64,000 bases of DNA, from assembly GCF_009882945.1 (NCBI RefSeq), contig NZ_WTUY01000002.1:312927-376926 (forward strand), written 5' to 3'. This stretch comes from Alcanivorax sp. DP30 (GTDB taxonomy: Bacteria > Pseudomonadota > Gammaproteobacteria > Pseudomonadales > Alcanivoracaceae). This document shows, piece after piece, positions 1-64,000 of the stretch. Under the pieces are notes generated by a model, which made no database searches, was not told the origin of the DNA, and worked only from the letters and a program-made list of their open reading frames with translations. The position numbers and the translations under genes were made by a program. Each line of letters opens with the position of its first letter. Positions within the stretch are counted from its first letter, which is position 1.

Positions 1-248
1 AGGGCATCGTCACGGTTCTGTTGGGGATCCAGTTTGCCCATGGCGCGCATCCAGTTGAGATCTGCTCCGGCCGAAAAGTGTTTACCTGCCGCCTGGAGCA
101 CCACCACACGAACAGCGTCATCATTACCGGCGCTTTTAAACGCCTTGGTCAAAGAGGCAATAATGCTGTCATCAAACGCATTTCTTTTGTCCGGATTATC
201 CAGCGTAATGCGGGCAACCCGGCCTTCGATTTTTGTGCTAACGCTCAT
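1..248 (-). CDS. liuC: enoyl-CoA hydratase/isomerase family protein, probable methylglutaconyl-CoA hydratase (partial)
   Basis: Only the first 82 or so residues are present; the gene leaves the window at base 1. The start ATG is at 248. The N-terminus has the crotonase-fold pattern: a beta strand with GRVARITLDNPDKRNAF, then the acyl-CoA oxyanion-hole segment HFSAGADLNWM. In leucine breakdown this enzyme hydrates 3-methylglutaconyl-CoA to HMG-CoA. The assignment to liuC rather than a general crotonase comes from its place directly after liuB, 56 bp downstream on the same strand. A heptad repeat array (265-299) fills most of that gap. The remaining catalytic residues are outside the window. 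Confidence 0.85.
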   Translation of the reverse strand, partial: MSVSTKIEGRVARITLDNPDKRNAFDDSIIASLTKAFKSAGNDDAVRVVVLQAAGKHFSAGADLNWMRAMGKLDPQQNRDDA

Positions 249-264
249 GGTTGGCTCCGGGGGT

Positions 265-299
265 TTAGCGTGTTGCGTAAAGCGTGCTGCATGGTGCGC
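265..299. repeat. array of five degenerate heptads (NNNGCGT type) between liuB and liuC
   Basis: Bases 265-299 divide exactly into five 7-bp units, most ending GCGT or GCAT/GCGC. The array starts a few bases past the liuB stop codon (305-307 on the minus strand). No inverted partner is seen here, unlike most similar arrays in the window. The function is unknown. Confidence 0.6.
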
Positions 300-304
300 C
301 CCCA

Positions 305-1912
305 TTACATCCTGAAGACGCCATAGCGTGTGTCTTCGATGGGAGCATTCAGGCTCGCAGAAATAGCCAGACCCAGTACATCGCGGGTGTCTGCGGGGTC
401 GATTACGCCGTCATCCCAAAGCCGTGCGCTGGCATAGTAAGGTTGAGCCATTTGCTCATAGCGTTCGGTCATGTCGGCCTGGAAGGCTGCGGCTTCTTCA
501 TCGCTCCATTGTTCGCCCTTTTTCTTCAGGGATGCCTGTTTCACCTGGGTCAGCACGCTGGCCGCCTGCTCGCCACCCATGACAGAGATGCGCGCATTGG
601 GCCACATGAACATGAAGCGCGGATCGTAGGCACGGCCACACATGCCATAGTTGCCGGCACCAAAGCTGCCACCGGTGATGACGGTGAATTTGGGCACGGT
701 GGCACAGGCCACCGCGTTGACCATTTTGGCGCCATGCTTGGCGATGCCTTCGGATTCGTACTTCTTGCCCACCATGAAGCCGGTGATGTTCTGCAGGAAC
801 AGTAGAGGGATCTTGCGCTGGTTGCACAGCTCGATGAAGTGCGCCCCTTTCTGGGCAGATTCAGAATACAGCACGCCATCGTTGGCCAGAATTCCCACGG
901 GGTAGCCATGGATATGGGCAAAACCACACACCAGGGTGGTGCCATAACGGGCCTTGAATTCATCCAGTTCGGAGCCATCCACGATGCGGGCAATCAGCTC
1001 TCTGGCTGGCATGGGCTGTCGGGTGGTGGTGGGGATTACTCCATAAAGTTCATCCGTGGAGTAGGCCGGCGGGCGCACCACCTTGCGCTTCACCTGATCG
1101 GGTTTGTGCCAGTTCAGGTGGGCAATGGTACGCCGGGCCAGTTCCAGAGCATGGGGCTCATCTTCAGCCAGGTGATCCGCCACGCCGGATTGTTCGCAAT
1201 GCAAATTCGCGCCGCCCAGTTCTTCGGCGGAGACCACTTCACCGGTGGCGGCTTTTACCAACGGCGGGCCTGCCAGGAAGATGGTGGCCTGTTCCTTCAC
1301 CATGATCACTTCATCCGCCATGGCCGGCACATAGGCGCCACCGGCTGTGCATGAACCCAGCACCACGCTGATCTGTGGGATGCCTCGGGCAGACATGTTG
1401 GCCATGTTGAAGAAGATACGACCAAAGTGTTCCCGGTCGGGGAATACCTCATCCTGACGGGGCAGGTTGGCGCCGCCGGAATCCACCAGGTAGACGCAGG
1501 GCAAGCGGTTCTCTGCGGCAATAGCCTGTGCGCGTAGATGTTTTTTCACCGTAAGCGGGTAGTAGCTGCCGCCCTTTACGGTGGGATCGTTGGCGACGAT
1601 CATGCATTCCACTCCCTGGATGTGTCCGATTCCACCGACACAACCCGCGGCGGGCACGTCTTCACCGTATACCCCGTCTGCGGCCAGCGCGGAGATCTCA
1701 AGGAAGGGCGACCCAGGGTCCAGCAGCAGGTTGATGCGCTCTCGCACCGGCAACTTGCCACGTTCACGCAAGCGCTGCTCGGCGGCTTCGCCACCGCCGT
1801 GGGCGATGTGGTCGAGTTTTTCCTGTAGTTGCTGCCTGAGAGACAAATTGTGTTCCCGGTTGGCCAGGTATTCCGGGCTGGCGGCATTGATCTGACTGTT
1901 AATCTTGGGCAT
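305..1912 (-). CDS. liuB: methylcrotonyl-CoA carboxylase, carboxyltransferase (beta) subunit
   Basis: A 535-residue carboxyltransferase of the acyl-CoA carboxylase beta family, full length for MccB. It transfers the carboxyl group from biotin to 3-methylcrotonyl-CoA, giving 3-methylglutaconyl-CoA in leucine catabolism. The N-terminal half holds the acyl-CoA site ([29 protein letters not shown]). The C-terminal half has the biotin-binding oxyanion region ([26 protein letters not shown]). It lies between liuA and liuC, as in liu/mcc operons of Pseudomonas and relatives. The biotinylated alpha subunit (liuD) is expected beyond the left edge, after liuC. PccB/AccD-type relatives are less likely given the context and the asparagine/glycine-rich signature typical of MccB. 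Confidence 0.95.
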
Positions 1913-1926
1913 GGCATTTTCTCGCT

Positions 1927-1994
1927 GGGCGCCAGACGCTTAGCGCCTGATGCCCGTGGTTTTCGTCGGGCGTGTTGCTTCAGGCATCAAGCGG
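1927..1994. repeat. inverted heptad arrays with central stem-loop between liuA and liuB
   Basis: Left array 1927-1954 (four heptads, GCGCC/GACGCT-like) and right array 1967-1994 (four heptads, GGGCGT/AGGCAT-like) are in inverted orientation. Between them GCCCG (1952-1956) can pair with CGGGC (1967-1971). The right array runs over the liuA stop codon (TGA, minus strand, 1987-1989) into coding sequence. In the operon transcript this would be an intercistronic hairpin between liuA and liuB. Confidence 0.6.
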
Positions 1995-3150
1995 TTTCGT
2001 TGAACAGCTCGCGGCCGATGAGCATGCGACGGATTTCGCTGGTACCGGCACCGATTTCATAAAGCTTGGCATCACGCAACAGACGACCGGTGGGGTATTC
2101 ATTGATGTAGCCGTTGCCGCCCAGTGTCTGGATGGCTTCCAGCGCCATCTGTGTGGCATTTTCCGCGCAATAGAGAATCACACCGGCGGCATCCTTGCGG
2201 TTGGTTTCTCCACGATCACAGGCTCTCGCTACGTTGTAGAGGTAACTACGGCTGGCATTAAGGGTCACATACATGTCCGCCAGCTTGCCCTGCATCAGCT
2301 GGAATTCACCAATGGCCTGGCCGAATTGCTTGCGCTCGTGAACGTAGGGCACTACCACGTCCATGCAGGCCTGCATGATCCCGGTGGCACCACCGGACAG
2401 AACGGTGCGTTCGTAATCCAGGCCGCTCATCAGCACCTTTACGCCCTGGTTTTCCTTGCCGAGAATGTTTTCGGCGGGGACCCGGCAATCTTCAAACACC
2501 AGTTCGCAGGTGTTGGAACCGCGCATACCCAGCTTGTCGAGCTTCTGGGCGCGTGAGAAACCCGGGTAATCGCGCTCGACGATGAACGCGGTGATCCCTT
2601 TGGGGCCTGCGCTGGTGTCGGTTTTGGCATAGATCACATAGGTATGGGCATCAGGGCCATTGGTGATCCACATCTTGTTGCCGTTCAGAACGTAGTGATC
2701 GCCTTTCATGTCGGCACGCAGTCCCATGCTCACCACATCGGAACCCGCTCCAGGCTCGCTCATGGCAAGGGCTCCGATCTGGTCGCCACTGACCAGTCCG
2801 GGCAGATATTTCGCCTTTTGCTCTTCGTTGCCATTGAGGTAAATCTGGTTAACGCACAGGTTGGAATGGGCACCGTAAGAGAGACCAATAGACGCGGAGG
2901 CGCGGGAGATTTCTTCCATGACGATGGTGTGCGCCAGGTAACCCATGTCCGCACCGCCATATTCTTCGCTGACGGTCACACCCAACACGCCCAGATCACC
3001 CAGTTTCTTCCACATATCCAGTGGGAACTGGTTGCTTTGGTCCACCTCGGCAGCGATGGGTGCGATTTCCTTCTGGGCAAACTGGCGCACACTGTCACGC
3101 AGGGCAACCAGGGTTTCATCCAGATCAAAATTGAAGCTGCTGTTGAACAT
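1987..3150 (-). CDS. liuA: isovaleryl-CoA dehydrogenase
   Basis: A 387-residue flavoprotein acyl-CoA dehydrogenase that oxidises isovaleryl-CoA to 3-methylcrotonyl-CoA and passes electrons to ETF. The start at 3150 is preferred over an upstream in-frame ATG at 3186 because GGAG precedes it at the right spacing and the upstream residues lie inside liuR. The FAD/substrate motif [11 protein letters not shown] is near residues 129-139. The catalytic base can be placed: Glu247 in [12 protein letters not shown] matches the position used by isovaleryl-CoA dehydrogenase. The C-terminal [12 protein letters not shown] has Gly where medium-chain enzymes carry their Glu, which supports IVD rather than MCAD. 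It starts 2 bp after the liuR stop. Confidence 0.96.
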
Positions 3151-3152
3151 GG

Positions 3153-3539
3153 TTATTTCTCCAGGTCGTTCATCGCATCCACGCAACGCTGCTCGGCGTC
3201 GTCCAGTTCAAGCTGCATGGCGTGGATGTCACGTAATTGTTGTTCGAGTTGCTCGCGGCGCTGCTGGATCTTGCTTTGCAGGGCGAGAAGCTGGTGTCGG
3301 TTATCGCTCTGGGGCTGATACATACCGATCAGTTCCTTCGACTCTGCCAGTGAAAAGCCCAGTCGTTTGCCGCGCAGTATCAGCTTGAGCATTACCCGGT
3401 CCGCAGGGGAGTAGACCCGGGTCTGGCCTCGTCGTGCCGGAGAGACCAGGCCCTGATCCTCGTAAAAACGGATAGTTCGGGTGGTCACGTCGAATTCCCG
3501 TGCCAGCTCACCGATGCTGTAGGTCTGTTTTTTGGTCAT
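3153..3539 (-). CDS. liuR: MerR-family regulator of the leucine/isovalerate operon
   Basis: A 128-residue MerR-family protein. The N-terminal winged helix (about residues 7-75) has the signature [21 protein letters not shown] coiled-coil dimerisation helix follows (residues 80-118, [15 protein letters not shown]). It is the first gene of the liu operon, a position LiuR commonly holds in gammaproteobacteria, where it represses branched-chain amino acid degradation genes. A perfect 16-bp palindrome lies 20 bp upstream of its start (3559-3574) and matches the LiuR motif reported from comparative genomics. There are no Cys residues of the metal-sensing kind, so the ligand is probably a CoA ester or another pathway intermediate (inference). 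Confidence 0.9.
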
Positions 3540-3558
3540 GGCGGAAGAATAGGGGAAG

Positions 3559-3574
3559 TTTACGTTAACGTAAA
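3559..3574. promoter_or_regulatory. LiuR-type operator palindrome
   Basis: TTTACGTTAACGTAAA is a perfect 16-bp palindrome just upstream of liuR. It resembles the TTTACGTAAACGTAAA-type sites assigned to LiuR in proteobacterial regulon comparisons. A TTTACG element and a TATTCT element 17 bp further on the minus strand could be the -35 and -10. If so, the operator lies within the spacer, as MerR-family sites usually do. Confidence 0.75.
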
Positions 3575-3721
3575 GTATGAGAGGGCGTGAGTTAATGTCT
3601 GCTTTTGGCCTTATTGGTCCGTGACACGGTGTTTACCCCTGAATAGACTTCACCCAGTAATTTGCCTTGTTTGCGTATGCAAATGAGTGTGCCATGGCGG
3701 GATCGAGGACAAGGGGAAGAC

Positions 3722-6031
3722 ATGAAAGACGCTTGGAGTCGCTGGGTGGTTGACCACCCGGTGTGGGTGTTGCTGGGGTGTGTTGTACTGACTATCGGGC
3801 TGGCCGGTGGGCTCAGCAAGTTTCAGAACAACAATGATCCGCGCATTTTCTTTACTGAAGACAACCCGGATTTCAAACGCTTTGTCTCCCTGGAAGACAG
3901 TTTCACTGCCAATGAGGTAGTGCTGTTTGTGGTACATCCCAAGGATGATGACCTTTTCACTGTCGAAACCCTTGGCGCCATTGAGTCGCTCACCGAGGAT
4001 GCCTGGCTGCTGCCTCATGCCACCCGGGTGGATTCGCTTGCCAACTTCCAGCACACGGAAGTGGAGGGCGACGAGCTGTATGTGGCCCCGCTGGTGGAGT
4101 ATGCCGATACGTTGTCCGACGATGAGTTGGCACGCATCCGTGATATCGCCCTGAGTGAACCCTCCCTGGAAGGTCGTCTGGTGTCTACCCAAGGCCACGT
4201 AGCCGGGATTGCCGCCACCGTGACCATGGGAGAGGGCAAGGCCGAAGCGCCGGAAATTACCGCCGCAGCCCGAGAGATGGCTCTGGAGTACAACAAGCGT
4301 TACCCCGATATCGATTTCATGGTCACCGGCACGGTGATTTTTAGTCAGGCCTCGGCGGAAGCCACGGAACAGTCCATGTCCAGTACCTTGCCGCTGGCGT
4401 TTGTGATCATGCTGCTATGTCTTTGGCTGATATTGCGCAGCGTCATGTTCGTGGTGGTAACGGTCTTTATTATTAATTTCTCCATCGCCTCAGCCATGGG
4501 GATCGCCATGTGGCTAGGCATTGAGTTCTCGCCGATTGTGGGCATGGCTCCAGCCATGGTTCTCACCCTGGCCGTGGCGGATTCTGTCCATATTCTTTCC
4601 AGCTATCGCCATGAGCGCCTGGAAGGTAAAGACAAAGCAGCCAGCATCATTGAGAGTTTGCGAATCAATCTGCAGCCGGTATGGCTCACGAGCCTGACCA
4701 CGGCCATCGGTTTTGCCATTCTCAACTTTTCCGAGTCCCAGCCATTCCGCGCCCTGGGCAATGTGGTGCTGATTGGTGTGTTGCTGGCGTTCTTCTTCTC
4801 TGTGGTGCTGCTACCTGCACTGGTGATGCTGTTGCCGCACAAGATCGAGCCGGGAAAACAGCGCGATTTTTCACCGTTGATGGGACGCCTGGCTGCCCAC
4901 ATCACACGCCGTTACCGCGCCTGGTTGATGGGCATGTCAGTGGTGGTGGTGGTGCTGATGGGATGTATCGGACTGAACCAGATCAACGATGTATTCAATG
5001 AATACTTTGATGAAACCTTCGAGGTGCGCCGGGTGAATGATTTCGCCATGGCGGAATTGACCGGCATGCATCGCATCGATTACGCCATCCCGGCGGCGGA
5101 CTCCGGCGGCACCATGGAGCCTGAATTCCTGCGCAATCTGGATAATCTGGTCAACTGGCTGGAACAGCAGGAGCATGTGGTTTACGCCACCTCCTATACC
5201 AATGTGATAAAGCGTCTGAACCGGGATATGCATGGCGGTGATCCGGCCTATTACCGAATCCCGGATTCCCGTGAGCTGATTTCCCAGTACACCCTGCTGT
5301 ATGAACTGTCGCTTCCACAGGGGCTTGGCCTTGAGGATCAGCTGGATATCGACAAGTCGCAGGCACGACTGGTGGTGATGCTGGAAAATATCGGTTCAAG
5401 ACCGGTGCTGGATTTCAACCAGCGGGTTGAAGACTGGATGGGCGAAAACTGGCCGGATTATATGCAGACCAAGGGAACGGGGATGGATGTGCTGTTCGGT
5501 CATGTGACCATGCGCAACATCCAGAGCATGCTGTCCGGCGCGCTGATCGCGCTGATCAGTGTCTCGGTACTGTTGATTCTGGCATTGCGTTCGTTCCGCT
5601 ACGGCATGCTTTCACTGATTCCCAATCTTCTGCCAGCCGGTATGGCGTTTGGCCTGTGGGGGCTGATCAATGGCGAGATTGGGCTGGCCGTGTCCGTGGT
5701 GGCCTGTATGACGCTGGGTATTGTCGTGGATGACACGGTGCACTTCCTGAGCAAGTATGTGCGTGCGAAACGTGAACTGGGCCTCAATACTGAAAAGGCA
5801 GTAGGCTATGCCTTCCGTACAGTGGGCGTGGCTCTGGTGGCTACCTCGGTGGTGCTGGTTGCCAACTTTGCGGTGATTGGCACCAGCCATTTCTACCCCA
5901 ATGCCAGCATGGGCCTGCTTTCTGCCATCACTATCGCCATGGCGCTGGTTGTGGACTTTTTCTTCTTTGTCCCATTACTGGTCGCCCTTGATCGCAGGCG
6001 CAAGGGCTCGCAGGCTAGCCAGCCCGGGTAA
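3722..6031 (+). CDS. MMPL/RND-superfamily inner-membrane exporter
   Basis: A 769-residue protein with the two-fold RND plan: TM helix at 14-34, large periplasmic loop to about 215, TM block 220-375, second periplasmic loop about 415-610, second TM block 615-755. Each half has the acidic intramembrane motif of MMPL/SSD proteins: TLAVADSVHILSSY (Asp287) and TLGIVVDDTVHFLSKY (Asp670/Asp671), probably used for proton coupling. The start at 3722 is chosen because GGGGAAGAC precedes it and the TM helix follows directly; an in-frame ATG at 3662 would add 20 unlikely residues. No periplasmic adaptor or outer-membrane factor is adjacent. Hydrophobic or lipid-like cargo is the usual role of this branch, but the substrate is unknown. 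Confidence 0.85.
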   Translation: MKDAWSRWVVDHPVWVLLGCVVLTIGLAGGLSKFQNNNDPRIFFTEDNPDFKRFVSLEDSFTANEVVLFVVHPKDDDLFTVETLGAIESLTEDAWLLPHATRVDSLANFQHTEVEGDELYVAPLVEYADTLSDDELARIRDIALSEPSLEGRLVSTQGHVAGIAATVTMGEGKAEAPEITAAAREMALEYNKRYPDIDFMVTGTVIFSQASAEATEQSMSSTLPLAFVIMLLCLWLILRSVMFVVVTVFIINFSIASAMGIAMWLGIEFSPIVGMAPAMVLTLAVADSVHILSSYRHERLEGKDKAASIIESLRINLQPVWLTSLTTAIGFAILNFSESQPFRALGNVVLIGVLLAFFFSVVLLPALVMLLPHKIEPGKQRDFSPLMGRLAAHITRRYRAWLMGMSVVVVVLMGCIGLNQINDVFNEYFDETFEVRRVNDFAMAELTGMHRIDYAIPAADSGGTMEPEFLRNLDNLVNWLEQQEHVVYATSYTNVIKRLNRDMHGGDPAYYRIPDSRELISQYTLLYELSLPQGLGLEDQLDIDKSQARLVVMLENIGSRPVLDFNQRVEDWMGENWPDYMQTKGTGMDVLFGHVTMRNIQSMLSGALIALISVSVLLILALRSFRYGMLSLIPNLLPAGMAFGLWGLINGEIGLAVSVVACMTLGIVVDDTVHFLSKYVRAKRELGLNTEKAVGYAFRTVGVALVATSVVLVANFAVIGTSHFYPNASMGLLSAITIAMALVVDFFFFVPLLVALDRRRKGSQASQPG

Positions 6032-6084
6032 GCAGTGCTAACGTAGCGCCACACGGCTATAACAGGTTCTACGGAACAGACACT

Positions 6085-8295
6085 GTGACGTATAAGAAAG
6101 ATCGCAAAGTTTTACGCAAGGTCGATTATGGGGCCGCCAAGAATTCCCTGATGGGAGTCCTGGCGGCCTTGCTGGTTTATGCGCTGGTGTTTGCCTGGGG
6201 GCAGGTGTACCAGAGCTATGAGCTTGAGGCGCTGGTGGGTGGCGGTGCGGTGCTGGCTGTCACCGCCTACCGGTTGTGGCTCTTTGCCCGTTTCGATGCC
6301 CTCTATGGTGCTGGCCCGGCCCGATGGAGAAAACTTTTTGGCCTCGGCCTGGCCTTGCATGCCTTGCTGTGGGGCGTCATTCCTGCTTGGCTGGCATGGC
6401 GTGTAGGCACCGGGTTCAACTTTTTTGCCATTCTTCTCTATAACGTGGGTGTGACCACGGCGCTGGGCTCCTCATGGATGGCTGGTCTGCGCGTCCGCCA
6501 GGCCTATATCGTACTCATGTTCCTGCCGAGTCTGCTGGTGCTGTTTACCACCGGCGCATTGCATGACTGGGTAATCGCCATCCTGATAGGCAGTTATGCC
6601 TTTTATCTTTTCCGCTTGTACCGCGGCCAGTACGAAACCTTCTGGCATGCCATGACCCGGGAGCGTCGCAGCAAGGCAGAATTTGGCCAGCCGCCGCCCC
6701 GTACCAATACTGAAATTCAGCTTAGTCTGGTTTATCGCCTTGCCCACGAGTTGCGTACGCCCATGAATTCCCTGATGGGGATGATGTCGTTGCTGGAAGA
6801 CACCCGTCTCAACGACGAGCAAAAAGATTACATGCAAGTTGCCGGGCGTAGCGGCAAGCTGCTGCTTACGCTGATTGATGATGTGCTAGATTATTCCCGG
6901 ATCCTTTCTGGCCGGGTGACACTCAATACCGAATTCTTTGATTTTCGCAGTGCTATCGAGCAGGCCCTGGAAGCTTTTGGGCCGATGGCGCAGGCCAACG
7001 GCCTTGAGCTGACCTGCGTGATTGACCGCATGCTGCCAAAACGCATTCGCGGCGATCGCGAACGGCTCATGCAGATTCTCAACAACCTGTTCAGCAATGC
7101 CATCAAGTTCAGTGACAGTGGAGAGATCCGCTTGGATGTGGATTTCACGGTGGAAGCCGAAGGCACAGGGGTGCTGCGGGTTCGTGTGAGTGATCAGGGG
7201 TCTGGCATGGATCCTGAAACTGTCCGCCACCTGTTCCTGGATCGGTTTATCGAAGAGGGTCAGGATGCCTATAGCAGCCACCATACCGGTTTCGGTTTGC
7301 TGGTCTGCAAAGGGTTGGTGGAAGCCATGGGCGGGCACATCAACGCGGAGAGCGTCCCCGGGGAAGGCTCGACCTTCTGGTTCACTGTCCCTGTGCAGAT
7401 GCAGCCCGACATGCGAGAGGCCCAAACCCTGATTCGTGCACTGGATGGTGCCCAGGCCGTGGTGGTAGGTGCAGCAGCGGGAACGGTAGCCTGTTTGCAG
7501 GAAGAGCTTGAAGCCCTGGATTGTCAGTGTTCCTCCGCAGAAGGCTATGACCATGCGCTACAGGCATTGCGCGCAGGGCATCGTGAGCAAACCGATTTCG
7601 ATCTGCTATTCGTTGACACCTGTTCCAGGCCAGAGCTGGCTCTGAATCTGTGCCGTAATGTGATGGAAGATCCTTCGCTGCGGCCGGTACGACTGGTGTT
7701 GATGGCCACCATTGAAGAACGTGCGCTCCCGGCCATTCAGAAAATGGTAGATCAGCATGACCTGGTGGTATTGGTTCGTCCGGCTCACCGTTCGAGTATC
7801 CGGCACGCGCTTTCCCGTCTCCTCGGTCTGCAGCGCCAGGTGCCGGTGGGTGATGCCCCCATGCAAACCCCGGAAGAGCGTCAGCGGCGTAAACAATTCC
7901 GGGTCATGCTGGTGGAGGACAATGAAGTTAACCAGCTGGTGACCCGCGGCATGATGAGCAAACTGGGTTATCAGGTTAAGACTGTCAGCAATGGCGAAAC
8001 GGCCTTGGCCCTGCTTGAGCAGGAGGGCTTTGATCTGGTGCTGATGGATTGCATGATGCCGGAAATGGATGGCTTTGAAGCCACCCGTCAGTTACGTGAA
8101 CTGGAAAAGACCCGCGGCGAAGATCGCACACCGGTGGTGGCAATAACTGCCAATACCGCGGAAGGGGTTCAGGCACGCTGTCTTGCGGCCGGGATGGATG
8201 ACTTTCTCGCCAAGCCGGTACACCTTGATGCACTTGAAACGGTATTACGACGCTGGTTGCCGAGTCAGCCTGCCGATAACGAGGAAGAAGAATGA
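6085..8295 (+). CDS. hybrid sensor histidine kinase with two receiver domains (first degenerate)
   Basis: A 736-residue protein starting at GTG 6085. The N-terminal 180 residues hold about five or six TM helices with almost no periplasmic loop, so the signal is probably sensed within or near the membrane. The HisKA H-box AHELRTPMNSLMG carries His221. The ATPase domain (about 325-445) has NNLFSNAIKFSDSGE, SDQGSGMD and HTGFGLLVC. A receiver-like domain at about 455-585 keeps an Asp (LLFVDTCSRPE) but lacks the acidic pair and has Arg for the conserved Lys. The last domain (605-725) is a canonical receiver with VEDNEVNQLV, phospho-Asp655 in VLMDCMMPEMDG and the Lys in FLAKPVH. No separate output domain is seen. 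RpfC-like kinases share this layout, but the N-terminus is not diagnostic. The 3' end overlaps the next gene by 4 bp. Confidence 0.9.
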   Translation: MTYKKDRKVLRKVDYGAAKNSLMGVLAALLVYALVFAWGQVYQSYELEALVGGGAVLAVTAYRLWLFARFDALYGAGPARWRKLFGLGLALHALLWGVIPAWLAWRVGTGFNFFAILLYNVGVTTALGSSWMAGLRVRQAYIVLMFLPSLLVLFTTGALHDWVIAILIGSYAFYLFRLYRGQYETFWHAMTRERRSKAEFGQPPPRTNTEIQLSLVYRLAHELRTPMNSLMGMMSLLEDTRLNDEQKDYMQVAGRSGKLLLTLIDDVLDYSRILSGRVTLNTEFFDFRSAIEQALEAFGPMAQANGLELTCVIDRMLPKRIRGDRERLMQILNNLFSNAIKFSDSGEIRLDVDFTVEAEGTGVLRVRVSDQGSGMDPETVRHLFLDRFIEEGQDAYSSHHTGFGLLVCKGLVEAMGGHINAESVPGEGSTFWFTVPVQMQPDMREAQTLIRALDGAQAVVVGAAAGTVACLQEELEALDCQCSSAEGYDHALQALRAGHREQTDFDLLFVDTCSRPELALNLCRNVMEDPSLRPVRLVLMATIEERALPAIQKMVDQHDLVVLVRPAHRSSIRHALSRLLGLQRQVPVGDAPMQTPEERQRRKQFRVMLVEDNEVNQLVTRGMMSKLGYQVKTVSNGETALALLEQEGFDLVLMDCMMPEMDGFEATRQLRELEKTRGEDRTPVVAITANTAEGVQARCLAAGMDDFLAKPVHLDALETVLRRWLPSQPADNEEEE

Positions 8296-8987
8296 CAAGA
8301 AAGGCCTTGGTGCTGGGAGCAACCGGGTTGGTTGGCAAACATTGCCTGACGCAGCTGCTGGACAGTGAGGAATACGAGCGAGTCACTGTACTGTCGCGCC
8401 GGGAGAGTGCCCTGAAGCATGCCAAACTGGATTGGCAGGTTGTGGATCTGGAAAAACTGGAAGGCTGTCAGACGCAGTTTCAGGTAGACGACGTTTTTTG
8501 CTGTCTTGGCTCCACCATGAAGAAGGCAGGTTCGCGCCAGGCATTCCGCCATGTGGATCACGATCTTGTCGTTCTGGCAGGGCAGGTGGCGGAGCGGGCA
8601 GGGGTGCAGCGTTTCCTTGTGGTGTCCGCCATTAATGCCAATGCCCGTTCTCCGTTCTTTTATTCAAGGGTGAAAGGCCAGATGGAGCGAGAACTGGACC
8701 GCCTGGACATTCCTCTACTGGTGTTGGTGCAACCATCCTTGTTGCGCGGTGACCGTGAAGACAAGCGCCCGGCAGAAGACTGGGGAAACCTGCTCAATCG
8801 CATTGTCGAGCCGCTTACTCGCTGGACCGATGCACACTGGTTGCCAGTCGATGGCAGCAAGGTGGCAGAAGGCATGGTTGGCATGGCGCTGGAAGGACCG
8901 GACTCCGGCCGCTACAAGCTGCGCTATCGAGATTTTCTGGTGTACGCAGGAAAGCTCCGTGACAGACAGGCAAAGTCCGGACAGTAG
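8292..8987 (+). CDS. NAD(P)-binding atypical SDR, HTATIP2/TIP30-like
   Basis: A 231-residue protein with an N-terminal Rossmann motif (ALVLGATGLVGKHCLTQLL) and a YSRVKGQ segment near residue 120 that takes the place of the SDR YxxxK pair. It matches the oxidoreductase HTATIP2-like/atypical SDR family (NmrA-like), whose bacterial members have no settled substrate. It is translationally coupled to the kinase upstream through an ATGA overlap (8292-8295), so the two are probably co-transcribed. The enzymatic role is not deducible from sequence. Confidence 0.75.
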   Translation: MTRKALVLGATGLVGKHCLTQLLDSEEYERVTVLSRRESALKHAKLDWQVVDLEKLEGCQTQFQVDDVFCCLGSTMKKAGSRQAFRHVDHDLVVLAGQVAERAGVQRFLVVSAINANARSPFFYSRVKGQMERELDRLDIPLLVLVQPSLLRGDREDKRPAEDWGNLLNRIVEPLTRWTDAHWLPVDGSKVAEGMVGMALEGPDSGRYKLRYRDFLVYAGKLRDRQAKSGQ

Positions 8988-9026
8988 CTTCATGAAATCG
9001 CGAACAGAAGAGACCGAGGAGTAGAT

Positions 9027-9509
9027 ATGTCTTTTGTGACCTGTGACCTGTGTGATGACAATGCGGATATCGTATCCGTGGTAACCGGTTATAACTGGTA
9101 CAGTTTTGGAGGCCGCAGCGCTTTTGGCGGCGAAATCGTCACAGTGAAGTGCTTTGAAGACAACAGCCGCGTGAAAGAGCATCTGGGCACGGATGGCAAA
9201 GGCAAGGTGCTGGTTGTTGATGGCGGTGGCAGCCTGCGAAACGCCCTCATCGGTGACATGATTGCAGAGAATGCAGTCAAAAATGGCTGGGAAGGCGTGA
9301 TCATTTTTGGTGCCTGTCGGGATGTTGATGCCCTGGCAAAACTGGATATCGGCGTCGTTACCCTGGGTTGCGTTCCGATCAAATCCGTCCGTCGCGATGA
9401 GGGGCAGCTGAATATCGATATCGAATTTGGTGGCGTTACCTTCAGGCCCGGTGAGTACGTCTACGCGGATAACAATGGCATCATCACTGCGCCCAAAGCG
9501 CTGGTGTAA
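9027..9509 (+). CDS. rraA: ribonuclease E activity regulator RraA
   Basis: A 160-residue RraA-family protein, full length for the family. Typical segments are [20 protein letters not shown] near the N-terminus, [19 protein letters not shown] in the middle, [14 protein letters not shown], and the C-terminal [14 protein letters not shown]. coli RraA binds RNase E and modulates RNA degradosome activity; related proteins are HMG/CHA aldolases. It sits 39 bp after the TIP30-like gene. A strong inverted repeat (9517-9553) follows its stop and probably acts as its terminator. Confidence 0.92.
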
Positions 9510-9516
9510 CCCTGCA

Positions 9517-9553
9517 CCGGGAAGAGCGGCAATCAGTCAGCCACTCTTCCCGG
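9517..9553. terminator. 10-bp stem inverted repeat between convergent genes
   Basis: CCGGGAAGAG at the C of 9517 onward pairs perfectly with CTCTTCCCGG (9544-9553). The loop is about 17 nt and can add three further pairs. The right arm lies inside the last codons of the convergent DUF6316-like gene. There is no U-tract on either strand, so simple intrinsic termination is uncertain; it could instead act as a 3'-end stabilising hairpin. Confidence 0.5.
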
Positions 9554-9757
9554 CTTGAGTCCATACTGCGCCATGGCCTGCATGTCCCGCAGGTACATCA
9601 TCAAACCCGTTTCGGCTTCCGTACGGCTGTTAAAGGGCCCTTCTACAGTGTTTTCGCGGGTTGAAAAGTACCAGTTAGCCCCTTCACTGAAAAACCTGTC
9701 GCTGCGAAACCAGGTCCTCGTTGTCTGATCATCATCTCTGCAATCCATGCATCCCAC
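9533..9757 (-). CDS. small conserved protein, DUF6316-like
   Basis: A 74-residue protein with the pattern FRSDRFFSEGANWYFSTRE followed by EGPFNSRTEAETGLMMYL. It resembles a family of short gammaproteobacterial proteins (DUF6316) in which an aromatic-rich beta segment ending in GPF leads into a helix. No signal peptide or TM helix is visible, and no function is known. Its coding 3' end overlaps the rraA-side hairpin. Family naming is from memory of the pattern. Confidence 0.65.
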   Translation of the reverse strand: MGCMDCRDDDQTTRTWFRSDRFFSEGANWYFSTRENTVEGPFNSRTEAETGLMMYLRDMQAMAQYGLKPGRVAD

Positions 9758-9988
9758 CCTGTACCAAGTGCTACTGTTATTATTAATATCAACAAATTAG
9801 CACTTCAGCTTTTTGGTTTTCCACGGCCGTTGGTCAGAAGCACACTTTTGGACAAGTCGCGAAATGGCACAAAAAGCTTGGGTTCTGGTTGGCAAAAGTT
9901 CCCTATATCACTGGTTTAGCAGGCGTTTTCTGTTATAAAGGCACAAAGGAAGAACGGGGTAGCAACCCTTTATCGGCAAGGAAACGTC

Positions 9989-10396
9989 ATGCTCAAATCC
10001 ATGTTGGTGGCCGACTATATGAGTCGCCGCGTCATTACCCTCACGCCAGAACAGTCCGTCCACGACGCCATTCTCGTACTGCTGGAGAACAAGATCTCCG
10101 GGGCGCCTGTGGTGGATGCGACGGGTACCCTGACTGGAATGTTCTCCGAGTCCGACTGTCTCAAGGGGGCGCTGGAAGCCAGTTATCATGGCACTGAAAT
10201 TGGCCCTGTACGTGAGTACATGACTCAGGATCTGCAAACTGTCAGTGGACAGACCTCGATTCTTGATGCCGCAGAGATTTTTCTCGCCGATCATCGCCGC
10301 CGCCTGCCCGTGGTTGATGATGGCAAGCTGGTTGGCCAAATCAGTCGCCGCGACCTGTTGCGAGCCATGGACGATTTCAGCCGCAATCCTTCCTAA
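9989..10396 (+). CDS. tandem CBS-domain protein
   Basis: A 135-residue cytosolic protein made of two CBS motifs, about residues 8-62 (VADYMSRRVITLTPEQSV, GAPVVDATGTLTGMFSESD) and 75-130 (VREYMTQDLQTVSGQTSI, RLPVVDDGKLVGQISRRDLL). Pairs of this kind form Bateman modules that bind adenine nucleotides and usually act as energy sensors. No catalytic domain is attached. GGCAAGGAAAC precedes the ATG at 9989. The 230 bp upstream hold no other gene. Its partner protein is not evident from the neighbours. Confidence 0.88.
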   Translation: MLKSMLVADYMSRRVITLTPEQSVHDAILVLLENKISGAPVVDATGTLTGMFSESDCLKGALEASYHGTEIGPVREYMTQDLQTVSGQTSILDAAEIFLADHRRRLPVVDDGKLVGQISRRDLLRAMDDFSRNPS

Positions 10397-10433
10397 TAAC
10401 CAAAAATTCAATAACTGTCCTTAAGGGGGACCT

Positions 10434-11024
10434 ATGAATCAGCCTTACCAGGCTCCATCATCCAATGTGGCCGTTGCCGCAGAAGACGCTGTTTATCAAC
10501 CAAAAATGTTCTCAGCCTCCGGACGCATTGGTCGCATGCGTTATTTCGTCTATGGCGCGGTAATGTCCATTGCCTTTTATGCTGTTATGGCCGTTGCGGT
10601 TGGTATCATTGCGGCGGTTTCCGGTGGGCTTGAGCAGGCCCAGCAAGGGGCTGGCATGGTGGTGCTTGGTTTTCTTTACTTCGCCATGATAATTGCTGTG
10701 CTTGTGTTTGCCGTGATTTTCATGGTCCGACGCCTCAATGACTTTAACGCTTCTGGGTGGTTGTCGCTGCTTCTGTTGGTGCCACTGGCGAACCTGGTAA
10801 TGATGCTGCTTCTGTTGTTCAAGAAGGGCACAGCCGGTGGCAATGACTACGGGCCAGCGCCCACAGAGAATAGCGGGCGGGTAAAAGCGGTGTTCTGGGT
10901 GGCCCTGATTCTCTGGTTGGTGGTCTTCGTCGGCGGTATTATCGCGGCGGTATCCATTCCGGCGTACCAGGATTACATGCAGCGCGCGGATGCGGCGCAA
11001 CAGATGGAATTTTCCGACTATTAA
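10434..11024 (+). CDS. DUF805 membrane protein with pilin-like C-terminal helix
   Basis: A 196-residue integral membrane protein. After a soluble N-terminus, the DUF805 hallmark SASGRIGRMRYFVYG (from about residue 24) is followed by TM helices near 35-60, 70-95 and 110-130, with the typical VRRLNDFNASGW between helices two and three. A further TM helix near 150-175 reads into AAVSIPAYQDYMQRAD, which looks like the N-terminal helix of type IV pilins and general secretion pseudopilins. AAGGGGGACC is a clear ribosome site. The function of DUF805 proteins is unknown. A bidirectional terminator follows. Confidence 0.85.
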   Translation: MNQPYQAPSSNVAVAAEDAVYQPKMFSASGRIGRMRYFVYGAVMSIAFYAVMAVAVGIIAAVSGGLEQAQQGAGMVVLGFLYFAMIIAVLVFAVIFMVRRLNDFNASGWLSLLLLVPLANLVMMLLLLFKKGTAGGNDYGPAPTENSGRVKAVFWVALILWLVVFVGGIIAAVSIPAYQDYMQRADAAQQMEFSDY

Positions 11025-11079
11025 GCAAGCTGTCAGTGGCGCCGCAAGGCGTCACAGGTATCATCTGTGTGATACAGAC

Positions 11080-11113
11080 ACAAAAAAGGGGCTCCGAGGA
11101 GCCCCTTTTTTGT
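11080..11113. terminator. bidirectional rho-independent terminator
   Basis: GGGGCTC-CGAG-GAGCCCC with A6 upstream and T6 downstream gives a strong hairpin with U-tracts on both strands. It serves the DUF805 gene on the plus strand and mdh on the minus strand, whose stop is at 11126. Confidence 0.93.
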
Positions 11114-11125
11114 CACCGGGATGCC

Positions 11126-12106
11126 TTACGGCAGCAGGTGGGAAACAGCGTCACGCTCTTCCGCCAGTTCCTGCTCGGTAGCCTGCATGCGAGCACGGGA
11201 GAAGTCGTTGACTTCCAGGCCCTGAACGATAGTCCAGTCGCCGTCCTTGCAGGTGCAGGGGTAAGAGTAGATCAGGCCTTCCTGGATGCCGTAGGAACCA
11301 TCGCTGTAGATGCCCATGGAAACCCAGTCGCCTTCTTCGGTGCCCAGTGCCCAGGAGCGCATGTGGTCCACAGCAGCGTTGGCAGCAGAAGCAGCGGAGG
11401 ATGCACCGCGTGCCTTGATGATGGCGGCGCCACGTTGCTGGACTTCCGGGATGTAGGTGCCTTCGTACCAGTCCTGCTCAACCTGATCCACAGCAACCTT
11501 GCCGTCCACTTCGCAGTGGTGCAGGTCGGGGTACTGGGTGGAGGAGTGGTTGCCCCAGATGGTCATCTTCTTGATGTCGTTGACAGTTTTGCCCAGCTTG
11601 GTGGCCAGTTGCGCCATGCCACGGTTGTGGTCAAGACGGGTCATGGCAGTAAACTGACGCGGGTTGATATCCGGCGCGTTGCGCTGGGCAATCAGGGCGT
11701 TGGTGTTGGCCGGGTTGCCGACTACCAGTACCTTGATGTCCTTGCTGGCATTGTCGTTAATGGCCTTGCCTTGTACAGAGAAGATTGCCGCGTTGGCTTC
11801 GAGCAGATCTTTACGCTCCATGCCCGGACCACGCGGACGAGCACCAACCAGCAGCGCGTAATCAGCGTCCTTGAAGGCCACGTTGGCATCGTCGGTGCCA
11901 GAGATACCGGCAACCAGCGGGAATGCACAGTCTTCCAGCTCCATGATGACGCCTTTCAGGGCTTCCAGAGCGGGGGTGATTTCGAGCAGCTGAAGAATAA
12001 CAGGCTGATCTTTGCCGAGCATATCGCCGGAAGCGATGCGGAACAGCAGGGAATAGCTGATTTGGCCAGCGGCGCCGGTGACGGCTACGCGTACGGGTGC
12101 TTTCAT
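11126..12106 (-). CDS. mdh: malate dehydrogenase (NAD)
   Basis: A 326-residue cytosolic MDH of the type found in beta/gammaproteobacteria and plants. It interconverts malate and oxaloacetate. The N-terminus carries the Rossmann motif [19 protein letters not shown]; the substrate arginines are in [15 protein letters not shown] and TRLDHNRG; the catalytic His is in [14 protein letters not shown]. The start at 12106 is set by AGGAG ten bases upstream and by alignment with known N-termini ([14 protein letters not shown]). A consensus -10 and a large leader hairpin lie upstream. It fits the TCA/glyoxylate theme of glcB, idh and icd elsewhere in the window. Confidence 0.97.
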
Positions 12107-12151
12107 GAACAATCTCCTAGCTTGAATTCGGGAGAGGTGGCAGAACGATGA

Positions 12152-12184
12152 ACCTCTGAACCATGCTGTGCATGGGTCAGAGGT
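12152..12184. promoter_or_regulatory. long palindrome in the mdh leader
   Basis: ACCTCTGA(A)CCATGC pairs with GCATGG(G)TCAGAGGT around a TGT loop: 15 positions with one mismatch. It lies just downstream of the mdh -10 on the minus strand, so it would be near the 5' end of the mdh transcript as an RNA hairpin, or it could be a DNA operator in this divergent region. Confidence 0.6.
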
Positions 12185-12197
12185 CCGAACGGCGCGC

Positions 12198-12203
12198 ATT
12201 ATA
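12198..12203 (-). promoter_or_regulatory. mdh -10 element
   Basis: On the minus strand these bases read TATAAT, the sigma-70 consensus, about 95 bp upstream of the mdh start. No good -35 is seen at 16-18 bp, so an activator may be needed or the promoter may use other contacts. Confidence 0.55.
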
Positions 12204-12244
12204 AAGGAGCTGGCGACTAATCGCACGAACTCCTAAGGAGGAAT

Positions 12245-13327
12245 ATGAATACCTGGGACGTGATAGTGATCGGGGCGGGCCAGGCGGGCAGTGCGGCGGC
12301 TTGGGATCTGGCCGCCGGGGGCAAGCGTGTTTTGGTTCTTTCGCGGGCTGCAGGAGCGGGCAAACCCTGTGCCGGTGGTGTCACCATGAAGACCCTGAAC
12401 CGCTATCGCTTCTCCATTGCTCCGCTGGTGCGGGAAACCGTGGATGCCTTGCATGTAAGCCGCTTCCCGCGCCAGGAGTCGGTGCTCAAGGCGCCGAATC
12501 CTTTCTGTGTGATGACCGAGCGCAGCGAGCTGGACCAGTATTGCCTGGCACAAGCGCAGGAACAGGGAGCCGTGTTCAAGCTTGTCCGCGGGATTGAGTC
12601 CGTGCGGCAGCACCAAAACGGTGTCGCGGTCACTACCCGAGAAGGGGATCAGTTTCAGGCCAGATTCCTTGTTGCGGCAGATGGCGCCAATAGTCGGGTA
12701 CGGCATTTGCTGGGTGAGCGCTCGTGGCAGGGTGCCATGGCCATCGAGGGGCACATTGACCGGGCGGACCTCAAGGACTATCCCGGTATGACACTGGATT
12801 TTCAGGCAATCAAAGGGGGCTATGGCTGGCTGTTTCCGAAGGAGGATCACGTCAATGTGGGGCTCTATATCTGGAAGCACGGGCTGGCGGCCACAGACCG
12901 CAGGGCGCTGGATCAGTATTGCCTGGATCGACTGGGTGTGAAGCCGCACAGGGTGTCCGGTTTCCCCCTGGGGACCTGGTTGCCTCAGGCTCGGCTTCGA
13001 CAGGAGCGGATCCTGTTTGCCGGGGATGCGGCAGGATGCAGCGAAGCCCTGCTCGGCGAAGGTATTTATGGAGCCGTGTTGAGTGGCCAGCTGGCGGCTC
13101 AGGCGCTGCTGTCAGGAGATCTGGATAATTACCGGGAAAACCTGCAGGACTGGCGTGAGGAGTTGATCAAGGTAAAGCAGCTTTCAGCCCTGTTTTACGG
13201 CCTGCTGCCGATTTCCGTTCCGATGCTTCAGGGACGGCTTGGAACGACGCTGGTGGCGGACTTTTCCCGGGGTTATACCTTGGGGCAGTGCAAGCGCCGC
13301 TGGCGTGGCGCCCCCAGCCTTGCATGA
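12245..13327 (+). CDS. FAD-dependent oxidoreductase, geranylgeranyl-reductase family
   Basis: A 360-residue flavoprotein. The FAD-binding motif VIVIGAGQAGSAAAWDL is at residues 5-22, followed by KPCAGGVTMKTL, which resembles the cysteine-glycine signature of geranylgeranyl reductases and related group A flavoproteins. The second dinucleotide motif is LVAADGANSRVRHLL and the third is LFAGDAAGCSEALLGEGI. Family members reduce isoprenoid double bonds or hydroxylate aromatic compounds; the substrate here is unknown. TAAGGAGG lies directly upstream of the ATG. It is divergent from mdh and convergent with the AraC gene. Confidence 0.8.
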   Translation: MNTWDVIVIGAGQAGSAAAWDLAAGGKRVLVLSRAAGAGKPCAGGVTMKTLNRYRFSIAPLVRETVDALHVSRFPRQESVLKAPNPFCVMTERSELDQYCLAQAQEQGAVFKLVRGIESVRQHQNGVAVTTREGDQFQARFLVAADGANSRVRHLLGERSWQGAMAIEGHIDRADLKDYPGMTLDFQAIKGGYGWLFPKEDHVNVGLYIWKHGLAATDRRALDQYCLDRLGVKPHRVSGFPLGTWLPQARLRQERILFAGDAAGCSEALLGEGIYGAVLSGQLAAQALLSGDLDNYRENLQDWREELIKVKQLSALFYGLLPISVPMLQGRLGTTLVADFSRGYTLGQCKRRWRGAPSLA

Positions 13328-13336
13328 AACAAGGGG

Positions 13337-14386
13337 TCAGACTGGAGGTGGCGCCTCGCGGCCCTGTTCCCGGTAACTGATCGGGGTGATGCCGAACCAG
13401 CGCTTGAAGGCGCGGTTGAAGGCACTTTGCTCCGAATAGCCAAGATCCAGGGCGATCTGGTTGACGGAACGCTGACTGTGCAGAAGCCAGTCACAGGCCA
13501 GCCGCCGGCGTTCCTCCTCAAGCAGGCTGGAGAAATCGGTATTTTCGGCGCGCAGCTGTCGGCGTAGAGTCCAGGGCTTTACGCCCAGCTCATCGGCGAT
13601 GGGCTCCAGCTGAGGCACTCCTTGCTGGAAGCATTTCTGAATTTCCAGGCGTACCTGGTCGAGCAGATTGTCGCGGGCATGATACTGCGTCACGGCTCGC
13701 TGCATGCGCGAACGTGCCAGTTTATGTACATCCGGGTCCGCATCACGCAATGGCAAATCGAGCAGCTGATGGCTTAGAACGATTGCGTTTTCTGGCTGCT
13801 CAAAGGCCACTGGGCAATTGAAGATACGTTTGTATTCCTGTGGGTCCCCTTGTGCCGGGTGCTGGAAATGAATGCGTTCCGGGTTGTAGCTTTGCCCAAG
13901 AATCCAGCGCCCGAAGGTGATGGCAGCGGCAAAGTTGGCATCAATGCGCATGGGATAGGTGGGCATGGCTTCCATGTCACTGTCCCAGATCAGCCACAGA
14001 TCCTCATCTTTCCATTCGAAACGCATGGAAGCGTATTCGGTGGTGACTTTCATGAATGGAATCATCAACTCAATAGCATCCCTGAGCGTGGCGCTGGACA
14101 TGCTGGCATAACCCAGCTCGCCCATGAAGCGTGGGCGAATAGCCTCACCCATGTGCAGGCCAAACAGGGGATCATTGCTGTGTTTGAGCGCCAGCCGGAT
14201 CAGCTGGTCTTCCACCGTCATGGCAATACGGGACTGGGGATTCTCAAGATCCTCGTTGCTGACACCAAGATCAATCAGGGCGCCGCTGAGATCCACGCCG
14301 GCACGCAGGGCGGCATCCAGCAGAAATTCCAGCCAGAAGGGGGCGACGGTACGTTGTTGCAAAAGGGTCGAGTAGCTGGGTGACAT
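13337..14386 (-). CDS. AraC-family transcriptional regulator (OruR/ArgR-type N-terminal domain)
   Basis: A 349-residue regulator. Residues 1-210 form the arabinose-binding-like N-terminal domain typical of OruR/GbuR/VirS-type proteins (DPLFGLHMGEAIRP, LGYASMSSATLRDAIELM). The C-terminal 100 residues are the double HTH of AraC: LEPIADELGVKPWTLRRQLR and SVNQIALDLGYSEQSAFNRAF, ending FGITPISYR. Regulators of this class often control lipid, alcohol or amino acid catabolism genes next to them, but neither neighbour is an obvious target. No ligand can be assigned. Confidence 0.9.
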   Translation of the reverse strand: MSPSYSTLLQQRTVAPFWLEFLLDAALRAGVDLSGALIDLGVSNEDLENPQSRIAMTVEDQLIRLALKHSNDPLFGLHMGEAIRPRFMGELGYASMSSATLRDAIELMIPFMKVTTEYASMRFEWKDEDLWLIWDSDMEAMPTYPMRIDANFAAAITFGRWILGQSYNPERIHFQHPAQGDPQEYKRIFNCPVAFEQPENAIVLSHQLLDLPLRDADPDVHKLARSRMQRAVTQYHARDNLLDQVRLEIQKCFQQGVPQLEPIADELGVKPWTLRRQLRAENTDFSSLLEEERRRLACDWLLHSQRSVNQIALDLGYSEQSAFNRAFKRWFGITPISYREQGREAPPPV

Positions 14387-14476
14387 GGGCTCGTGATTTC
14401 TTGTTATTCCGAGCAGTAGATAACGAGAGCAGGGCGGTTAAGTCAACCGTTGTGATCAATCCGGCAGCAGGAAGGC

Positions 14477-14496
14477 GGGGAGTCTGATGACTCCCC
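14477..14496 (-). terminator. hairpin downstream of the phasin-like gene
   Basis: GGGGAGT and ACTCCCC form a perfect 7-bp stem with a 6-nt loop, 25 bp past the stop of the phasin-like gene. No U-tract follows, so termination is likely but not certain. Confidence 0.45.
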
Positions 14497-14520
14497 ACGC
14501 CAATCCTTGCCGGTGAGGAC

Positions 14521-14880
14521 TTATTTCGCGTCCTTGGCCAGCTTGTTGACCTTGCGGGTCAGGGAATTCAGTTTCTTGTTCAGGGCTTCCACGTCACTTT
14601 GCGTGGGCAGACCCAGCGCTTCAGCCAGTTTGCCGCGCAGTTCGTCGAGGGTGGATGCCTTTTCTGCCACCTTCTTGCTGGTAGCCTTGGTGGTCTTGGC
14701 CAGTTCTTTCTGGCGCTTTTCACCGGTCTTTACCAGAGTCTCGAACAGTTCATTGCTTGATTGTTCAACACGCTTGGCCGCACCGCGCACGGCGTTGCTG
14801 ATTTTTTCAGCAGCAGCACGGGTTTCAGCATTCAGTTGCTCATAGCGCTCATTGAACTGGGAAATTACAGTATTGCTCAT
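14521..14880 (-). CDS. phasin-like / polyhydroxyalkanoate granule-associated protein
   Basis: A 119-residue, Lys- and Ala-rich helical protein. AAGGAGG upstream of the ATG at 14880 fixes the start. Residues 5-60 look like a phasin helix (NERYEQLNAETRAAAEKISN). A Lys/Thr/Ala-rich middle with KATSKKVAEKAST and a C-terminal heptad-type coiled coil (VEALNKKLNSLTRKVNKLAK) follow. Phasins coat PHA storage granules, and PhaF/PhaI-type proteins of pseudomonads share the leucine-zipper-like end. No PHA synthase is in the window, so the assignment rests on composition and pattern only. Confidence 0.65.
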   Translation of the reverse strand: MSNTVISQFNERYEQLNAETRAAAEKISNAVRGAAKRVEQSSNELFETLVKTGEKRQKELAKTTKATSKKVAEKASTLDELRGKLAEALGLPTQSDVEALNKKLNSLTRKVNKLAKDAK

Positions 14881-15049
14881 TGGAGAATCCCTCCTTAAAT
14901 TGATTGGCGTGCCTCTAGAGGCGTTGCAAGTGTATGCCAGTGCTTCGGGGCGGGATTTATTGTTGTCGAACAATAAAACATGACCATGATTCAGTTACAA
15001 ATCAGTAACAAAGGCGCATTGAAACCCACATTTCATACAGGGAGACCCC

Positions 15050-16579
15050 ATGACAGCAGTGATCCGTCAGGGATGCTATGAAGGCCTTCATCGCAACGGT
15101 GTCATCGAATATCGGGGCGTTCCTTTTGCTCTGCCGCCCCTTGGCGAGCGACGTTTCAAGGCGCCATTGCCGCTACCTGACAGTGATGACACTTTTCGGG
15201 CAGACCAGTTTCCGCTGGCCTCTTTGCAGATGAACAACCCGATAATGGGCGTTAATGAATCCAGTCAGGATTGCCTGTACCTGAATATCTGGCGGCCTGA
15301 AGGGGAGGGACCTTTCCCGGTGATGGTCTGGTTTCATGGAGGTGGTTATCTGTCCGGATCCATTTCCCAGGTTCTGTACAACGGGGCGGAACTGGCCCGC
15401 AGCCAGCAAGTGATAGTCGTGAATGCAGCCTATCGACTGGGGGCGCTGGGGTTTGGCGATTTCAGTAAAATTGCCCCTGAGCTTGGTGCAGTGACCAATG
15501 CTGGCTTGAGGGATCAAGTGGCGGCGTTGGAGTGGGTGGCTGAAAACATTGCAGCTTTTGCGGGGGATCCTGCTGCGGTCACCATATTCGGCGAATCCGC
15601 TGGTGGCTTCAGTGTCTGCTCGTTATTGGCCTGTCCAGCAGCAAAAGACCTCTTTCACGGGGCCATTGTACAGTCAGGTGCCGCTGATTTTGCTCTGTGC
15701 ACAGAGGAAGCGAGCAAGGTGGCACAGGCGCTCGTGGATGCCTTGCCGGGCGAGGGGAGTGCGGCTGAGCGCCTGCTGAACAGTTCCGACCGGGATTGGA
15801 TCAAGGCTCAGAATGCCTCGGTGAAGGTGCTGGTCAAACGAGGCCTGAGGGACACCACGCCGCAGTTTGCCATGAACTTTTTGCCGGTAGTGGATGATGA
15901 CCTTCTCCCTGAGCTTCCCATTGACGCCATTGCACGCGGCGCTGCCTCTGACAAGCGACTATTGGCGGGAGTCTGTGCGGATGAATACCACTTCTTCCAG
16001 TACGGAGGCGTATTGGCGGGAAAGACCACGATGGATGCTCTGCGCGAGATCGACGAGGATGAATTGCTGCGCCGCTTTGAGCGGGGCTTGCCGGCCCACG
16101 GTGGCGAGGCATACCAGTATTATCGTGAAACCGTGACACCGGATGAGCGCCGTTGTGAGCTGGACCGGCTTTCGGCTATGGAATCTGATCGTCTGTTCCG
16201 CGTCCCGACACTGCGGCTGCTGGACGCGCAATCTGTACACAACGATGCCTGCTGGGGTTTCCAGTTTACCTGGCCCAGTGCGCCGTTTGGCGTGCCTTTG
16301 GGAGCCTGCCATGTGGTGGATATCCCCTTTGTATTCGGTGTGACCGATACGCCGGCGGGCTTGTACTTCACGGGCGGCGGGGGGCAGGCCAGGGCGTTGT
16401 CCGTGGAAGTGCAAAACGTATGGGGAGGCTTTGCCCGGGGTGAATCCCCCGAATGGCAGCCCTGGGGTGAGCAGCGCCAGGCGCGGCAGTTCGGACCGGG
16501 TGAGCCACTTGTCGGGCTCCTGGATGAAGCGGGGGAGATGCTGTGGCGGGACATTATTCCTGAGCCCGCCGACCACTGA
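15050..16579 (+). CDS. type-B carboxylesterase / para-nitrobenzyl-esterase-like
   Basis: A 509-residue alpha/beta hydrolase of the cholinesterase/carboxylesterase family. The oxyanion-hole motif VMVWFHGGGYLSGS is near residue 90. The nucleophile elbow FGESAGGFSVCSLL places Ser183 as catalytic. The C-terminal GACHVVDIPFVFG provides the catalytic His region. The early SQDCLYLNIWRP is the second family signature. There is no signal peptide, so it is probably cytosolic. It is expected to hydrolyse carboxylic esters; the natural substrate is unknown. GGGAGACC precedes the ATG. Confidence 0.9.
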   Translation: MTAVIRQGCYEGLHRNGVIEYRGVPFALPPLGERRFKAPLPLPDSDDTFRADQFPLASLQMNNPIMGVNESSQDCLYLNIWRPEGEGPFPVMVWFHGGGYLSGSISQVLYNGAELARSQQVIVVNAAYRLGALGFGDFSKIAPELGAVTNAGLRDQVAALEWVAENIAAFAGDPAAVTIFGESAGGFSVCSLLACPAAKDLFHGAIVQSGAADFALCTEEASKVAQALVDALPGEGSAAERLLNSSDRDWIKAQNASVKVLVKRGLRDTTPQFAMNFLPVVDDDLLPELPIDAIARGAASDKRLLAGVCADEYHFFQYGGVLAGKTTMDALREIDEDELLRRFERGLPAHGGEAYQYYRETVTPDERRCELDRLSAMESDRLFRVPTLRLLDAQSVHNDACWGFQFTWPSAPFGVPLGACHVVDIPFVFGVTDTPAGLYFTGGGGQARALSVEVQNVWGGFARGESPEWQPWGEQRQARQFGPGEPLVGLLDEAGEMLWRDIIPEPADH

Positions 16580-16605
16580 CGTTTTTCCGTTATGGCGAAA
16601 AGGCG

Positions 16606-16643
16606 TAGAATACGCGCCCCGCACCGGATTACCGGGCGGGGCG
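16606..16643 (+). promoter_or_regulatory. bolA promoter -10 with downstream GC-rich hairpin
   Basis: TAGAAT (16606-16611) is a good -10. It is followed at once by a 12-bp GC-rich stem (16615-16643) with one bulged A and an ATTA loop. The hairpin would sit at the very 5' end of the bolA-trhO transcript, or terminate the esterase transcript. Confidence 0.5.
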
Positions 16644-16674
16644 TTAATCATTTCTCCGCAAGTCAGGATGGCCC

Positions 16675-17007
16675 ATGAGTGTTGCAACATTGATCGAGCG
16701 CAAGGTTTACGATGCGGTGCCTGTGGCACATTTCGCGCTGGAAAATGAGAGTCACAAACACAGTGTGCCACCCAATTCGGAAACGCATTTCAAACTGGTG
16801 CTGGTCTCCGACGCGTTTAGCGACATGATGCCGGTGCGCCGTCACCAGATGCTGTACAAGATTCTGGCCGATGAGCTGGCTGGCCCAGTGCACGCTCTGG
16901 CGTTGCATACTTTCACCATTGATGAGTGGAAGGCCAAAGGCGGGGAGGTATCTCAATCTCCTGACTGTATGGGTGGCAGCAAGCACGATCCGGAGTTTAA
17001 AGCGTGA
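16675..17007 (+). CDS. bolA: BolA-family protein
   Basis: A 110-residue BolA homologue. The core has [33 protein letters not shown] and [14 protein letters not shown], the usual KH-like fold with the invariant His near the C-terminal helix. BolA proteins pair with monothiol glutaredoxins in Fe-S handling and affect morphology and stress responses. The last 15 residues extend past the family core. The stop overlaps the GTG start of trhO by 4 bp, so the pair is translationally coupled. Confidence 0.93.
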
Positions 17008-17960
17008 GTCAGCACAAAGAAGAAAGGGCCGACAGTATTGTCGTCGCAGCACTTTATAAATTCGTTCGACTGGAAGACTTCGAGGCCCTGCGCCAGCCGC
17101 TGCTGGCGCTGATGATGGATAGTGATGTCCGGGGCACCTTGTTGCTGGCTAACGAAGGTATCAACGGCACTATCTCCGGCCCCCGGGCAGGGATCAATAC
17201 GGTACTGGAATGGCTGCGCAGTGACCCGCGACTGGCGGATCTTGAGCACAAGGAGTCTTTCCATGACGAGCATCCCTTCCTGCGTACCAAGGTGAAGCTG
17301 AAGAAAGAGATTGTCACCATGGGCGTGGAAGGCATAGATCCCAATCGTACCGTGGGCACCTATCTGACTCCGCAGGAATGGAACGAGGTGATCAGCGACC
17401 CCGAGACTATCCTTATTGATACCCGCAATGACTATGAGGTAGAAGTGGGTACCTTCAAGGGAGCGATTAACCCTCATACCCAGACATTTCGAGAGTTCCC
17501 CGATTACGTCAAGGAAACCCTGGATCCGGCTAAACACAAAAAAGTTGCCATGTTCTGCACAGGCGGCATTCGCTGTGAAAAGTCCACGGCCTATCTCAAG
17601 GAGCAGGGTTTTGAAGAGGTGTACCACCTGAAAGGGGGAATCCTCAAATACCTGGAAGAAACGCCCAAAGAGAATTCACTGTGGGAAGGCGAGTGCTTTG
17701 TGTTCGATGAGCGCGTTACGGTGGATCATGACCTTAACCCCGGTGAATACGATCAGTGCCACGCCTGTCGCCGTCCTATCAGTGAAGAAGACCAGCAATC
17801 TGAACTGTTTCAGCTGGGCGTCTCCTGTCCTCACTGTTATGACGAATCCAGTCCGGAACAGAAGGCGCGTTTTGCGGAACGCCAGAAACAGATTGAGCTG
17901 GCCCGCGCCCGTGGTCAGGCTCACCGTGGCCAGAATCCGCGTACCCGTGAGGAGGGTTGA
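17004..17960 (+). CDS. trhO: tRNA uridine(34) hydroxylase, rhodanese-domain (YceA)
   Basis: A 318-residue TrhO/YceA protein. An N-terminal acylphosphatase-like domain ([15 protein letters not shown]) precedes a rhodanese domain at about 125-225 with the active-site Cys in [18 protein letters not shown]-terminal zinc-type segment has [12 protein letters not shown] and SCPHCYDE. TrhO hydroxylates U34 of certain tRNAs in an oxygen-dependent reaction. Start is GTG at 17004, overlapping the bolA stop (GTGA). Confidence 0.95.
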
Positions 17961-18027
17961 TCACGGAAAGGCCTGACAGTTTCCCGGGTCTCACCTAGAC
18001 TGTTCACAACGGTTGAGTGAGGTTCGA

Positions 18028-18753
18028 ATGCGTCTGCTGTCCTGTCTGTTGTTTGTTGCCCTTGTCGGCAAGGCCGCTGCCGGTCAAATCCAGGTTGCGG
18101 TCGCCGCCAACTTTGCTCAGCCCCTTCGCGACGTTGTCAGGCAGTATCAAACGAATTACCCGGATACCCGTATCTCACTCACCGTGGCATCCACGGGTAA
18201 GTTGGCCGCGCAGATTCGTCAGGGTGCTCCCTATGATGTGTTCCTGGCGGCAGATTCTCGCCGTCCCCGTGAGCTGGCCGAGGAGGATATTGGTCTTGCG
18301 GATACCGTAAGGGCCTACGCCCGCGGTGTACTGGTTCTCTGGTCTCCCCAGCCTGATCTGGATTTGACGGCAGATTCCCTCCGCCACGGGCAGATTCACC
18401 CTCTTGCAATGGCGAACCCTCGCACGGCCCCTTACGGACTCGCAGCCCGTTATGTGCTTGATGAACTGAACCTCCCTGGCAGCGTGGTGTTGGTTCAGGC
18501 CGAAAATGTTGGCCAGAGTTATCACTTCGCACATAGTGGTGCTGCCGCCGCAGCTTTTGTCGCTTACAGCCAGGTCCGTGAGCAGGACGGGGCTCTCTGG
18601 CAGATTCCCCAGGAGCAGTATCCCGCCATTATCCAGAGCGCCATACAGTTGAGCGACAATCCGGACGTGTCCCGGTTCTATCAATTCCTCTTCAGTGAGT
18701 CGGCGGAAAATATCATCACCAGCCATGGTTACCGGGTGCCAGATGCTGACTAA
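18028..18753 (+). CDS. modA: molybdate ABC transporter, periplasmic binding protein
   Basis: A 241-residue protein with a cleavable signal peptide (MRLLSCLLFVALVGKAAAG). The mature part has AANFAQPLRDVVRQY, VASTGKLAAQIRQGAPYDVF and ADSRRPRELAEE, the ModA ligand-binding pattern, with the Ser of ASTGKL contacting the oxyanion. Start ATG at 18028 is preferred over a TTG at 18013 because the signal peptide then begins properly. Its last 11 bases overlap modB. It captures molybdate (or tungstate) for cofactor synthesis by moaCDE elsewhere in the window. Confidence 0.93.
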   Translation: MRLLSCLLFVALVGKAAAGQIQVAVAANFAQPLRDVVRQYQTNYPDTRISLTVASTGKLAAQIRQGAPYDVFLAADSRRPRELAEEDIGLADTVRAYARGVLVLWSPQPDLDLTADSLRHGQIHPLAMANPRTAPYGLAARYVLDELNLPGSVVLVQAENVGQSYHFAHSGAAAAAFVAYSQVREQDGALWQIPQEQYPAIIQSAIQLSDNPDVSRFYQFLFSESAENIITSHGYRVPDAD

Positions 18754-19426
18754 TGCTGACTGGCTAGCCTTGTGGGTGAGTATCCAGCTGGCGCTGGTAA
18801 CTGTTGTCGTGTTGCTGCTGGTGTGTACTCCCCTGGCGTGGGTGCTGGCCAGGCGTCGCTGGCAGGGCCAGGCGTTTCTGGAGGCGCTCCTGGCGTTACC
18901 TTTGGTGCTGCCGCCCTCCGTGCTGGGTTTTTATTTGCTTCTCATGTTGGGCCCCGATGGCCCGGGCGGCTGGTTTGCCGAGTTGGGGGGGCTCCGGTCG
19001 TTGGCGTTCAGCTTTCCAGGATTGGTGATTGGCTCGGTGATCTACTCTTTGCCTTTTATTCTGCAGCCGCTGAAGAATGCCTTTGCCAGTCTCGAATCTG
19101 ATCAGTTGGCCATGGCAGCAGTGTGTGGAGCGAGTCCACTGGACCGGTTTTTCAGCCTGGTTCTGCCGCAGGCGAGATTGGGATATCTGAGTGCTGGCAT
19201 GCTGGGATTTGCCCACACCCTGGGTGAATTCGGTGTGGTGTTGATGATAGGAGGCAGTTTGCCGGGCGAGACACGGGTGGCCTCGGTGGCGTTGTATGAA
19301 CACGTGGAAGCCGGTGATTACGCCAGTGCGCATCGTCTGGCGCTGGTGCTGCTGGTTGTCTCGCTGGTCATGCTCTGGTGGCTTTTTCGCTGGCAGCGCC
19401 GGCGCTCAGTGGGGACCTGGTGGTGA
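18743..19426 (+). CDS. modB: molybdate ABC transporter permease
   Basis: A 227-residue inner-membrane permease with five or six TM helices. The EAA loop that docks on the ATPase is visible as MAAVCGASPLDRFFSLVLPQAR, quoted here in part (core AVCGASPLDRFF). Starts before that are LPLVLPPSVLGFYLL and SFPGLVIGSVIYSLPF. The ATG at 18743 lies inside the modA 3' end, and the gene ends in a GTGA overlap with modC. This tight coupling is typical of modABC operons. Confidence 0.93.
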   Translation: MLTNADWLALWVSIQLALVTVVVLLLVCTPLAWVLARRRWQGQAFLEALLALPLVLPPSVLGFYLLLMLGPDGPGGWFAELGGLRSLAFSFPGLVIGSVIYSLPFILQPLKNAFASLESDQLAMAAVCGASPLDRFFSLVLPQARLGYLSAGMLGFAHTLGEFGVVLMIGGSLPGETRVASVALYEHVEAGDYASAHRLALVLLVVSLVMLWWLFRWQRRRSVGTWW

Positions 19427-20475
19427 GTCTTGAATTTGCCATTACCGGCAAGGCCGGCACATTGAGCATAGAAGCTGCCGGGCAGCTAGCTCCCAGCGGG
19501 GTAACGGTTCTCTTTGGCCCATCCGGCACCGGCAAGAGTACGCTGCTGAACATGCTGGCCGGCTTGCATTCCTGTGAAGGCAGCATTCGCTTTGGTGAGC
19601 AGGCCTGGCAGGAAGAAGGGAGCCGCCCCTTGCCCGTCTGGCAACGCCCCCTTGGCATGCTGATGCAAAAGCCGACACTGTTTCGGCACTTGTCTGTTCA
19701 GGGTAATCTGGACTATGTGCTGAAGCGGCGTGGCAATGGCGATGAACTGGCGCGGATCATAGCAGAGACTCGCATTGAGCATCTGCTGAAGCGTCAGGTT
19801 GACAAGCTGTCCGGTGGCGAAGCCCAGCGTGTGGCGTTGGCGCGTGCCCTGATCGGCCGGCCAGGCATGCTGTTACTGGATGAGCCCTTGTCTGCCGTGG
19901 ATCTGCCCCATCGCGAAAGTCTGCTGGGGATGATACAGGCGGTTTCCGGATCGGTGCCGATTCTCTATGTGACACACAGTCTTGATGAGCTCATTCTGCT
20001 TGCCGATCGGGTCTGGTTGATGGAGCAGGGCAGGGTCACGGTTCAGGGGACCACAAGTACGGCTCTGGCCTCGTTATCCGGCCCACTGGCACACCGCACA
20101 GATGCGTCTTCCTTGTTGCAGGGTGATTGTGGTGACTTCGATGCGGTGGATCATCTGCAAACAGTACGGGTGGGAGCTGCCACATTTTTGGTGCCCACTG
20201 CCGCAGCCAAGGGTAACGGCTCGGTGGTGCGGTTACGGATCGCTGCCCGCGATGTCAGTCTGTGCCGGGTACCGCCAGTGCACTCCAGTATCCTGAATAT
20301 TCTTCCGGCCACAGTGATTGAGGTGATGCCGGCAGGTGCAGGGCAGCAGCTGGTGAAGCTCGAGTTGGAATCCCAGCCGTTGCTGGCCAGGCTGTCCTCT
20401 CGTTCAGTACGGGATCTGGGTATCATTGCCGGGGAACGGATTTATGCGCAGGTAAAGGCCGTGGCGCTGGTTTAG
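19423..20475 (+). CDS. modC: molybdate ABC transporter ATP-binding protein
   Basis: A 350-residue ATPase. Walker A is LFGPSGTGKSTLLNML, the signature motif is KLSGGEAQRVALARAL and Walker B is MLLLDEPLSAVDL, followed by the switch His in YVTHSLDE. The C-terminal third (from about residue 275) is the TOBE/Mop domain found in ModC (VVRLRIAARDVSLCRV). The GTG at 19423, overlapping the modB TGA, is chosen over an upstream GTG at 19378, which would make a long overlap. It powers molybdate import through ModB. Confidence 0.93.
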   Translation: MSLEFAITGKAGTLSIEAAGQLAPSGVTVLFGPSGTGKSTLLNMLAGLHSCEGSIRFGEQAWQEEGSRPLPVWQRPLGMLMQKPTLFRHLSVQGNLDYVLKRRGNGDELARIIAETRIEHLLKRQVDKLSGGEAQRVALARALIGRPGMLLLDEPLSAVDLPHRESLLGMIQAVSGSVPILYVTHSLDELILLADRVWLMEQGRVTVQGTTSTALASLSGPLAHRTDASSLLQGDCGDFDAVDHLQTVRVGAATFLVPTAAAKGNGSVVRLRIAARDVSLCRVPPVHSSILNILPATVIEVMPAGAGQQLVKLELESQPLLARLSSRSVRDLGIIAGERIYAQVKAVALV

Positions 20476-20571
20476 TTTAACGCTGGCCCCTTTATCGTTG
20501 TGCATGAAGCCAGCACAGCTTCGGGTGCGATAAACCCCTGGTCCGCGCTGTGCTGTAGTGTGTTACTTGTT

Positions 20572-21681
20572 TCAGGCAGCTACCTTGCTGCCTTTCTCGC
20601 AGTCTTCCGACCCGCATCCCGCCTGATGCCGCCAGTCCGCTGCCAGTCCAAACCGTAATTCTCCGGTGGTGATGGTGCTGGTGCCAGAGAAGAAGAACAT
20701 GACCACAGTGATCAACTGGAGGCTGAGAATAACGCCGGGTGACCATAGCGCGTTCAAACCGTCGGCAAGACTGGGGGCCAGACTGGTGTGTGATGGCATC
20801 AAGATACTGATGAGGATGCCGTACAGGACTGAAAATAGCGCCATGGCCTGATAGGCGGAGAACCATTTGCTGCCACCGCGGTAATCCGCACGCAGGGTTT
20901 CTGACCAAGCCCGCCATAATTGGCTGCCGATGAGGGCCAGAGAAAAGGAAATGCCGAATTGCCCATGGAAGAAGAGTGCGGCACAAATCAGGGCGAGGGC
21001 GGTATAAAGCACGCAGGTTATCGCCTGGATTGGAATGACACGCACCGATTCCATCTCACCCGCGAAGGCAATTTTCTTGGTCTTGCCGATAAAGACATGA
21101 TGCAGGGAGGCAAACCATTTCCTTGCCCATTGTGGCGACTGATCAAGGGCTTTGCCGTAACAGCAACCAAAGCTGATACAGGCCAGCCGCCCAATCCCTT
21201 CACCAATCACATAGGCAATGGCCATGGCTGCCAACATGGGCAACACCGGCAATGAAATGTTTCCGTATCGCTGACACAGCACGTCCGCCATCCACAGAAA
21301 CAGTGGCGCAATGAGGATGCCCACAAAGCTGGCGCCACCGACCGTAAAGCCGTGGCGGTTCTTCTCTACCACAGTGGCAATGATTTTCGCCGCAGGCAAG
21401 CAGATGGTGAGTACACCGAGGGTAAGGAGCAGGGAGGTGGTCAGTGATACCTGCACCGCAGCAGTCAGCAAAATGAAGGTGGCCACACCTAGTCCACCGG
21501 CGAAACCGGTAAACAGCCCATAGAATGTCAGGTTAAGCCCTTGCCAGGAGCCATCCCCGTTCTTTCTCAGGGGCAGTGAAGCGACAAATTGCCAACGCTC
21601 CTGGGGCAGGTGTCGAAACAGAAACCGGAAGCAGAGTGCGAATAACAATGCGCAGGCGAGCAGGAACAGGTCAGTAGCCAT
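20572..21681 (-). CDS. Lgt-like membrane protein (prolipoprotein diacylglyceryl transferase family paralogue)
   Basis: A 369-residue polytopic membrane protein with about eight to ten TM helices. The central GEGIGRLACISFGCCYGKAL resembles the Lgt signature in the GRxGCFxxGCCxG form found in divergent Lgt-family proteins. The upstream GGASFVGILIAPLF aligns with the Lgt segment normally containing an essential HGG His, which is Val here. It is longer than canonical Lgt (about 270-290). GGAGG precedes the ATG. It probably does not carry out standard prolipoprotein acylation; transfer of another lipid group is possible. The C-terminus has a CGSEDCEK motif with two cysteines. Confidence 0.7.
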   Translation of the reverse strand: MATDLFLLACALLFALCFRFLFRHLPQERWQFVASLPLRKNGDGSWQGLNLTFYGLFTGFAGGLGVATFILLTAAVQVSLTTSLLLTLGVLTICLPAAKIIATVVEKNRHGFTVGGASFVGILIAPLFLWMADVLCQRYGNISLPVLPMLAAMAIAYVIGEGIGRLACISFGCCYGKALDQSPQWARKWFASLHHVFIGKTKKIAFAGEMESVRVIPIQAITCVLYTALALICAALFFHGQFGISFSLALIGSQLWRAWSETLRADYRGGSKWFSAYQAMALFSVLYGILISILMPSHTSLAPSLADGLNALWSPGVILSLQLITVVMFFFSGTSTITTGELRFGLAADWRHQAGCGSEDCEKGSKVAA

Positions 21682-21801
21682 GATCGAGCCTCCTTGGACA
21701 ATTTCAGGCCATGGTGACGGGTTTCCAGTGCGAAGGCGTGACAGAGATATGAAGATGTAATGACGGTAGCAGGCGGTTGAGGCTCCAACCGTACGAGGGC
21801 T

Positions 21802-22059
21802 TTAATCGCGATTACGAAGAAAACTTTCTGCAGCCTGGACAATCAGTTCGGTGACTGAACGATCTTCCATTAGCGCCTGCATCTTTAGCCGCTTGTGCAG
21901 ATCAGCCGGAATGTCTGCGGTGAGCCGGCGGTAGCCTTCACGAGCCGCCCCCTGGCGTGTGGTTTTTTTCGCTGTGCGTGCCGCTCGAGTGGTGCCTGAC
22001 CCGTTGCGTTTGCGAGGGCGTTGCTGTTCTTCAACGGTGACGAAATCGATTTGTTCCAT
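21802..22059 (-). CDS. small basic protein with predicted ribbon-helix-helix-like C-terminus
   Basis: An 85-residue protein. Residues 1-40 are basic and disordered (RPRKRNGSGTTRAARTAKKT). Residues 42-82 read YRRLTADIPADLHKRLKMQA followed by LMEDRSVTELIVQAAESFL, a pattern of one beta strand and two helices like CopG/ParG/Arc-type RHH DNA-binding proteins. No toxin or ParA partner is adjacent. The upstream Lgt-like gene is on the same strand, 120 bp away. Could be an autoregulator or a chromosome-encoded orphan. No strong ribosome site is seen. Confidence 0.6.
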   Translation of the reverse strand: MEQIDFVTVEEQQRPRKRNGSGTTRAARTAKKTTRQGAAREGYRRLTADIPADLHKRLKMQALMEDRSVTELIVQAAESFLRNRD

Positions 22060-22225
22060 GGGGCAGGGCTAATACGCAGAAGGCAGGAAAGGGCAAAAAA
22101 CAAGGAACGGAAGGTTACTGGAAAGCGCTGTAAATAGACAGGATTGGCGGCAGATTTTATAGTGCAATTTGATGATTAAAAACCATGACATGGATATGTG
22201 TCGTGAATAATACATTGAGGAAAAC

Positions 22226-23797
22226 ATGGAAAAAGTGGATGTCCTGGTTGTCGGTAGTGGCTTTGGTGGATCGGTCATGGCGTGCCGACTGGCAGAGAAG
22301 GGAAGCAAGGTTATTGTTCTGGAGCGGGGGCGACGCTGGCTGCCTTCGGATTATCCCTCGGTTAGCCAGAAAAACTGGCTTTGGGATGAAAGCGAGCCGG
22401 AAAAACAGAACGGCTGGATTGATTTTCGTTACTTTGGTGACATGAGCGTAGCCATGGGGGCCGGTGTGGGTGGTGGTTCGCTGATTTACGCCAATGTCAG
22501 CATCGAAGCCACACCCGAAACCTTCGACAGTGGCTGGCCTGAGGCCATCAGCTATCAGGCACTAAAGCCGCACTATGACGCGGCCGGTGTGATGATGAAC
22601 GTTCAGACCTTGCCGGACAATCAGTGGACGCCGCGCACCCGGCTGATGAAAGAGGCGGCGGAGGCCGTGGGCGATGGGCATCGCTTCCGAATGGTCGATC
22701 AGGCTGTCACCTTCAACCCGGACTGGTCCAGCGATATGGACGAGGACCCTTATGATTACCGGCACAGCAAAAGCTGGATAAATGCTCAGGGCAAGGAGCA
22801 GGGCACCTGTACCCATTGCGGTAACTGTGACCTTGGCTGTCCGGTCAAGGCCAAGAACACTCTCGATCTCAATTATCTGGCAGCGGCGGAAACCGCCGGA
22901 GCTGAGGTTCGCCCGCTGCACCATGTTCGTACCATCATGCCGTTGGCAGGGGGCGGCTATGAAGTCCGTGCCCGGGATCTGGATGGCCAGTGCTGGCGAG
23001 TATTTCGTGCTGACAAAGTGATCGTGGCCGCGGGTTCTGTGGGCTCCACGGAATTGCTGCTGCGCTGTCGTGATCAGTACCGCACACTGCCTCGCCTGAG
23101 CCGGCGCCTTGGCAATAACTGGACCTGTAATGGTGATTTCGCCACCCCTGCAAGTTACGAAAACAAGGTCATATCGCCAACCCGTGGGCCAACCATTTCC
23201 AGTGCCATTGACTACCTTGACGGTAGCGATGGCGGCGCCCGCTATTTTGTAGAGGACGGGGGTATCCCGGATGTACTGGGCAATTGGTTGGAAGCAATGG
23301 GCAAGAGCTCCATTATTGCCCGAAGCCGCCTGGGCAATGCCATGCTTCGTTACGGCGACAAGAGTGATCCCTTCAGCAATATCATGCCCTGGTTTGGTCA
23401 GGCCATGGATGAGCCCGGTGGTCGCTTTTATCTGGGGCGTCGCTGGTATTGGCCCTGGAAGAAAACCACACTGAAACTGGATTGGGACTATCGCAAGGCA
23501 GAGAAGGCGGTACAGGGACTGGCGGATCGACACCTGGCACTGACCAGGGCCACCGGTGGTGATCCGACCACCCCGGCGACCTGGTCCCTGTTCAAGGATC
23601 TGATCACCCCGCATCCACTGGGGGGGTGCAATATGGCAGACACCATTGACCAGGGTGTTGTGGATTACCGCGGAGAGGTGTTCAACTATCCCAATCTGTT
23701 CGTGATTGATGGTGCCATGGTGCCGAAGTCACTGGGCCTGAATCCATCACGAACCATTCTGGCACTGGCTGAATTCTCGGCCAGCCAGATGAATTGA
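22226..23797 (+). CDS. GMC-family oxidoreductase, cholesterol-oxidase-like subgroup
   Basis: A 523-residue flavoprotein. The FAD motif VLVVGSGFGGSVMACRLA is at residues 5-22. A cysteine-rich segment, CTHCGNCDLGCPVKAKNTLD near 194-213, is shared with cholesterol-oxidase-like GMC proteins. The catalytic pair appears as His463 in TPHPLGGCNM and Asn506 in GLNPSRTI. There is no signal peptide, so it is probably cytosolic. It likely oxidises an alcohol or sterol-like hydroxyl to carbonyl; the substrate is unknown and a long-chain alcohol is only a guess from the organism type. AGGAAAAC precedes the ATG. Confidence 0.85.
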   Translation: MEKVDVLVVGSGFGGSVMACRLAEKGSKVIVLERGRRWLPSDYPSVSQKNWLWDESEPEKQNGWIDFRYFGDMSVAMGAGVGGGSLIYANVSIEATPETFDSGWPEAISYQALKPHYDAAGVMMNVQTLPDNQWTPRTRLMKEAAEAVGDGHRFRMVDQAVTFNPDWSSDMDEDPYDYRHSKSWINAQGKEQGTCTHCGNCDLGCPVKAKNTLDLNYLAAAETAGAEVRPLHHVRTIMPLAGGGYEVRARDLDGQCWRVFRADKVIVAAGSVGSTELLLRCRDQYRTLPRLSRRLGNNWTCNGDFATPASYENKVISPTRGPTISSAIDYLDGSDGGARYFVEDGGIPDVLGNWLEAMGKSSIIARSRLGNAMLRYGDKSDPFSNIMPWFGQAMDEPGGRFYLGRRWYWPWKKTTLKLDWDYRKAEKAVQGLADRHLALTRATGGDPTTPATWSLFKDLITPHPLGGCNMADTIDQGVVDYRGEVFNYPNLFVIDGAMVPKSLGLNPSRTILALAEFSASQMN

Positions 23798-23859
23798 TCT
23801 GTGCCAGTTAACAGAAACACCGTGTCAGAATTGCTCTGGCACGGCTTGAAAAGGAATCC

Positions 23860-24465
23860 GTGATGAGCGACGCCCGTTTCCACGTTGTATTTACCGGTGA
23901 GTTGGTGAAAGGTGCCGACCCGGACACCGTCAAGGCTAATCTCGGGCGGTTGTTCAAGATGGATGCTGCCAAGGTCGAGAAGCTGTTCAGTGGTCAGCCT
24001 GTGATACTGAAAAAGGATGCGGACCAGGCTACCGCGATGAAATTTCGCGCAGCGCTGAAGCAAGCGGGTGCGGAGTGTGTACTCAAGCCTCTCGCGTCCG
24101 GGGCGGCTGAAGCCAGTGCGCCTCCTGTTCCTCCATCAGAGTCTGCGCCACCTGCCTCAAACTTTGACTCCGCCGTTGGCGTGCAATCCTCCCCAGTCAG
24201 TGATGAGCCCCCATCAGGGCAGGATAGTGGTGATCTGGAAACCGTTGGCACCATTCGTACCGGGGGCACCGGGTTTTCCGGTCCTTTCAGCGTTGCGGAT
24301 GTGGGTGAAGACATGGACAACAGTACCCATGCGCCACCACCTCCCGCACCGGATGTCAGCCATCTATCCATGGCAGGCGTCGGGGAGGATCTAGGGCAGA
24401 AGAAGAAAGAGGAGAATGTGAAAGTGCCGGACATCAGTCATCTGTCGATCAGTCCGGATAACTGA
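23860..24465 (+). CDS. conserved hypothetical protein with repeated PD[VI]SHLS motif
   Basis: A 201-residue soluble protein with no signal peptide. Residues 1-75 form a compact domain (FHVVFTGELVKGADPDTVKA, LFSGQPVILKKDADQATAMK, LKQAGAECVLKPL) that I recognise as a recurrent N-terminal module in gammaproteobacterial proteins of unknown function, often ahead of membrane domains. Residues 80-150 are Pro/Ser-rich and disordered. The tail holds two copies of PD[VI]SHLS[MI] (about 165 and 193) and two VGED[ML] copies. The repeats look like short linear binding motifs (inference). Confidence 0.7.
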   Translation: MMSDARFHVVFTGELVKGADPDTVKANLGRLFKMDAAKVEKLFSGQPVILKKDADQATAMKFRAALKQAGAECVLKPLASGAAEASAPPVPPSESAPPASNFDSAVGVQSSPVSDEPPSGQDSGDLETVGTIRTGGTGFSGPFSVADVGEDMDNSTHAPPPPAPDVSHLSMAGVGEDLGQKKKEENVKVPDISHLSISPDN

Positions 24466-24523
24466 CATTGACTGTTTCCAGACAGCAAGAATCCCTGCCT
24501 GTCCGGAGCGCGTCTAAAGCAGG

Positions 24524-25066
24524 TTATTCGTTCTCGTCACCCTCGTCTGGACCATGGAAATGGAGGAAGAACTCCTCCAGCAGGTCCGGAATGCTTAGCG
24601 CCATCTGACGAACCACCTGGGTGTTCTCCCACAGCGCGTCCAGTTCTTCATCCTCATCCAGGCCCGAAATCAGGATAAACGGGAGCATCAGTTCCACGGT
24701 CTTTTCTTCGTCGTCCTGATACCAGGCCGCCTCTTCTTCAAACACTCCCGTCATGAAACCCGCACACCAGCTTGCCAGGTCCTGACCATCATCCTCTTGA
24801 TAGGGGTCCAGCAGGCAGGGGAGATTAACGGGTTCACCGGCCAGCATTTGGGTAGCCAGCCGCTGGCGGAGTTTTTCCATGGCATTTGCTACGTCTTCAG
24901 GAACATCCAGATCGAGCATGGCGGCGTAGTCTGTCTCTGAGACAGGGCCAACTGCCAGTGCGCAGAGCAGGCCGTGGATTTCCGTCCAGGTCGGTGCATC
25001 TTCACCGAGAGCACTGAAGTGGTTACGAACTGTATTTTTGAGGCTGGGATTGGTGATTTCAGACAT
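24524..25066 (-). CDS. UPF0149 (YecA/YgfB) family protein
   Basis: A 180-residue acidic, mostly helical protein of the UPF0149 family: TEIHGLLCALAVGPVSETDY near the N-terminus, the conserved LASWCAGFMTGVFEEEAAW, and VELMLPFILISGLDED, ending in an acidic tail. Homologues include YgfB, linked in Pseudomonas to regulation of stress and antibiotic-resistance genes, but a general function is not established. The SEC-C metal motif of the longer YecA proteins is absent. It is convergent with the preceding hypothetical gene. Confidence 0.88.
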   Translation of the reverse strand: MSEITNPSLKNTVRNHFSALGEDAPTWTEIHGLLCALAVGPVSETDYAAMLDLDVPEDVANAMEKLRQRLATQMLAGEPVNLPCLLDPYQEDDGQDLASWCAGFMTGVFEEEAAWYQDDEEKTVELMLPFILISGLDEDEELDALWENTQVVRQMALSIPDLLEEFFLHFHGPDEGDENE

Positions 25067-25132
25067 GGGCCCTCCAGGCGGGCAAGCATAACGGCTGAGT
25101 GGTCGGCAGGTTAATGGTTCTGACCGTACTAG

Positions 25133-26242
25133 TCAGCCCTTAACCACGCAATTTCTGCCTTGGGACTTGGCCTGGTAAAGCGCTTCATCAGCCCGGCGGG
25201 CAAACTCCTGCGCACTTTCGTTTTGCTGATACTGAACTACCCCGACGGAAAAGGTGTTGGTCAGGGCGTCCGAGAAGGGATAGTGCTGTTGGGCGAATTC
25301 TTCACGAAGGCGATTCAGCGCGGCGACACAGGCAGTGGTGGAGGCGTGGGGGAACATAACGACGAACTCTTCGCCACCGTAACGGGCAAGGATGTCAGAG
25401 CGACGCAAGCCCACGCTGGCAACAGCACTGAAGCGTCGAATGACCTCGTCTCCCGCCTGATGACCATAGGTGTCGTTGACCTGCTTGAAATGATCCAGGT
25501 CGATAATGGCCAGGTGAAGCGGGGAGCCATTGCGAGAGGCCAGCGCCATTTCCTCCTCCAGCCTGCCAAGGAAATAGCGGCGGTTATACAGCCCGGTCAG
25601 ATCATCTCGAATTGCGATGGCGGCAAGCCGATCATGGGCCTGACGCAAATGTTCACGCTGCTCTCTCACCCGACTCTGCAGATTATGGATGTAACCGCCC
25701 ACATAGACGAACGACCCGAGCACCAGGGCAAGAATGAACCAGTGGCCAAGCTGGTAGGAAAAGATTACTTGCTGTGGCGCCAGGATGCCTTCGCCAATCA
25801 ACAGGAGACTGAAACAGGCCTGGATGAAGATCGCCATCATCAGTAAGCGGCGGCGATCCAGCGAGATCACCCCGAAAGTCAGGATCATCAAATAGATACT
25901 CAGCATGGCCCCGCGCAATTCGCGCGAGTAATAGAGCACAGCGGTGACCGCAAGGATGCCCGCGATCATCTGGAATACGGTGAGACTCGGATCTTTGAAG
26001 CGTTCACTGATGCCGCTACGCAGCAGTATGTAAAACACCACATTAACGGCAAAAAGCAGGCTGAAAATCGTGATATGAGGCGTGGCCGGGTCAAACGCAG
26101 TGAGCTGAACCCCTGCAAAGGTGCCAAACCAGAGCAGGCAGTAGGAATACAGGGCCATCAGCTGTCGGCGAATGCGAACAGCGCGATCGGGTGCATCCTT
26201 GGGAATCAGCGTAAACACGTAAGCCTTGCTGCCTTGTTTCAT
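25133..26242 (-). CDS. membrane-bound GGDEF diguanylate cyclase
   Basis: A 369-residue protein making cyclic di-GMP from two GTP. The N-terminal 190 residues contain about six TM helices with short loops (ALYSYCLLWFGTF, IFSLLFAVNVVFYILL), then a coiled-coil linker (SRVREQREHLRQAHDRLAA) and a GGDEF domain from about 210. The active loop RYGGEEF has GGEEF at 289-293. RRSD five residues before it is a canonical RxxD inhibitory site, so product feedback is expected. The start is uncertain: 26242 and 26278 are both possible and neither has a good ribosome site. It is divergent from the acyl-CoA dehydrogenase operon. Confidence 0.9.
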   Translation of the reverse strand: MKQGSKAYVFTLIPKDAPDRAVRIRRQLMALYSYCLLWFGTFAGVQLTAFDPATPHITIFSLLFAVNVVFYILLRSGISERFKDPSLTVFQMIAGILAVTAVLYYSRELRGAMLSIYLMILTFGVISLDRRRLLMMAIFIQACFSLLLIGEGILAPQQVIFSYQLGHWFILALVLGSFVYVGGYIHNLQSRVREQREHLRQAHDRLAAIAIRDDLTGLYNRRYFLGRLEEEMALASRNGSPLHLAIIDLDHFKQVNDTYGHQAGDEVIRRFSAVASVGLRRSDILARYGGEEFVVMFPHASTTACVAALNRLREEFAQQHYPFSDALTNTFSVGVVQYQQNESAQEFARRADEALYQAKSQGRNCVVKG

Positions 26243-26345
26243 TATTGTGGTATGGCAATTTGATTCTACATTAACCATTTTTTCAAAGCAGGCCCAAACA
26301 AGGGGGGTGACACCGTGTAGACATTTGGGCACGATAAGCTGGCAT

Positions 26346-26361
26346 TCAAACAAACGTTTGA
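26346..26361. promoter_or_regulatory. PsrA-type operator
   Basis: The 16-bp TCAAACAAACGTTTGA contains CAAAC-N4-GTTTG, which fits the published PsrA consensus (G/C)AAAC-N2-4-GTTT(G/C). It lies 70 bp upstream of the first acyl-CoA dehydrogenase start. PsrA is a TetR-family repressor released by long-chain acyl-CoA, so these genes would be induced during fatty-acid growth. Confidence 0.7.
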
Positions 26362-26431
26362 TTGGTGTTATCTGGAGCCTGCTCGCCATTCAGCAGGTCC
26401 GACCGGTGTGAATATTCTGGAAGAGGAAGCC

Positions 26432-27526
26432 ATGACCACAGACCTTTTCGATCTGACGCTCAACGAAGAGCAGCGAATAACCCGTGAAAACATGCTGCGT
26501 TTTGTCCGTGAATCGCTGACACCGGCGGCCAGACAGGCCGATGACCAGGCGGCAATGAACAGCGATTTGATCAGTGCGATTCATGACTTCGGTCTGGCAC
26601 TGATGCCGGTACCGGAAGCCCTGGGTGGAGTTGGGCTGCCTCGCTCTCCACTTTCCAACGCGCTGGCCTGCGAGGACCTGGGCACAGGGGATATGTCCCA
26701 TGCTCTGGCTGCCCTGCAGCCTATGGCCGCGGTGAATGCACTGATGGATTTTGGCAGCGAGGAACAGCAGGAGCAGTGGCTCCCCGGGCTGGCATCCGAG
26801 CAATGGCAGGGAGCTGCGGTGGCACTGGTAGAACCGCGGGCAACTTTTGAACCAACGGAACTGCATACTCGCGCTGAGCGTGATGGGGAGAGTTTCACGC
26901 TTACCGGCAGCAAGGGGCTGGTACCCGCTGGTGAATCCTGCCAGTGGTTTCTGGTAGTGGCCGCGACTGCGGATGGTCCGGGCGCCTTTATTGTGCCGGC
27001 CGATGCGCAGGGCCTGACCGTTAGTGCTGAGCCAGCAATGGGGCTGCGCAGCGCCGGACTTTGTTCGCTGGTGCTGGATCAGGTCAAGGTGTCTGCTGAC
27101 CAGCGTCTTCCTCATTTTGACCTGGAACGACTGCTGGGGCTTTCCTGGATTGGTCTGTGCGCCTTGTCAGTGGGCTGCTGTCAATCGGTACTTGATTACG
27201 CGATTCCCTACGTGAAGGAGCGCAAGGCGTTCGGTGAACCCATTGCCTGGCGTCAGTCCGTGGCCTTCATGGTGTCGGACATGGCTATCGAACTGGAGGG
27301 GATGCGCTTGATGATGCTGCGGGCTGCAAGCCGCGCAGAGCAGGGCCTGCCGTTCTACAAGGAGGCGTATCTGGCGCATCTCCAGTGCATGGAAAAGGCC
27401 ATGGCCATTGGCACCAACGGTATTCAGCTATTTGGTGGTGCGGGTTTTGTTCGCGATTACCCGCTGGAGATGTGGTACCGAAATCTGCGCAGTATTGCCG
27501 TGCTTCACGGCAGCCTGATGGTCTGA
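26432..27526 (+). CDS. acyl-CoA dehydrogenase family protein (first of a pair)
   Basis: A 364-residue acyl-CoA dehydrogenase-like flavoprotein. AGAGGAAGC before the ATG at 26432 sets the start. The N-terminal helical, middle beta and C-terminal helical domains are present. The middle-domain signature is unusual: ALVEPRATFEPTE replaces the usual AxTEPxAGSD. The C-terminal Glu of MCAD-type enzymes is replaced (VLHGS at the end), but Glu232 in FDLERLLGL sits where LCAD and isovaleryl-CoA dehydrogenase keep their base. The C-terminus is about ten residues short. It probably works on long or branched acyl-CoA, perhaps with the next gene product as a heteromer. Under the PsrA-type operator. Confidence 0.88.
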   Translation: MTTDLFDLTLNEEQRITRENMLRFVRESLTPAARQADDQAAMNSDLISAIHDFGLALMPVPEALGGVGLPRSPLSNALACEDLGTGDMSHALAALQPMAAVNALMDFGSEEQQEQWLPGLASEQWQGAAVALVEPRATFEPTELHTRAERDGESFTLTGSKGLVPAGESCQWFLVVAATADGPGAFIVPADAQGLTVSAEPAMGLRSAGLCSLVLDQVKVSADQRLPHFDLERLLGLSWIGLCALSVGCCQSVLDYAIPYVKERKAFGEPIAWRQSVAFMVSDMAIELEGMRLMMLRAASRAEQGLPFYKEAYLAHLQCMEKAMAIGTNGIQLFGGAGFVRDYPLEMWYRNLRSIAVLHGSLMV

Positions 27527-27541
27527 GACAAGGAGATAACG

Positions 27542-28738
27542 ATGATTAATCTGGAACTTCCCGAAAAGCTCACCCAGGTTCAGGCCATGGCCCAGCAGCT
27601 GGCCAGTGGCGTGTTTCGACCCATTTCCCGCAAATATGATGCAATCGAGCACTGCGAGACCCCTGAAGAGTTGAAGCCGGTGGCGCAGATGATGGCTTCC
27701 ATGGGCCGTGGCCCAAGAGACAAGGCTGCACCGTCCGATGAAATCAGGAATGGCGCCAACATGATGGGAATCATGGGTGTGGAAGCCATGTGCTGGGGCG
27801 ATGTAGGGCTCATGCTCTCCATCCCCGGTACTGGCCTTGGCAACGCGGCGGTGAGTGCGGTGGGGACCGCTGAGCAGAAGGAAAAATACGGCAAGCTTTA
27901 CTGCGCCATGGCGATCACCGAGCCCGGTGCAGGCTCTGATTCCGCTGCCATCAGCACGACAGCACAGCTGGATGGAGACGAATGGGTGCTAAACGGCGAA
28001 AAGATTTACTGCACCGGCGGACAGCGTTGTGATGCGGTGGTTGTCTGGGCCACCCTGGACAAGAAATTGGGCAAGGCGGCTATCAAGTCATTCATCATTC
28101 CCCGCGATAACCCGGGAATGAGCCTCGTACGAGTGGAAGACAAGATGGGCTTGCGGGTGTCGGATACGGCGGCACTGTCGCTCAACGATTGCCGGATTCC
28201 CAAGGATCATATTCTTGGCTCAGCAGAAATCGCAGACAGCGAAGAAGCGCGCAAGAAGGCGTTCGGTGGTGTCATGCAAACCTTTGACAACACCCGGCCG
28301 CAAGTGGCTGCCATGGCGCTGGGGCTGGCTCGTGCTGCGCTGGAAATTACACGTGAAATTTATGAAAAAGAAGGGGTTAAGGCAAGCTTCTCGAAACTTC
28401 CTTATAGTTTGAGTGCCCGTGAGCTCGAACTTTACAGGCTGGAAGCTGACCTGGAAGCCGCACGATTGATGACCCTCAAGGCGGCGTGGATGGCGGATAA
28501 CGGCCAGCCAAACTCCAAGGAAGCTTCCATGTGCAAAGCGAAGGCCGGGCGTATGGGCAACGATGTGACGCTCAAGTGCGTGGCCCTGTGCGGTGAACTG
28601 GGTTATTCGGAACGAACCCTGCTCGAGAAACTGGCCCGGGATTCCAAGATCATTGATATCTTCGAAGGTACCCAGCAGATCCAGCAGCTCATCGTGGCGC
28701 GGCATCTGCTGGGCCTGTCGTCCAGAGAGTTGAAGTAA
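27542..28738 (+). CDS. acyl-CoA dehydrogenase (second of a pair)
   Basis: A 398-residue acyl-CoA dehydrogenase, full length. The signature AITEPGAGSDSAAIST is near residue 122, and LYRLEADLEAARLM and the C-terminal IFEGTQQIQ follow. Glu375 in that last motif is the MCAD-type catalytic base; the alternative position reads FDNTRPQVAA, so the base is at the C-terminal site only. It starts 15 bp after the preceding acyl-CoA dehydrogenase, which carries its base at the other position. Co-transcription is near certain. The chain-length preference is unknown. AAGGAG is the ribosome site. Confidence 0.93.
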   Translation: MINLELPEKLTQVQAMAQQLASGVFRPISRKYDAIEHCETPEELKPVAQMMASMGRGPRDKAAPSDEIRNGANMMGIMGVEAMCWGDVGLMLSIPGTGLGNAAVSAVGTAEQKEKYGKLYCAMAITEPGAGSDSAAISTTAQLDGDEWVLNGEKIYCTGGQRCDAVVVWATLDKKLGKAAIKSFIIPRDNPGMSLVRVEDKMGLRVSDTAALSLNDCRIPKDHILGSAEIADSEEARKKAFGGVMQTFDNTRPQVAAMALGLARAALEITREIYEKEGVKASFSKLPYSLSARELELYRLEADLEAARLMTLKAAWMADNGQPNSKEASMCKAKAGRMGNDVTLKCVALCGELGYSERTLLEKLARDSKIIDIFEGTQQIQQLIVARHLLGLSSRELK

Positions 28739-28758
28739 CCGGCTAGCAGGTTTGCCGT

Positions 28759-28872
28759 CACGAGAGGCCAGGAAGCGAGTGACGCGTTTCGCGTAGCGAC
28801 AACCTTCGAACAGGCGAGGGTTGTCGCTTTTGACTTTCGAAACTCGTCCCTCGCAACTCGCTTGCTCTCGTG
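28759..28872. repeat. imperfect 114-nt palindrome with heptad arm after the acyl-CoA dehydrogenase operon
   Basis: Outer arms CACGAGAG (28759-28766) and CTCTCGTG (28865-28872), inner perfect stem AGCGACAACC (28795-28804) with GGTTGTCGCT (28819-28828). The right half includes 7-bp units of the NNAACTC kind at 28839-28859. Similar AACTC heptads recur at 35169-35196. The inner hairpin could end transcription of the operon, though it lacks a U-tract beyond TTTT. Confidence 0.65.
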
Positions 28873-29008
28873 CCTCTGTGTCCGGTCAGCAAGCAGGCCC
28901 TCCCATCAACAGTGCTCATTGACTGGCGTTGAGCGGCGCTGGTAAGTCTTTGATTAACCCTTCGTTCCCTTTACCCTCTGCAGTACTTACACGTATGGAG
29001 ACAGCAGT

Positions 29009-29806
29009 ATGCCCAAGAGCCTGGCAGGCAAGGTGGTGTGGATAACCGGGGCGTCCTCGGGTATCGGGGAAGCGGTGGCAAGATCCTGTGCCCGTCGGGG
29101 TGCCAGGCTGGTGTTGTCTGCGCGCCGGGAAGCAGAGCTGGAACGCGTGCGGGAAGGGCTGGTGAACGCTGCAGAGCATTTGATCCTGCCACTGGATCTG
29201 GCCGACAGCGAGGCCATGCCCGCTGCCGTGGCAGCAGTGAAAGGCAAGTTCGGACAGTTGGACCTGGTGGTCCATAACGGCGGCATCTCCCAGCGCTCGC
29301 TGGTAGCAGACACGGATTTGTCTGTGGATCGGCGCATCATGGAAGTGAACTTCTTCGGCACCGTGGCCCTGACCAAGGCCGTACTCCCGCTATTCCGCGC
29401 ACAAGGGGAAGGCCGCTTTGTGGTGGTGACCTCTCTAGTGGGTGAGCTGCCCACGCCGCTGCGCAGCGCTTACAGCGCCAGCAAGCATGCGCTTCATGGT
29501 TTTTTCGAGTCATTACGGGCAGAAGAGTACGACCACGGTATCCGGGTGACGCTGGTGATGCCGGGCTTTATTCGCACCCAGGTGTCGGTTAACGCGCTCA
29601 CTGGCGACGGCTCCGCCCAGGGGAGTATGGATGACGCCCAGGAGGCGGGCATTAGCGCCGATGAATGTGCTGAACGGTTGCTCAAGGCCGTGCAGCAGGG
29701 AAGCGATCAGGTTATCATCGCCGGCCGCGAAAAGGCCGGTGTCTATCTGAAACGCTGGTTTCCCGCACTGTATCGCCGACTGATCCGCAAAATGAAGGTG
29801 ACGTAA
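29009..29806 (+). CDS. short-chain dehydrogenase/reductase
   Basis: A 265-residue classical SDR of the DHRS7-like kind. The cofactor motif [19 protein letters not shown] is at residues 8-26, the structural NNG motif appears as VVHNGG, and the catalytic pair is Tyr155 and Lys159 in [11 protein letters not shown]. The dipeptide GASSGIG followed by basic residues at the next strand (SARREAEL) suggests NADPH. The substrate is not deducible; the C-terminal basic hydrophobic end ([17 protein letters not shown]) may bind membranes. The stop overlaps the ttcA start by one base (TAATG). Confidence 0.88.
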
Positions 29807-30663
29807 TGTCTCTGGCTGCCCAGGAATCCAAAAAAAGTACCCGCTTCAACAAGCTGCAGAAGAAACTGCGGCGCGAAGTAGGGCGCGCCATTGCTGACTT
29901 CAACATGATCAGCGAAGGCGACAAGGTGATGGTCTGCCTGTCCGGCGGCAAGGATTCCTACACCATGCTGGAGATCCTGCGGAATCTGCAGCATTCGGCC
30001 CCGGTTAACTTTGAGCTGGTGGCGGTGAATCTGGACCAGAAACAGCCCGGTTTTCCTGAGCATGTCCTGCCTGAGTATCTGGAAAGGGAAGGGGTGGCTT
30101 ACCACATTCTGGAAAAGGACACCTATTCCATCGTGAAGGAGAAGGTACCGGAAGGGAAAACCACTTGCGGCCTGTGTTCACGCCTGCGCCGCGGCAGCCT
30201 GTATGGCTTTGCCGAGGAGATCGGCGCTACCAAGATTGCCCTTGGTCATCACCGGGACGACATCGTAGAAACCCTCTTCCTGAACATGTTCTACGGCGGA
30301 AAGATGAAAGCCATGCCGCCCAAGTTGCGCAGCGACGACAACCGCAACATCGTGATTCGCCCGCTGGCGTATTGCCGCGAGAAGGACATCATCGAATTCT
30401 CCGGTTTCAAGGACTTTCCCATCATTCCCTGTAACCTGTGTGGCTCTCAGGAGAACCTGCAGCGCCAGGTGATCAAGGAAATGCTACAGAAATGGGATCG
30501 TGAACAGCCTGGTCGCATCGAGAACATCTTTGCCGCGATGCAGAACATTGCGCCGTCGCAGTTGGCCGATACTCGCCTGTTTGACTTCGAGAATCTTGAG
30601 GATGGTCAGCAGCGTGGCGGGGAGCAGGCACACCGCCTGGATGTGGTCAATCTGTTCGGTTGA
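29806..30663 (+). CDS. ttcA: tRNA 2-thiocytidine(32) synthetase
   Basis: A 285-residue TtcA. The PP-loop [10 protein letters not shown] is at residues 46-55. Two CxxC pairs that ligate the [4Fe-4S] cluster are visible: [10 protein letters not shown] near 122-131 and CNLCGSQEN near 211-219. It makes 2-thiocytidine at tRNA position 32. The conserved [14 protein letters not shown] follows the first Cys pair. It is translationally coupled to the SDR through a TAATG junction. Length matches the family. Confidence 0.96.
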
Positions 30664-30725
30664 TCGCAGACCGCACAGTCACGCTAATTTTTGTGTCTAA
30701 ACATGATTCGCGGCGGCGTTTCGGC

Positions 30726-30731
30726 TAGAAT
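30726..30731 (+). promoter_or_regulatory. candidate -10 of glcB with long structured leader
   Basis: TAGAAT is a good sigma-70 -10, about 180 bp before the glcB ATG. The leader that follows (30738-30909) has several GC-rich inverted repeats, such as GGCCC/GGGCC at 30754-30768. I could not match it to a known riboswitch. Confidence 0.45.
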
Positions 30732-30909
30732 ACCCACCGTTTTTTTCGCGAGAGGCCCGGCTGGGCCGCCTCGCAGCAGTCGTACTTCCCGGGGTTGATG
30801 TGACAGCCCGATCCGCTTCGCTGCTGGGTCGGACAAGCCGGTTACTGCCGGTTTCACGGAAAACGCCGATTTACTGAAGACTTCTCTGGACCAGAAGGGT
30901 AGGAGCATC

Positions 30910-33072
30910 ATGACCGATCGTATTCAGAAGGGTAGCCTCGAAATCGCTGCCGAACTCCATGATCTGGTAGTCAACGAGATTGCGCCGGGTACCGGCGTTG
31001 ACCCGGAACACTTCTGGGCCGAGCTGGAAGCCATCCTCAAGGACCTGGCGCCCAAGAACAAGGCGCTGCTGGAAAAGCGTGAAGCCATTCAGGCTCAGCT
31101 GGACGAGTGGTACAAGGCGCGCAAGGGTCAAACCATCGACATGGCCGAGTACAAGGCATTCCTGGCCGAGATTGGCTACCTGCTCCCGGAAGGCGATGAG
31201 TTCAAAGTCACCACCGAGAATGTGGATGAAGAAATCGCCACCATTGCCGGCCCGCAGCTGGTCGTGCCGGTGAAGAACGCCCGTTTCGCTCTGAACGCGG
31301 CCAACGCCCGCTGGGGCAGCCTGTACGATGCCCTGTACGGCACCGACGTGATTTCCAACGAAGGTGGCGCGGAGAAAGGCGGCGCCTATAACCCGAAGCG
31401 TGGTGCCAAGGTGATTGCCTGGGCTCGCGACTTCCTGGACAACTACTTCCCGCTGGCCTCCGGTTCCCACAAGGACAGCACAGGCTACGCCATTGTTGAC
31501 GGCAAGCTGGTTGTCTCCCTTGGTAGCGAAAAGACCGGCCTGAAAGACGAATCCCAGTTGAAAGGTTTCCTGGGCGACGCCGCTGCACCCACCGGTGTCC
31601 TGGTCAAGCACAACAACCTGCACGCTGAACTGCAATTCGACGCGAGCCACCCCATCGGTGCTGACGATGCAGCCAACATGAAAGACGTGCTGCTGGAATC
31701 TGCCATCACCACCATTCAGGACTGCGAAGACTCCGTTGCCGCCGTTGATGCCGAAGACAAGGTTGAGGTGTACCGCAACTGGGCAGGCCTGATGAAGGGT
31801 GACCTGCAGGAAAGCTTCGAGAAGGGCGGCAAGACTCTGACCCGTTCCATGAACGGTGATCGTGAGTACACCGCACTGGACGGTTCCACCCTGACCCTGC
31901 ACGGCCGCTCCCTGCTGCTGGTCCGTAATGTGGGTCACCTGATGACCAACCCGGCCATCCTCATGAACGGTGAGGAAACCCCGGAAGGCATCATGGACGG
32001 CATGGTCACCGTACTGGCCGCCATGCACGACCTGAAAAAGATCAACAAGCTGAGCAACAGCCGCACCGGTTCCGTCTACATCGTGAAGCCGAAGATGCAT
32101 GGCCCGGAAGAAGTGGCCTTTGCTGTTGAGCTGTTTGGCCGTGTCGAGAAGGCCCTGGGCCTGGCCGACAAGACCCTGAAGATCGGCATCATGGATGAAG
32201 AACGTCGCACCACCGTGAACCTGAAGGAGTGTATCCGTCAGGCCAGCGATCGCGTGATCTTCATCAACACCGGTTTCCTCGACCGTACCGGTGACGAAAT
32301 GCATACCTCCATGGAAGCCGGCCCGTTTGCGCGCAAAGGCGACATGAAGGGCATGGCCTGGATCAAGGCCTACGAAGACTGGAACGTGGATATCGGTCTG
32401 GAATGCGGCCTGCCGGGTCACGCCCAGATTGGTAAAGGCATGTGGGCCATGCCGGACGAGATGGCTCAGATGATGGCCAACAAAGCCGGTCACCCGAACG
32501 CGGGCGCCAACTGTGCCTGGGTGCCGTCTCCGACCGCAGCTACCCTCCACGTGACCCATTACCACGAAGTGAACGTGGCTGAGGTTCAGGCCAAGCTGGC
32601 CAGCCGTGAGCGTGCTTCGCTGGACGACATCCTCACGCTGCCGCTGCTGGATCGCGAGCTGTCTGCCGAGGAAATCCAACAGGAGCTGGACAACAACGCG
32701 CAGGGGATCCTGGGTTACATGGTGCGCTGGATCGACCAGGGCGTGGGCTGCTCCAAGGTACCGGACATCAATGATGTGGGCCTGATGGAAGACCGTGCCA
32801 CCCTGCGTATCTCCAGCCAGCACGTGACCAACTGGTTGCACCACGGCATCACCAACAAAGAGCAGGTGATGGAAACCCTGAAGCGCATGGCCGACGTGGT
32901 TGATCGTCAGAACGCCAATGATCCGCTGTACACGCCCATGGCCAAGAACTTCGACGGTTCCGTTGCCTTCCAGGCAGCCGTTGAGCTGGTGTTCGAAGGC
33001 TGCTCCCAGCCGAGCGGTTACACCGAGCCGGTTCTGCACCGTCGTCGCCGTGAACTGAAAGCAGGCAATTAA
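30910..33072 (+). CDS. glcB: malate synthase G
   Basis: A 720-residue malate synthase G, monomeric class and full length. It condenses glyoxylate with acetyl-CoA to malate. Family landmarks include [56 protein letters not shown] with the catalytic Arg, and the C-terminal [12 protein letters not shown]. In a fatty-acid or alkane consumer it completes the glyoxylate shunt or uses glycolate-derived glyoxylate. GGTAGGAGC precedes the ATG. A 722-residue open frame on the opposite strand is a codon-bias artefact. A heptad array runs over its stop codon. Confidence 0.97.
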
Positions 33073-33230
33073 TAATTAGTAGTTAATAATGAATAGCGGC
33101 GCGCTCGCGCGTCGTTGGTTGCCTGAAAGTAAAGAGGCCGGGCCCATCGTTGGGCGCGGCCTCTTGCGTTTAAGAAAAGACCAAAGCTGCTCGCGCAGTT
33201 ATTAATTATTCATTATTAACTATTCATTCA
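33069..33230. repeat. inverted A/T-rich heptad arrays around a hairpin at the glcB 3' end
   Basis: Left array 33069-33096 is four heptads of TTAATAA/TTAGTAG/TGAATAG type; the glcB TAA stop lies inside the first. Right array from about 33197 to 33230 has the inverted units (NANTATT) and covers the stop of the convergent gene at 33220. The hairpin 33133-33164 is between them. The same A/T heptads recur at 50504-50531 and 61303-61330. Confidence 0.8.
33133..33164. terminator. 14-bp stem hairpin between convergent genes
   Basis: AGAGGCCGGGCCCA (33133-33146) pairs with TGGGCGCGGCCTCT (33151-33164), one mismatch, TCGT loop. It is the probable bidirectional terminator for glcB and the secretin-N-like gene, although a strong U-tract is missing. 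Confidence 0.7.
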
Positions 33231-33966
33231 CTTCCACCATCACCTCAATCGGCAAAAACACCGTCTGCCGTGACGTCTGATATTGGCCAATTTCACGCTG
33301 GCTGCCCTGGCTGACGGTATTGATGGCGCCCATCTGTTGCCATTGGCCGGGCTGAAGGCGCAGGGTGCTGCTGGTGTGCTGGGTGGCGGCGATGCCGGGG
33401 CCGCCGGGTTGGTCATGGCGCTGCTGGATCTGCAGGGTAACCGAGCCATCGGTGTTGACCTGGGGCGTGACCTGGATGCCGCGCTCGAGATTGTGCAGCA
33501 CCGTTCCGTAGTCGCCGCCACTCAGCGCCAGCAGGGTGCCTCGATTGATGCCGGCGGGGTAACCACTGAGGGTGCGAATGCGGTAATCATCCTGGCGTTG
33601 CAGGCTTTCCCGTTGCTCCTGCACATGAACCCGGGCGCTAGTCTGGGCGGGCCGGCGGACTATATCGATGCCGGCACCGGAACGGGAGGTCTCGGCGCTG
33701 CCGGCCCGGCGCAGGTAGACGATGACGGAACTCGGTTTGCTGTTCAATTCGCCCAGTACCGATTGCAGCTCATGGAAATTCTGGTCGGTGGTGCGGATGA
33801 TCAGCTTGCCCTGATAGGCATTCACAGTGCCTCCCTCCGGTAGCAGCGGGCCAATCACCGGCACCAGTGCACCGGCATCTGGCCGGGAAATGACATGCAG
33901 GCTCATGTCTTGTGCCGAGGCGTTCAGGCTGCATATCAAAAGCAGGAAAAACAGTGTCCGTCCCAT
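33220..33966 (-). CDS. secreted protein with secretin N-domain-like fold
   Basis: A 248-residue protein with a signal peptide (MGRTLFFLLLICSLNASAQD); AAGGAAACCC before the ATG at 33966 supports this start over one at 33987. Residues 45-90 (NAYQGKLIIRTTDQNFHELQ, VLGELNSKPSSVIVYLR) resemble the N-domain (NolW-like) repeats of type II/III/IV secretins. The rest (LALSGGDYGTVLHNLERGIQ, VTPQVNTDGSVTLQIQQR) looks like the start of a secretin beta domain but stops before the pore. No secretion or pilus genes are adjacent. It may be a stand-alone periplasmic protein. Confidence 0.6.
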   Translation of the reverse strand: MGRTLFFLLLICSLNASAQDMSLHVISRPDAGALVPVIGPLLPEGGTVNAYQGKLIIRTTDQNFHELQSVLGELNSKPSSVIVYLRRAGSAETSRSGAGIDIVRRPAQTSARVHVQEQRESLQRQDDYRIRTLSGYPAGINRGTLLALSGGDYGTVLHNLERGIQVTPQVNTDGSVTLQIQQRHDQPGGPGIAATQHTSSTLRLQPGQWQQMGAINTVSQGSQREIGQYQTSRQTVFLPIEVMVEVNE

Positions 33967-34030
33967 GGGTTTCCTTACAGCAGTCATGACATGGAGTTTG
34001 TCGGATTATGGTGGGAATTCAAATTATTTG

Positions 34031-34166
34031 GTCGGACGTCAGACGTCTGTTGTAAAAATAGAGAAAACCGGTAGCACCGGTTGCCACCAGAATCTGGCAG
34101 GTGCGCAGTTTGCTGATACAAGGCAAGAGGTTGTTGCTCTTGGCGTCTGACGCTCAGGCGTCCGAC
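34031..34166. repeat. inverted heptad arrays flanking a stem-loop
   Basis: Left array 34031-34051 has three units of the GTCNGAC type; right array about 34139-34166 has four in inverted phase (GTCCGAC at 34160-34166). Between them AACCGG (34066-34071) pairs with CCGGTT (34077-34082). The layout matches other elements of the window, with a different heptad. It occupies the divergent space before the TrmB-like gene. Confidence 0.6.
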
Positions 34167-34284
34167 CATCCCGCCTTCACATCAGGCACAGGGGTTTCAG
34201 CGAGCGAAAAGGTGTCTCTCCACCTGCATCCATCCGATCTGACAGGCATAATAGCCGCCCGGTTCCCGAGCGAGAAATCTGCCC

Positions 34285-34953
34285 ATGTATGCCAACAGCC
34301 GAGCGGTTCAGTCTAACCAGGAAGGCGTCCATACGGATCTGGAGAAGGTGGTGGTACGCCATCTGGCTAACCCGTGGCAGGCACCGTTCGCAGATCACGA
34401 CCGGGAGGCTTTTGCACAGGCGAGCCAATGGCGCGCAAAGCAGGGGAGTGAGCGGCCCCTGATGCTGGACAGTGGCTGCGGCACCGGACGGTCTTCCGTA
34501 CATCTGGCGCGTGCCAATCCCCAGGCACTGGTGATTGGCGCGGATCAGTCTGCCGACCGGCTGACAAAAGCGCAGCGTCGCTTCGCCCCGTTACCGGATA
34601 ACCTGCTGTTGCTGCGCAGCGACTGCGCGGGTCTGTGGCGACTGATGGTGGAGGCCGGCTGGCAACTGGCCCGGCATCAGATCCTTTACCCGAACCCCTG
34701 GCCGAAAAGTGCGCACTTGAAACGCCGCTGGCACGGTCACCCGGTCTGGCCGGCGGTGCTGGCGCTGGGCGGCGAGCTGGAGCTGCGCAGCAACTGGCCG
34801 ATCTACCTTCAGGAAGTCCAGGCGGCACTGGCCCTGAGCGGTCATGTGGCCAGCATTGAGGCGTTGCCGGAAGGGCAGGAGCCGGTGACGGACTTTGAGG
34901 AGAAGTATCAGGCGAGTGGGCAGGTTAATTGGCGGTTGTTAGTTGAGCTTTAG
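34285..34953 (+). CDS. TrmB-like SAM-dependent methyltransferase
   Basis: A 222-residue class I methyltransferase of the TrmB (tRNA m7G46) family. The SAM motif is LMLDSGCGTGRSSVHLARA. The guanine-site motif, FPDPWPKKRHNKRR in TrmB, reads LYPNPWPKSAHLKRRW here: the His and Arg are kept but Asp is Asn. The C-terminal TDFEEKY keeps the Thr and Glu. This looks like the divergent TrmB paralogue of pseudomonads and relatives rather than the housekeeping enzyme, so the substrate may be another RNA. The ATG is at 34285. Confidence 0.75.
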   Translation: MYANSRAVQSNQEGVHTDLEKVVVRHLANPWQAPFADHDREAFAQASQWRAKQGSERPLMLDSGCGTGRSSVHLARANPQALVIGADQSADRLTKAQRRFAPLPDNLLLLRSDCAGLWRLMVEAGWQLARHQILYPNPWPKSAHLKRRWHGHPVWPAVLALGGELELRSNWPIYLQEVQAALALSGHVASIEALPEGQEPVTDFEEKYQASGQVNWRLLVEL

Positions 34954-35069
34954 TGAACTGGCGCGGCTGGGCCTGCAAGGTTGGTGGGCGAGACACGGTC
35001 CCGGGTTTGATTTCTGGCGTTAAAAAATCAAGGACGCTGCTCGGTTATCGCAAACCTCTGCTCCAGCTC

Positions 35070-35093
35070 TAGGAGCGCCTGTCGAGGCGCGAA
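35070..35093 (+). repeat. REP-like unit
   Basis: TAGGAGCG followed by a 6-bp stem GCGCCT-GTCG-AGGCGC and ending GAA. It shares the TAGGAG head and CGCGAA tail of the elements at 61412-61562 and of pseudomonad REP sequences. Confidence 0.55.
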
Positions 35094-35168
35094 AGGGCTG
35101 GTCAAACGTGGCGAGTTCCCGGTTGGGAAAGCCCTCCACCGGAGGTGATGGTTTGGCCTTTGCCTTTC

Positions 35169-35196
35169 GAAACTCGATACTCAAAACTCGCAACTC
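35169..35196. repeat. array of four heptads (NNNACTC type)
   Basis: Bases 35169-35196 split into four 7-bp units, each ending ACTC. The preceding TTTC and the units match the array at 28839-28859 after the acyl-CoA dehydrogenases. No clear inverted partner was found here. Confidence 0.65.
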
Positions 35197-35272
35197 ACTT
35201 GCCCGGCTTCGCCTCTCGGTAAACCCCTTTCGCAGCAGAGAGTTCCGCCGCAGCCAGTAGCTCGCCGCTTCC

Positions 35273-35770
35273 CTAGAGCCTTAACTCCCGCAATTCCGGA
35301 TTGCTCCCTCCCCGTTCCCATATGGCCTGGAAATCACGGGCCAGCCTGGGCGCCAGTGGCAGGCGATGACCGCAAAGGTGAATGCGCACCGGACGGGGCC
35401 AGCCTTTCGCTTCGAACAGTCCGGTGCCGTCACCGATGCCGAAACAGGCTTGAGGATCCCGATCGTCGTCCTGACTTTGCCGTAGCTGCAGGCGTGAAGG
35501 GAGGCGGCGCGCGAGGTGAATCAGGCGATGACCGTCACGGATTGCGGCTTCCTGGTCGTCAAACAGGACGCGGATATCAACCCGTTGGCTGGAGAGGGCG
35601 AGAGATTTGATGGCGTCGCAAACCGCCGAGTCGGCGGTCAGGGGGTCGAGCAACGGCACTCGCAGCCACAGGGAGCGCCGAGAGGCCCTGATCAGTAAAG
35701 CCAGCGCCTGGCTGGCTTCACTGTGCTTCACCGAGAGTAGCGTTTCATTCTTGCCTATCTCGAACGGCAT
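35273..35770 (-). CDS. conserved hypothetical protein, PLD-fold-like
   Basis: A 165-residue soluble protein. The pattern ALALLIRASRRSLWLRVPLLDPL, quoted in part (ASRRSLWLRVPLLDPL), and VDIRVLFDDQEAAIRDGHRL resemble one half of a phospholipase-D fold without the HKD catalytic motif. Similar proteins (DUF7931-like, by my recollection) sit beside a GNAT acetyltransferase in pseudomonads, as here: it begins 5 bp after the GNAT stop. The function is unknown. Co-transcription with the GNAT gene and roxA is likely. Confidence 0.65.
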   Translation of the reverse strand: MPFEIGKNETLLSVKHSEASQALALLIRASRRSLWLRVPLLDPLTADSAVCDAIKSLALSSQRVDIRVLFDDQEAAIRDGHRLIHLARRLPSRLQLRQSQDDDRDPQACFGIGDGTGLFEAKGWPRPVRIHLCGHRLPLAPRLARDFQAIWERGGSNPELRELRL

Positions 35771-35775
35771 GCCGA

Positions 35776-36201
35776 TCAGAGTAACGGTTTGAACATCTGA
35801 CGGTGAGGGATGTTGGCATCCATGAAGATGCCGCCCGAGACGGAGAATCCTGCAGATTCATAGAAGCTGGTAGCGTGGGTCTGGGCATGCAGGAAGATTT
35901 CTTCCATGCTTTTGGCGCGTGCGGCTTCCTCGGCGGCCACCAGCAGGGAGCTGCCTACGCCGTTGTTGCGCTGCTCTGACAGCACGCAAAGGCGGCTGAT
36001 CTGCCCGGTAGGGAGCAGCCGAATGCAGCCAATCGGATTCTTTTCTGCGTCCATGGCGAGGAAATGGACAGCGTCCTTGTCTTCGCCATCCCACTCCAGC
36101 TCTTCAGGGACATGTTGTTCGTCAATGAAAACCTGCTGGCGAAGCGCGCGCAGCGCTGCTTCATGCTCGTCCCAGCGGGTTTCGATGATGCTGATAGCCA
36201 T
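35776..36201 (-). CDS. GNAT-family N-acetyltransferase (ElaA/YjcF-like)
   Basis: A 141-residue acetyltransferase. The N-terminus, RALRQQVFIDEQHVPEELEW, is the substrate-loop pattern of the YjcF/ElaA subgroup. The acetyl-CoA pyrophosphate loop is the segment EQRNNGVGSSLL, and LHAQTHATSFYESAGF is the C-terminal beta-bulge region. The acceptor is unknown. The start at 36201 is favoured over an in-frame ATG at 36369, which lies inside roxA. It is 10 bp downstream of roxA and 5 bp ahead of the PLD-like gene, suggesting one operon. Confidence 0.88.
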   Translation of the reverse strand: MAISIIETRWDEHEAALRALRQQVFIDEQHVPEELEWDGEDKDAVHFLAMDAEKNPIGCIRLLPTGQISRLCVLSEQRNNGVGSSLLVAAEEAARAKSMEEIFLHAQTHATSFYESAGFSVSGGIFMDANIPHRQMFKPLL

Positions 36202-36211
36202 GGGGTTCTCG

Positions 36212-37339
36212 TTATAGCGGGGCGAAGAAGCCCTGTTCAATCCATTCATGAAGCAATTCCTGGGCGGTTTCTGACATGACCGCTTCCAGCTCGTTATGGG
36301 TGTAGCGTCGTTGGCTGGCCAAAAGCTGCACCAGCGGACGTTGTTGTTCTGTAAGCGCATGGGCTTCACCGTTCAGCCATACCCGGTTGCCCTGCATCAA
36401 CAGGCGAGTACTACCATGGCGAACCAGCGCGATTTCAGGATCGCGGATGCGAATATGGTGGTCATCCACGGCAAATTCAAGGCCATCCTGCCGAGGGGTG
36501 GAGAGCCAGCGATAAACTGCCTTCTCGATGGCCTCGGGGTTGAGCAGATCAAGGGCGCCGCGGATCAGTTGCTGACGATCAGCATCCGAAAGAATGGCGG
36601 GGTTGTTCGTCGGTGTGCGCTGCGGGTCACTGAACAGCATGCTGTCGGCCTCAGCCAGACATTCACCGGCGATTTCGGCCATCAGGATCTGGTAATCCGG
36701 GGCGCGAAAGCCCACGGACCAGGTAATGCAATCACTGTCTTCGGCCACGCCATGGTGTGCAACGCCAGGGGGCAGGTAGAGGACGTCACCGGGTTGGGCG
36801 ATGAATTCCTTCTGGACATTCATCTCCGCCAGCAACTTCAGATCAGGGTGTGGCTGGCGGGGGCTGTGGTCGTCGCAGAGATCGCCAATCTGCCAGCGGC
36901 GGGTACCACTGGCCTGAACCAGAAAAACGTCATAGCGGTCAAAATGCGGGCCCACACTGCCGCCCTTGGTGGCATAGCTCATCATGATGTCTTCGAGCCG
37001 CCAGCCTGGCAGGAAGTTAAAGCTGTCGAGAAGCAGGGAGCTTTCTGTCAGGAAATGGTCCACAGACTGGACCAGCAACGTCCAGTTCTCCTCGCCGACT
37101 TCACTGAAGATATTCTCTTCCAGCGGGCCCTGCGTCAGGGTCCAGGGGCCGTTACCCGCGCCCTGAATGATGCGTGCCTCCACGCCATCTTCCAGCGCCA
37201 GACCGGCCAGTGTGTCCGCATCAGGGCTGTCCAGTCCTCCGGCGGCGCCGGGCATGAACAGCGGGGCTTTCTGCCAGTACTGGCGAAGAAAGTCGGCGGC
37301 GGATAAGGGCAGCTGGAAATGGGGCAGGGAAGTGGGCAT
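36212..37339 (-). CDS. roxA: ribosomal protein L16 arginine hydroxylase (RoxA/YcfD), cupin JmjC
   Basis: A 375-residue Fe(II)/2-oxoglutarate oxygenase. The metal triad is in the JmjC core: His132 and Asp134 in GPHFDRYDVFLVQ and His195 or 196 in PPGVAHHGV. The C-terminal winged-helix region (YTHNELEAVMSETAQELLHE) is the dimer/substrate domain of ribosomal oxygenases. E. coli YcfD hydroxylates an arginine of ribosomal protein L16. In E. coli ycfD is also near purB, hflD, mnmA and nudJ, so this cluster is an old linkage. It is 50 bp downstream of purB on the same strand. Confidence 0.93.
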   Translation of the reverse strand: MPTSLPHFQLPLSAADFLRQYWQKAPLFMPGAAGGLDSPDADTLAGLALEDGVEARIIQGAGNGPWTLTQGPLEENIFSEVGEENWTLLVQSVDHFLTESSLLLDSFNFLPGWRLEDIMMSYATKGGSVGPHFDRYDVFLVQASGTRRWQIGDLCDDHSPRQPHPDLKLLAEMNVQKEFIAQPGDVLYLPPGVAHHGVAEDSDCITWSVGFRAPDYQILMAEIAGECLAEADSMLFSDPQRTPTNNPAILSDADRQQLIRGALDLLNPEAIEKAVYRWLSTPRQDGLEFAVDDHHIRIRDPEIALVRHGSTRLLMQGNRVWLNGEAHALTEQQRPLVQLLASQRRYTHNELEAVMSETAQELLHEWIEQGFFAPL

Positions 37340-37389
37340 AGGGAGTCTCGCCGGTAAGGGGCAGCGTAGCTGCCCCTGTCTTGTGGCGT

Positions 37390-39120
<1,731 letters not shown>

Positions 39121-39753
39121 CTATTTGAAATTAATAGACTCCATTGCTGAAATGATCTGCTTTCGTTTGAACAGCAAGTGCCAGCGCTTGCCGCCTAGTT
39201 GTTGCCACAGGAAGGCGGCCCGGACGCCGGCCAGGAACAGGGCACGGATCCGGGCGGCCTTGTCGTCGTCCTGGAGATGAGCCGGCTCGCCTTTAACCTG
39301 AATGCGAAAGCGAAAGGTGCCCAGGGTGTCCACATAGATGCTGGCCAGGCGGTGGCAGAAGGCATCGTCAGCCACATCGCTGAAGTGGGCCTGTTGTCCA
39401 TTGAGCGCCATAAGCCGGTGGCGGAGGATGTTGGTGGTGTCCGGGTTTTTGGCCAGCTTGGCAGCCAGGTGCAGCAGGGCCAGCCCATAGTTGAGCGGGC
39501 GCAGCGAGGCGCCACCACTGCTGCGATTGAGGCTCAGCTCCAGCAGAGACATGCCTTCGCGCAACAGCTCGGGTTGCGGGTAGATACTGTCAAAGCTGTC
39601 TGCATCCAGGGCCATGACCCCTTCGATCAACGCCCGTAAGGCGTGGGGGGCACAATCTCCACGCAGGGCAATGTCGTCGGCCAATTGGGCAGCCTGAAAT
39701 ACGGCAGCCAGTGCCAGAACCTGTTGTTGCTCAGGTGTGAAACGCTCGCTCAT
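39121..39753 (-). CDS. hflD: HflD homologue, lysogenization regulator family
   Basis: A 210-residue helical membrane-associated protein: VLALAAVFQAAQLADDIAL, the conserved NYGLALLHLAAKLAKNP, and the C-terminal IRALFLAGVRAAFLWQQLGG and LLFKRKQI. E. coli HflD binds lambda CII; the cellular function is unknown. It is encoded between mnmA and purB, as in E. coli. The start at 39753 is chosen as MSERFTPEQQQ, because the upstream frame runs into mnmA. Confidence 0.93.
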   Translation of the reverse strand: MSERFTPEQQQVLALAAVFQAAQLADDIALRGDCAPHALRALIEGVMALDADSFDSIYPQPELLREGMSLLELSLNRSSGGASLRPLNYGLALLHLAAKLAKNPDTTNILRHRLMALNGQQAHFSDVADDAFCHRLASIYVDTLGTFRFRIQVKGEPAHLQDDDKAARIRALFLAGVRAAFLWQQLGGKRWHLLFKRKQIISAMESINFK

Positions 39754-39772
39754 ACAAGTTTCCTTGGCTGTG

Positions 39773-40867
39773 TTACCGGGTATGCTGGATCGGGGCACCG
39801 CCCAGACAGACGGGGCCATCATAGAACACGACGGATTGCCCGGGGGTGACGGCGCGTTGGGGCTCGTCGAACAGCACATGAACACGGCCATCACCGGCAT
39901 CGCTGACAGTGCAGGCCTGGTCAGGCTGCCGGTACCGGGTCTTGGCGGTAAGCCTGGCCGGCAAGGTGGGTGGCTCAAGCGCTACCCACTGCATCGGCGC
40001 ACTGGTCAGCTCGCGACTGTAGAGCAGCGGGTGGTCTGTGCCCTGTACGGCAACCAGCACATTGCGGTCCAGATCCTTGCCTGCCACGTACCAGGGGGCG
40101 TCACCGGCATCCGCACGGCCACCGATACCCAGTCCCTGACGTTGCCCCAGCGTGTAGTACATCAGGCCATCATGCTGACCGATGTCATTACCATGGTCGT
40201 CCTCGATTCTGCCTGGCTGGGCCGGCAGGTATTGCTCAAGGAAGTCCTTGAAGCGCCGCTCACCGATGAAGCAGATGCCGGTGGAATCCTTTTTCTTGTG
40301 ATTGGCAAAGCCCTTTTCTTCCGCGATACGGCGCACCTCAGGCTTTTCCAGGTCACCCAGTGGAAACAGGGTCTGGTCAAACTTGCGGTAGTCCACGGCG
40401 TGCAGGAAATAGGTCTGGTCCTTGTTGGTATCCACGGCACGGACCAATTTTGCCGGGCCATTGTGGTCTACCTGGGCGTAGTGGCCGGTGGCGATATAGT
40501 CGGCGCCCAGAGTGATGGCATGGTCCAGAAAGGCCTGAAACTTGATTTCCTTGTTGCAGAGGATGTCGGGATTCGGGGTGCGGCCGGCACGGTATTCTTC
40601 CAGGAAATGCTCGAACACCCGGTCCCAGTACTCGCTGGCAAAGTTGGCCGTATGCAGTTCAATTCCCAGCACCCCGGACACCTGCATGGCATCCAGCAGG
40701 TCTTCGCGGGCGGTGCAGTATTCCGTGCCGTCGTCCTCATTCCAGTTCTTCATGAACAGGCCTTCCACCTGGTAACCGGCATCAATCAGCCGGGCGGCGG
40801 CCACTGAGGAATCCACACCGCCGGACATGCCGACAATGACGCGGGTATCTTGTGGAGCTTTCTTCAT
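39773..40867 (-). CDS. mnmA: tRNA-specific 2-thiouridylase
   Basis: A 364-residue MnmA that makes the 2-thio group of (m)cm5s2U34. The PP-loop is [13 protein letters not shown] (residues 12-24). The two catalytic cysteines are seen in [12 protein letters not shown] and [20 protein letters not shown] and the C-terminal beta domain complete the fold. The start at 40867 gives the expected N-terminus. It would get sulfur from TusBCD, encoded at 62.6-63.6 kb in the same window, via TusE, which is not present here. nudJ lies upstream with a 17-bp gap and hflD downstream with 19 bp. Confidence 0.97.
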
Positions 40868-40884
40868 GCTACTGCCTATGACCG

Positions 40885-41352
40885 TTAGCCGCGCTGCAGC
40901 GGCCAGGGATGCTGATAAATGGTATCCAGGGGCAGACGGCGGCCGGACAGGTAGTCGTCCAGACAACGTTCCACCAGAGCGCTACGATGCCTGTCTCGCT
41001 GGGCACGAAACTCATCCGGGGTCAGCCACATGGCTTCCAGGATGCCGGTGTCCAGTTTCTGCCGGGGGTCATGACTCACCGGGCGGGCCACAAAGCAGGT
41101 GCGGTAATATACGCCGCCGCCTATGTGGGGCTGGAAAATGTACCACCCAAGCAGGTCAGTGATCTCCACCTGCCAGGCGGTTTCTTCCAGGGTTTCCCGG
41201 TAGGCCGCCTGCATCAGGGTTTCACCGAATTCGGCATGGCCGGCAGGCTGGTTGATGACTTCCTGCCCCTTGCTCATTTCGCGCACAAAGAGAAATCGGC
41301 CGTCTTGTTCCACTACGCAGGCCACAGTAATGTGCGGTTCAAAGCTGTTCAT
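40885..41352 (-). CDS. nudJ: Nudix hydrolase, NudJ-like
   Basis: A 155-residue Nudix protein. The Nudix box reads [20 protein letters not shown], with Ala in place of the last conserved Gly. E. coli NudJ hydrolyses thiamine pyrophosphate precursors (HMP-PP) and nucleoside triphosphates. The order nudJ-mnmA-hflD-purB is that of E. coli. The start at 41352 ([14 protein letters not shown]) matches the family; an upstream in-frame ATG at 41397 is unlikely. It is divergent from moaC with 111 bp between, which contain a GTGCCTG/CAGGCAC hairpin (41372-41397). Confidence 0.92.
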
Positions 41353-41463
41353 AGCGATTCTGCCAATACGGGTGCCTGTGCAAACAGAATCAGGCACGAT
41401 GCTGTATGGAAAGGCGGGAATGGTAGCGCAGGCTGCGCTTCGACAACAGGCCGGGGATTGAGG

Positions 41464-41961
41464 ATGTCAGAGGATAGCTTTACCCATCTGGATGCTCGCG
41501 GGCAGGCCCAGATGGTGGATGTCACAGAGAAGGCCGTTACCCAGCGCGTAGCGGTGGCCGAGGCCAGGGTGCGCATGCAGCCGGAGACACTGGCAATGAT
41601 TGTGGATCAACGCCATCCCAAGGGTGACGTCCTGGCCACTGCGCGGATTGCGGGTATTCAGGCCGCCAAAAAGACCTGGGACCTGATTCCGCTTTGCCAT
41701 CCGCTACTGCTTACCCGGGTGAATGTACAGATCGAGGCGGACGGGGAAGATGCCCTGCGGATCGAGGTTCTCTGCAAACTCAGTGGTACCACCGGCGTAG
41801 AGATGGAAGCCCTGACGGGCGCATCCGTTGCCGCCCTGACTTTGTATGACATGTGCAAGGCGGTGGACCGCGGCATGGTTATTGAAAACGTCTGTCTTCT
41901 TGAGAAAGCAGGGGGCAGAAGTGGCCATTACCGAAGAGCTGCCGACCAGGCTGGCGAATGA
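41464..41961 (+). CDS. moaC: cyclic pyranopterin monophosphate synthase
   Basis: A 165-residue MoaC. Family landmarks: [50 protein letters not shown] with the active-site His, [20 protein letters not shown] (core [13 protein letters not shown]). It converts the MoaA product to cPMP, the first stable molybdenum cofactor precursor. ATG at 41464 with GAGG before it. It leads moaC-moaD-moaE; moaA and moaB are elsewhere. Confidence 0.96.
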
Positions 41962-41973
41962 AAGGGTAGTAAC

Positions 41974-42228
41974 ATGATTCAAGTGCGTTTGTTTGCAGCC
42001 TTGAGAGAGCGGGCGGGGCGGGACTTGCTGGAGCTGACATTACCCGCCGGTGTCAGCACCGTGGGGGAGCTGGTGGTCTGGTTGGAAGATAGTGATACCG
42101 CACTGGCAAGAGCCTTTGCGGCGACGCCATGCCGCATGGTGGCAGTCAATGAGGTGCTGGCCACTGAAGACACTGACATTGTAGACGGTGATGTGGTGGC
42201 ACTGTTTCCGCCGGTGACCGGCGGATGA
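41974..42228 (+). CDS. moaD: molybdopterin synthase sulfur-carrier subunit
   Basis: An 84-residue ubiquitin-like protein that ends in PPVTGG. The C-terminal Gly-Gly is thiocarboxylated by MoeB and delivers sulfur to MoaE-bound cPMP. N-terminal IQVRLFAALRERAGRD and VNEVLATEDTDIVDGDVVAL are typical. It is 12 bp after moaC, and its stop overlaps the moaE start as ATGA. Confidence 0.95.
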   Translation: MIQVRLFAALRERAGRDLLELTLPAGVSTVGELVVWLEDSDTALARAFAATPCRMVAVNEVLATEDTDIVDGDVVALFPPVTGG

Positions 42229-42698
42229 AAGCGCATTGCGCCGTTCAGGATGTCACGCTGGATAGCTGTGCGCCGCAGAAATGGCTCCATGATCAGGGCA
42301 TTAGTGGTGCCATTGTGCAGTTCTCCGGTCATGTGCGCGATGAAGACGGCCGTGTGGAAGCTCTGCATCTTGAGCATTATCCGGGTATGACAGAGCGGCT
42401 GCTGGGCACCATCATCGAGCATGCGGAGCAGCGGTGGCACATAAATGGTGCCTGGGTGGTGCACAGGGTTGGTACCATGCAGCTTGGAGACGAGATCGTT
42501 CAGGTGGCCGTTAGCGCCCAGCACCGGCAGGCGGCTTTTGAGGCCTGCGCGTTTATCATGGATGTGCTGAAAACCCGGGCGCCGTTCTGGAAGAAGGAGC
42601 TTATCGACGGTCGCTGGCACTGGGTCGAGGCCCGCGAGCGCGACGCCCTTGCGGCCGCGTCCTGGCTTTGCGGCGGGCTGGAGCATGAACCTCGGTAG
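42225..42698 (+). CDS. moaE: molybdopterin synthase catalytic subunit
   Basis: A 157-residue MoaE. It converts cPMP to molybdopterin with sulfur from Moa[21 protein letters not shown], then [31 protein letters not shown] and the catalytic-Lys region [17 protein letters not shown] (in part) are family segments. The last 98 bp overlap the 3' end of the convergent pseudouridine synthase gene on the other strand, so both C-termini share DNA. Confidence 0.95.
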
Positions 42699-43224
42699 TC
42701 TGCCACTCTCCCGGGGATAGTCCCTCCACTTTCCAGTCCCCGATTTGCCAGCGCACAAGGCGCAGGGTAGGGAAGCCAATAGCTGCCGTCATGCGTCGGA
42801 CCTGACGGTTTCGACCTTCGTCTATGGTGAGTTTCAGCCAGCTATCGGATACCGTTTTGCGGGAACGTACAGGTGGATTTCTCGGCCATAATGAGGGCGC
42901 GTCAATCCGCTGAACCTGTGCTGGCCTGGTGGGGCCATCCTTGAGGGTAATCCCCTGGCGTAATTTTTGCAGATCCCGGTCCCCGGGTTGGCCTTCCACC
43001 TGCACCAGGTAGGTTTTGGGCAGATGGAAACGCGGGCTGCTGATGCGCGCCTGAAGGCCTCCGTCATCTGTCAGCAACAGCAAGCCCTCAGAATCCCAGT
43101 CCAGCCGGCCTGCCGGATAGACACCAGGAACCGGAATGAACTCGCGCAGCGTTCGACGACCCTGATCATCCTGAAACTGGGATAGAACCTGAAAAGGTTT
43201 GTTTAACAAGATCAATTTCGCCAT
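42601..43224 (-). CDS. rluE: 23S rRNA pseudouridine(2457) synthase, RluE-like
   Basis: A 207-residue RsuA-family pseudouridine synthase without an S4 domain, as in RluE. The catalytic Asp is in [30 protein letters not shown] at the start and the C-terminal [20 protein letters not shown] are diagnostic. RluE modifies U2457 of 23S rRNA. The final 30 residues are very basic ([19 protein letters not shown]) and are encoded opposite the moaE 3' end, so this tail may have grown by overlap. ATG at 43224 is preferred to a TTG at 43236. Confidence 0.88.
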
Positions 43225-43306
43225 GGGAACTGACAATCCTGATGGGCCTGATTGATAGAATGAGTCGTGTTACTGGCCCGCTACGCTAACAAGGCTAAAC
43301 GGTCAG

Positions 43307-43315
43307 TGCTATACT
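43307..43315 (+). promoter_or_regulatory. idh extended -10
   Basis: TGCTATACT fits an extended -10 (TGnTATAnT), 125 bp upstream of idh. An identical 9-mer is found before icd (45825-45833). The leader between here and idh includes inverted repeats such as GGAG...CTCC near 43346-43358. Confidence 0.55.
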
Positions 43316-43377
43316 CGCCAACCCACGCAGAATACGGTTTATTCGGAGGGAGCACTCCTTTAGACCCGCTGATCTGA

Positions 43378-45663
<2,286 letters not shown>

Positions 45664-45684
45664 GACGCAGCCTTACAGGAAAGC

Positions 45685-45711
45685 AAAAAACCGGCGAGAG
45701 CCGGTTTTTTT
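45685..45711 (+). terminator. rho-independent terminator of idh
   Basis: A6 CCGGC-GAGA-GCCGG T7 directly after the idh stop. A strong intrinsic terminator that separates idh from icd. Confidence 0.93.
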
Positions 45712-45824
45712 GTTTCTGGTGTCTGAACAGGGGCGGGGCTTTCTGCAACAAACCGGCGCTTCTCAAAGTGGACTCTACCCTTGGTGAGTAGAGCGAGCCG
45801 GCATCTGGCCAAGACCGGGGCTGG

Positions 45825-45849
45825 TGCTATACTCAACGTATACGTTGAG
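45825..45849 (+). promoter_or_regulatory. icd extended -10 overlapped by an 18-bp palindrome
   Basis: TGCTATACT (45825-45833) is an extended -10. A perfect 18-bp palindrome, CTCAACGTATACGTTGAG (45832-45849), overlaps its last two bases and would cover the transcription start. It is a candidate operator for a dimeric repressor. The regulator is not identified. Confidence 0.7.
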
Positions 45850-45878
45850 CGCGCTTTTATGCAGAGGGAGTAGTGTAG

Positions 45879-47141
<1,263 letters not shown>

Positions 47142-47170
47142 CAGACACCCATTTACGCAAAGCGAGTACC

Positions 47171-47199
47171 AGGCGCCGCGGGGTTACTCGGCGGCGCCT
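47171..47199. terminator. hairpin between icd and cspD
   Basis: AGGCGCCGC (47171-47179) and GCGGCGCCT (47191-47199) form a perfect 9-bp stem with an 11-nt loop. The cspD stop (47184-47186) lies in the loop and its last codons in the right arm. On the icd side it is followed by TGTTCGTTTTG, a weak U-tract. Confidence 0.6.
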
Positions 47200-47456
47200 T
47201 GTTCGTTTTGAAGGGAGGGCTGGGCCTCTTCGTCGACTTCGTTGCTGGCGTCGCCGTTTGCACGGAGATTCACTGCATGGAACCCCTTGTTGGCAGGCTG
47301 AACTTCATACTCTACCGGTTGGCCGGCCTTGAGGCTTTTGTAGCCGTCCATCTGGATGTAGGAATAATGAACGAAGAGGTCTTCGCCTCCTTCATCTGGT
47401 CTAACGAATCCGTACCCTTTGGCGTTGTTAAACCACTTTACTCTTCCCGTTGCCAT
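47184..47456 (-). CDS. cspD: cold-shock-domain protein CspD-like
   Basis: A 90-residue CspD: cold-shock domain (residues 1-67) with RNP1-like KGYGFVRPDEG and RNP2-like DLFVHYSYI. A 23-residue acidic, Gln-rich tail follows. E. coli CspD inhibits DNA replication in stationary phase; its position next to clpS-clpA is conserved. The start ATG at 47456 has AAGGACC before it. The divergent space to clpS is 302 bp. Confidence 0.93.
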   Translation of the reverse strand: MATGRVKWFNNAKGYGFVRPDEGGEDLFVHYSYIQMDGYKSLKAGQPVEYEVQPANKGFHAVNLRANGDASNEVDEEAQPSLQNEQGAAE

Positions 47457-47758
47457 GGTCCTTCCCTCTGCCTATCCAATGGCTTGAAAAGCCTTGCCGG
47501 ATGCTGCTGAGCACGCAGGGCGTGGTTCAGTAGCCTCTCTGGCTTTTCGTTTCTTTTTATTCAACGGTGTCCGCTGCGTTACACTGGTTACCTGGTCATG
47601 AAAAATGACAGCAAGGTATTGTGCAACTTTTAAACATGCGTCGCAGGGTGTCAACCCCGTGCCAAATCAATGGTCGCGGGGGCTTGAAAAAAGGATGACC
47701 GCCCATCATTTCATCATTGCCTGTTGACGCCGGCAGGGTTACAACGGTTTAACGACAT
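47457..47758. other. 302-bp divergent regulatory space between cspD and clpS
   Basis: No gene is apparent. A possible clpS promoter is TTGACG at 47723-47728 with a weak -10 about 17 bp on (GTTTAA). The cspD side has room for a long 5' leader, as cold-shock mRNAs often have. An AT-rich patch, TTTCTTTTTATTCAA (47550-47564), lies within it. I see no clear operator. Confidence 0.4.
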
Positions 47759-48145
47759 ATGAATTGGCAATATCAGTGGCACCCGGACATGAATCAACTG
47801 AACGGCCCGATAGTCTCAGGGCCATCGGATTCACCCTCGGAACCGGATCGCCCAGGAGACCTGGCCGTCGAGGAGGCCAAACCCAAACTCAAGCAACCCT
47901 CCATGTACAAGGTGTGGATGCTCAATGATGACTACACCCCGATGGATTTCGTGGTGGAGGTGCTTGAGGACTTCTTCAATATGGGGCGGGAGCAGGCCAC
48001 TCGGGTCATGCTGGCGGTTCATACGGAAGGAAAGGCTGTCTGCGGGGTTTTCCCCCGGGATATCGCCGAAACCAAGGCCACTCAGGTGGTTGAATATGCC
48101 CGCGAGAATCAGCATCCGCTGATGTGTCAGGTCGACGAGGCCTGA
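47759..48145 (+). CDS. clpS: ATP-dependent Clp protease adaptor ClpS
   Basis: A 128-residue ClpS (118 if the ATG at 47789 is used; neither has a strong ribosome site). The core starts at [20 protein letters not shown], which contains the N-degron pocket Asp/Met residues, followed by [19 protein letters not shown]. ClpS binds proteins with N-terminal Leu, Phe, Tyr or Trp and passes them to ClpA. It is 27 bp before clpA. bpt and aat, which make such N-termini, lie 2.7-4.2 kb further on. Confidence 0.95.
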
Positions 48146-48172
48146 TCCGGGTACTGGCAGTGAGGTAGCCTT

Positions 48173-50440
48173 ATGCTCAGTAAAGAACTGGAAATCACGC
48201 TGAACGAAGCGTTCCGCCATGCACGTACTCACCGTCATGAGTTCATGACCGTAGAGCATCTGCTGCTGGCATTACTGGAAAACGAGGCAGCCGTAGAAGT
48301 GCTGCGCGCCTGTGGCGCGGACCTGGATGACCTGCGGGATTCACTGAGCCAGTTTATCGAGGATTCCACCCCCTTGCTGCCGGAGAGCGACCCGGAGCGC
48401 GACACCCAGCCCACCCTGGGCTTCCAGAGGGTTTTGCAGCGGGCGGTATTCAGTGTCCAGTCTTCCGGCAAGAAGGAGGTCACCGGCGCCAATGTGCTGG
48501 TGGCAATTTTCAACGAACAGGAAAGCCAGGCGGTGTATTTCCTGAATTGCCAGGATATCCATCGTCTGGATGTGGTGAACTTCATTGCCCACGGCATCTC
48601 CCAATTGCAGGACTCTTCTACCCAGGCTCCGGATGTGGAGCAGGAAATGGAGGGCGCCGAGAGTGCCGGCCAGGCGTCCGCACTGGAGAACTATGCGGCC
48701 AACCTGAATGAACTGGCCCGGGAAGACCGTATCGATCCGCTGGTTGGGCGTGCCTTCGAAATCGAGCGAGCGGCACAGATTCTCTGTCGACGCCGCAAGA
48801 ACAACCCGCTGCTGGTGGGCGAGCCCGGTGTCGGCAAGACCGCCATCGCAGAAGGGCTGGCGAGAATGATTGTGGAAGGGAGCGTGCCTGAGCCATTGCT
48901 GGACGCCACCGTCTATTCTCTGGATCTCGGTGCCTTGCTGGCAGGTACCAAGTATCGGGGCGATTTCGAGAAGCGCCTCAAGACGTTGCTGGCTGATCTC
49001 AAGAAAGAACCCAATGCGATTCTCTTTATTGATGAGATCCACACCATCATTGGTGCTGGCGCTGCTTCCGGAGGCGTTATGGATGCCTCCAACCTGCTCA
49101 AGCCGCTGCTGGCAAATGGCGAGCTGAAGTGCATGGGCTCAACGACTTTCCAGGAATACCGTGGCGTATTCGAGAAGGATCGCGCCTTGTCACGCCGTTT
49201 CCAAAAGATCGATGTGGTGGAGCCGTCTGTGGAAGATACCGTGGGCATTCTCAAGGGACTCAAATCCCGCTTCGAGAAGCACCATGATGTGGTTTACAGC
49301 GATATGGCCCTGAAAGCCGCGGCTGAACTCAGTGCGCGCTATATCAACGATCGCTACCTGCCGGACAAGGCCATCGATGTGATTGATGAAGTCGGGGCCT
49401 GGCAGCGCCTGCGCCCTGAAGATCAGCGCAAGCACACCATTGAAGAGTCTGACGTGGAAGACATGGTGGCCAAGATTGCCCGTATTCCTCCGAAGCAGGT
49501 GTCCTCTTCCGACAAGGAACTGCTCCGTAATCTGGAGCGGGACCTGAAGATGACCGTGTTTGGTCAGGACGAGGCCATCGACACCATCTCGGCAGCCATC
49601 AAGTTGTCGCGCGCAGGCCTCAAGGGTGAGAACAAGCCCATTGGCAGCTTCATGTTTGCTGGTCCCACCGGGGTCGGCAAGACAGAAGTCAGTCGTCAGC
49701 TGGCTCGCGCCCTGGGTGTTGAACTGGTTCGTTTCGATATGTCCGAATATATGGAACGTCATACGGTCAGTCGCTTGATTGGCGCACCTCCGGGCTACGT
49801 GGGTTATGACCAGGGTGGTCTGCTGACGGAGGCGATCACCAAGACACCACATTGTGTGTTGTTACTCGATGAGATCGAAAAAGCGCATCCGGAGGTGTTC
49901 AATATTCTCCTTCAGGTGATGGACAACGCGACGTTGACGGACAATAACGGACGTAAGGCAGATTTCCGCAATGTGATCCTGATCATGACCACCAATGCGG
50001 GTGCAGAGGTGCTGAACAAGCGCTCCATTGGCTTTACCGAGCAGGACAACAGCACCGACGGGATGGAGATGCTCAAAAAGGTCTTTACCCCCGAGTTCCG
50101 CAACCGGCTGGACGGCACTGTGCAGTTCGCGCCGCTTACCAGTGAGGTTATTCTCGGTGTGGTCGACAAGTTCCTGGTAGAGCTGCAGGCACAGCTCGAC
50201 GAGAAAGGTGTCGTCCTGCACGTGGATGATTCTGCCCGGAGCTGGCTGGCCGAGAAGGGCTATGACAAGGATATGGGTGCCCGGCCCATGGCTCGCCTGA
50301 TTCAGGAGCAGCTCAAGAAACCGCTTGCGGAGAAGCTGTTGTTTGGTGAGCTGTCAGAGCAGGGTGGTCAGGTGGATGTGTCCGAGAAGGATGGACAGCT
50401 GTCTGTCACGGTCAAGTCTGCGGAGCCAGAGCCGGCGTAG
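48173..50440 (+). CDS. clpA: ATP-dependent Clp protease ATP-binding subunit ClpA
   Basis: A 755-residue AAA+ unfoldase. The ClpN double repeat (1-145) binds ClpS. AAA-1 Walker A is [17 protein letters not shown], and AAA-2 Walker A is [17 protein letters not shown]. The ClpP-docking loop is in [11 protein letters not shown], with IGF as the contact tripeptide. The second Walker B is [14 protein letters not shown]. Full length. A strong terminator follows. Confidence 0.97.
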
Positions 50441-50466
50441 GTCAATGAATAACCAAAACCGGAAAC

Positions 50467-50505
50467 AAAAATACCCCCGGCTCGAGAGAGACGGGGGTAT
50501 TTTTT
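50467..50505 (+). terminator. rho-independent terminator after clpA
   Basis: AAAAATACCCCCG and CGGGGGTATTTTT form a 13-bp stem with a 12-nt loop and a T-tract. Works for clpA and, with its A-tract, possibly for infA coming the other way. Confidence 0.92.
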
Positions 50506-50531
50506 AGTTATTAACTATTAATTAATAACTG
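50504..50531. repeat. array of A/T-rich heptads after the clpA terminator
   Basis: TTAGTTA/TTAACTA/TTAATTA-type units at 7-bp spacing, ending about 10 bp from the infA stop (50541). Same class as 33069-33096 and 61303-61330. Only a single TGAATAA is visible on the clpA side of the hairpin. Confidence 0.6.
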
Positions 50532-50540
50532 CTTCTTGAA

Positions 50541-50759
50541 TTATTTCATGCGGAAAGTAATACGACCCTTGGTCAGATCGTATGGGGACATTTCCACTTT
50601 CACCCGGTCACCGGTGAGAATGCGGATATAGAACTTGCGCATCTTCCCGGAGATATGGGCAGTGATCACATGACCATTGTCCAGCTTCACACGAAACATC
50701 GTGTTTGGCAGGGTTTCAACGATCACACCTTCGAGTTCAATCTGTTCTTCTTTCGCCAT
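50541..50759 (-). CDS. infA: translation initiation factor IF-1
   Basis: A 72-residue IF-1, complete: [20 protein letters not shown] (in part), the S1-type OB fold with [19 protein letters not shown] and the end [14 protein letters not shown] (in part). Full family length and order with clpA and bpt as in pseudomonads. It lies in convergent orientation to clpA. Confidence 0.98.
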
Positions 50760-50858
50760 CCAACGAATACCTTGGGTTACCGGCTATAAGCGAGGGCGCA
50801 ATTGTGCCGTAAAAGCGGGCCGGCTGCAAAACCTGTTGTGCATTGGCTGGAAAAGGGC

Positions 50859-51578
50859 TTAATCGCCCTGTTCGGAATGGTCTTTCCACGCGCCACTTCG
50901 GAGGATCTCCAGGGGCTGGTATTGGTTCTTGTAGCTCATTTTCTGGCACTGATCGATCCAGTAGCCGAGATAGAGGTAGGGGAGATTGAAGCGTTGGCAT
51001 TGCTCTATCTGCCAGAGCAGAGCCATGACGCCCAGGCCGCGTTCGTGACAGCTGGCATCGAAGAAGGTATACACCGCGGAAAGGCCATCCTGCAGCTGAT
51101 CGGTCACCGCAACGGCGCGCAGTTTGCCTTGTTCCCTGAAACAGTAGAAGTGGGTGTCGGCCCAGTCACAGGTCAGGAAGTTGGTGAACTGCTCTTCGGA
51201 GGGGGGGTACATGTCGCCATCGCCATGGCGCTGGTTGATGTAGTCGGCATAGAGAGTGTAGAGCTCCCGGGTAAAGCGAGCCGGTTCACGGCTTACCACC
51301 AGATCCTCATTGAGTCTGCGGATGCGGCGGTGGCGGCGGCGTGGCTTGAACTCACTGACCCGTACCCTGGCCGGGATACAGGCGGCACAATCCTCGCAGT
51401 GTGGGCGATACAGATAATCGCCGCTACGGCGAAACCCCAGCAGGCTCAATTCGCTGTAGAGCGCTGGTGACAGGGTGGCCTGGGGGTCCACGAACAGGGT
51501 TGAGGCCTGACGATCCTCCAGATAACTGCAGGCATGGGCCGGCGTTCTGAAGAAGCGCAAGGTGGAAAGATCTGTCAT
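50859..51578 (-). CDS. bpt: aspartate/glutamate leucyltransferase
   Basis: A 239-residue Bpt (arginyl-transferase-like). It adds Leu to proteins with N-terminal Asp or Glu, creating N-degrons. PHCEDCAACIPARVRVSEF holds the conserved cysteine cluster; RRHRRIRRLNEDL, DMYPPSEEQFTNFL and YLYLGYWIDQCQKMSYK (in part) are family segments. It lies 54 bp downstream of aat on the same strand. The residues that tell Leu- from Arg-transfer are not decided by eye. Confidence 0.94.
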   Translation of the reverse strand: MTDLSTLRFFRTPAHACSYLEDRQASTLFVDPQATLSPALYSELSLLGFRRSGDYLYRPHCEDCAACIPARVRVSEFKPRRRHRRIRRLNEDLVVSREPARFTRELYTLYADYINQRHGDGDMYPPSEEQFTNFLTCDWADTHFYCFREQGKLRAVAVTDQLQDGLSAVYTFFDASCHERGLGVMALLWQIEQCQRFNLPYLYLGYWIDQCQKMSYKNQYQPLEILRSGAWKDHSEQGD

Positions 51579-51631
51579 GGGATCAGTTTAGCTAACCCGC
51601 AGGGCAGTGAAAATCCTTACCTGACGGTTGG

Positions 51632-52363
51632 TTAGGTAGGTTTTTTGTAGCTATTCAGCAGGGAGGCCTTGTCCAGCGTGATTCCTCGCCAATGCGCGGA
51701 AACCGGGGTGTCAGGCACCCACTGGGCCAGATGCTGACGAAAGGTGTCCCTTGAAATCATGGTGGCGCCCATCCTGATCAGATGCGGATTCGCTACCTGG
51801 GCGTCGAGCAGGGAGATTCCCAGTGGCCGGGCAAGTTGCTGCAGGGCCGCCAGCGCTACCCTGGAGCCATTAAGACGGGGGGAGACCATGGATTCGCCAA
51901 AAAAAACGTGCCCCAACTGAATGCCGTAGATTCCTCCTGCAATCTCGCCATCCTGCCACACCTCCAGACTATGTGCGTAACCCAGCTTGTGCAGCTTCAC
52001 ATAGGCTTCGATCATTTCATCACTGATCCAGGTGCCGCCGTCATCCTTGCGAGGCGCCGCGCATAGCGCCATGACCGACGAAAAAGCGGTATCGAGGGTA
52101 ACGGAGAAATCTGTCTTGTTAAGATGCCGCCGCAGGCTGCGGCTGATATGGATCTGATCGGGGTAAAACACGCAGCGGGGGGAGGGTGACCACCACAGGA
52201 TGGGCTGATGATCTGCCTCATACCAGGGAAAGATGCCAGCCGAGTAAGCCCGGATAAGAGTATCCGGGCTCAGGTCTGCCCCGGCGGCCAGCAGGCCATC
52301 CGGGTCAGTGAGCGCATCACGGGTGTCCGGGAATGGGGCTCCCGGTTCAAGCCATGGCACCAT
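51632..52363 (-). CDS. aat: leucyl/phenylalanyl-tRNA-protein transferase
   Basis: A 243-residue Aat that adds Leu or Phe to N-terminal Lys/Arg. AYSAGIFPWYEADHQPILWW (core GIFPWYEADHQPILWW), SPSPRCVFYPDQIHISRSL and the C-terminal LLDAQVANPHLIRMGATMIS (core DAQVANPHLIRMG) are all typical. With bpt it supplies substrates for ClpS-ClpAP. The ATG at 52363 has only a weak ribosome site. trxB lies upstream, 25 bp away, on the same strand. Confidence 0.95.
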   Translation of the reverse strand: MVPWLEPGAPFPDTRDALTDPDGLLAAGADLSPDTLIRAYSAGIFPWYEADHQPILWWSPSPRCVFYPDQIHISRSLRRHLNKTDFSVTLDTAFSSVMALCAAPRKDDGGTWISDEMIEAYVKLHKLGYAHSLEVWQDGEIAGGIYGIQLGHVFFGESMVSPRLNGSRVALAALQQLARPLGISLLDAQVANPHLIRMGATMISRDTFRQHLAQWVPDTPVSAHWRGITLDKASLLNSYKKPT

Positions 52364-52388
52364 TTTCTAGGACACCATAATCAGGGGG

Positions 52389-53643
<1,255 letters not shown>

Positions 53644-55959
53644 GTGAGTAAAACCGTAGCCGGGCAAGGAGAGTCCGGGTTTTCCCGTCATCTCAAGCGC
53701 GGATTGGTAGAAGGCACGGTAATTGCCCTGATTGCCCTGTCCGCGTATCTGTTGTTGGCGCTGGTGACGTTCGATAGTCGCGACCCCGGTTGGTCCTACG
53801 TGGGCAATATCAATGCCGTTCATAATGCGGCCGGCCGCGCAGGTGCGTTCAGTGCGGATATGTTGCTGGGACTGTTTGGCTTCATGGCCTATCTGTTCCC
53901 GGTGCTGGTAGCGTTCTGGGCAGGGAAGGTGCTTAAAGAGCGCCATGCCGGTTTACCCGGTAGTTGGCCATTGTTCAGTCTGCGCCTGGTGGGCTTCATC
54001 CTTACCATGCTGGCTGGCACCGCCTTGTCGTACATGCATTTCTCCGTAGGTGATCATTTGCCTGAGGGTGCCGGTGGCATCCTGGGTCACGAAATGGGCC
54101 AGGCGGCACTTGATGGCTTCAATCCTCTGGGTGGCACCCTCATCATGGTCGCCCTGTTCCTGATTGGCGTGACAATCTTTACCGACCTTTCATGGATCGC
54201 CCTGGCAGAAGGTATTGGCGCCTTTGTTCTGGCTGCGTTCGAGAAAGTACCGGCCTGGTGGCAGGCCCGTAAACAGAAACGCGAGGCGCTCAAGCAGAAG
54301 AAAACGGCCCATGAAAAGCGCGCCAGGGTCATTGAAGAAGCCAAAAAGAAGGCAGAAACCCGCAAACCGGTAAAAATTGCCGAACCGGCCAAGCCCGTTG
54401 AGAAGAGTGTGCGGGTCCAGAAAGAAAAGCAGCAGAAGCTGTTTACCACTGAAGTCACCGGTGAGTTGCCCCCGATTGGTCTGCTGGACCCGGTGGAGGA
54501 GGCCAAGGGCGGCTATTCGGAAGAGGCTCTGGAGGGCATGTCACGCCTGCTGGAGATCAAGCTCAAGGACTTCAATATTGACGCCGAAGTCGTAGCGGTT
54601 CAGCCGGGCCCTGTGATTACCCGTTTCGAGATTCAGCCTGCGCCTGGCATCAAGGTCTCCAAGATTACCAACCTGGCCAAGGATCTGGCTCGTTCTCTGG
54701 CCGTGATCAGTGTCCGGGTAGTCGAAGTGATTCCCGGCAAGACCACCGTGGGCATTGAAATCCCCAATGAGCAACGGGAAATGATCCGCTTTACGGAAGT
54801 GGTTGGCACCCAGATGTTCGATCAGTCTCCATCACCACTGACCATGGCGTTGGGCAAGGATATTTCCGGCAATCCGGTCATGGCAGATCTGGCCAAGATG
54901 CCCCACCTGCTGGTGGCCGGCACCACGGGTTCTGGTAAGTCGGTGGGCGTAAACGCCATGCTGCTGTCCATGTTGTTCAAGTCGAACCCTGAAGACGTTC
55001 GCCTGATCCTCATCGATCCCAAGATGCTTGAACTGGCCGTTTACGACGGCATTCCGCACCTGCTGACACCCGTTGTCACCGACATGAAAGAAGCTGCCGG
55101 CGCACTGCGTTGGGGGGTTGGCGAGATGGAACGCCGTTACCGGCTGATGGCCGCCATGGGGGTACGGAATATTTCCGGCTACAACCGCAAGGTGGACGAA
55201 GCCAAAAAGAAAGGCGAACCGCTGAAGGATCCCCTGTGGAAGCCGGTGGATCCGATGAATCTGGAGGAAGAGGCGCCCCTGGCAGAGCATCTTCCCTATA
55301 TCGTCATCGTCATCGACGAATTTGCTGACATGATGATGATTGTTGGCAAGAAGGTGGAAGAGCTGATCGCCCGGATTGCCCAGAAAGCCCGTGCCGCAGG
55401 GATTCATTTGATTCTCGCTACCCAGCGACCGTCGGTTGACGTTATTACCGGCCTGATCAAGGCCAACGTGCCGTCTCGAATTGGTTTCCAGGTGTCCTCC
55501 AAGATCGATTCCCGGACGGTGCTGGATCAGGGTGGTGCCGAGCAGTTGCTGGGTCATGGTGACATGCTTTATTTGCCCGGCGGCACCAGTGTTCCGGAAC
55601 GAGTTCACGGTGCCTTTGTCTCAGATGAAGAGGTGCACCGGGTTTGTGACGATTGGCGCAAGCGTGGCGAGCCCAACTATCTGGAAGAAATTCTTGATGG
55701 TGGCTCAGACCTCAGCGCCCCGATGCCGGGAATGGAAGGTTCCGGCGGTGGGGATGATGAAAGCGATCCGCTCTACGACGAAGCGGTGGCCTACGTGACT
55801 CAATCCCGTCGGGCTTCCATTTCGTCAGTGCAGCGCAAACTTAAAATTGGCTACAACCGCGCCGCCAGACTGGTGGAAGCCATGGAAATGGCTGGGGTGG
55901 TCACAGAAGCAGGGCATAACGGTCAGCGCGAAGTCATCGCGCCTCCACCGGTTGAGTGA
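53644..55959 (+). CDS. ftsK: DNA translocase FtsK
   Basis: A 771-residue FtsK starting at GTG 53644 (AGGGGCAAGGC before it). Four TM helices in residues 15-200 anchor it at the septum. A short Lys/Glu-rich linker follows ([19 protein letters not shown]). The motor has Walker [21 protein letters not shown] (in part) and Walker [14 protein letters not shown]. The C-terminal gamma winged helix that reads KOPS and activates XerD is [20 protein letters not shown] (in part). It moves DNA toward dif during division. lolA and rarA follow, as in pseudomonads. Confidence 0.97.
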
Positions 55960-55993
55960 TCAGCGGGTGACCCGCTCTGCACAAGGAGATTTG

Positions 55994-56602
55994 ATGCGTA
56001 AATACGTCATGGCAGCCCTGTTGGCACCCTCGGTGTTATGGGCCGATGCTGCAAATGAATTGCTGTCCCGGCTGCAGAAGCTGGACTCCCTCAAGGGTGG
56101 CTTCGAGCAAATGGTGCTTGATAAGGGGGGCACCCACATGCAGCAGGCTGAGGGTTCCTTCCAGGTGGCCCGTGGCAACCGGTTCTACTGGTCCACGACC
56201 AGCCCTTTTTCCCAGCTGGCCGTGTCCGATGGTGAAACTGTCTGGGTGTATGACGAAGACCTGGAGCAGGTGGTGATTCGGCCATTGAGCCAGGATCTGG
56301 GCGAAACCCCTGCGTTGCTGTTCAGTGGCAAGCCGGCTGACGTGGCCGCGGCCTTTTCCATTAAGGAGCAGGACCGTAACGGCGTTGAAGTCACCTATCG
56401 CCTGACCCCGAAAGGGGAGGATCCGCTGTTTGATCAGCTGGATGTGAGCTTCCGGGGGGATCAACCTTCATCCATGCGCCTTCAGGATGCGCTTGGCCAG
56501 AAAACCGTCATTGATTTTCGTGATTTAATCCTCAACCAGGGGATTGATGCTGCGCTATTCCGGTTCGAACCGCCGGAAGGCACAGACATAATCCAGCAGT
56601 AA
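55994..56602 (+). CDS. lolA: outer-membrane lipoprotein carrier protein LolA
   Basis: A 202-residue LolA. Signal peptide MRKYVMAALLAPSVLWADA; ATG at 55994 with AAGGAG before it. The mature protein has LLSRLQKLDSLKGGFEQMVL (in part), GSFQVARGNRFYWSTTSPFS and a DGETVWVYDEDLEQVVI strand. It takes lipoproteins across the periplasm from LolCDE to LolB. The stop and the rarA start share one base (TAATG). Confidence 0.94.
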   Translation: MRKYVMAALLAPSVLWADAANELLSRLQKLDSLKGGFEQMVLDKGGTHMQQAEGSFQVARGNRFYWSTTSPFSQLAVSDGETVWVYDEDLEQVVIRPLSQDLGETPALLFSGKPADVAAAFSIKEQDRNGVEVTYRLTPKGEDPLFDQLDVSFRGDQPSSMRLQDALGQKTVIDFRDLILNQGIDAALFRFEPPEGTDIIQQ

Positions 56603-57936
56603 TGAACGACCTGTTTGCCGCCGACAACGCCCAACAAGCGCAGCCACTGGCTGCGCGTTTGCGTCCTGCCAGTCTGGATGACTATGTGGGCCAGCAGCAT
56701 CTGGTCGGTCCCGGCAAGCCTTTGCGTCAGGCACTTGAGCGTGGCCAGCTTCATTCCATGATTCTGTGGGGGCCGCCAGGGACCGGCAAGACCACTCTGG
56801 CGCTGATTCTCGCCCAGGCCGTCGATGCGGCATTTGTGACGTTGTCGGCAGTGCTGTCCGGGGTTAAAGATATCCGCTCGGAGGTGGAGCAAGCCCAGAT
56901 TCGACTCGCTCAGGGGCGTCGAACCGTGCTCTTTGTGGATGAGGTTCATCGGTTCAACAAGTCCCAGCAAGATGCCTTTCTGCCTCATGTGGAAGACGGC
57001 ACCATCACCTTTATTGGTGCCACCACGGAAAACCCTTCGTTCGAGCTGAATAACGCCTTGTTATCCCGCGCGCGGGTTTATCGCTTGCGATCCCTTGCCG
57101 CAGAGGATCTTGGCGGACTGCTGGTCAGGGCGCTCAAGGAGCCCCGTCTCAACGGGATGACGGTGGAGGATGAAGCAGCCGAGCTGCTACTGAATTACGC
57201 AGATGGTGATGCCCGGCGCCTGCTCAACATGCTGGAGGTGGCGGCAGACCTGGCAGAAGGAGAGTCGCCGGTCATTAATGCTGATCTGATGCGTGAAGTG
57301 CTCCGCGATGCGGTACGGCGCTTCGACAAGGGCGGCGATATTTTCTACGACCAGATCAGTGCGCTACACAAATCTGTTCGTGGCTCTGATCCCGATGCGG
57401 CCCTGTACTGGTTCGCCCGCATGCTGGACGGCGGCTGTGATCCGCTTTACCTGGCCCGGCGAGTGGTGCGCATGGCCAGCGAGGATATCGGCAATGCAGA
57501 TCCGCGGGCGCTGACACTGTGTCTGCAGGCCTGGGATGTGCAGGAAAGGCTGGGCAGCCCGGAAGGGGAACTTGCCATTGCCCAGGCCATTGCCTATCTG
57601 GCAGTGGCGCCCAAAAGCAATGCGGTCTATATGGCGTATAATCGGGCCCGTGCCTTGGTCCGGGAAAAGCCCACCAATGAGGTGCCACTGCACTTGCGCA
57701 ATGCGCCTACCCAGCTAATGAAAGACGAAGGCTACGGGGCCGAGTATCATTATGCCCACGATTTTCCGGATGCCTTTGTGGACGGTGAGAATTATTTTCC
57801 GTCCAGCCTCCGTGACACCCGGCTGTATGAGCCGGTAAGCCGGGGCCTGGAGATCAAGGTGGCCGACAAGCTGTCCCGGCTACGTGAACGCAACGCGGCC
57901 AGTAACTGGCAGCGATATGGAGAGGCGGATGACTGA
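56602..57936 (+). CDS. rarA: replication-associated recombination protein RarA (MgsA)
   Basis: A 444-residue AAA+ clamp-loader-like ATPase. Walker A is WGPPGTGKTTLALILAQ. Walker B is VLFVDEVHRFNKSQQDAFL. GATTENPSFELNNALLSRAR (core GATTENPSFEL) is the sensor/family motif. It works at stalled forks with SSB and RecA. It is coupled to lolA at the start and to crcB at the end (8-bp overlap). Confidence 0.96.
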   Translation: MNDLFAADNAQQAQPLAARLRPASLDDYVGQQHLVGPGKPLRQALERGQLHSMILWGPPGTGKTTLALILAQAVDAAFVTLSAVLSGVKDIRSEVEQAQIRLAQGRRTVLFVDEVHRFNKSQQDAFLPHVEDGTITFIGATTENPSFELNNALLSRARVYRLRSLAAEDLGGLLVRALKEPRLNGMTVEDEAAELLLNYADGDARRLLNMLEVAADLAEGESPVINADLMREVLRDAVRRFDKGGDIFYDQISALHKSVRGSDPDAALYWFARMLDGGCDPLYLARRVVRMASEDIGNADPRALTLCLQAWDVQERLGSPEGELAIAQAIAYLAVAPKSNAVYMAYNRARALVREKPTNEVPLHLRNAPTQLMKDEGYGAEYHYAHDFPDAFVDGENYFPSSLRDTRLYEPVSRGLEIKVADKLSRLRERNAASNWQRYGEADD

Positions 57937-58321
57937 TGTGGGTCTGGTGCCCTGGCTGGCGGTAGCCGCTGGCGGCGCGACGGGGGCTTGCCTGCGCTTT
58001 GGCACCACTCTGTGGTTGGGCGTGCCAATCATGCCAGCCTGGCCCTGGGCTACCTTTTCAGTGAATCTGCTGGGAAGCTTCCTGTTCGGTTTGCTGACAG
58101 TAGCGCTGGTCAGCATGACCAGCAGTGAAGCCTGGCGCCTGGCAATCATGACTGGCATGCTCGGCGCCCTGACCACCTTTTCCACCTTCTCCTTCGAGCT
58201 GGTGCGTATGGTTGAAGTCAAAGCTCATGGGCTGGCAGCCGGGTATGCGATGGCATCGGTACTGGCTTGTGTCACCCTGGCAATGCTGGGCCTGACACTG
58301 GGACGACTGATTTTTGAATAA
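57929..58321 (+). CDS. crcB: fluoride ion channel CrcB (Fluc)
   Basis: A 130-residue membrane protein with four TM helices. Fluc motifs are GGATGACLRFG, FSVNLLGSFLFGLL with the pore Asn, and GMLGALTTFSTFSFE with the Phe-box and Thr-Ser residues. It exports fluoride as an antiparallel dimer. GGAGAGGCGG before ATG 57929 favours that start over 57917. No fluoride riboswitch is seen; the gene overlaps rarA. Confidence 0.93.
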   Translation: MTDVGLVPWLAVAAGGATGACLRFGTTLWLGVPIMPAWPWATFSVNLLGSFLFGLLTVALVSMTSSEAWRLAIMTGMLGALTTFSTFSFELVRMVEVKAHGLAAGYAMASVLACVTLAMLGLTLGRLIFE

Positions 58322-58336
58322 CTTGAGAGGGGCAAT

Positions 58337-58478
58337 CTACAAGCTACAAGCTACAACGCGAAAAAGGACTCATGTTTAAGCTGAAGGTCTTTCGCCGCGC
58401 ACAATTCGCGGCGAAAGTGCCAATCGTTTACTGAACGTCTTGTCCGCGTTGCAGCTTGTAGCTTAAAGCTTGCAGCTC
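58337..58478. repeat. inverted heptad arrays around a perfect stem-loop, crcB-serS
   Basis: Left array 58337-58357: three units of CTACAA(G/C). Right array 58451-58478: four units of NNAGCT(T/C), the inverse complement. Between them CTTTCGCCGCG (58389-58399) pairs perfectly with CGCGGCGAAAG (58407-58417), 7-nt loop. This is the clearest example of the element in the window. Confidence 0.85.
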
Positions 58479-58498
58479 GTTTGATCTGGAGTAAGTAA

Positions 58499-59794
<1,296 letters not shown>

Positions 59795-59866
59795 GACCTG
59801 TCTGACGCGATACCAGAAATGCCGGTTTACTGGCATAAAGCCTTTGCATCCATTGCATCTGCTGTT

Positions 59867-59901
59867 CGCGTCAGGCGTCATGCATTCGGCGTCCGGCGTT
59901 T
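59867..59901. repeat. array of five heptads (GGCGTCN type) upstream of cysG
   Basis: Five 7-bp units, consensus NGCGTCN, end 13 bp before the cysG ATG at 59915. On the other side a single CTGACGCG (59802-59809) is the inverted match, and ATGCC (59819-59823) with GGCAT (59832-59836) could form the central stem. The cysG ribosome site lies just outside the array. Confidence 0.6.
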
Positions 59902-59914
59902 ACCGGGAGCAGTC

Positions 59915-61309
59915 ATGGAATTCCTACCCATCAGCTGGCGACTGCAGGGCAAACAGGCCCTGCTGGTTGGCGGCGGTGAAGTGGCCTTGCGCAAAGGTCG
60001 ACTTTTGCACCGATCCGGTGCGATTCTGAAAGTTGTTGCTCCTGAGGTGTGCGATGAGTTGCGCCAGATTGTGGCAGAAGGCAGCGGCAAACTGCTTGAG
60101 CGAAACTTCGAAAACAGTGATATCGAGCAATGTGCCTTAGTGATTTGCGCTACTGACGACGCAGCCGAGAATGCTCGCATCGCGAACCTGGCCGGTGAGT
60201 GCAATGTGCCCGTTAACGTGGTGGATAATCCTTCCCTGGGAGACTTTATCTTTCCGGCCATCGTGGACCGTTCACCAGTGCTGATCAGCATCAGCTCTTC
60301 CGGGGCATCACCCGTTCTTGCCAGAAAGCTGCGCAGCCAGCTGGAATCCACGCTTCCTGCTCGCTGGGGACGGCTGGCCGACCTGATGGCTCGCTTTCGG
60401 CAGCCACTGAAAGACAAGCTCGACAATGTGGGGGCCAGGCGCCTGTTCTGGGAGCAGGCTCTTGATAGCCCCATCGTCGAGAAAGTCATGGCGGGAAAGG
60501 ACAGTGAAGCTGAGGCCATGCTGGCCCAGGCCATTGATGCAGCTGATGCCACGTCATTAAGTCGGGGGGAGGTGTATCTGGTGGGGGCGGGCCCCGGGGA
60601 TCCAGATCTGTTGACCTTCCGGGCCCTTCGCTTGTTACAGAAAGCGGATGTGGTGCTCTATGACCGGCTAGTGGGGCAGGGAATTGTAGACCTGGCCCGC
60701 CGGGACGCAGAAATGGTCTACGTGGGCAAGGCGCGGGACAAGCACGCACTGCCCCAGGACAACATCAATGAGTTGCTGGTGCATTACGCCAAACAGGGCA
60801 AGAAAGTGTGCCGGCTAAAGGGCGGTGACCCCTTTATTTTTGGCCGCGGCGGTGAAGAGATAGATCTGATTGTGCAGGAAGGCATCGACTTTCAGGTGGT
60901 GCCGGGCATCACCGCCGCCAGCGGTTGTGCTGCCTACGGGGGCATTCCGCTGACTCACCGGGATCATGCCCAATCCGTGCGTTTCGTCACCGGCCATCGC
61001 AAGGATGGCACGGTGACACTGGACTGGGAGCATCTGGTCAGTGACACCGAGACGGTGGTGTTCTACATGGGTCTGGTTGGGCTGCGTCAGATTTGTAATC
61101 AACTCATTGCCCACGGCCGCCAGGGTGAAACGCCCATCGCATTGGTGTCGCGGGGCACAACAGATCTACAGGAAGTGATTACCGGTACCCTGGAGAGTTT
61201 GCCGGACAAAATCGAAGGCCGGGAGATTCATGCGCCCACTTTGATCATTGTGGGTAGTGTGGTCAGTCTCCATCCGAAGTTTGGGTGGTTCAAAAAGAGC
61301 AATGAATAG
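59915..61309 (+). CDS. cysG: siroheme synthase (multifunctional CysG)
   Basis: A 464-residue fusion. The N-terminal third is the precorrin-2 dehydrogenase/sirohydrochlorin ferrochelatase ([37 protein letters not shown] (in part), [16 protein letters not shown]). The C-terminal SUMT domain begins near 215 with [20 protein letters not shown] (in part) and contains [16 protein letters not shown] and the end [12 protein letters not shown]. It makes siroheme for sulfite and nitrite reductases. An A/T heptad array begins inside its stop codon. Confidence 0.96.
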
Positions 61310-61330
61310 TTAATAGTGAATAATTAATAG
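61303..61330. repeat. array of four A/T-rich heptads overlapping the cysG stop
   Basis: Units TGAATAG, TTAATAG and similar at exact 7-bp spacing. The cysG TAG stop (61307-61309) ends the first unit. Same class as the array at the glcB stop. Confidence 0.75.
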
Positions 61331-61370
61331 CTAAACCATAAAAAAACCAGGTTGCAGAGATCTGGCGTAG

Positions 61371-61404
61371 GGCGGAAATGCCTCAGGGCATCTCCGCCTT
61401 TTTT
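61371..61404 (+). terminator. rho-independent terminator of cysG
   Basis: GGCGGAAATGCC pairs with GGCATCTCCGCC (one mismatch, TCAG loop) and is followed by T6. Convincing intrinsic terminator. Confidence 0.9.
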
Positions 61405-61411
61405 GTGCTTC

Positions 61412-61562
61412 TGTAGGAGCTTGCCTGCAAGCGATGATAGGGAGACTGCAAAAGCGGATTTACTGTAGGAGTGGCGCTTGAGCCGCGAAGGTGGGGTCAG
61501 CCTTTGCGCGGCTTTTCTGCTTGGCCAAGGCCTGGATTCGCGGCTCAAGCGCCGCTCCTACG
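61412..61562. repeat. REP-like cluster with an inverted doublet (REPIN-type)
   Basis: A single REP-like unit at 61412-61438 has GTAGGAGC, a GCTTGC/GCAAGC stem and GCGATGAT. An inverted pair follows: 61465-61489 (GTAGGAGTGGCG...CCGCGAA) and 61537-61561, which match in 24 of 25 positions as reverse complements. The cluster ends just before the stop of the convergent ybiB-like gene at 61574. Confidence 0.8.
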
Positions 61563-61573
61563 GGGGATAGTCG

Positions 61574-62563
61574 CTATAGCCGGGATCGGTCGCGGCTGGC
61601 CCAGAGTTCAGTGGCCTTTGTTTGTGCGTCTTCCAGGCTGTCTGCCCGATCCAGCCCCCACAGTGCAACCGCTACCGTCTGAATCACCGCATTTTCGCCG
61701 TATTCATCCTGTACTTCACCGCGCCAGACTTGCTTCAGTGTTTCTGCATTTGGGGATCCTGGCGGGGTGTGGCGTGGCATTACGTTGTCCACAACAGCCC
61801 CTTTGAGCGCTTCTCCATGGCGAATGCCAGTGATACTGGTGCGTGCGTCAGGGCGGATTTCCAGCTCGCCGCCTTCTCCTTTGAACAAGAGCAAATCACG
61901 GTCGCCACAGAGTTCAGCGGCACCCTGATGCAGGGAGATGTAGGCCGGGTGAAACACGCTTTGCATGGACAGCGGTGCCCGTGCAGGATTGAGGCTGCGG
62001 GCCAGGGTATTGATGGGGGAGCGCAGTCCCAGGTAGTAACGCAGGGTCAGCAGATACGACAGGGGCCCACAGAACTGTTCAATGGGCAGGTAGGCCAGAC
62101 CTTGCTGGTCAAGATGTTCGCCAGCCTCACTAACGCTGCTGGCCACCTTCAGGCCAAGGGCGGGAAGCAGCTCATCGGTATAGACACGGTTAGGTGTGTG
62201 TGCGGGGCCGCCATGGAGCAGGGTGCGAATCCCCTGATCGGCCAGGAGTATAGTGGCCAACAGGTACCAGGGGTGGTGTTTCTTCTTGCCGGCATAGCTG
62301 GGCCAGTCCAGTTGCACCGCGGGAAAGCCGGCCAGCGTCCGGTCACACAGGGCTCGACAGGCATCCAGAAAGCCGGCCAGTTCTTCCGGGGTTTCTTCCT
62401 TTACCCGCAGCAGCATCAGGAAGGCACCCAACTGCACCTCTTCCGCCTTGCCATCGAGAATCATCTGCATGGCGTCCCGGGCTTCTTCCCGGGTCAGGCT
62501 GCGACGGGCGCGCTTGCCGCGGCCAAGCGTACGAACGTATTCAGCAAAGGCATGTTCGCTCAT
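61574..62563 (-). CDS. YbiB/TrpD2-family glycosyltransferase-like protein
   Basis: A 329-residue homologue of anthranilate phosphoribosyltransferase, of the TrpD2/YbiB branch: SLTREEARDAMQMILDGK, the typical AFLMLLRVKEETPEELAGFL (in part), and LLATILLADQGIRTLLHGG. The TrpD PRPP-binding GTGGD motif is absent, and YbiB proteins bind nucleic acid instead of making PRA. ATG at 62563 (MSEHAFAEYVRTLGRGKRAR, in part). It is upstream-neighboured by tusB and may belong to the same transcript. Confidence 0.88.
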   Translation of the reverse strand: MSEHAFAEYVRTLGRGKRARRSLTREEARDAMQMILDGKAEEVQLGAFLMLLRVKEETPEELAGFLDACRALCDRTLAGFPAVQLDWPSYAGKKKHHPWYLLATILLADQGIRTLLHGGPAHTPNRVYTDELLPALGLKVASSVSEAGEHLDQQGLAYLPIEQFCGPLSYLLTLRYYLGLRSPINTLARSLNPARAPLSMQSVFHPAYISLHQGAAELCGDRDLLLFKGEGGELEIRPDARTSITGIRHGEALKGAVVDNVMPRHTPPGSPNAETLKQVWRGEVQDEYGENAVIQTVAVALWGLDRADSLEDAQTKATELWASRDRSRL

Positions 62564-62632
62564 TAAAACCTCGCAATACGCCCCACGCATCACATTTGCA
62601 CGCAGACTTGCCAGGGGCGCGATTTCTATAAA

Positions 62633-62887
62633 TCAGTACCAGCTGGTACAGGGGCCGTGTGCAGCCACCAGATCCAGCAGAGTTGTGTGATCAATGATCT
62701 CGAGATCACTGTTTGGTGTTTTAATCTGCGGGTGCTCCAGCAGGTAGGCTTGGCCTTCCAGCGGCAGTGTGGAAGCAAGCAGCAGGCCAGCGTCGGTGAA
62801 GACGCAGATGTCATCAGGCTGGTAAAGCGTGAGGAAGGTATCGATACCGGTCTGGTCGCCGGGTTTGAGTCCGATCAGATGCAGCAT
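62633..62887 (-). CDS. tusB: sulfurtransferase complex subunit TusB (DsrH family)
   Basis: An 84-residue DsrH-family protein: MLHLIGLKPGDQTGIDTFL at the N-terminus, a central VFTDAGLLLAST and the C-terminal LLDLVAAHGPCTSWY with the conserved aromatic end. In E. coli TusBCD is a hexamer that passes sulfur from TusA to TusE-MnmA for s2U34. It begins one base after the tusC stop. mnmA is at 39.8 kb. Confidence 0.9.
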   Translation of the reverse strand: MLHLIGLKPGDQTGIDTFLTLYQPDDICVFTDAGLLLASTLPLEGQAYLLEHPQIKTPNSDLEIIDHTTLLDLVAAHGPCTSWY

Positions 62888-62888
62888 T

Positions 62889-63191
62889 TCAGAACACCAG
62901 AACCTGTTGGCAGTCGCTACTCAGATTACGCAGCGTAGCGGCACTCAGTTTCTCTACCTGCAAGTAGCCCGGTGCTGCGGTCTCCGAGGCCACACAGCGA
63001 ACCCCGAAATCCGCCAGCTGCGAAAGGCTGTCGTTGGCAGGCAGGGCGGCCAGTGCGTTAAGGCAGCCATCGGTTAGCCACAGGGTGGTAGGCAGGCCGA
63101 AGGCAGCACCGGTCATCAGCATATCCAGCATCTCCTGGAAGCGGTCGCTGAGTGGCGCGTTGGCGCTGGCGATATAAAGCCGGTTAGCCAA
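62889..63191 (-). CDS. tusC: sulfurtransferase complex subunit TusC (DsrF family)
   Basis: A 100-residue DsrF-family protein. It lacks the active Cys of TusD at the corresponding place, as TusC does: the strand-loop reads TTLWLTDGCLNAL. The conserved GAAFGLPTTLWL and CQQVLVF ends fit the family. The start overlaps the tusD 3' end by 8 bp (63184-63191). The family match is weaker than for TusD, and the assignment draws on position. Confidence 0.82.
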   Translation of the reverse strand: MANRLYIASANAPLSDRFQEMLDMLMTGAAFGLPTTLWLTDGCLNALAALPANDSLSQLADFGVRCVASETAAPGYLQVEKLSAATLRNLSSDCQQVLVF

Positions 63192-63555
63192 ACTGGAGTA
63201 CCCGGTCTGCGTTGATCATGGCATCAGCCCATTGGCCCAGGCCGACCAGGGTAAACCCCGGCGCCAGTGTGGCGCCCTGATCGGCGGCTACGATGCCACG
63301 GCGTTTCGCTGCTCCCACGCAAACTTCTGCTGTCACACCGCTTTCCTGGATCCATTGTTGCCATTGTTGGGCGGTATTGGCGTTGCTGCCGTCACCACGC
63401 CAGGCCTGACCATTGGCCAGGTGAACGGCATCAGCATAGAAGAAAAGACGGTAGCAGTGATTGTCAGAACTGGTGTGCAGGGATTTGGCGGTAAGGAGGG
63501 CGGTCAGCGCGGCGGGGGAGTCCGCCGCCGCGTTAACCAGTAGAGCAAACTGCAT
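63184..63555 (-). CDS. tusD: sulfurtransferase TusD (DsrE family)
   Basis: A 123-residue DsrE-family sulfurtransferase. The active-site cysteine that accepts persulfide sulfur is in TAEVCVGAAKRRGI. It starts ATG 63555, sharing ATGA with the stop of the upstream yccA-like gene. FALLVNAAADSPAALTALL and RLFFYADAVHLANG are family-type. It is first of tusDCB. Confidence 0.92.
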   Translation of the reverse strand: MQFALLVNAAADSPAALTALLTAKSLHTSSDNHCYRLFFYADAVHLANGQAWRGDGSNANTAQQWQQWIQESGVTAEVCVGAAKRRGIVAADQGATLAPGFTLVGLGQWADAMINADRVLQFG

Positions 63556-64000
63556 CAATCGTCGCCGCCAAGAGCGGTAAGAAGGTGGAGCAGTGACATG
63601 AACAGGTTGTAGATGGAAACGAACAGGGTGACGGTGGCCAGAATGTAGTTGGTCTCGCCGCCATGAATGATGGCGCTGGTCTGCCACATGATCAGCAGGG
63701 AAGACAGCAATACGAATGCGGCTGAAACTGCCAGGCTCAACGCCGGGATGCCAAGGAAAATGTTGGCAAGACTGGCAACAAACGCAACCAGAACCCCGAT
63801 CATGATGAAGTTGGTCAGGAAGCTGAAGTCCTTGCGGGTCACCAGTGAAATGGCAGACATGGCCACAAAGATGAAGGCTGTGCCGCCAAGGGCCGTGGTG
63901 ACGATTTCCATGCCGCCAGGAATCTGGGCATACATGTTGATGATGGGGCCGGTAGTGAAGCCGAGCCAGCCGGTCAGGCCGAAGACAGCGAGAATACCCC
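63555..64000 (-). CDS. Bax inhibitor-1/YccA-family membrane protein (partial)
   Basis: The C-terminal 148 or so residues; the 5' end is beyond base 64000. Hydrophobic helices follow one another: GILAVFGLTGWLGFTTGP, TTALGGTAFIFVAMSAISLV, FIMIGVLVAFVASLANIFL, AVSAAFVLLSSLLIM, ILATVTLFVSIYNLFMSLLH. The LFxSIYNLFxSLLxLL end is typical of YccA, the FtsH modulator of E. coli. In that host yccA lies by tusE, so linkage with tusBCD is sensible. Confidence 0.9.
   Translation of the reverse strand, partial: GILAVFGLTGWLGFTTGPIINMYAQIPGGMEIVTTALGGTAFIFVAMSAISLVTRKDFSFLTNFIMIGVLVAFVASLANIFLGIPALSLAVSAAFVLLSSLLIMWQTSAIIHGGETNYILATVTLFVSIYNLFMSLLHLLTALGGDD

Follow-up and report, generated by a model that had tools for sequence, protein, structure and literature searches.

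Palindromic elements with inverted heptad-repeat arms at the 3' ends of genes in Alcanivorax

The intergenic spacers of Alcanivorax sp. DP30 and its relatives contain non-coding palindromic elements, mostly located just 3' of stop codons, in which two inward-pointing arrays of 7-base units flank a centre, in most cases with a hairpin of its own. At least one class of these elements is dispersed as near-full-length copies, and at one locus followed across species different heptad classes occupy the same place. On balance we lean slightly towards reading them as dispersed palindromes of the ERIC/REP kind, with arms that would be tandem recognition sites and with turnover as whole units. REP/BIME and ERIC are dispersed intergenic palindromes found near gene ends; we know of none with heptad arms, and the likeness to ERIC is one of general architecture. 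In favour of this reading we counted the location of the arrays close to stop codons and mainly between convergent genes, the polarity of the arms, the clustering of the gaps between them, the free positions inside the heptad, the neighbouring units of class B, the shared class of the two arms, the copies of class D, the class differences at the crcB-serS locus and the inward layout in a Pseudomonas-like genome. Against it we counted a search that found neither a binding protein nor a mobilising enzyme, the small number of clean inserts, the absence of recent near-identical copies, the neighbour results for classes A and F, a classing procedure that favours conserved cores, a deviating class A centre at crcB-serS, and the non-independence of orthologous places in related genomes.

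The window, a 64-kb stretch of the 3.62-Mb genome, holds the focal element in the spacer between a gene that ends at 58321 and a gene that starts at 58502, presumably crcB and serS (names carried over from the original prediction). The anatomy described earlier for 58337-58478 was borne out: CTACAAG-type units, a perfect 11-bp stem and inverse-complement units are all read in the sequence. The left (5') arm is of class A (CTACAAG units; CAAGCTN) and was located by TRF at 58333-58356 with period 7; its units start at 58337, and its lag-7 score of 15 was reached by none of 1000 shuffles. Direct reading places a CGCG at the inner border of each arm (58357-58360 and 58445-58448), the first of which is present in family members. 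Between the borders lies the central hairpin (58389-58417), an 11-bp perfect stem (halves 58389-58399 and 58407-58417) with a 7-nt loop, and the right (3') class A arm of inverse units (NAGCTTG; TRF) closes the element at 58449-58477. The predicted RNA fold of 58331-58482 reaches -67.1 kcal/mol versus -40.2 (sd 3.5) for 100 shuffles. This element resembles other elements mainly through its arms, and a scan of the window against Rfam 15 at gathering score gave no match. The protein encoded upstream of the focal spacer matched the named relatives Alcanivorax sp. S6407 and A. nanhaiticus.

We confirmed that the 7-base periodicity of Alcanivorax spacers is real. An autocorrelation scan was run on 464 kb of this genome (G000), consisting of the window and 20 evenly spaced 20-kb stretches, in which a purpose-made simple hexamer model called 411 genes and left 276 spacers. 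By a strict score, lag 7 was found in 16 spacers, lag 14 in 9 and lag 21 in 4, and each of the remaining lags from 4 to 24 in 0 or 1. By a softer score (at least 9), the lag-7 excess was clear, with 38 of the 276 spacers versus a mean of 1.0-2.0 in shuffled spacers; lag 14 appeared in 25 spacers and lags 5, 6, 8 and 15 in 3, 0, 1 and 0, respectively. Lag 9 (8 spacers) and lag 11 (7 spacers, versus 1.0 in shuffles) were also raised. A strong inverted repeat accompanied 75% of the 51 spacers with a lag-7 score of at least 8; the figure was 13% for the 225 remaining spacers and 0.7% for shuffles. The predicted genome-wide family, inverted in layout, built on a period of exactly 7 bases and carrying stem-loops, is supported. 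Lag-7 spacers were also present in the relatives: 14/45 and 24/113 in G011, 7/43 and 39/105 in G007, 5/43 in G003, 3/44 in G014, 3/46 in G015, 17/123 in G005 and 11/116 in G001. As tandem 7-base units in mainly intergenic positions, the arrays share a trait of STRR/LSSR repeats. Perfect arrays of ∼7-13 units also lie at the ends of contigs C15, C16, C17 and C18 of G000 (L001, L011 and L019); heptad arrays seem to break the assembly, since these four contigs begin or end inside them.

Ten places in the window, the focal one included, had been listed as 7-bp periodic, and each was tested singly by its lag-7 score against 1000 dinucleotide shuffles. Nine stood (the score was reached by 0-17 shuffles) and one, 1927-1994, did not (313/1000). 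The inverted layout was likewise seen in part: several of the places have both arms, but 265-299, 35169-35196, 59867-59901 and 61303-61330 have one clear array apiece, and at 50504-50531 an array is clear just to the right. The most complete example is a class D element (TTAATAA/TTAGTAG-type heptads) between convergent genes at 33065-33232, with a central hairpin AAGAGGCC...GGCCTCTT at 33132-33166. Two arms are also present in a class C element (CGAGTNN heptads; 28759-28872; 17/1000 shuffles) and in a class E element (the self-palindromic heptad GTCNGAC; 34031-34166; 7/1000 shuffles), whose flanking genes were called as divergent; the latter is weak by period alone, because its lag-15 score equals its lag-7 score (8). 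Single arms comprise a class G arm (TGCGT heptads; 263-297; 9/1000 shuffles), an array of E-like GGCGTCN heptads (59868-59899; 1/1000 shuffles) and, by lag-7 score against shuffles, a class C right arm (35152-35196), a class D left arm that overlaps the end of the gene stopping at 61309 (61294-61334), and a class D right arm preceded by a terminator-like hairpin (50498-50528). In the segment 50441-50540 that hairpin is kept across species and the heptads to its right switch class, being D in G000 and G003 and G in G011, G007 and G014.

Orientation and gene context were counted in 842 non-redundant spacers (orthologues included) from five genomes: 276 from G000, 246 from G007, 233 from G011, 44 from G014 and 43 from G003. 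The same five genomes underlie the counts of heptad positions, terminators and neighbouring free bases; G015 (46 spacers), G005 and G001 stand outside all of these. Arrays of at least two motif heptads occurred in 126 of the 842 spacers. Neighbouring arrays no more than 200 bp apart faced inward in 57 cases and outward in none, and a further 10 pairs pointed the same way; because examples had been used to set which orientation counts as left-arm in a given class, the polarity measures consistency within classes. Inward pairs of a single class numbered 13 for D, 12 for C, 9 each for A and B and 5 for G, and 9 pairs were of mixed class; by genome, 23 came from G011, 21 from G007, 12 from G000 and 1 from G003. 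The gap between the motif arrays was 98-111 bp in 27 of the 57 pairs and 38-58 bp in 13. Arrays were found in 62/156 spacers between convergent genes, 29/225 and 29/279 between genes aligned on the plus and minus strands, and 6/182 between divergent genes (Fisher p = 4e-18 for convergent and 3e-8 for divergent spacers, treating as independent spacers that include the non-independent orthologous places of related genomes). The outermost array lay a median of 21 bp from the stop codon (quartiles 7 and 110), and the G000 sample contained 1 array in 400 kb of coding DNA versus 43 in 58 kb of spacers.

These positions, 3' of stop codons and between convergent genes with depletion between divergent ones, together with the very stable folds and the terminator look of some centres or adjoining hairpins, are what would be expected if the element acted in RNA, as a transcribed hairpin that shields mRNA 3' ends or brings about termination there, its arms being kept for base pairing. 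The pairing itself gave no such signature in either of two comparisons. The two arms of one element pair no better with each other than with arms of the same class from other elements (20.6 versus 20.2 for class A and 26.6 versus 26.0 for class B), and mismatches on the transcribed strands of 28 elements in co-directional spacers were G.U in 22 cases and A.C in 26, both samples being small. Selection for pairing would predict matching free positions in the two arms and a greater tolerance of G.U than of A.C on transcribed strands; with neither comparison pointing that way, though in small numbers, we favour recognition of the units on DNA. As substitutes for terminators the heptad elements also made a poor candidate: over all convergent spacers, terminator-like hairpins were present in 18/62 with heptads and 23/94 without (p = 0.58). 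Within the subset of 80-400 bp there may be a lean towards substitution, the hairpins being somewhat rarer with heptads (10/49) than without (21/65). We therefore regard a function at the RNA level as possible but unlikely.

To examine the composition of the units, arrays were detected by period alone and then classed; a class assignment needs a 70% match to the core and so favours conserved cores, and 30 of the 296 arrays are unclassed. With 10 perfect arrays set aside, class B (AAAGTTN) is at least 95% constant at six positions, and its free position is C, G or T at about one third each, with A rare. Class E (GTCNGAC) has a uniform N and 81-94% at the other positions; class A holds six positions at 84-97%, with A 0.62, G 0.21, T 0.17 and C 0 at the seventh; in classes C, D, F and G two or three positions are looser. 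The free base seldom matched the base that opens the following unit, doing so in 0/54 internal cases for class A, 1/39 for B and 0/22 for F, a tally that includes long perfect runs and leaves out the spacers of joined windows. Neighbouring free bases were compared over all 842 spacers, setting aside perfect runs of four or more units (four in A, one each in B and F). They were identical in only 2 of 40 pairs in class B (11.4 expected; 0 of 2000 permutations as low), in 12 of 35 in class A (13.6 expected, hence no avoidance) and in 11 of 13 in class F (9.2 expected). We propose that a sequence-specific DNA-binding factor could recognise each heptad as one unit, given that most positions are constrained with one or two left free, that the orientation of the arms is constant and that pairing seems not to be under selection.

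Simple slippage offers another account of such arrays, in which polymerase contact favours 7-base units, arrays grow where they are tolerated and inversion arises by template switching in hairpins. In many prokaryotes heptamers are reported to outnumber all other long repeats, with polymerase contact as the suggested cause (Mrazek, 2007, as cited in PMC4679880 and PMC4692102). The long perfect arrays, with runs of up to 15 units, fit this account; so do the changes in length between orthologous arrays and the mostly identical units of class F, and identical or near-identical units, as slippage leaves them, occur in some arrays of classes A and F but not in class B or at the free positions. Uniform decay of a slippage array, however, would not yield one free position in seven. 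The inward polarity of 57 to 0, a free position next to fixed ones, the differing neighbours of class B, identical cores in several families, near-full-length copies and a 9-base analogue of the same layout all tell against slippage as the origin, and we consider it very unlikely. Something appears to read the units, since polarity, free and fixed positions and arm spacing are hard to obtain by slippage alone; slippage would then extend or shrink the arms once their units are identical.

The architecture was compared among 60 non-redundant places collected from 11 hand-picked seeds in three rounds of profile search; 47 of these are at least 100 bp long, orthologues and one locus counted twice being among them. 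Complete elements typically span 140-170 bp. Most of the 47 follow one design: a heptad arm, an AACGCG or AAGCGCG border, ∼25-35 bases, an inner hairpin (for example GCCCGCGC...GCGCGGGC or GAGGCCGCGCCC...), another ∼25-35 bases, a CGCG border and the inverse heptad arm. The exceptions lack the inner hairpin or are nested or cut. Terminal inverted repeats, a trait of MITEs, are thus present. Similar bodies bear the classes A (CAAGCTN), B (AAAGTTN), N (CAAGTTN), F (CGAGCTN) and G (CACGCNN) and, matching less strongly, D (TTAA(C/T)AG); arms of like kind also occur in C (CGAGTNN) and E (GTCNGAC). The two arms shared a class in 40 of the 47 elements; permutations gave 14.6 on average and 26 at most. 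The view that only the period is conserved and that the heptad classes are unrelated in sequence is not supported, as the heptads have conserved cores that are found again in other genomes. CAAGCTN, CGAGCTN, CGAGTNN, CAAGTTN and AAAGTTN are connected by one-base steps. Common ancestry of all classes was considered and set aside: classes A, B, C, D and G align best in the left-arm orientation, which was merely the best of 16 choices and by a small margin (4.77 versus 4.65).

Two further arrangements were seen. C-class elements at L089:11483-11904 and 12613-12892 are nested within a pair of GTAGGAGC/GCAGGAGC REP arms. A 9-base analogue consists of CACWGAG nonamer pairs in 15 of the 842 spacers, 5 of them two-armed and inward and none outward, with CAC(A/T)GAGNN nonamers in the spacers starting at L083:4153, L084:11903 and L088:7028 and in their orthologues; lag 9 remains raised after the nonamer spacers are removed (16 versus 5.4).

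Copies and orthologous spaces were then compared. The D element at 33065-33232 has at least 22 other places in the genome that match it at 140 or more of 168 positions (70-78% identity), a lower bound made by hand from 40 of 86 candidates. Its body was found in 4 of 194 genomes of the order, all in one family, with four candidates scored per genome. Within a genome, the best pairs among the 47 elements are ∼70% identical over 150-168 bases or 81% over 104; recent near-identical copies were absent from the 47, and the best full-length match of the D element is 78%. The presence of an array varies between orthologous spacers: both members of a pair carried one in 7 cases for G000 and G011 (G000 only 2, G011 only 14, neither 65), in 8 for G000 and G007 (G000 only 4, G007 only 15, neither 70) and in 9 for G005 and G001 (one only 7 and 2, neither 96). 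Array length varies as had been anticipated, with scores of 161 and 14 round one centre in G005 and G001, and three spacers of that pair hold elements of different class as judged by eye.

The crcB-serS spacer was followed across the genus. Among 17 genomes it holds a class A element in 4, class N in 1, class B in 2 and no element in 2; three others have fused short B-like palindromes, and the remaining five a REP that bears a GCGTC array on one side. At L047-L049, from three genomes (one of 3.1 Mb), the element has shrunk to a ∼22-24-bp palindrome with outer B heptads and the centre lost. The centres were compared with the near relative G011 standing in for G000. The class A centres of G011 and G016 resemble each other, with a score of 37 that none of 161 background scores reaches, the class B centres of G007 and G003 are weakly alike (2% tail), and pairs of different class never go beyond the 8% tail. 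Such a pattern would be expected if whole elements had been replaced at a single site. The centres may instead drift fast, since that of G012, also class A, is unlike those of G011 and G016 (16% and 36% tails). We suggest that the elements could spread or replace one another whole, by insertion or ectopic recombination, and that they may persist chiefly at 3' ends because they are nearly harmless there or help to keep adjacent transcripts apart.

Mobility of this kind could also mean that the elements are MITEs, with heptad arms serving as tandem transposase-binding sites for an enzyme encoded elsewhere. The inverted arms, the full-length similarity in classes D and B, the patchy distribution across genomes and the presence or absence at orthologous spaces agree with this. 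In 663 orthologous pairs, however, neither a target-site duplication nor a clean empty site was found for a plain heptad element; only 2 inserts were cleanly bounded, one a 264-bp composite ending in a heptad array and the other free of heptads. With no linked enzyme and no recent identical copies besides, we hold a MITE origin to be highly improbable. Our search found neither a binding protein nor a mobilising enzyme. Three Y1 transposase (RAYT) matches (L172-L174, G000:C22) sit among other REPs, each near REP-like GTAGGAGC or GTGGGAG palindromes; the heptad arrays at L173 and L174 are farther off, with a gene in between. RAYT was accordingly rejected as the mobiliser of heptad elements, since all three Y1_Tnp loci adjoin other palindromes and show no linkage. 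The REPs here, with GTAGGAGC-like tags, lie beside RAYT genes; the heptad elements do not flank them.

Beyond the close relatives, 9 of 274 genomes of the class contain AGCTTNNAGCTTNNAGCTT. For the order, 20 of 293 genomes contain CAAGCTNCAAGCTNCAA, patchily even inside a genus; its reversed control was found in 4, of which one is also among the 20. Some of the AGCTTNNAGCTTNNAGCTT and CAAGCTNCAAGCTNCAA matches are lone arms or have a coding appearance. G476, a Pseudomonas-like genome (genus guessed), gave 130 overlapping motif matches and none with the control. Inspection of 20 of its 30 motif-chosen loci yielded 16 places, 5 one-armed by that pattern and 11 two-armed; all 11 face inward, with a shorter centre. 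In an unselected 80 kb of this CAAGCTN-rich genome, 0 of 37 spacers had heptads. Other members of the order gave 0 lag-7 spacers in 20 kb from each of 10 genomes, a weak null because the gene caller, trained on 20 kb, found just 3-9 spacers in each. In the gammaproteobacteria G221 (L128) and G149 (L123) there are heptad arrays of AACTTTC, a row of GACCCA type and ∼22 GAGCCAG units.

Where the earlier statement knew of no described equivalent, inverted convergent heptads are reported from Xanthomonas and heptad stems from a Nostoc tRNA-Leu intron (PMC4692102 and PMC4476775). As described by Rehm et al. (2015; PMC4692102), the heptads are inverted GGGNATC in Xanthomonas, with 70 and 75 convergent two-array cases in two genomes, and GGGGA(C/T)T in Nostoc. 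The Xanthomonas and Alcanivorax repeats have in common intergenic 7-base units, inward arrays (57 versus 0 here), few arrays at divergent genes and array lengths that differ between species. Xanthomonas has a single G-rich, quadruplex-capable class with a preference for the space between aligned genes, whereas Alcanivorax has several classes, no G-tracts (GGG is missing from the class consensuses), a strong preference for convergent genes and a centre that is often near-fixed in length with its own hairpin. Kaasalainen et al. (2015; PMC4476775) describe degenerate heptads, TDNGATT or NNTGAGT, in the P6b stem of the Nostoc tRNA-Leu group I intron. There one of two classes occupies the place, with repeated replacement between lineages, a likeness to the differing classes at one place in Alcanivorax, and a single base separates NNTGAGT from class C (NNCGAGT), stem orientation aside; but P6b is a single place within a self-splicing intron and the Alcanivorax elements are a dispersed family. 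The TAACTGA repeats of Beggiatoaceae (MacGregor, 2015; PMC4679880) are likewise intergenic heptads, patchy across phyla and intermixed with other heptamers, but they are direct, lie chiefly just upstream of start codons and include a single indirect case. In the open-licence literature we found no account of such elements in Alcanivorax; the heptad motif letters occurred only in papers unrelated by title, and the accessible part of an Alcanivorax dieselolei small-RNA paper (PMC9788540) does not mention heptads. Inverted heptads (Xanthomonas) and class-switching heptad stems (the Nostoc intron) are thus already known. Apparently new are the coexistence of many classes, the constant polarity, the favoured spacing, the free positions, the replacement of classes at one place and the 9-base sister form.

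We concluded that this family of palindromic 3'-end elements is real and unusual, and that slippage accounts for its long perfect arrays but not for its design. A wider and quite unlikely idea is that the Alcanivorax, Pseudomonas and Xanthomonas elements and the Nostoc intron palindromes are one general kind, built of interchangeable, degenerate 7-base words (with a 9-base sister) that would be read on DNA by widespread machinery swapping arm-and-centre cassettes at fixed sites. The puzzle of the bacterial preference for 7-base repeats becomes testable. Heptads matter for annotation, transcript ends and the genome evolution of this clade, because they occupy 62 of the 156 convergent spaces in the five genomes counted and end several contigs of the present assembly.
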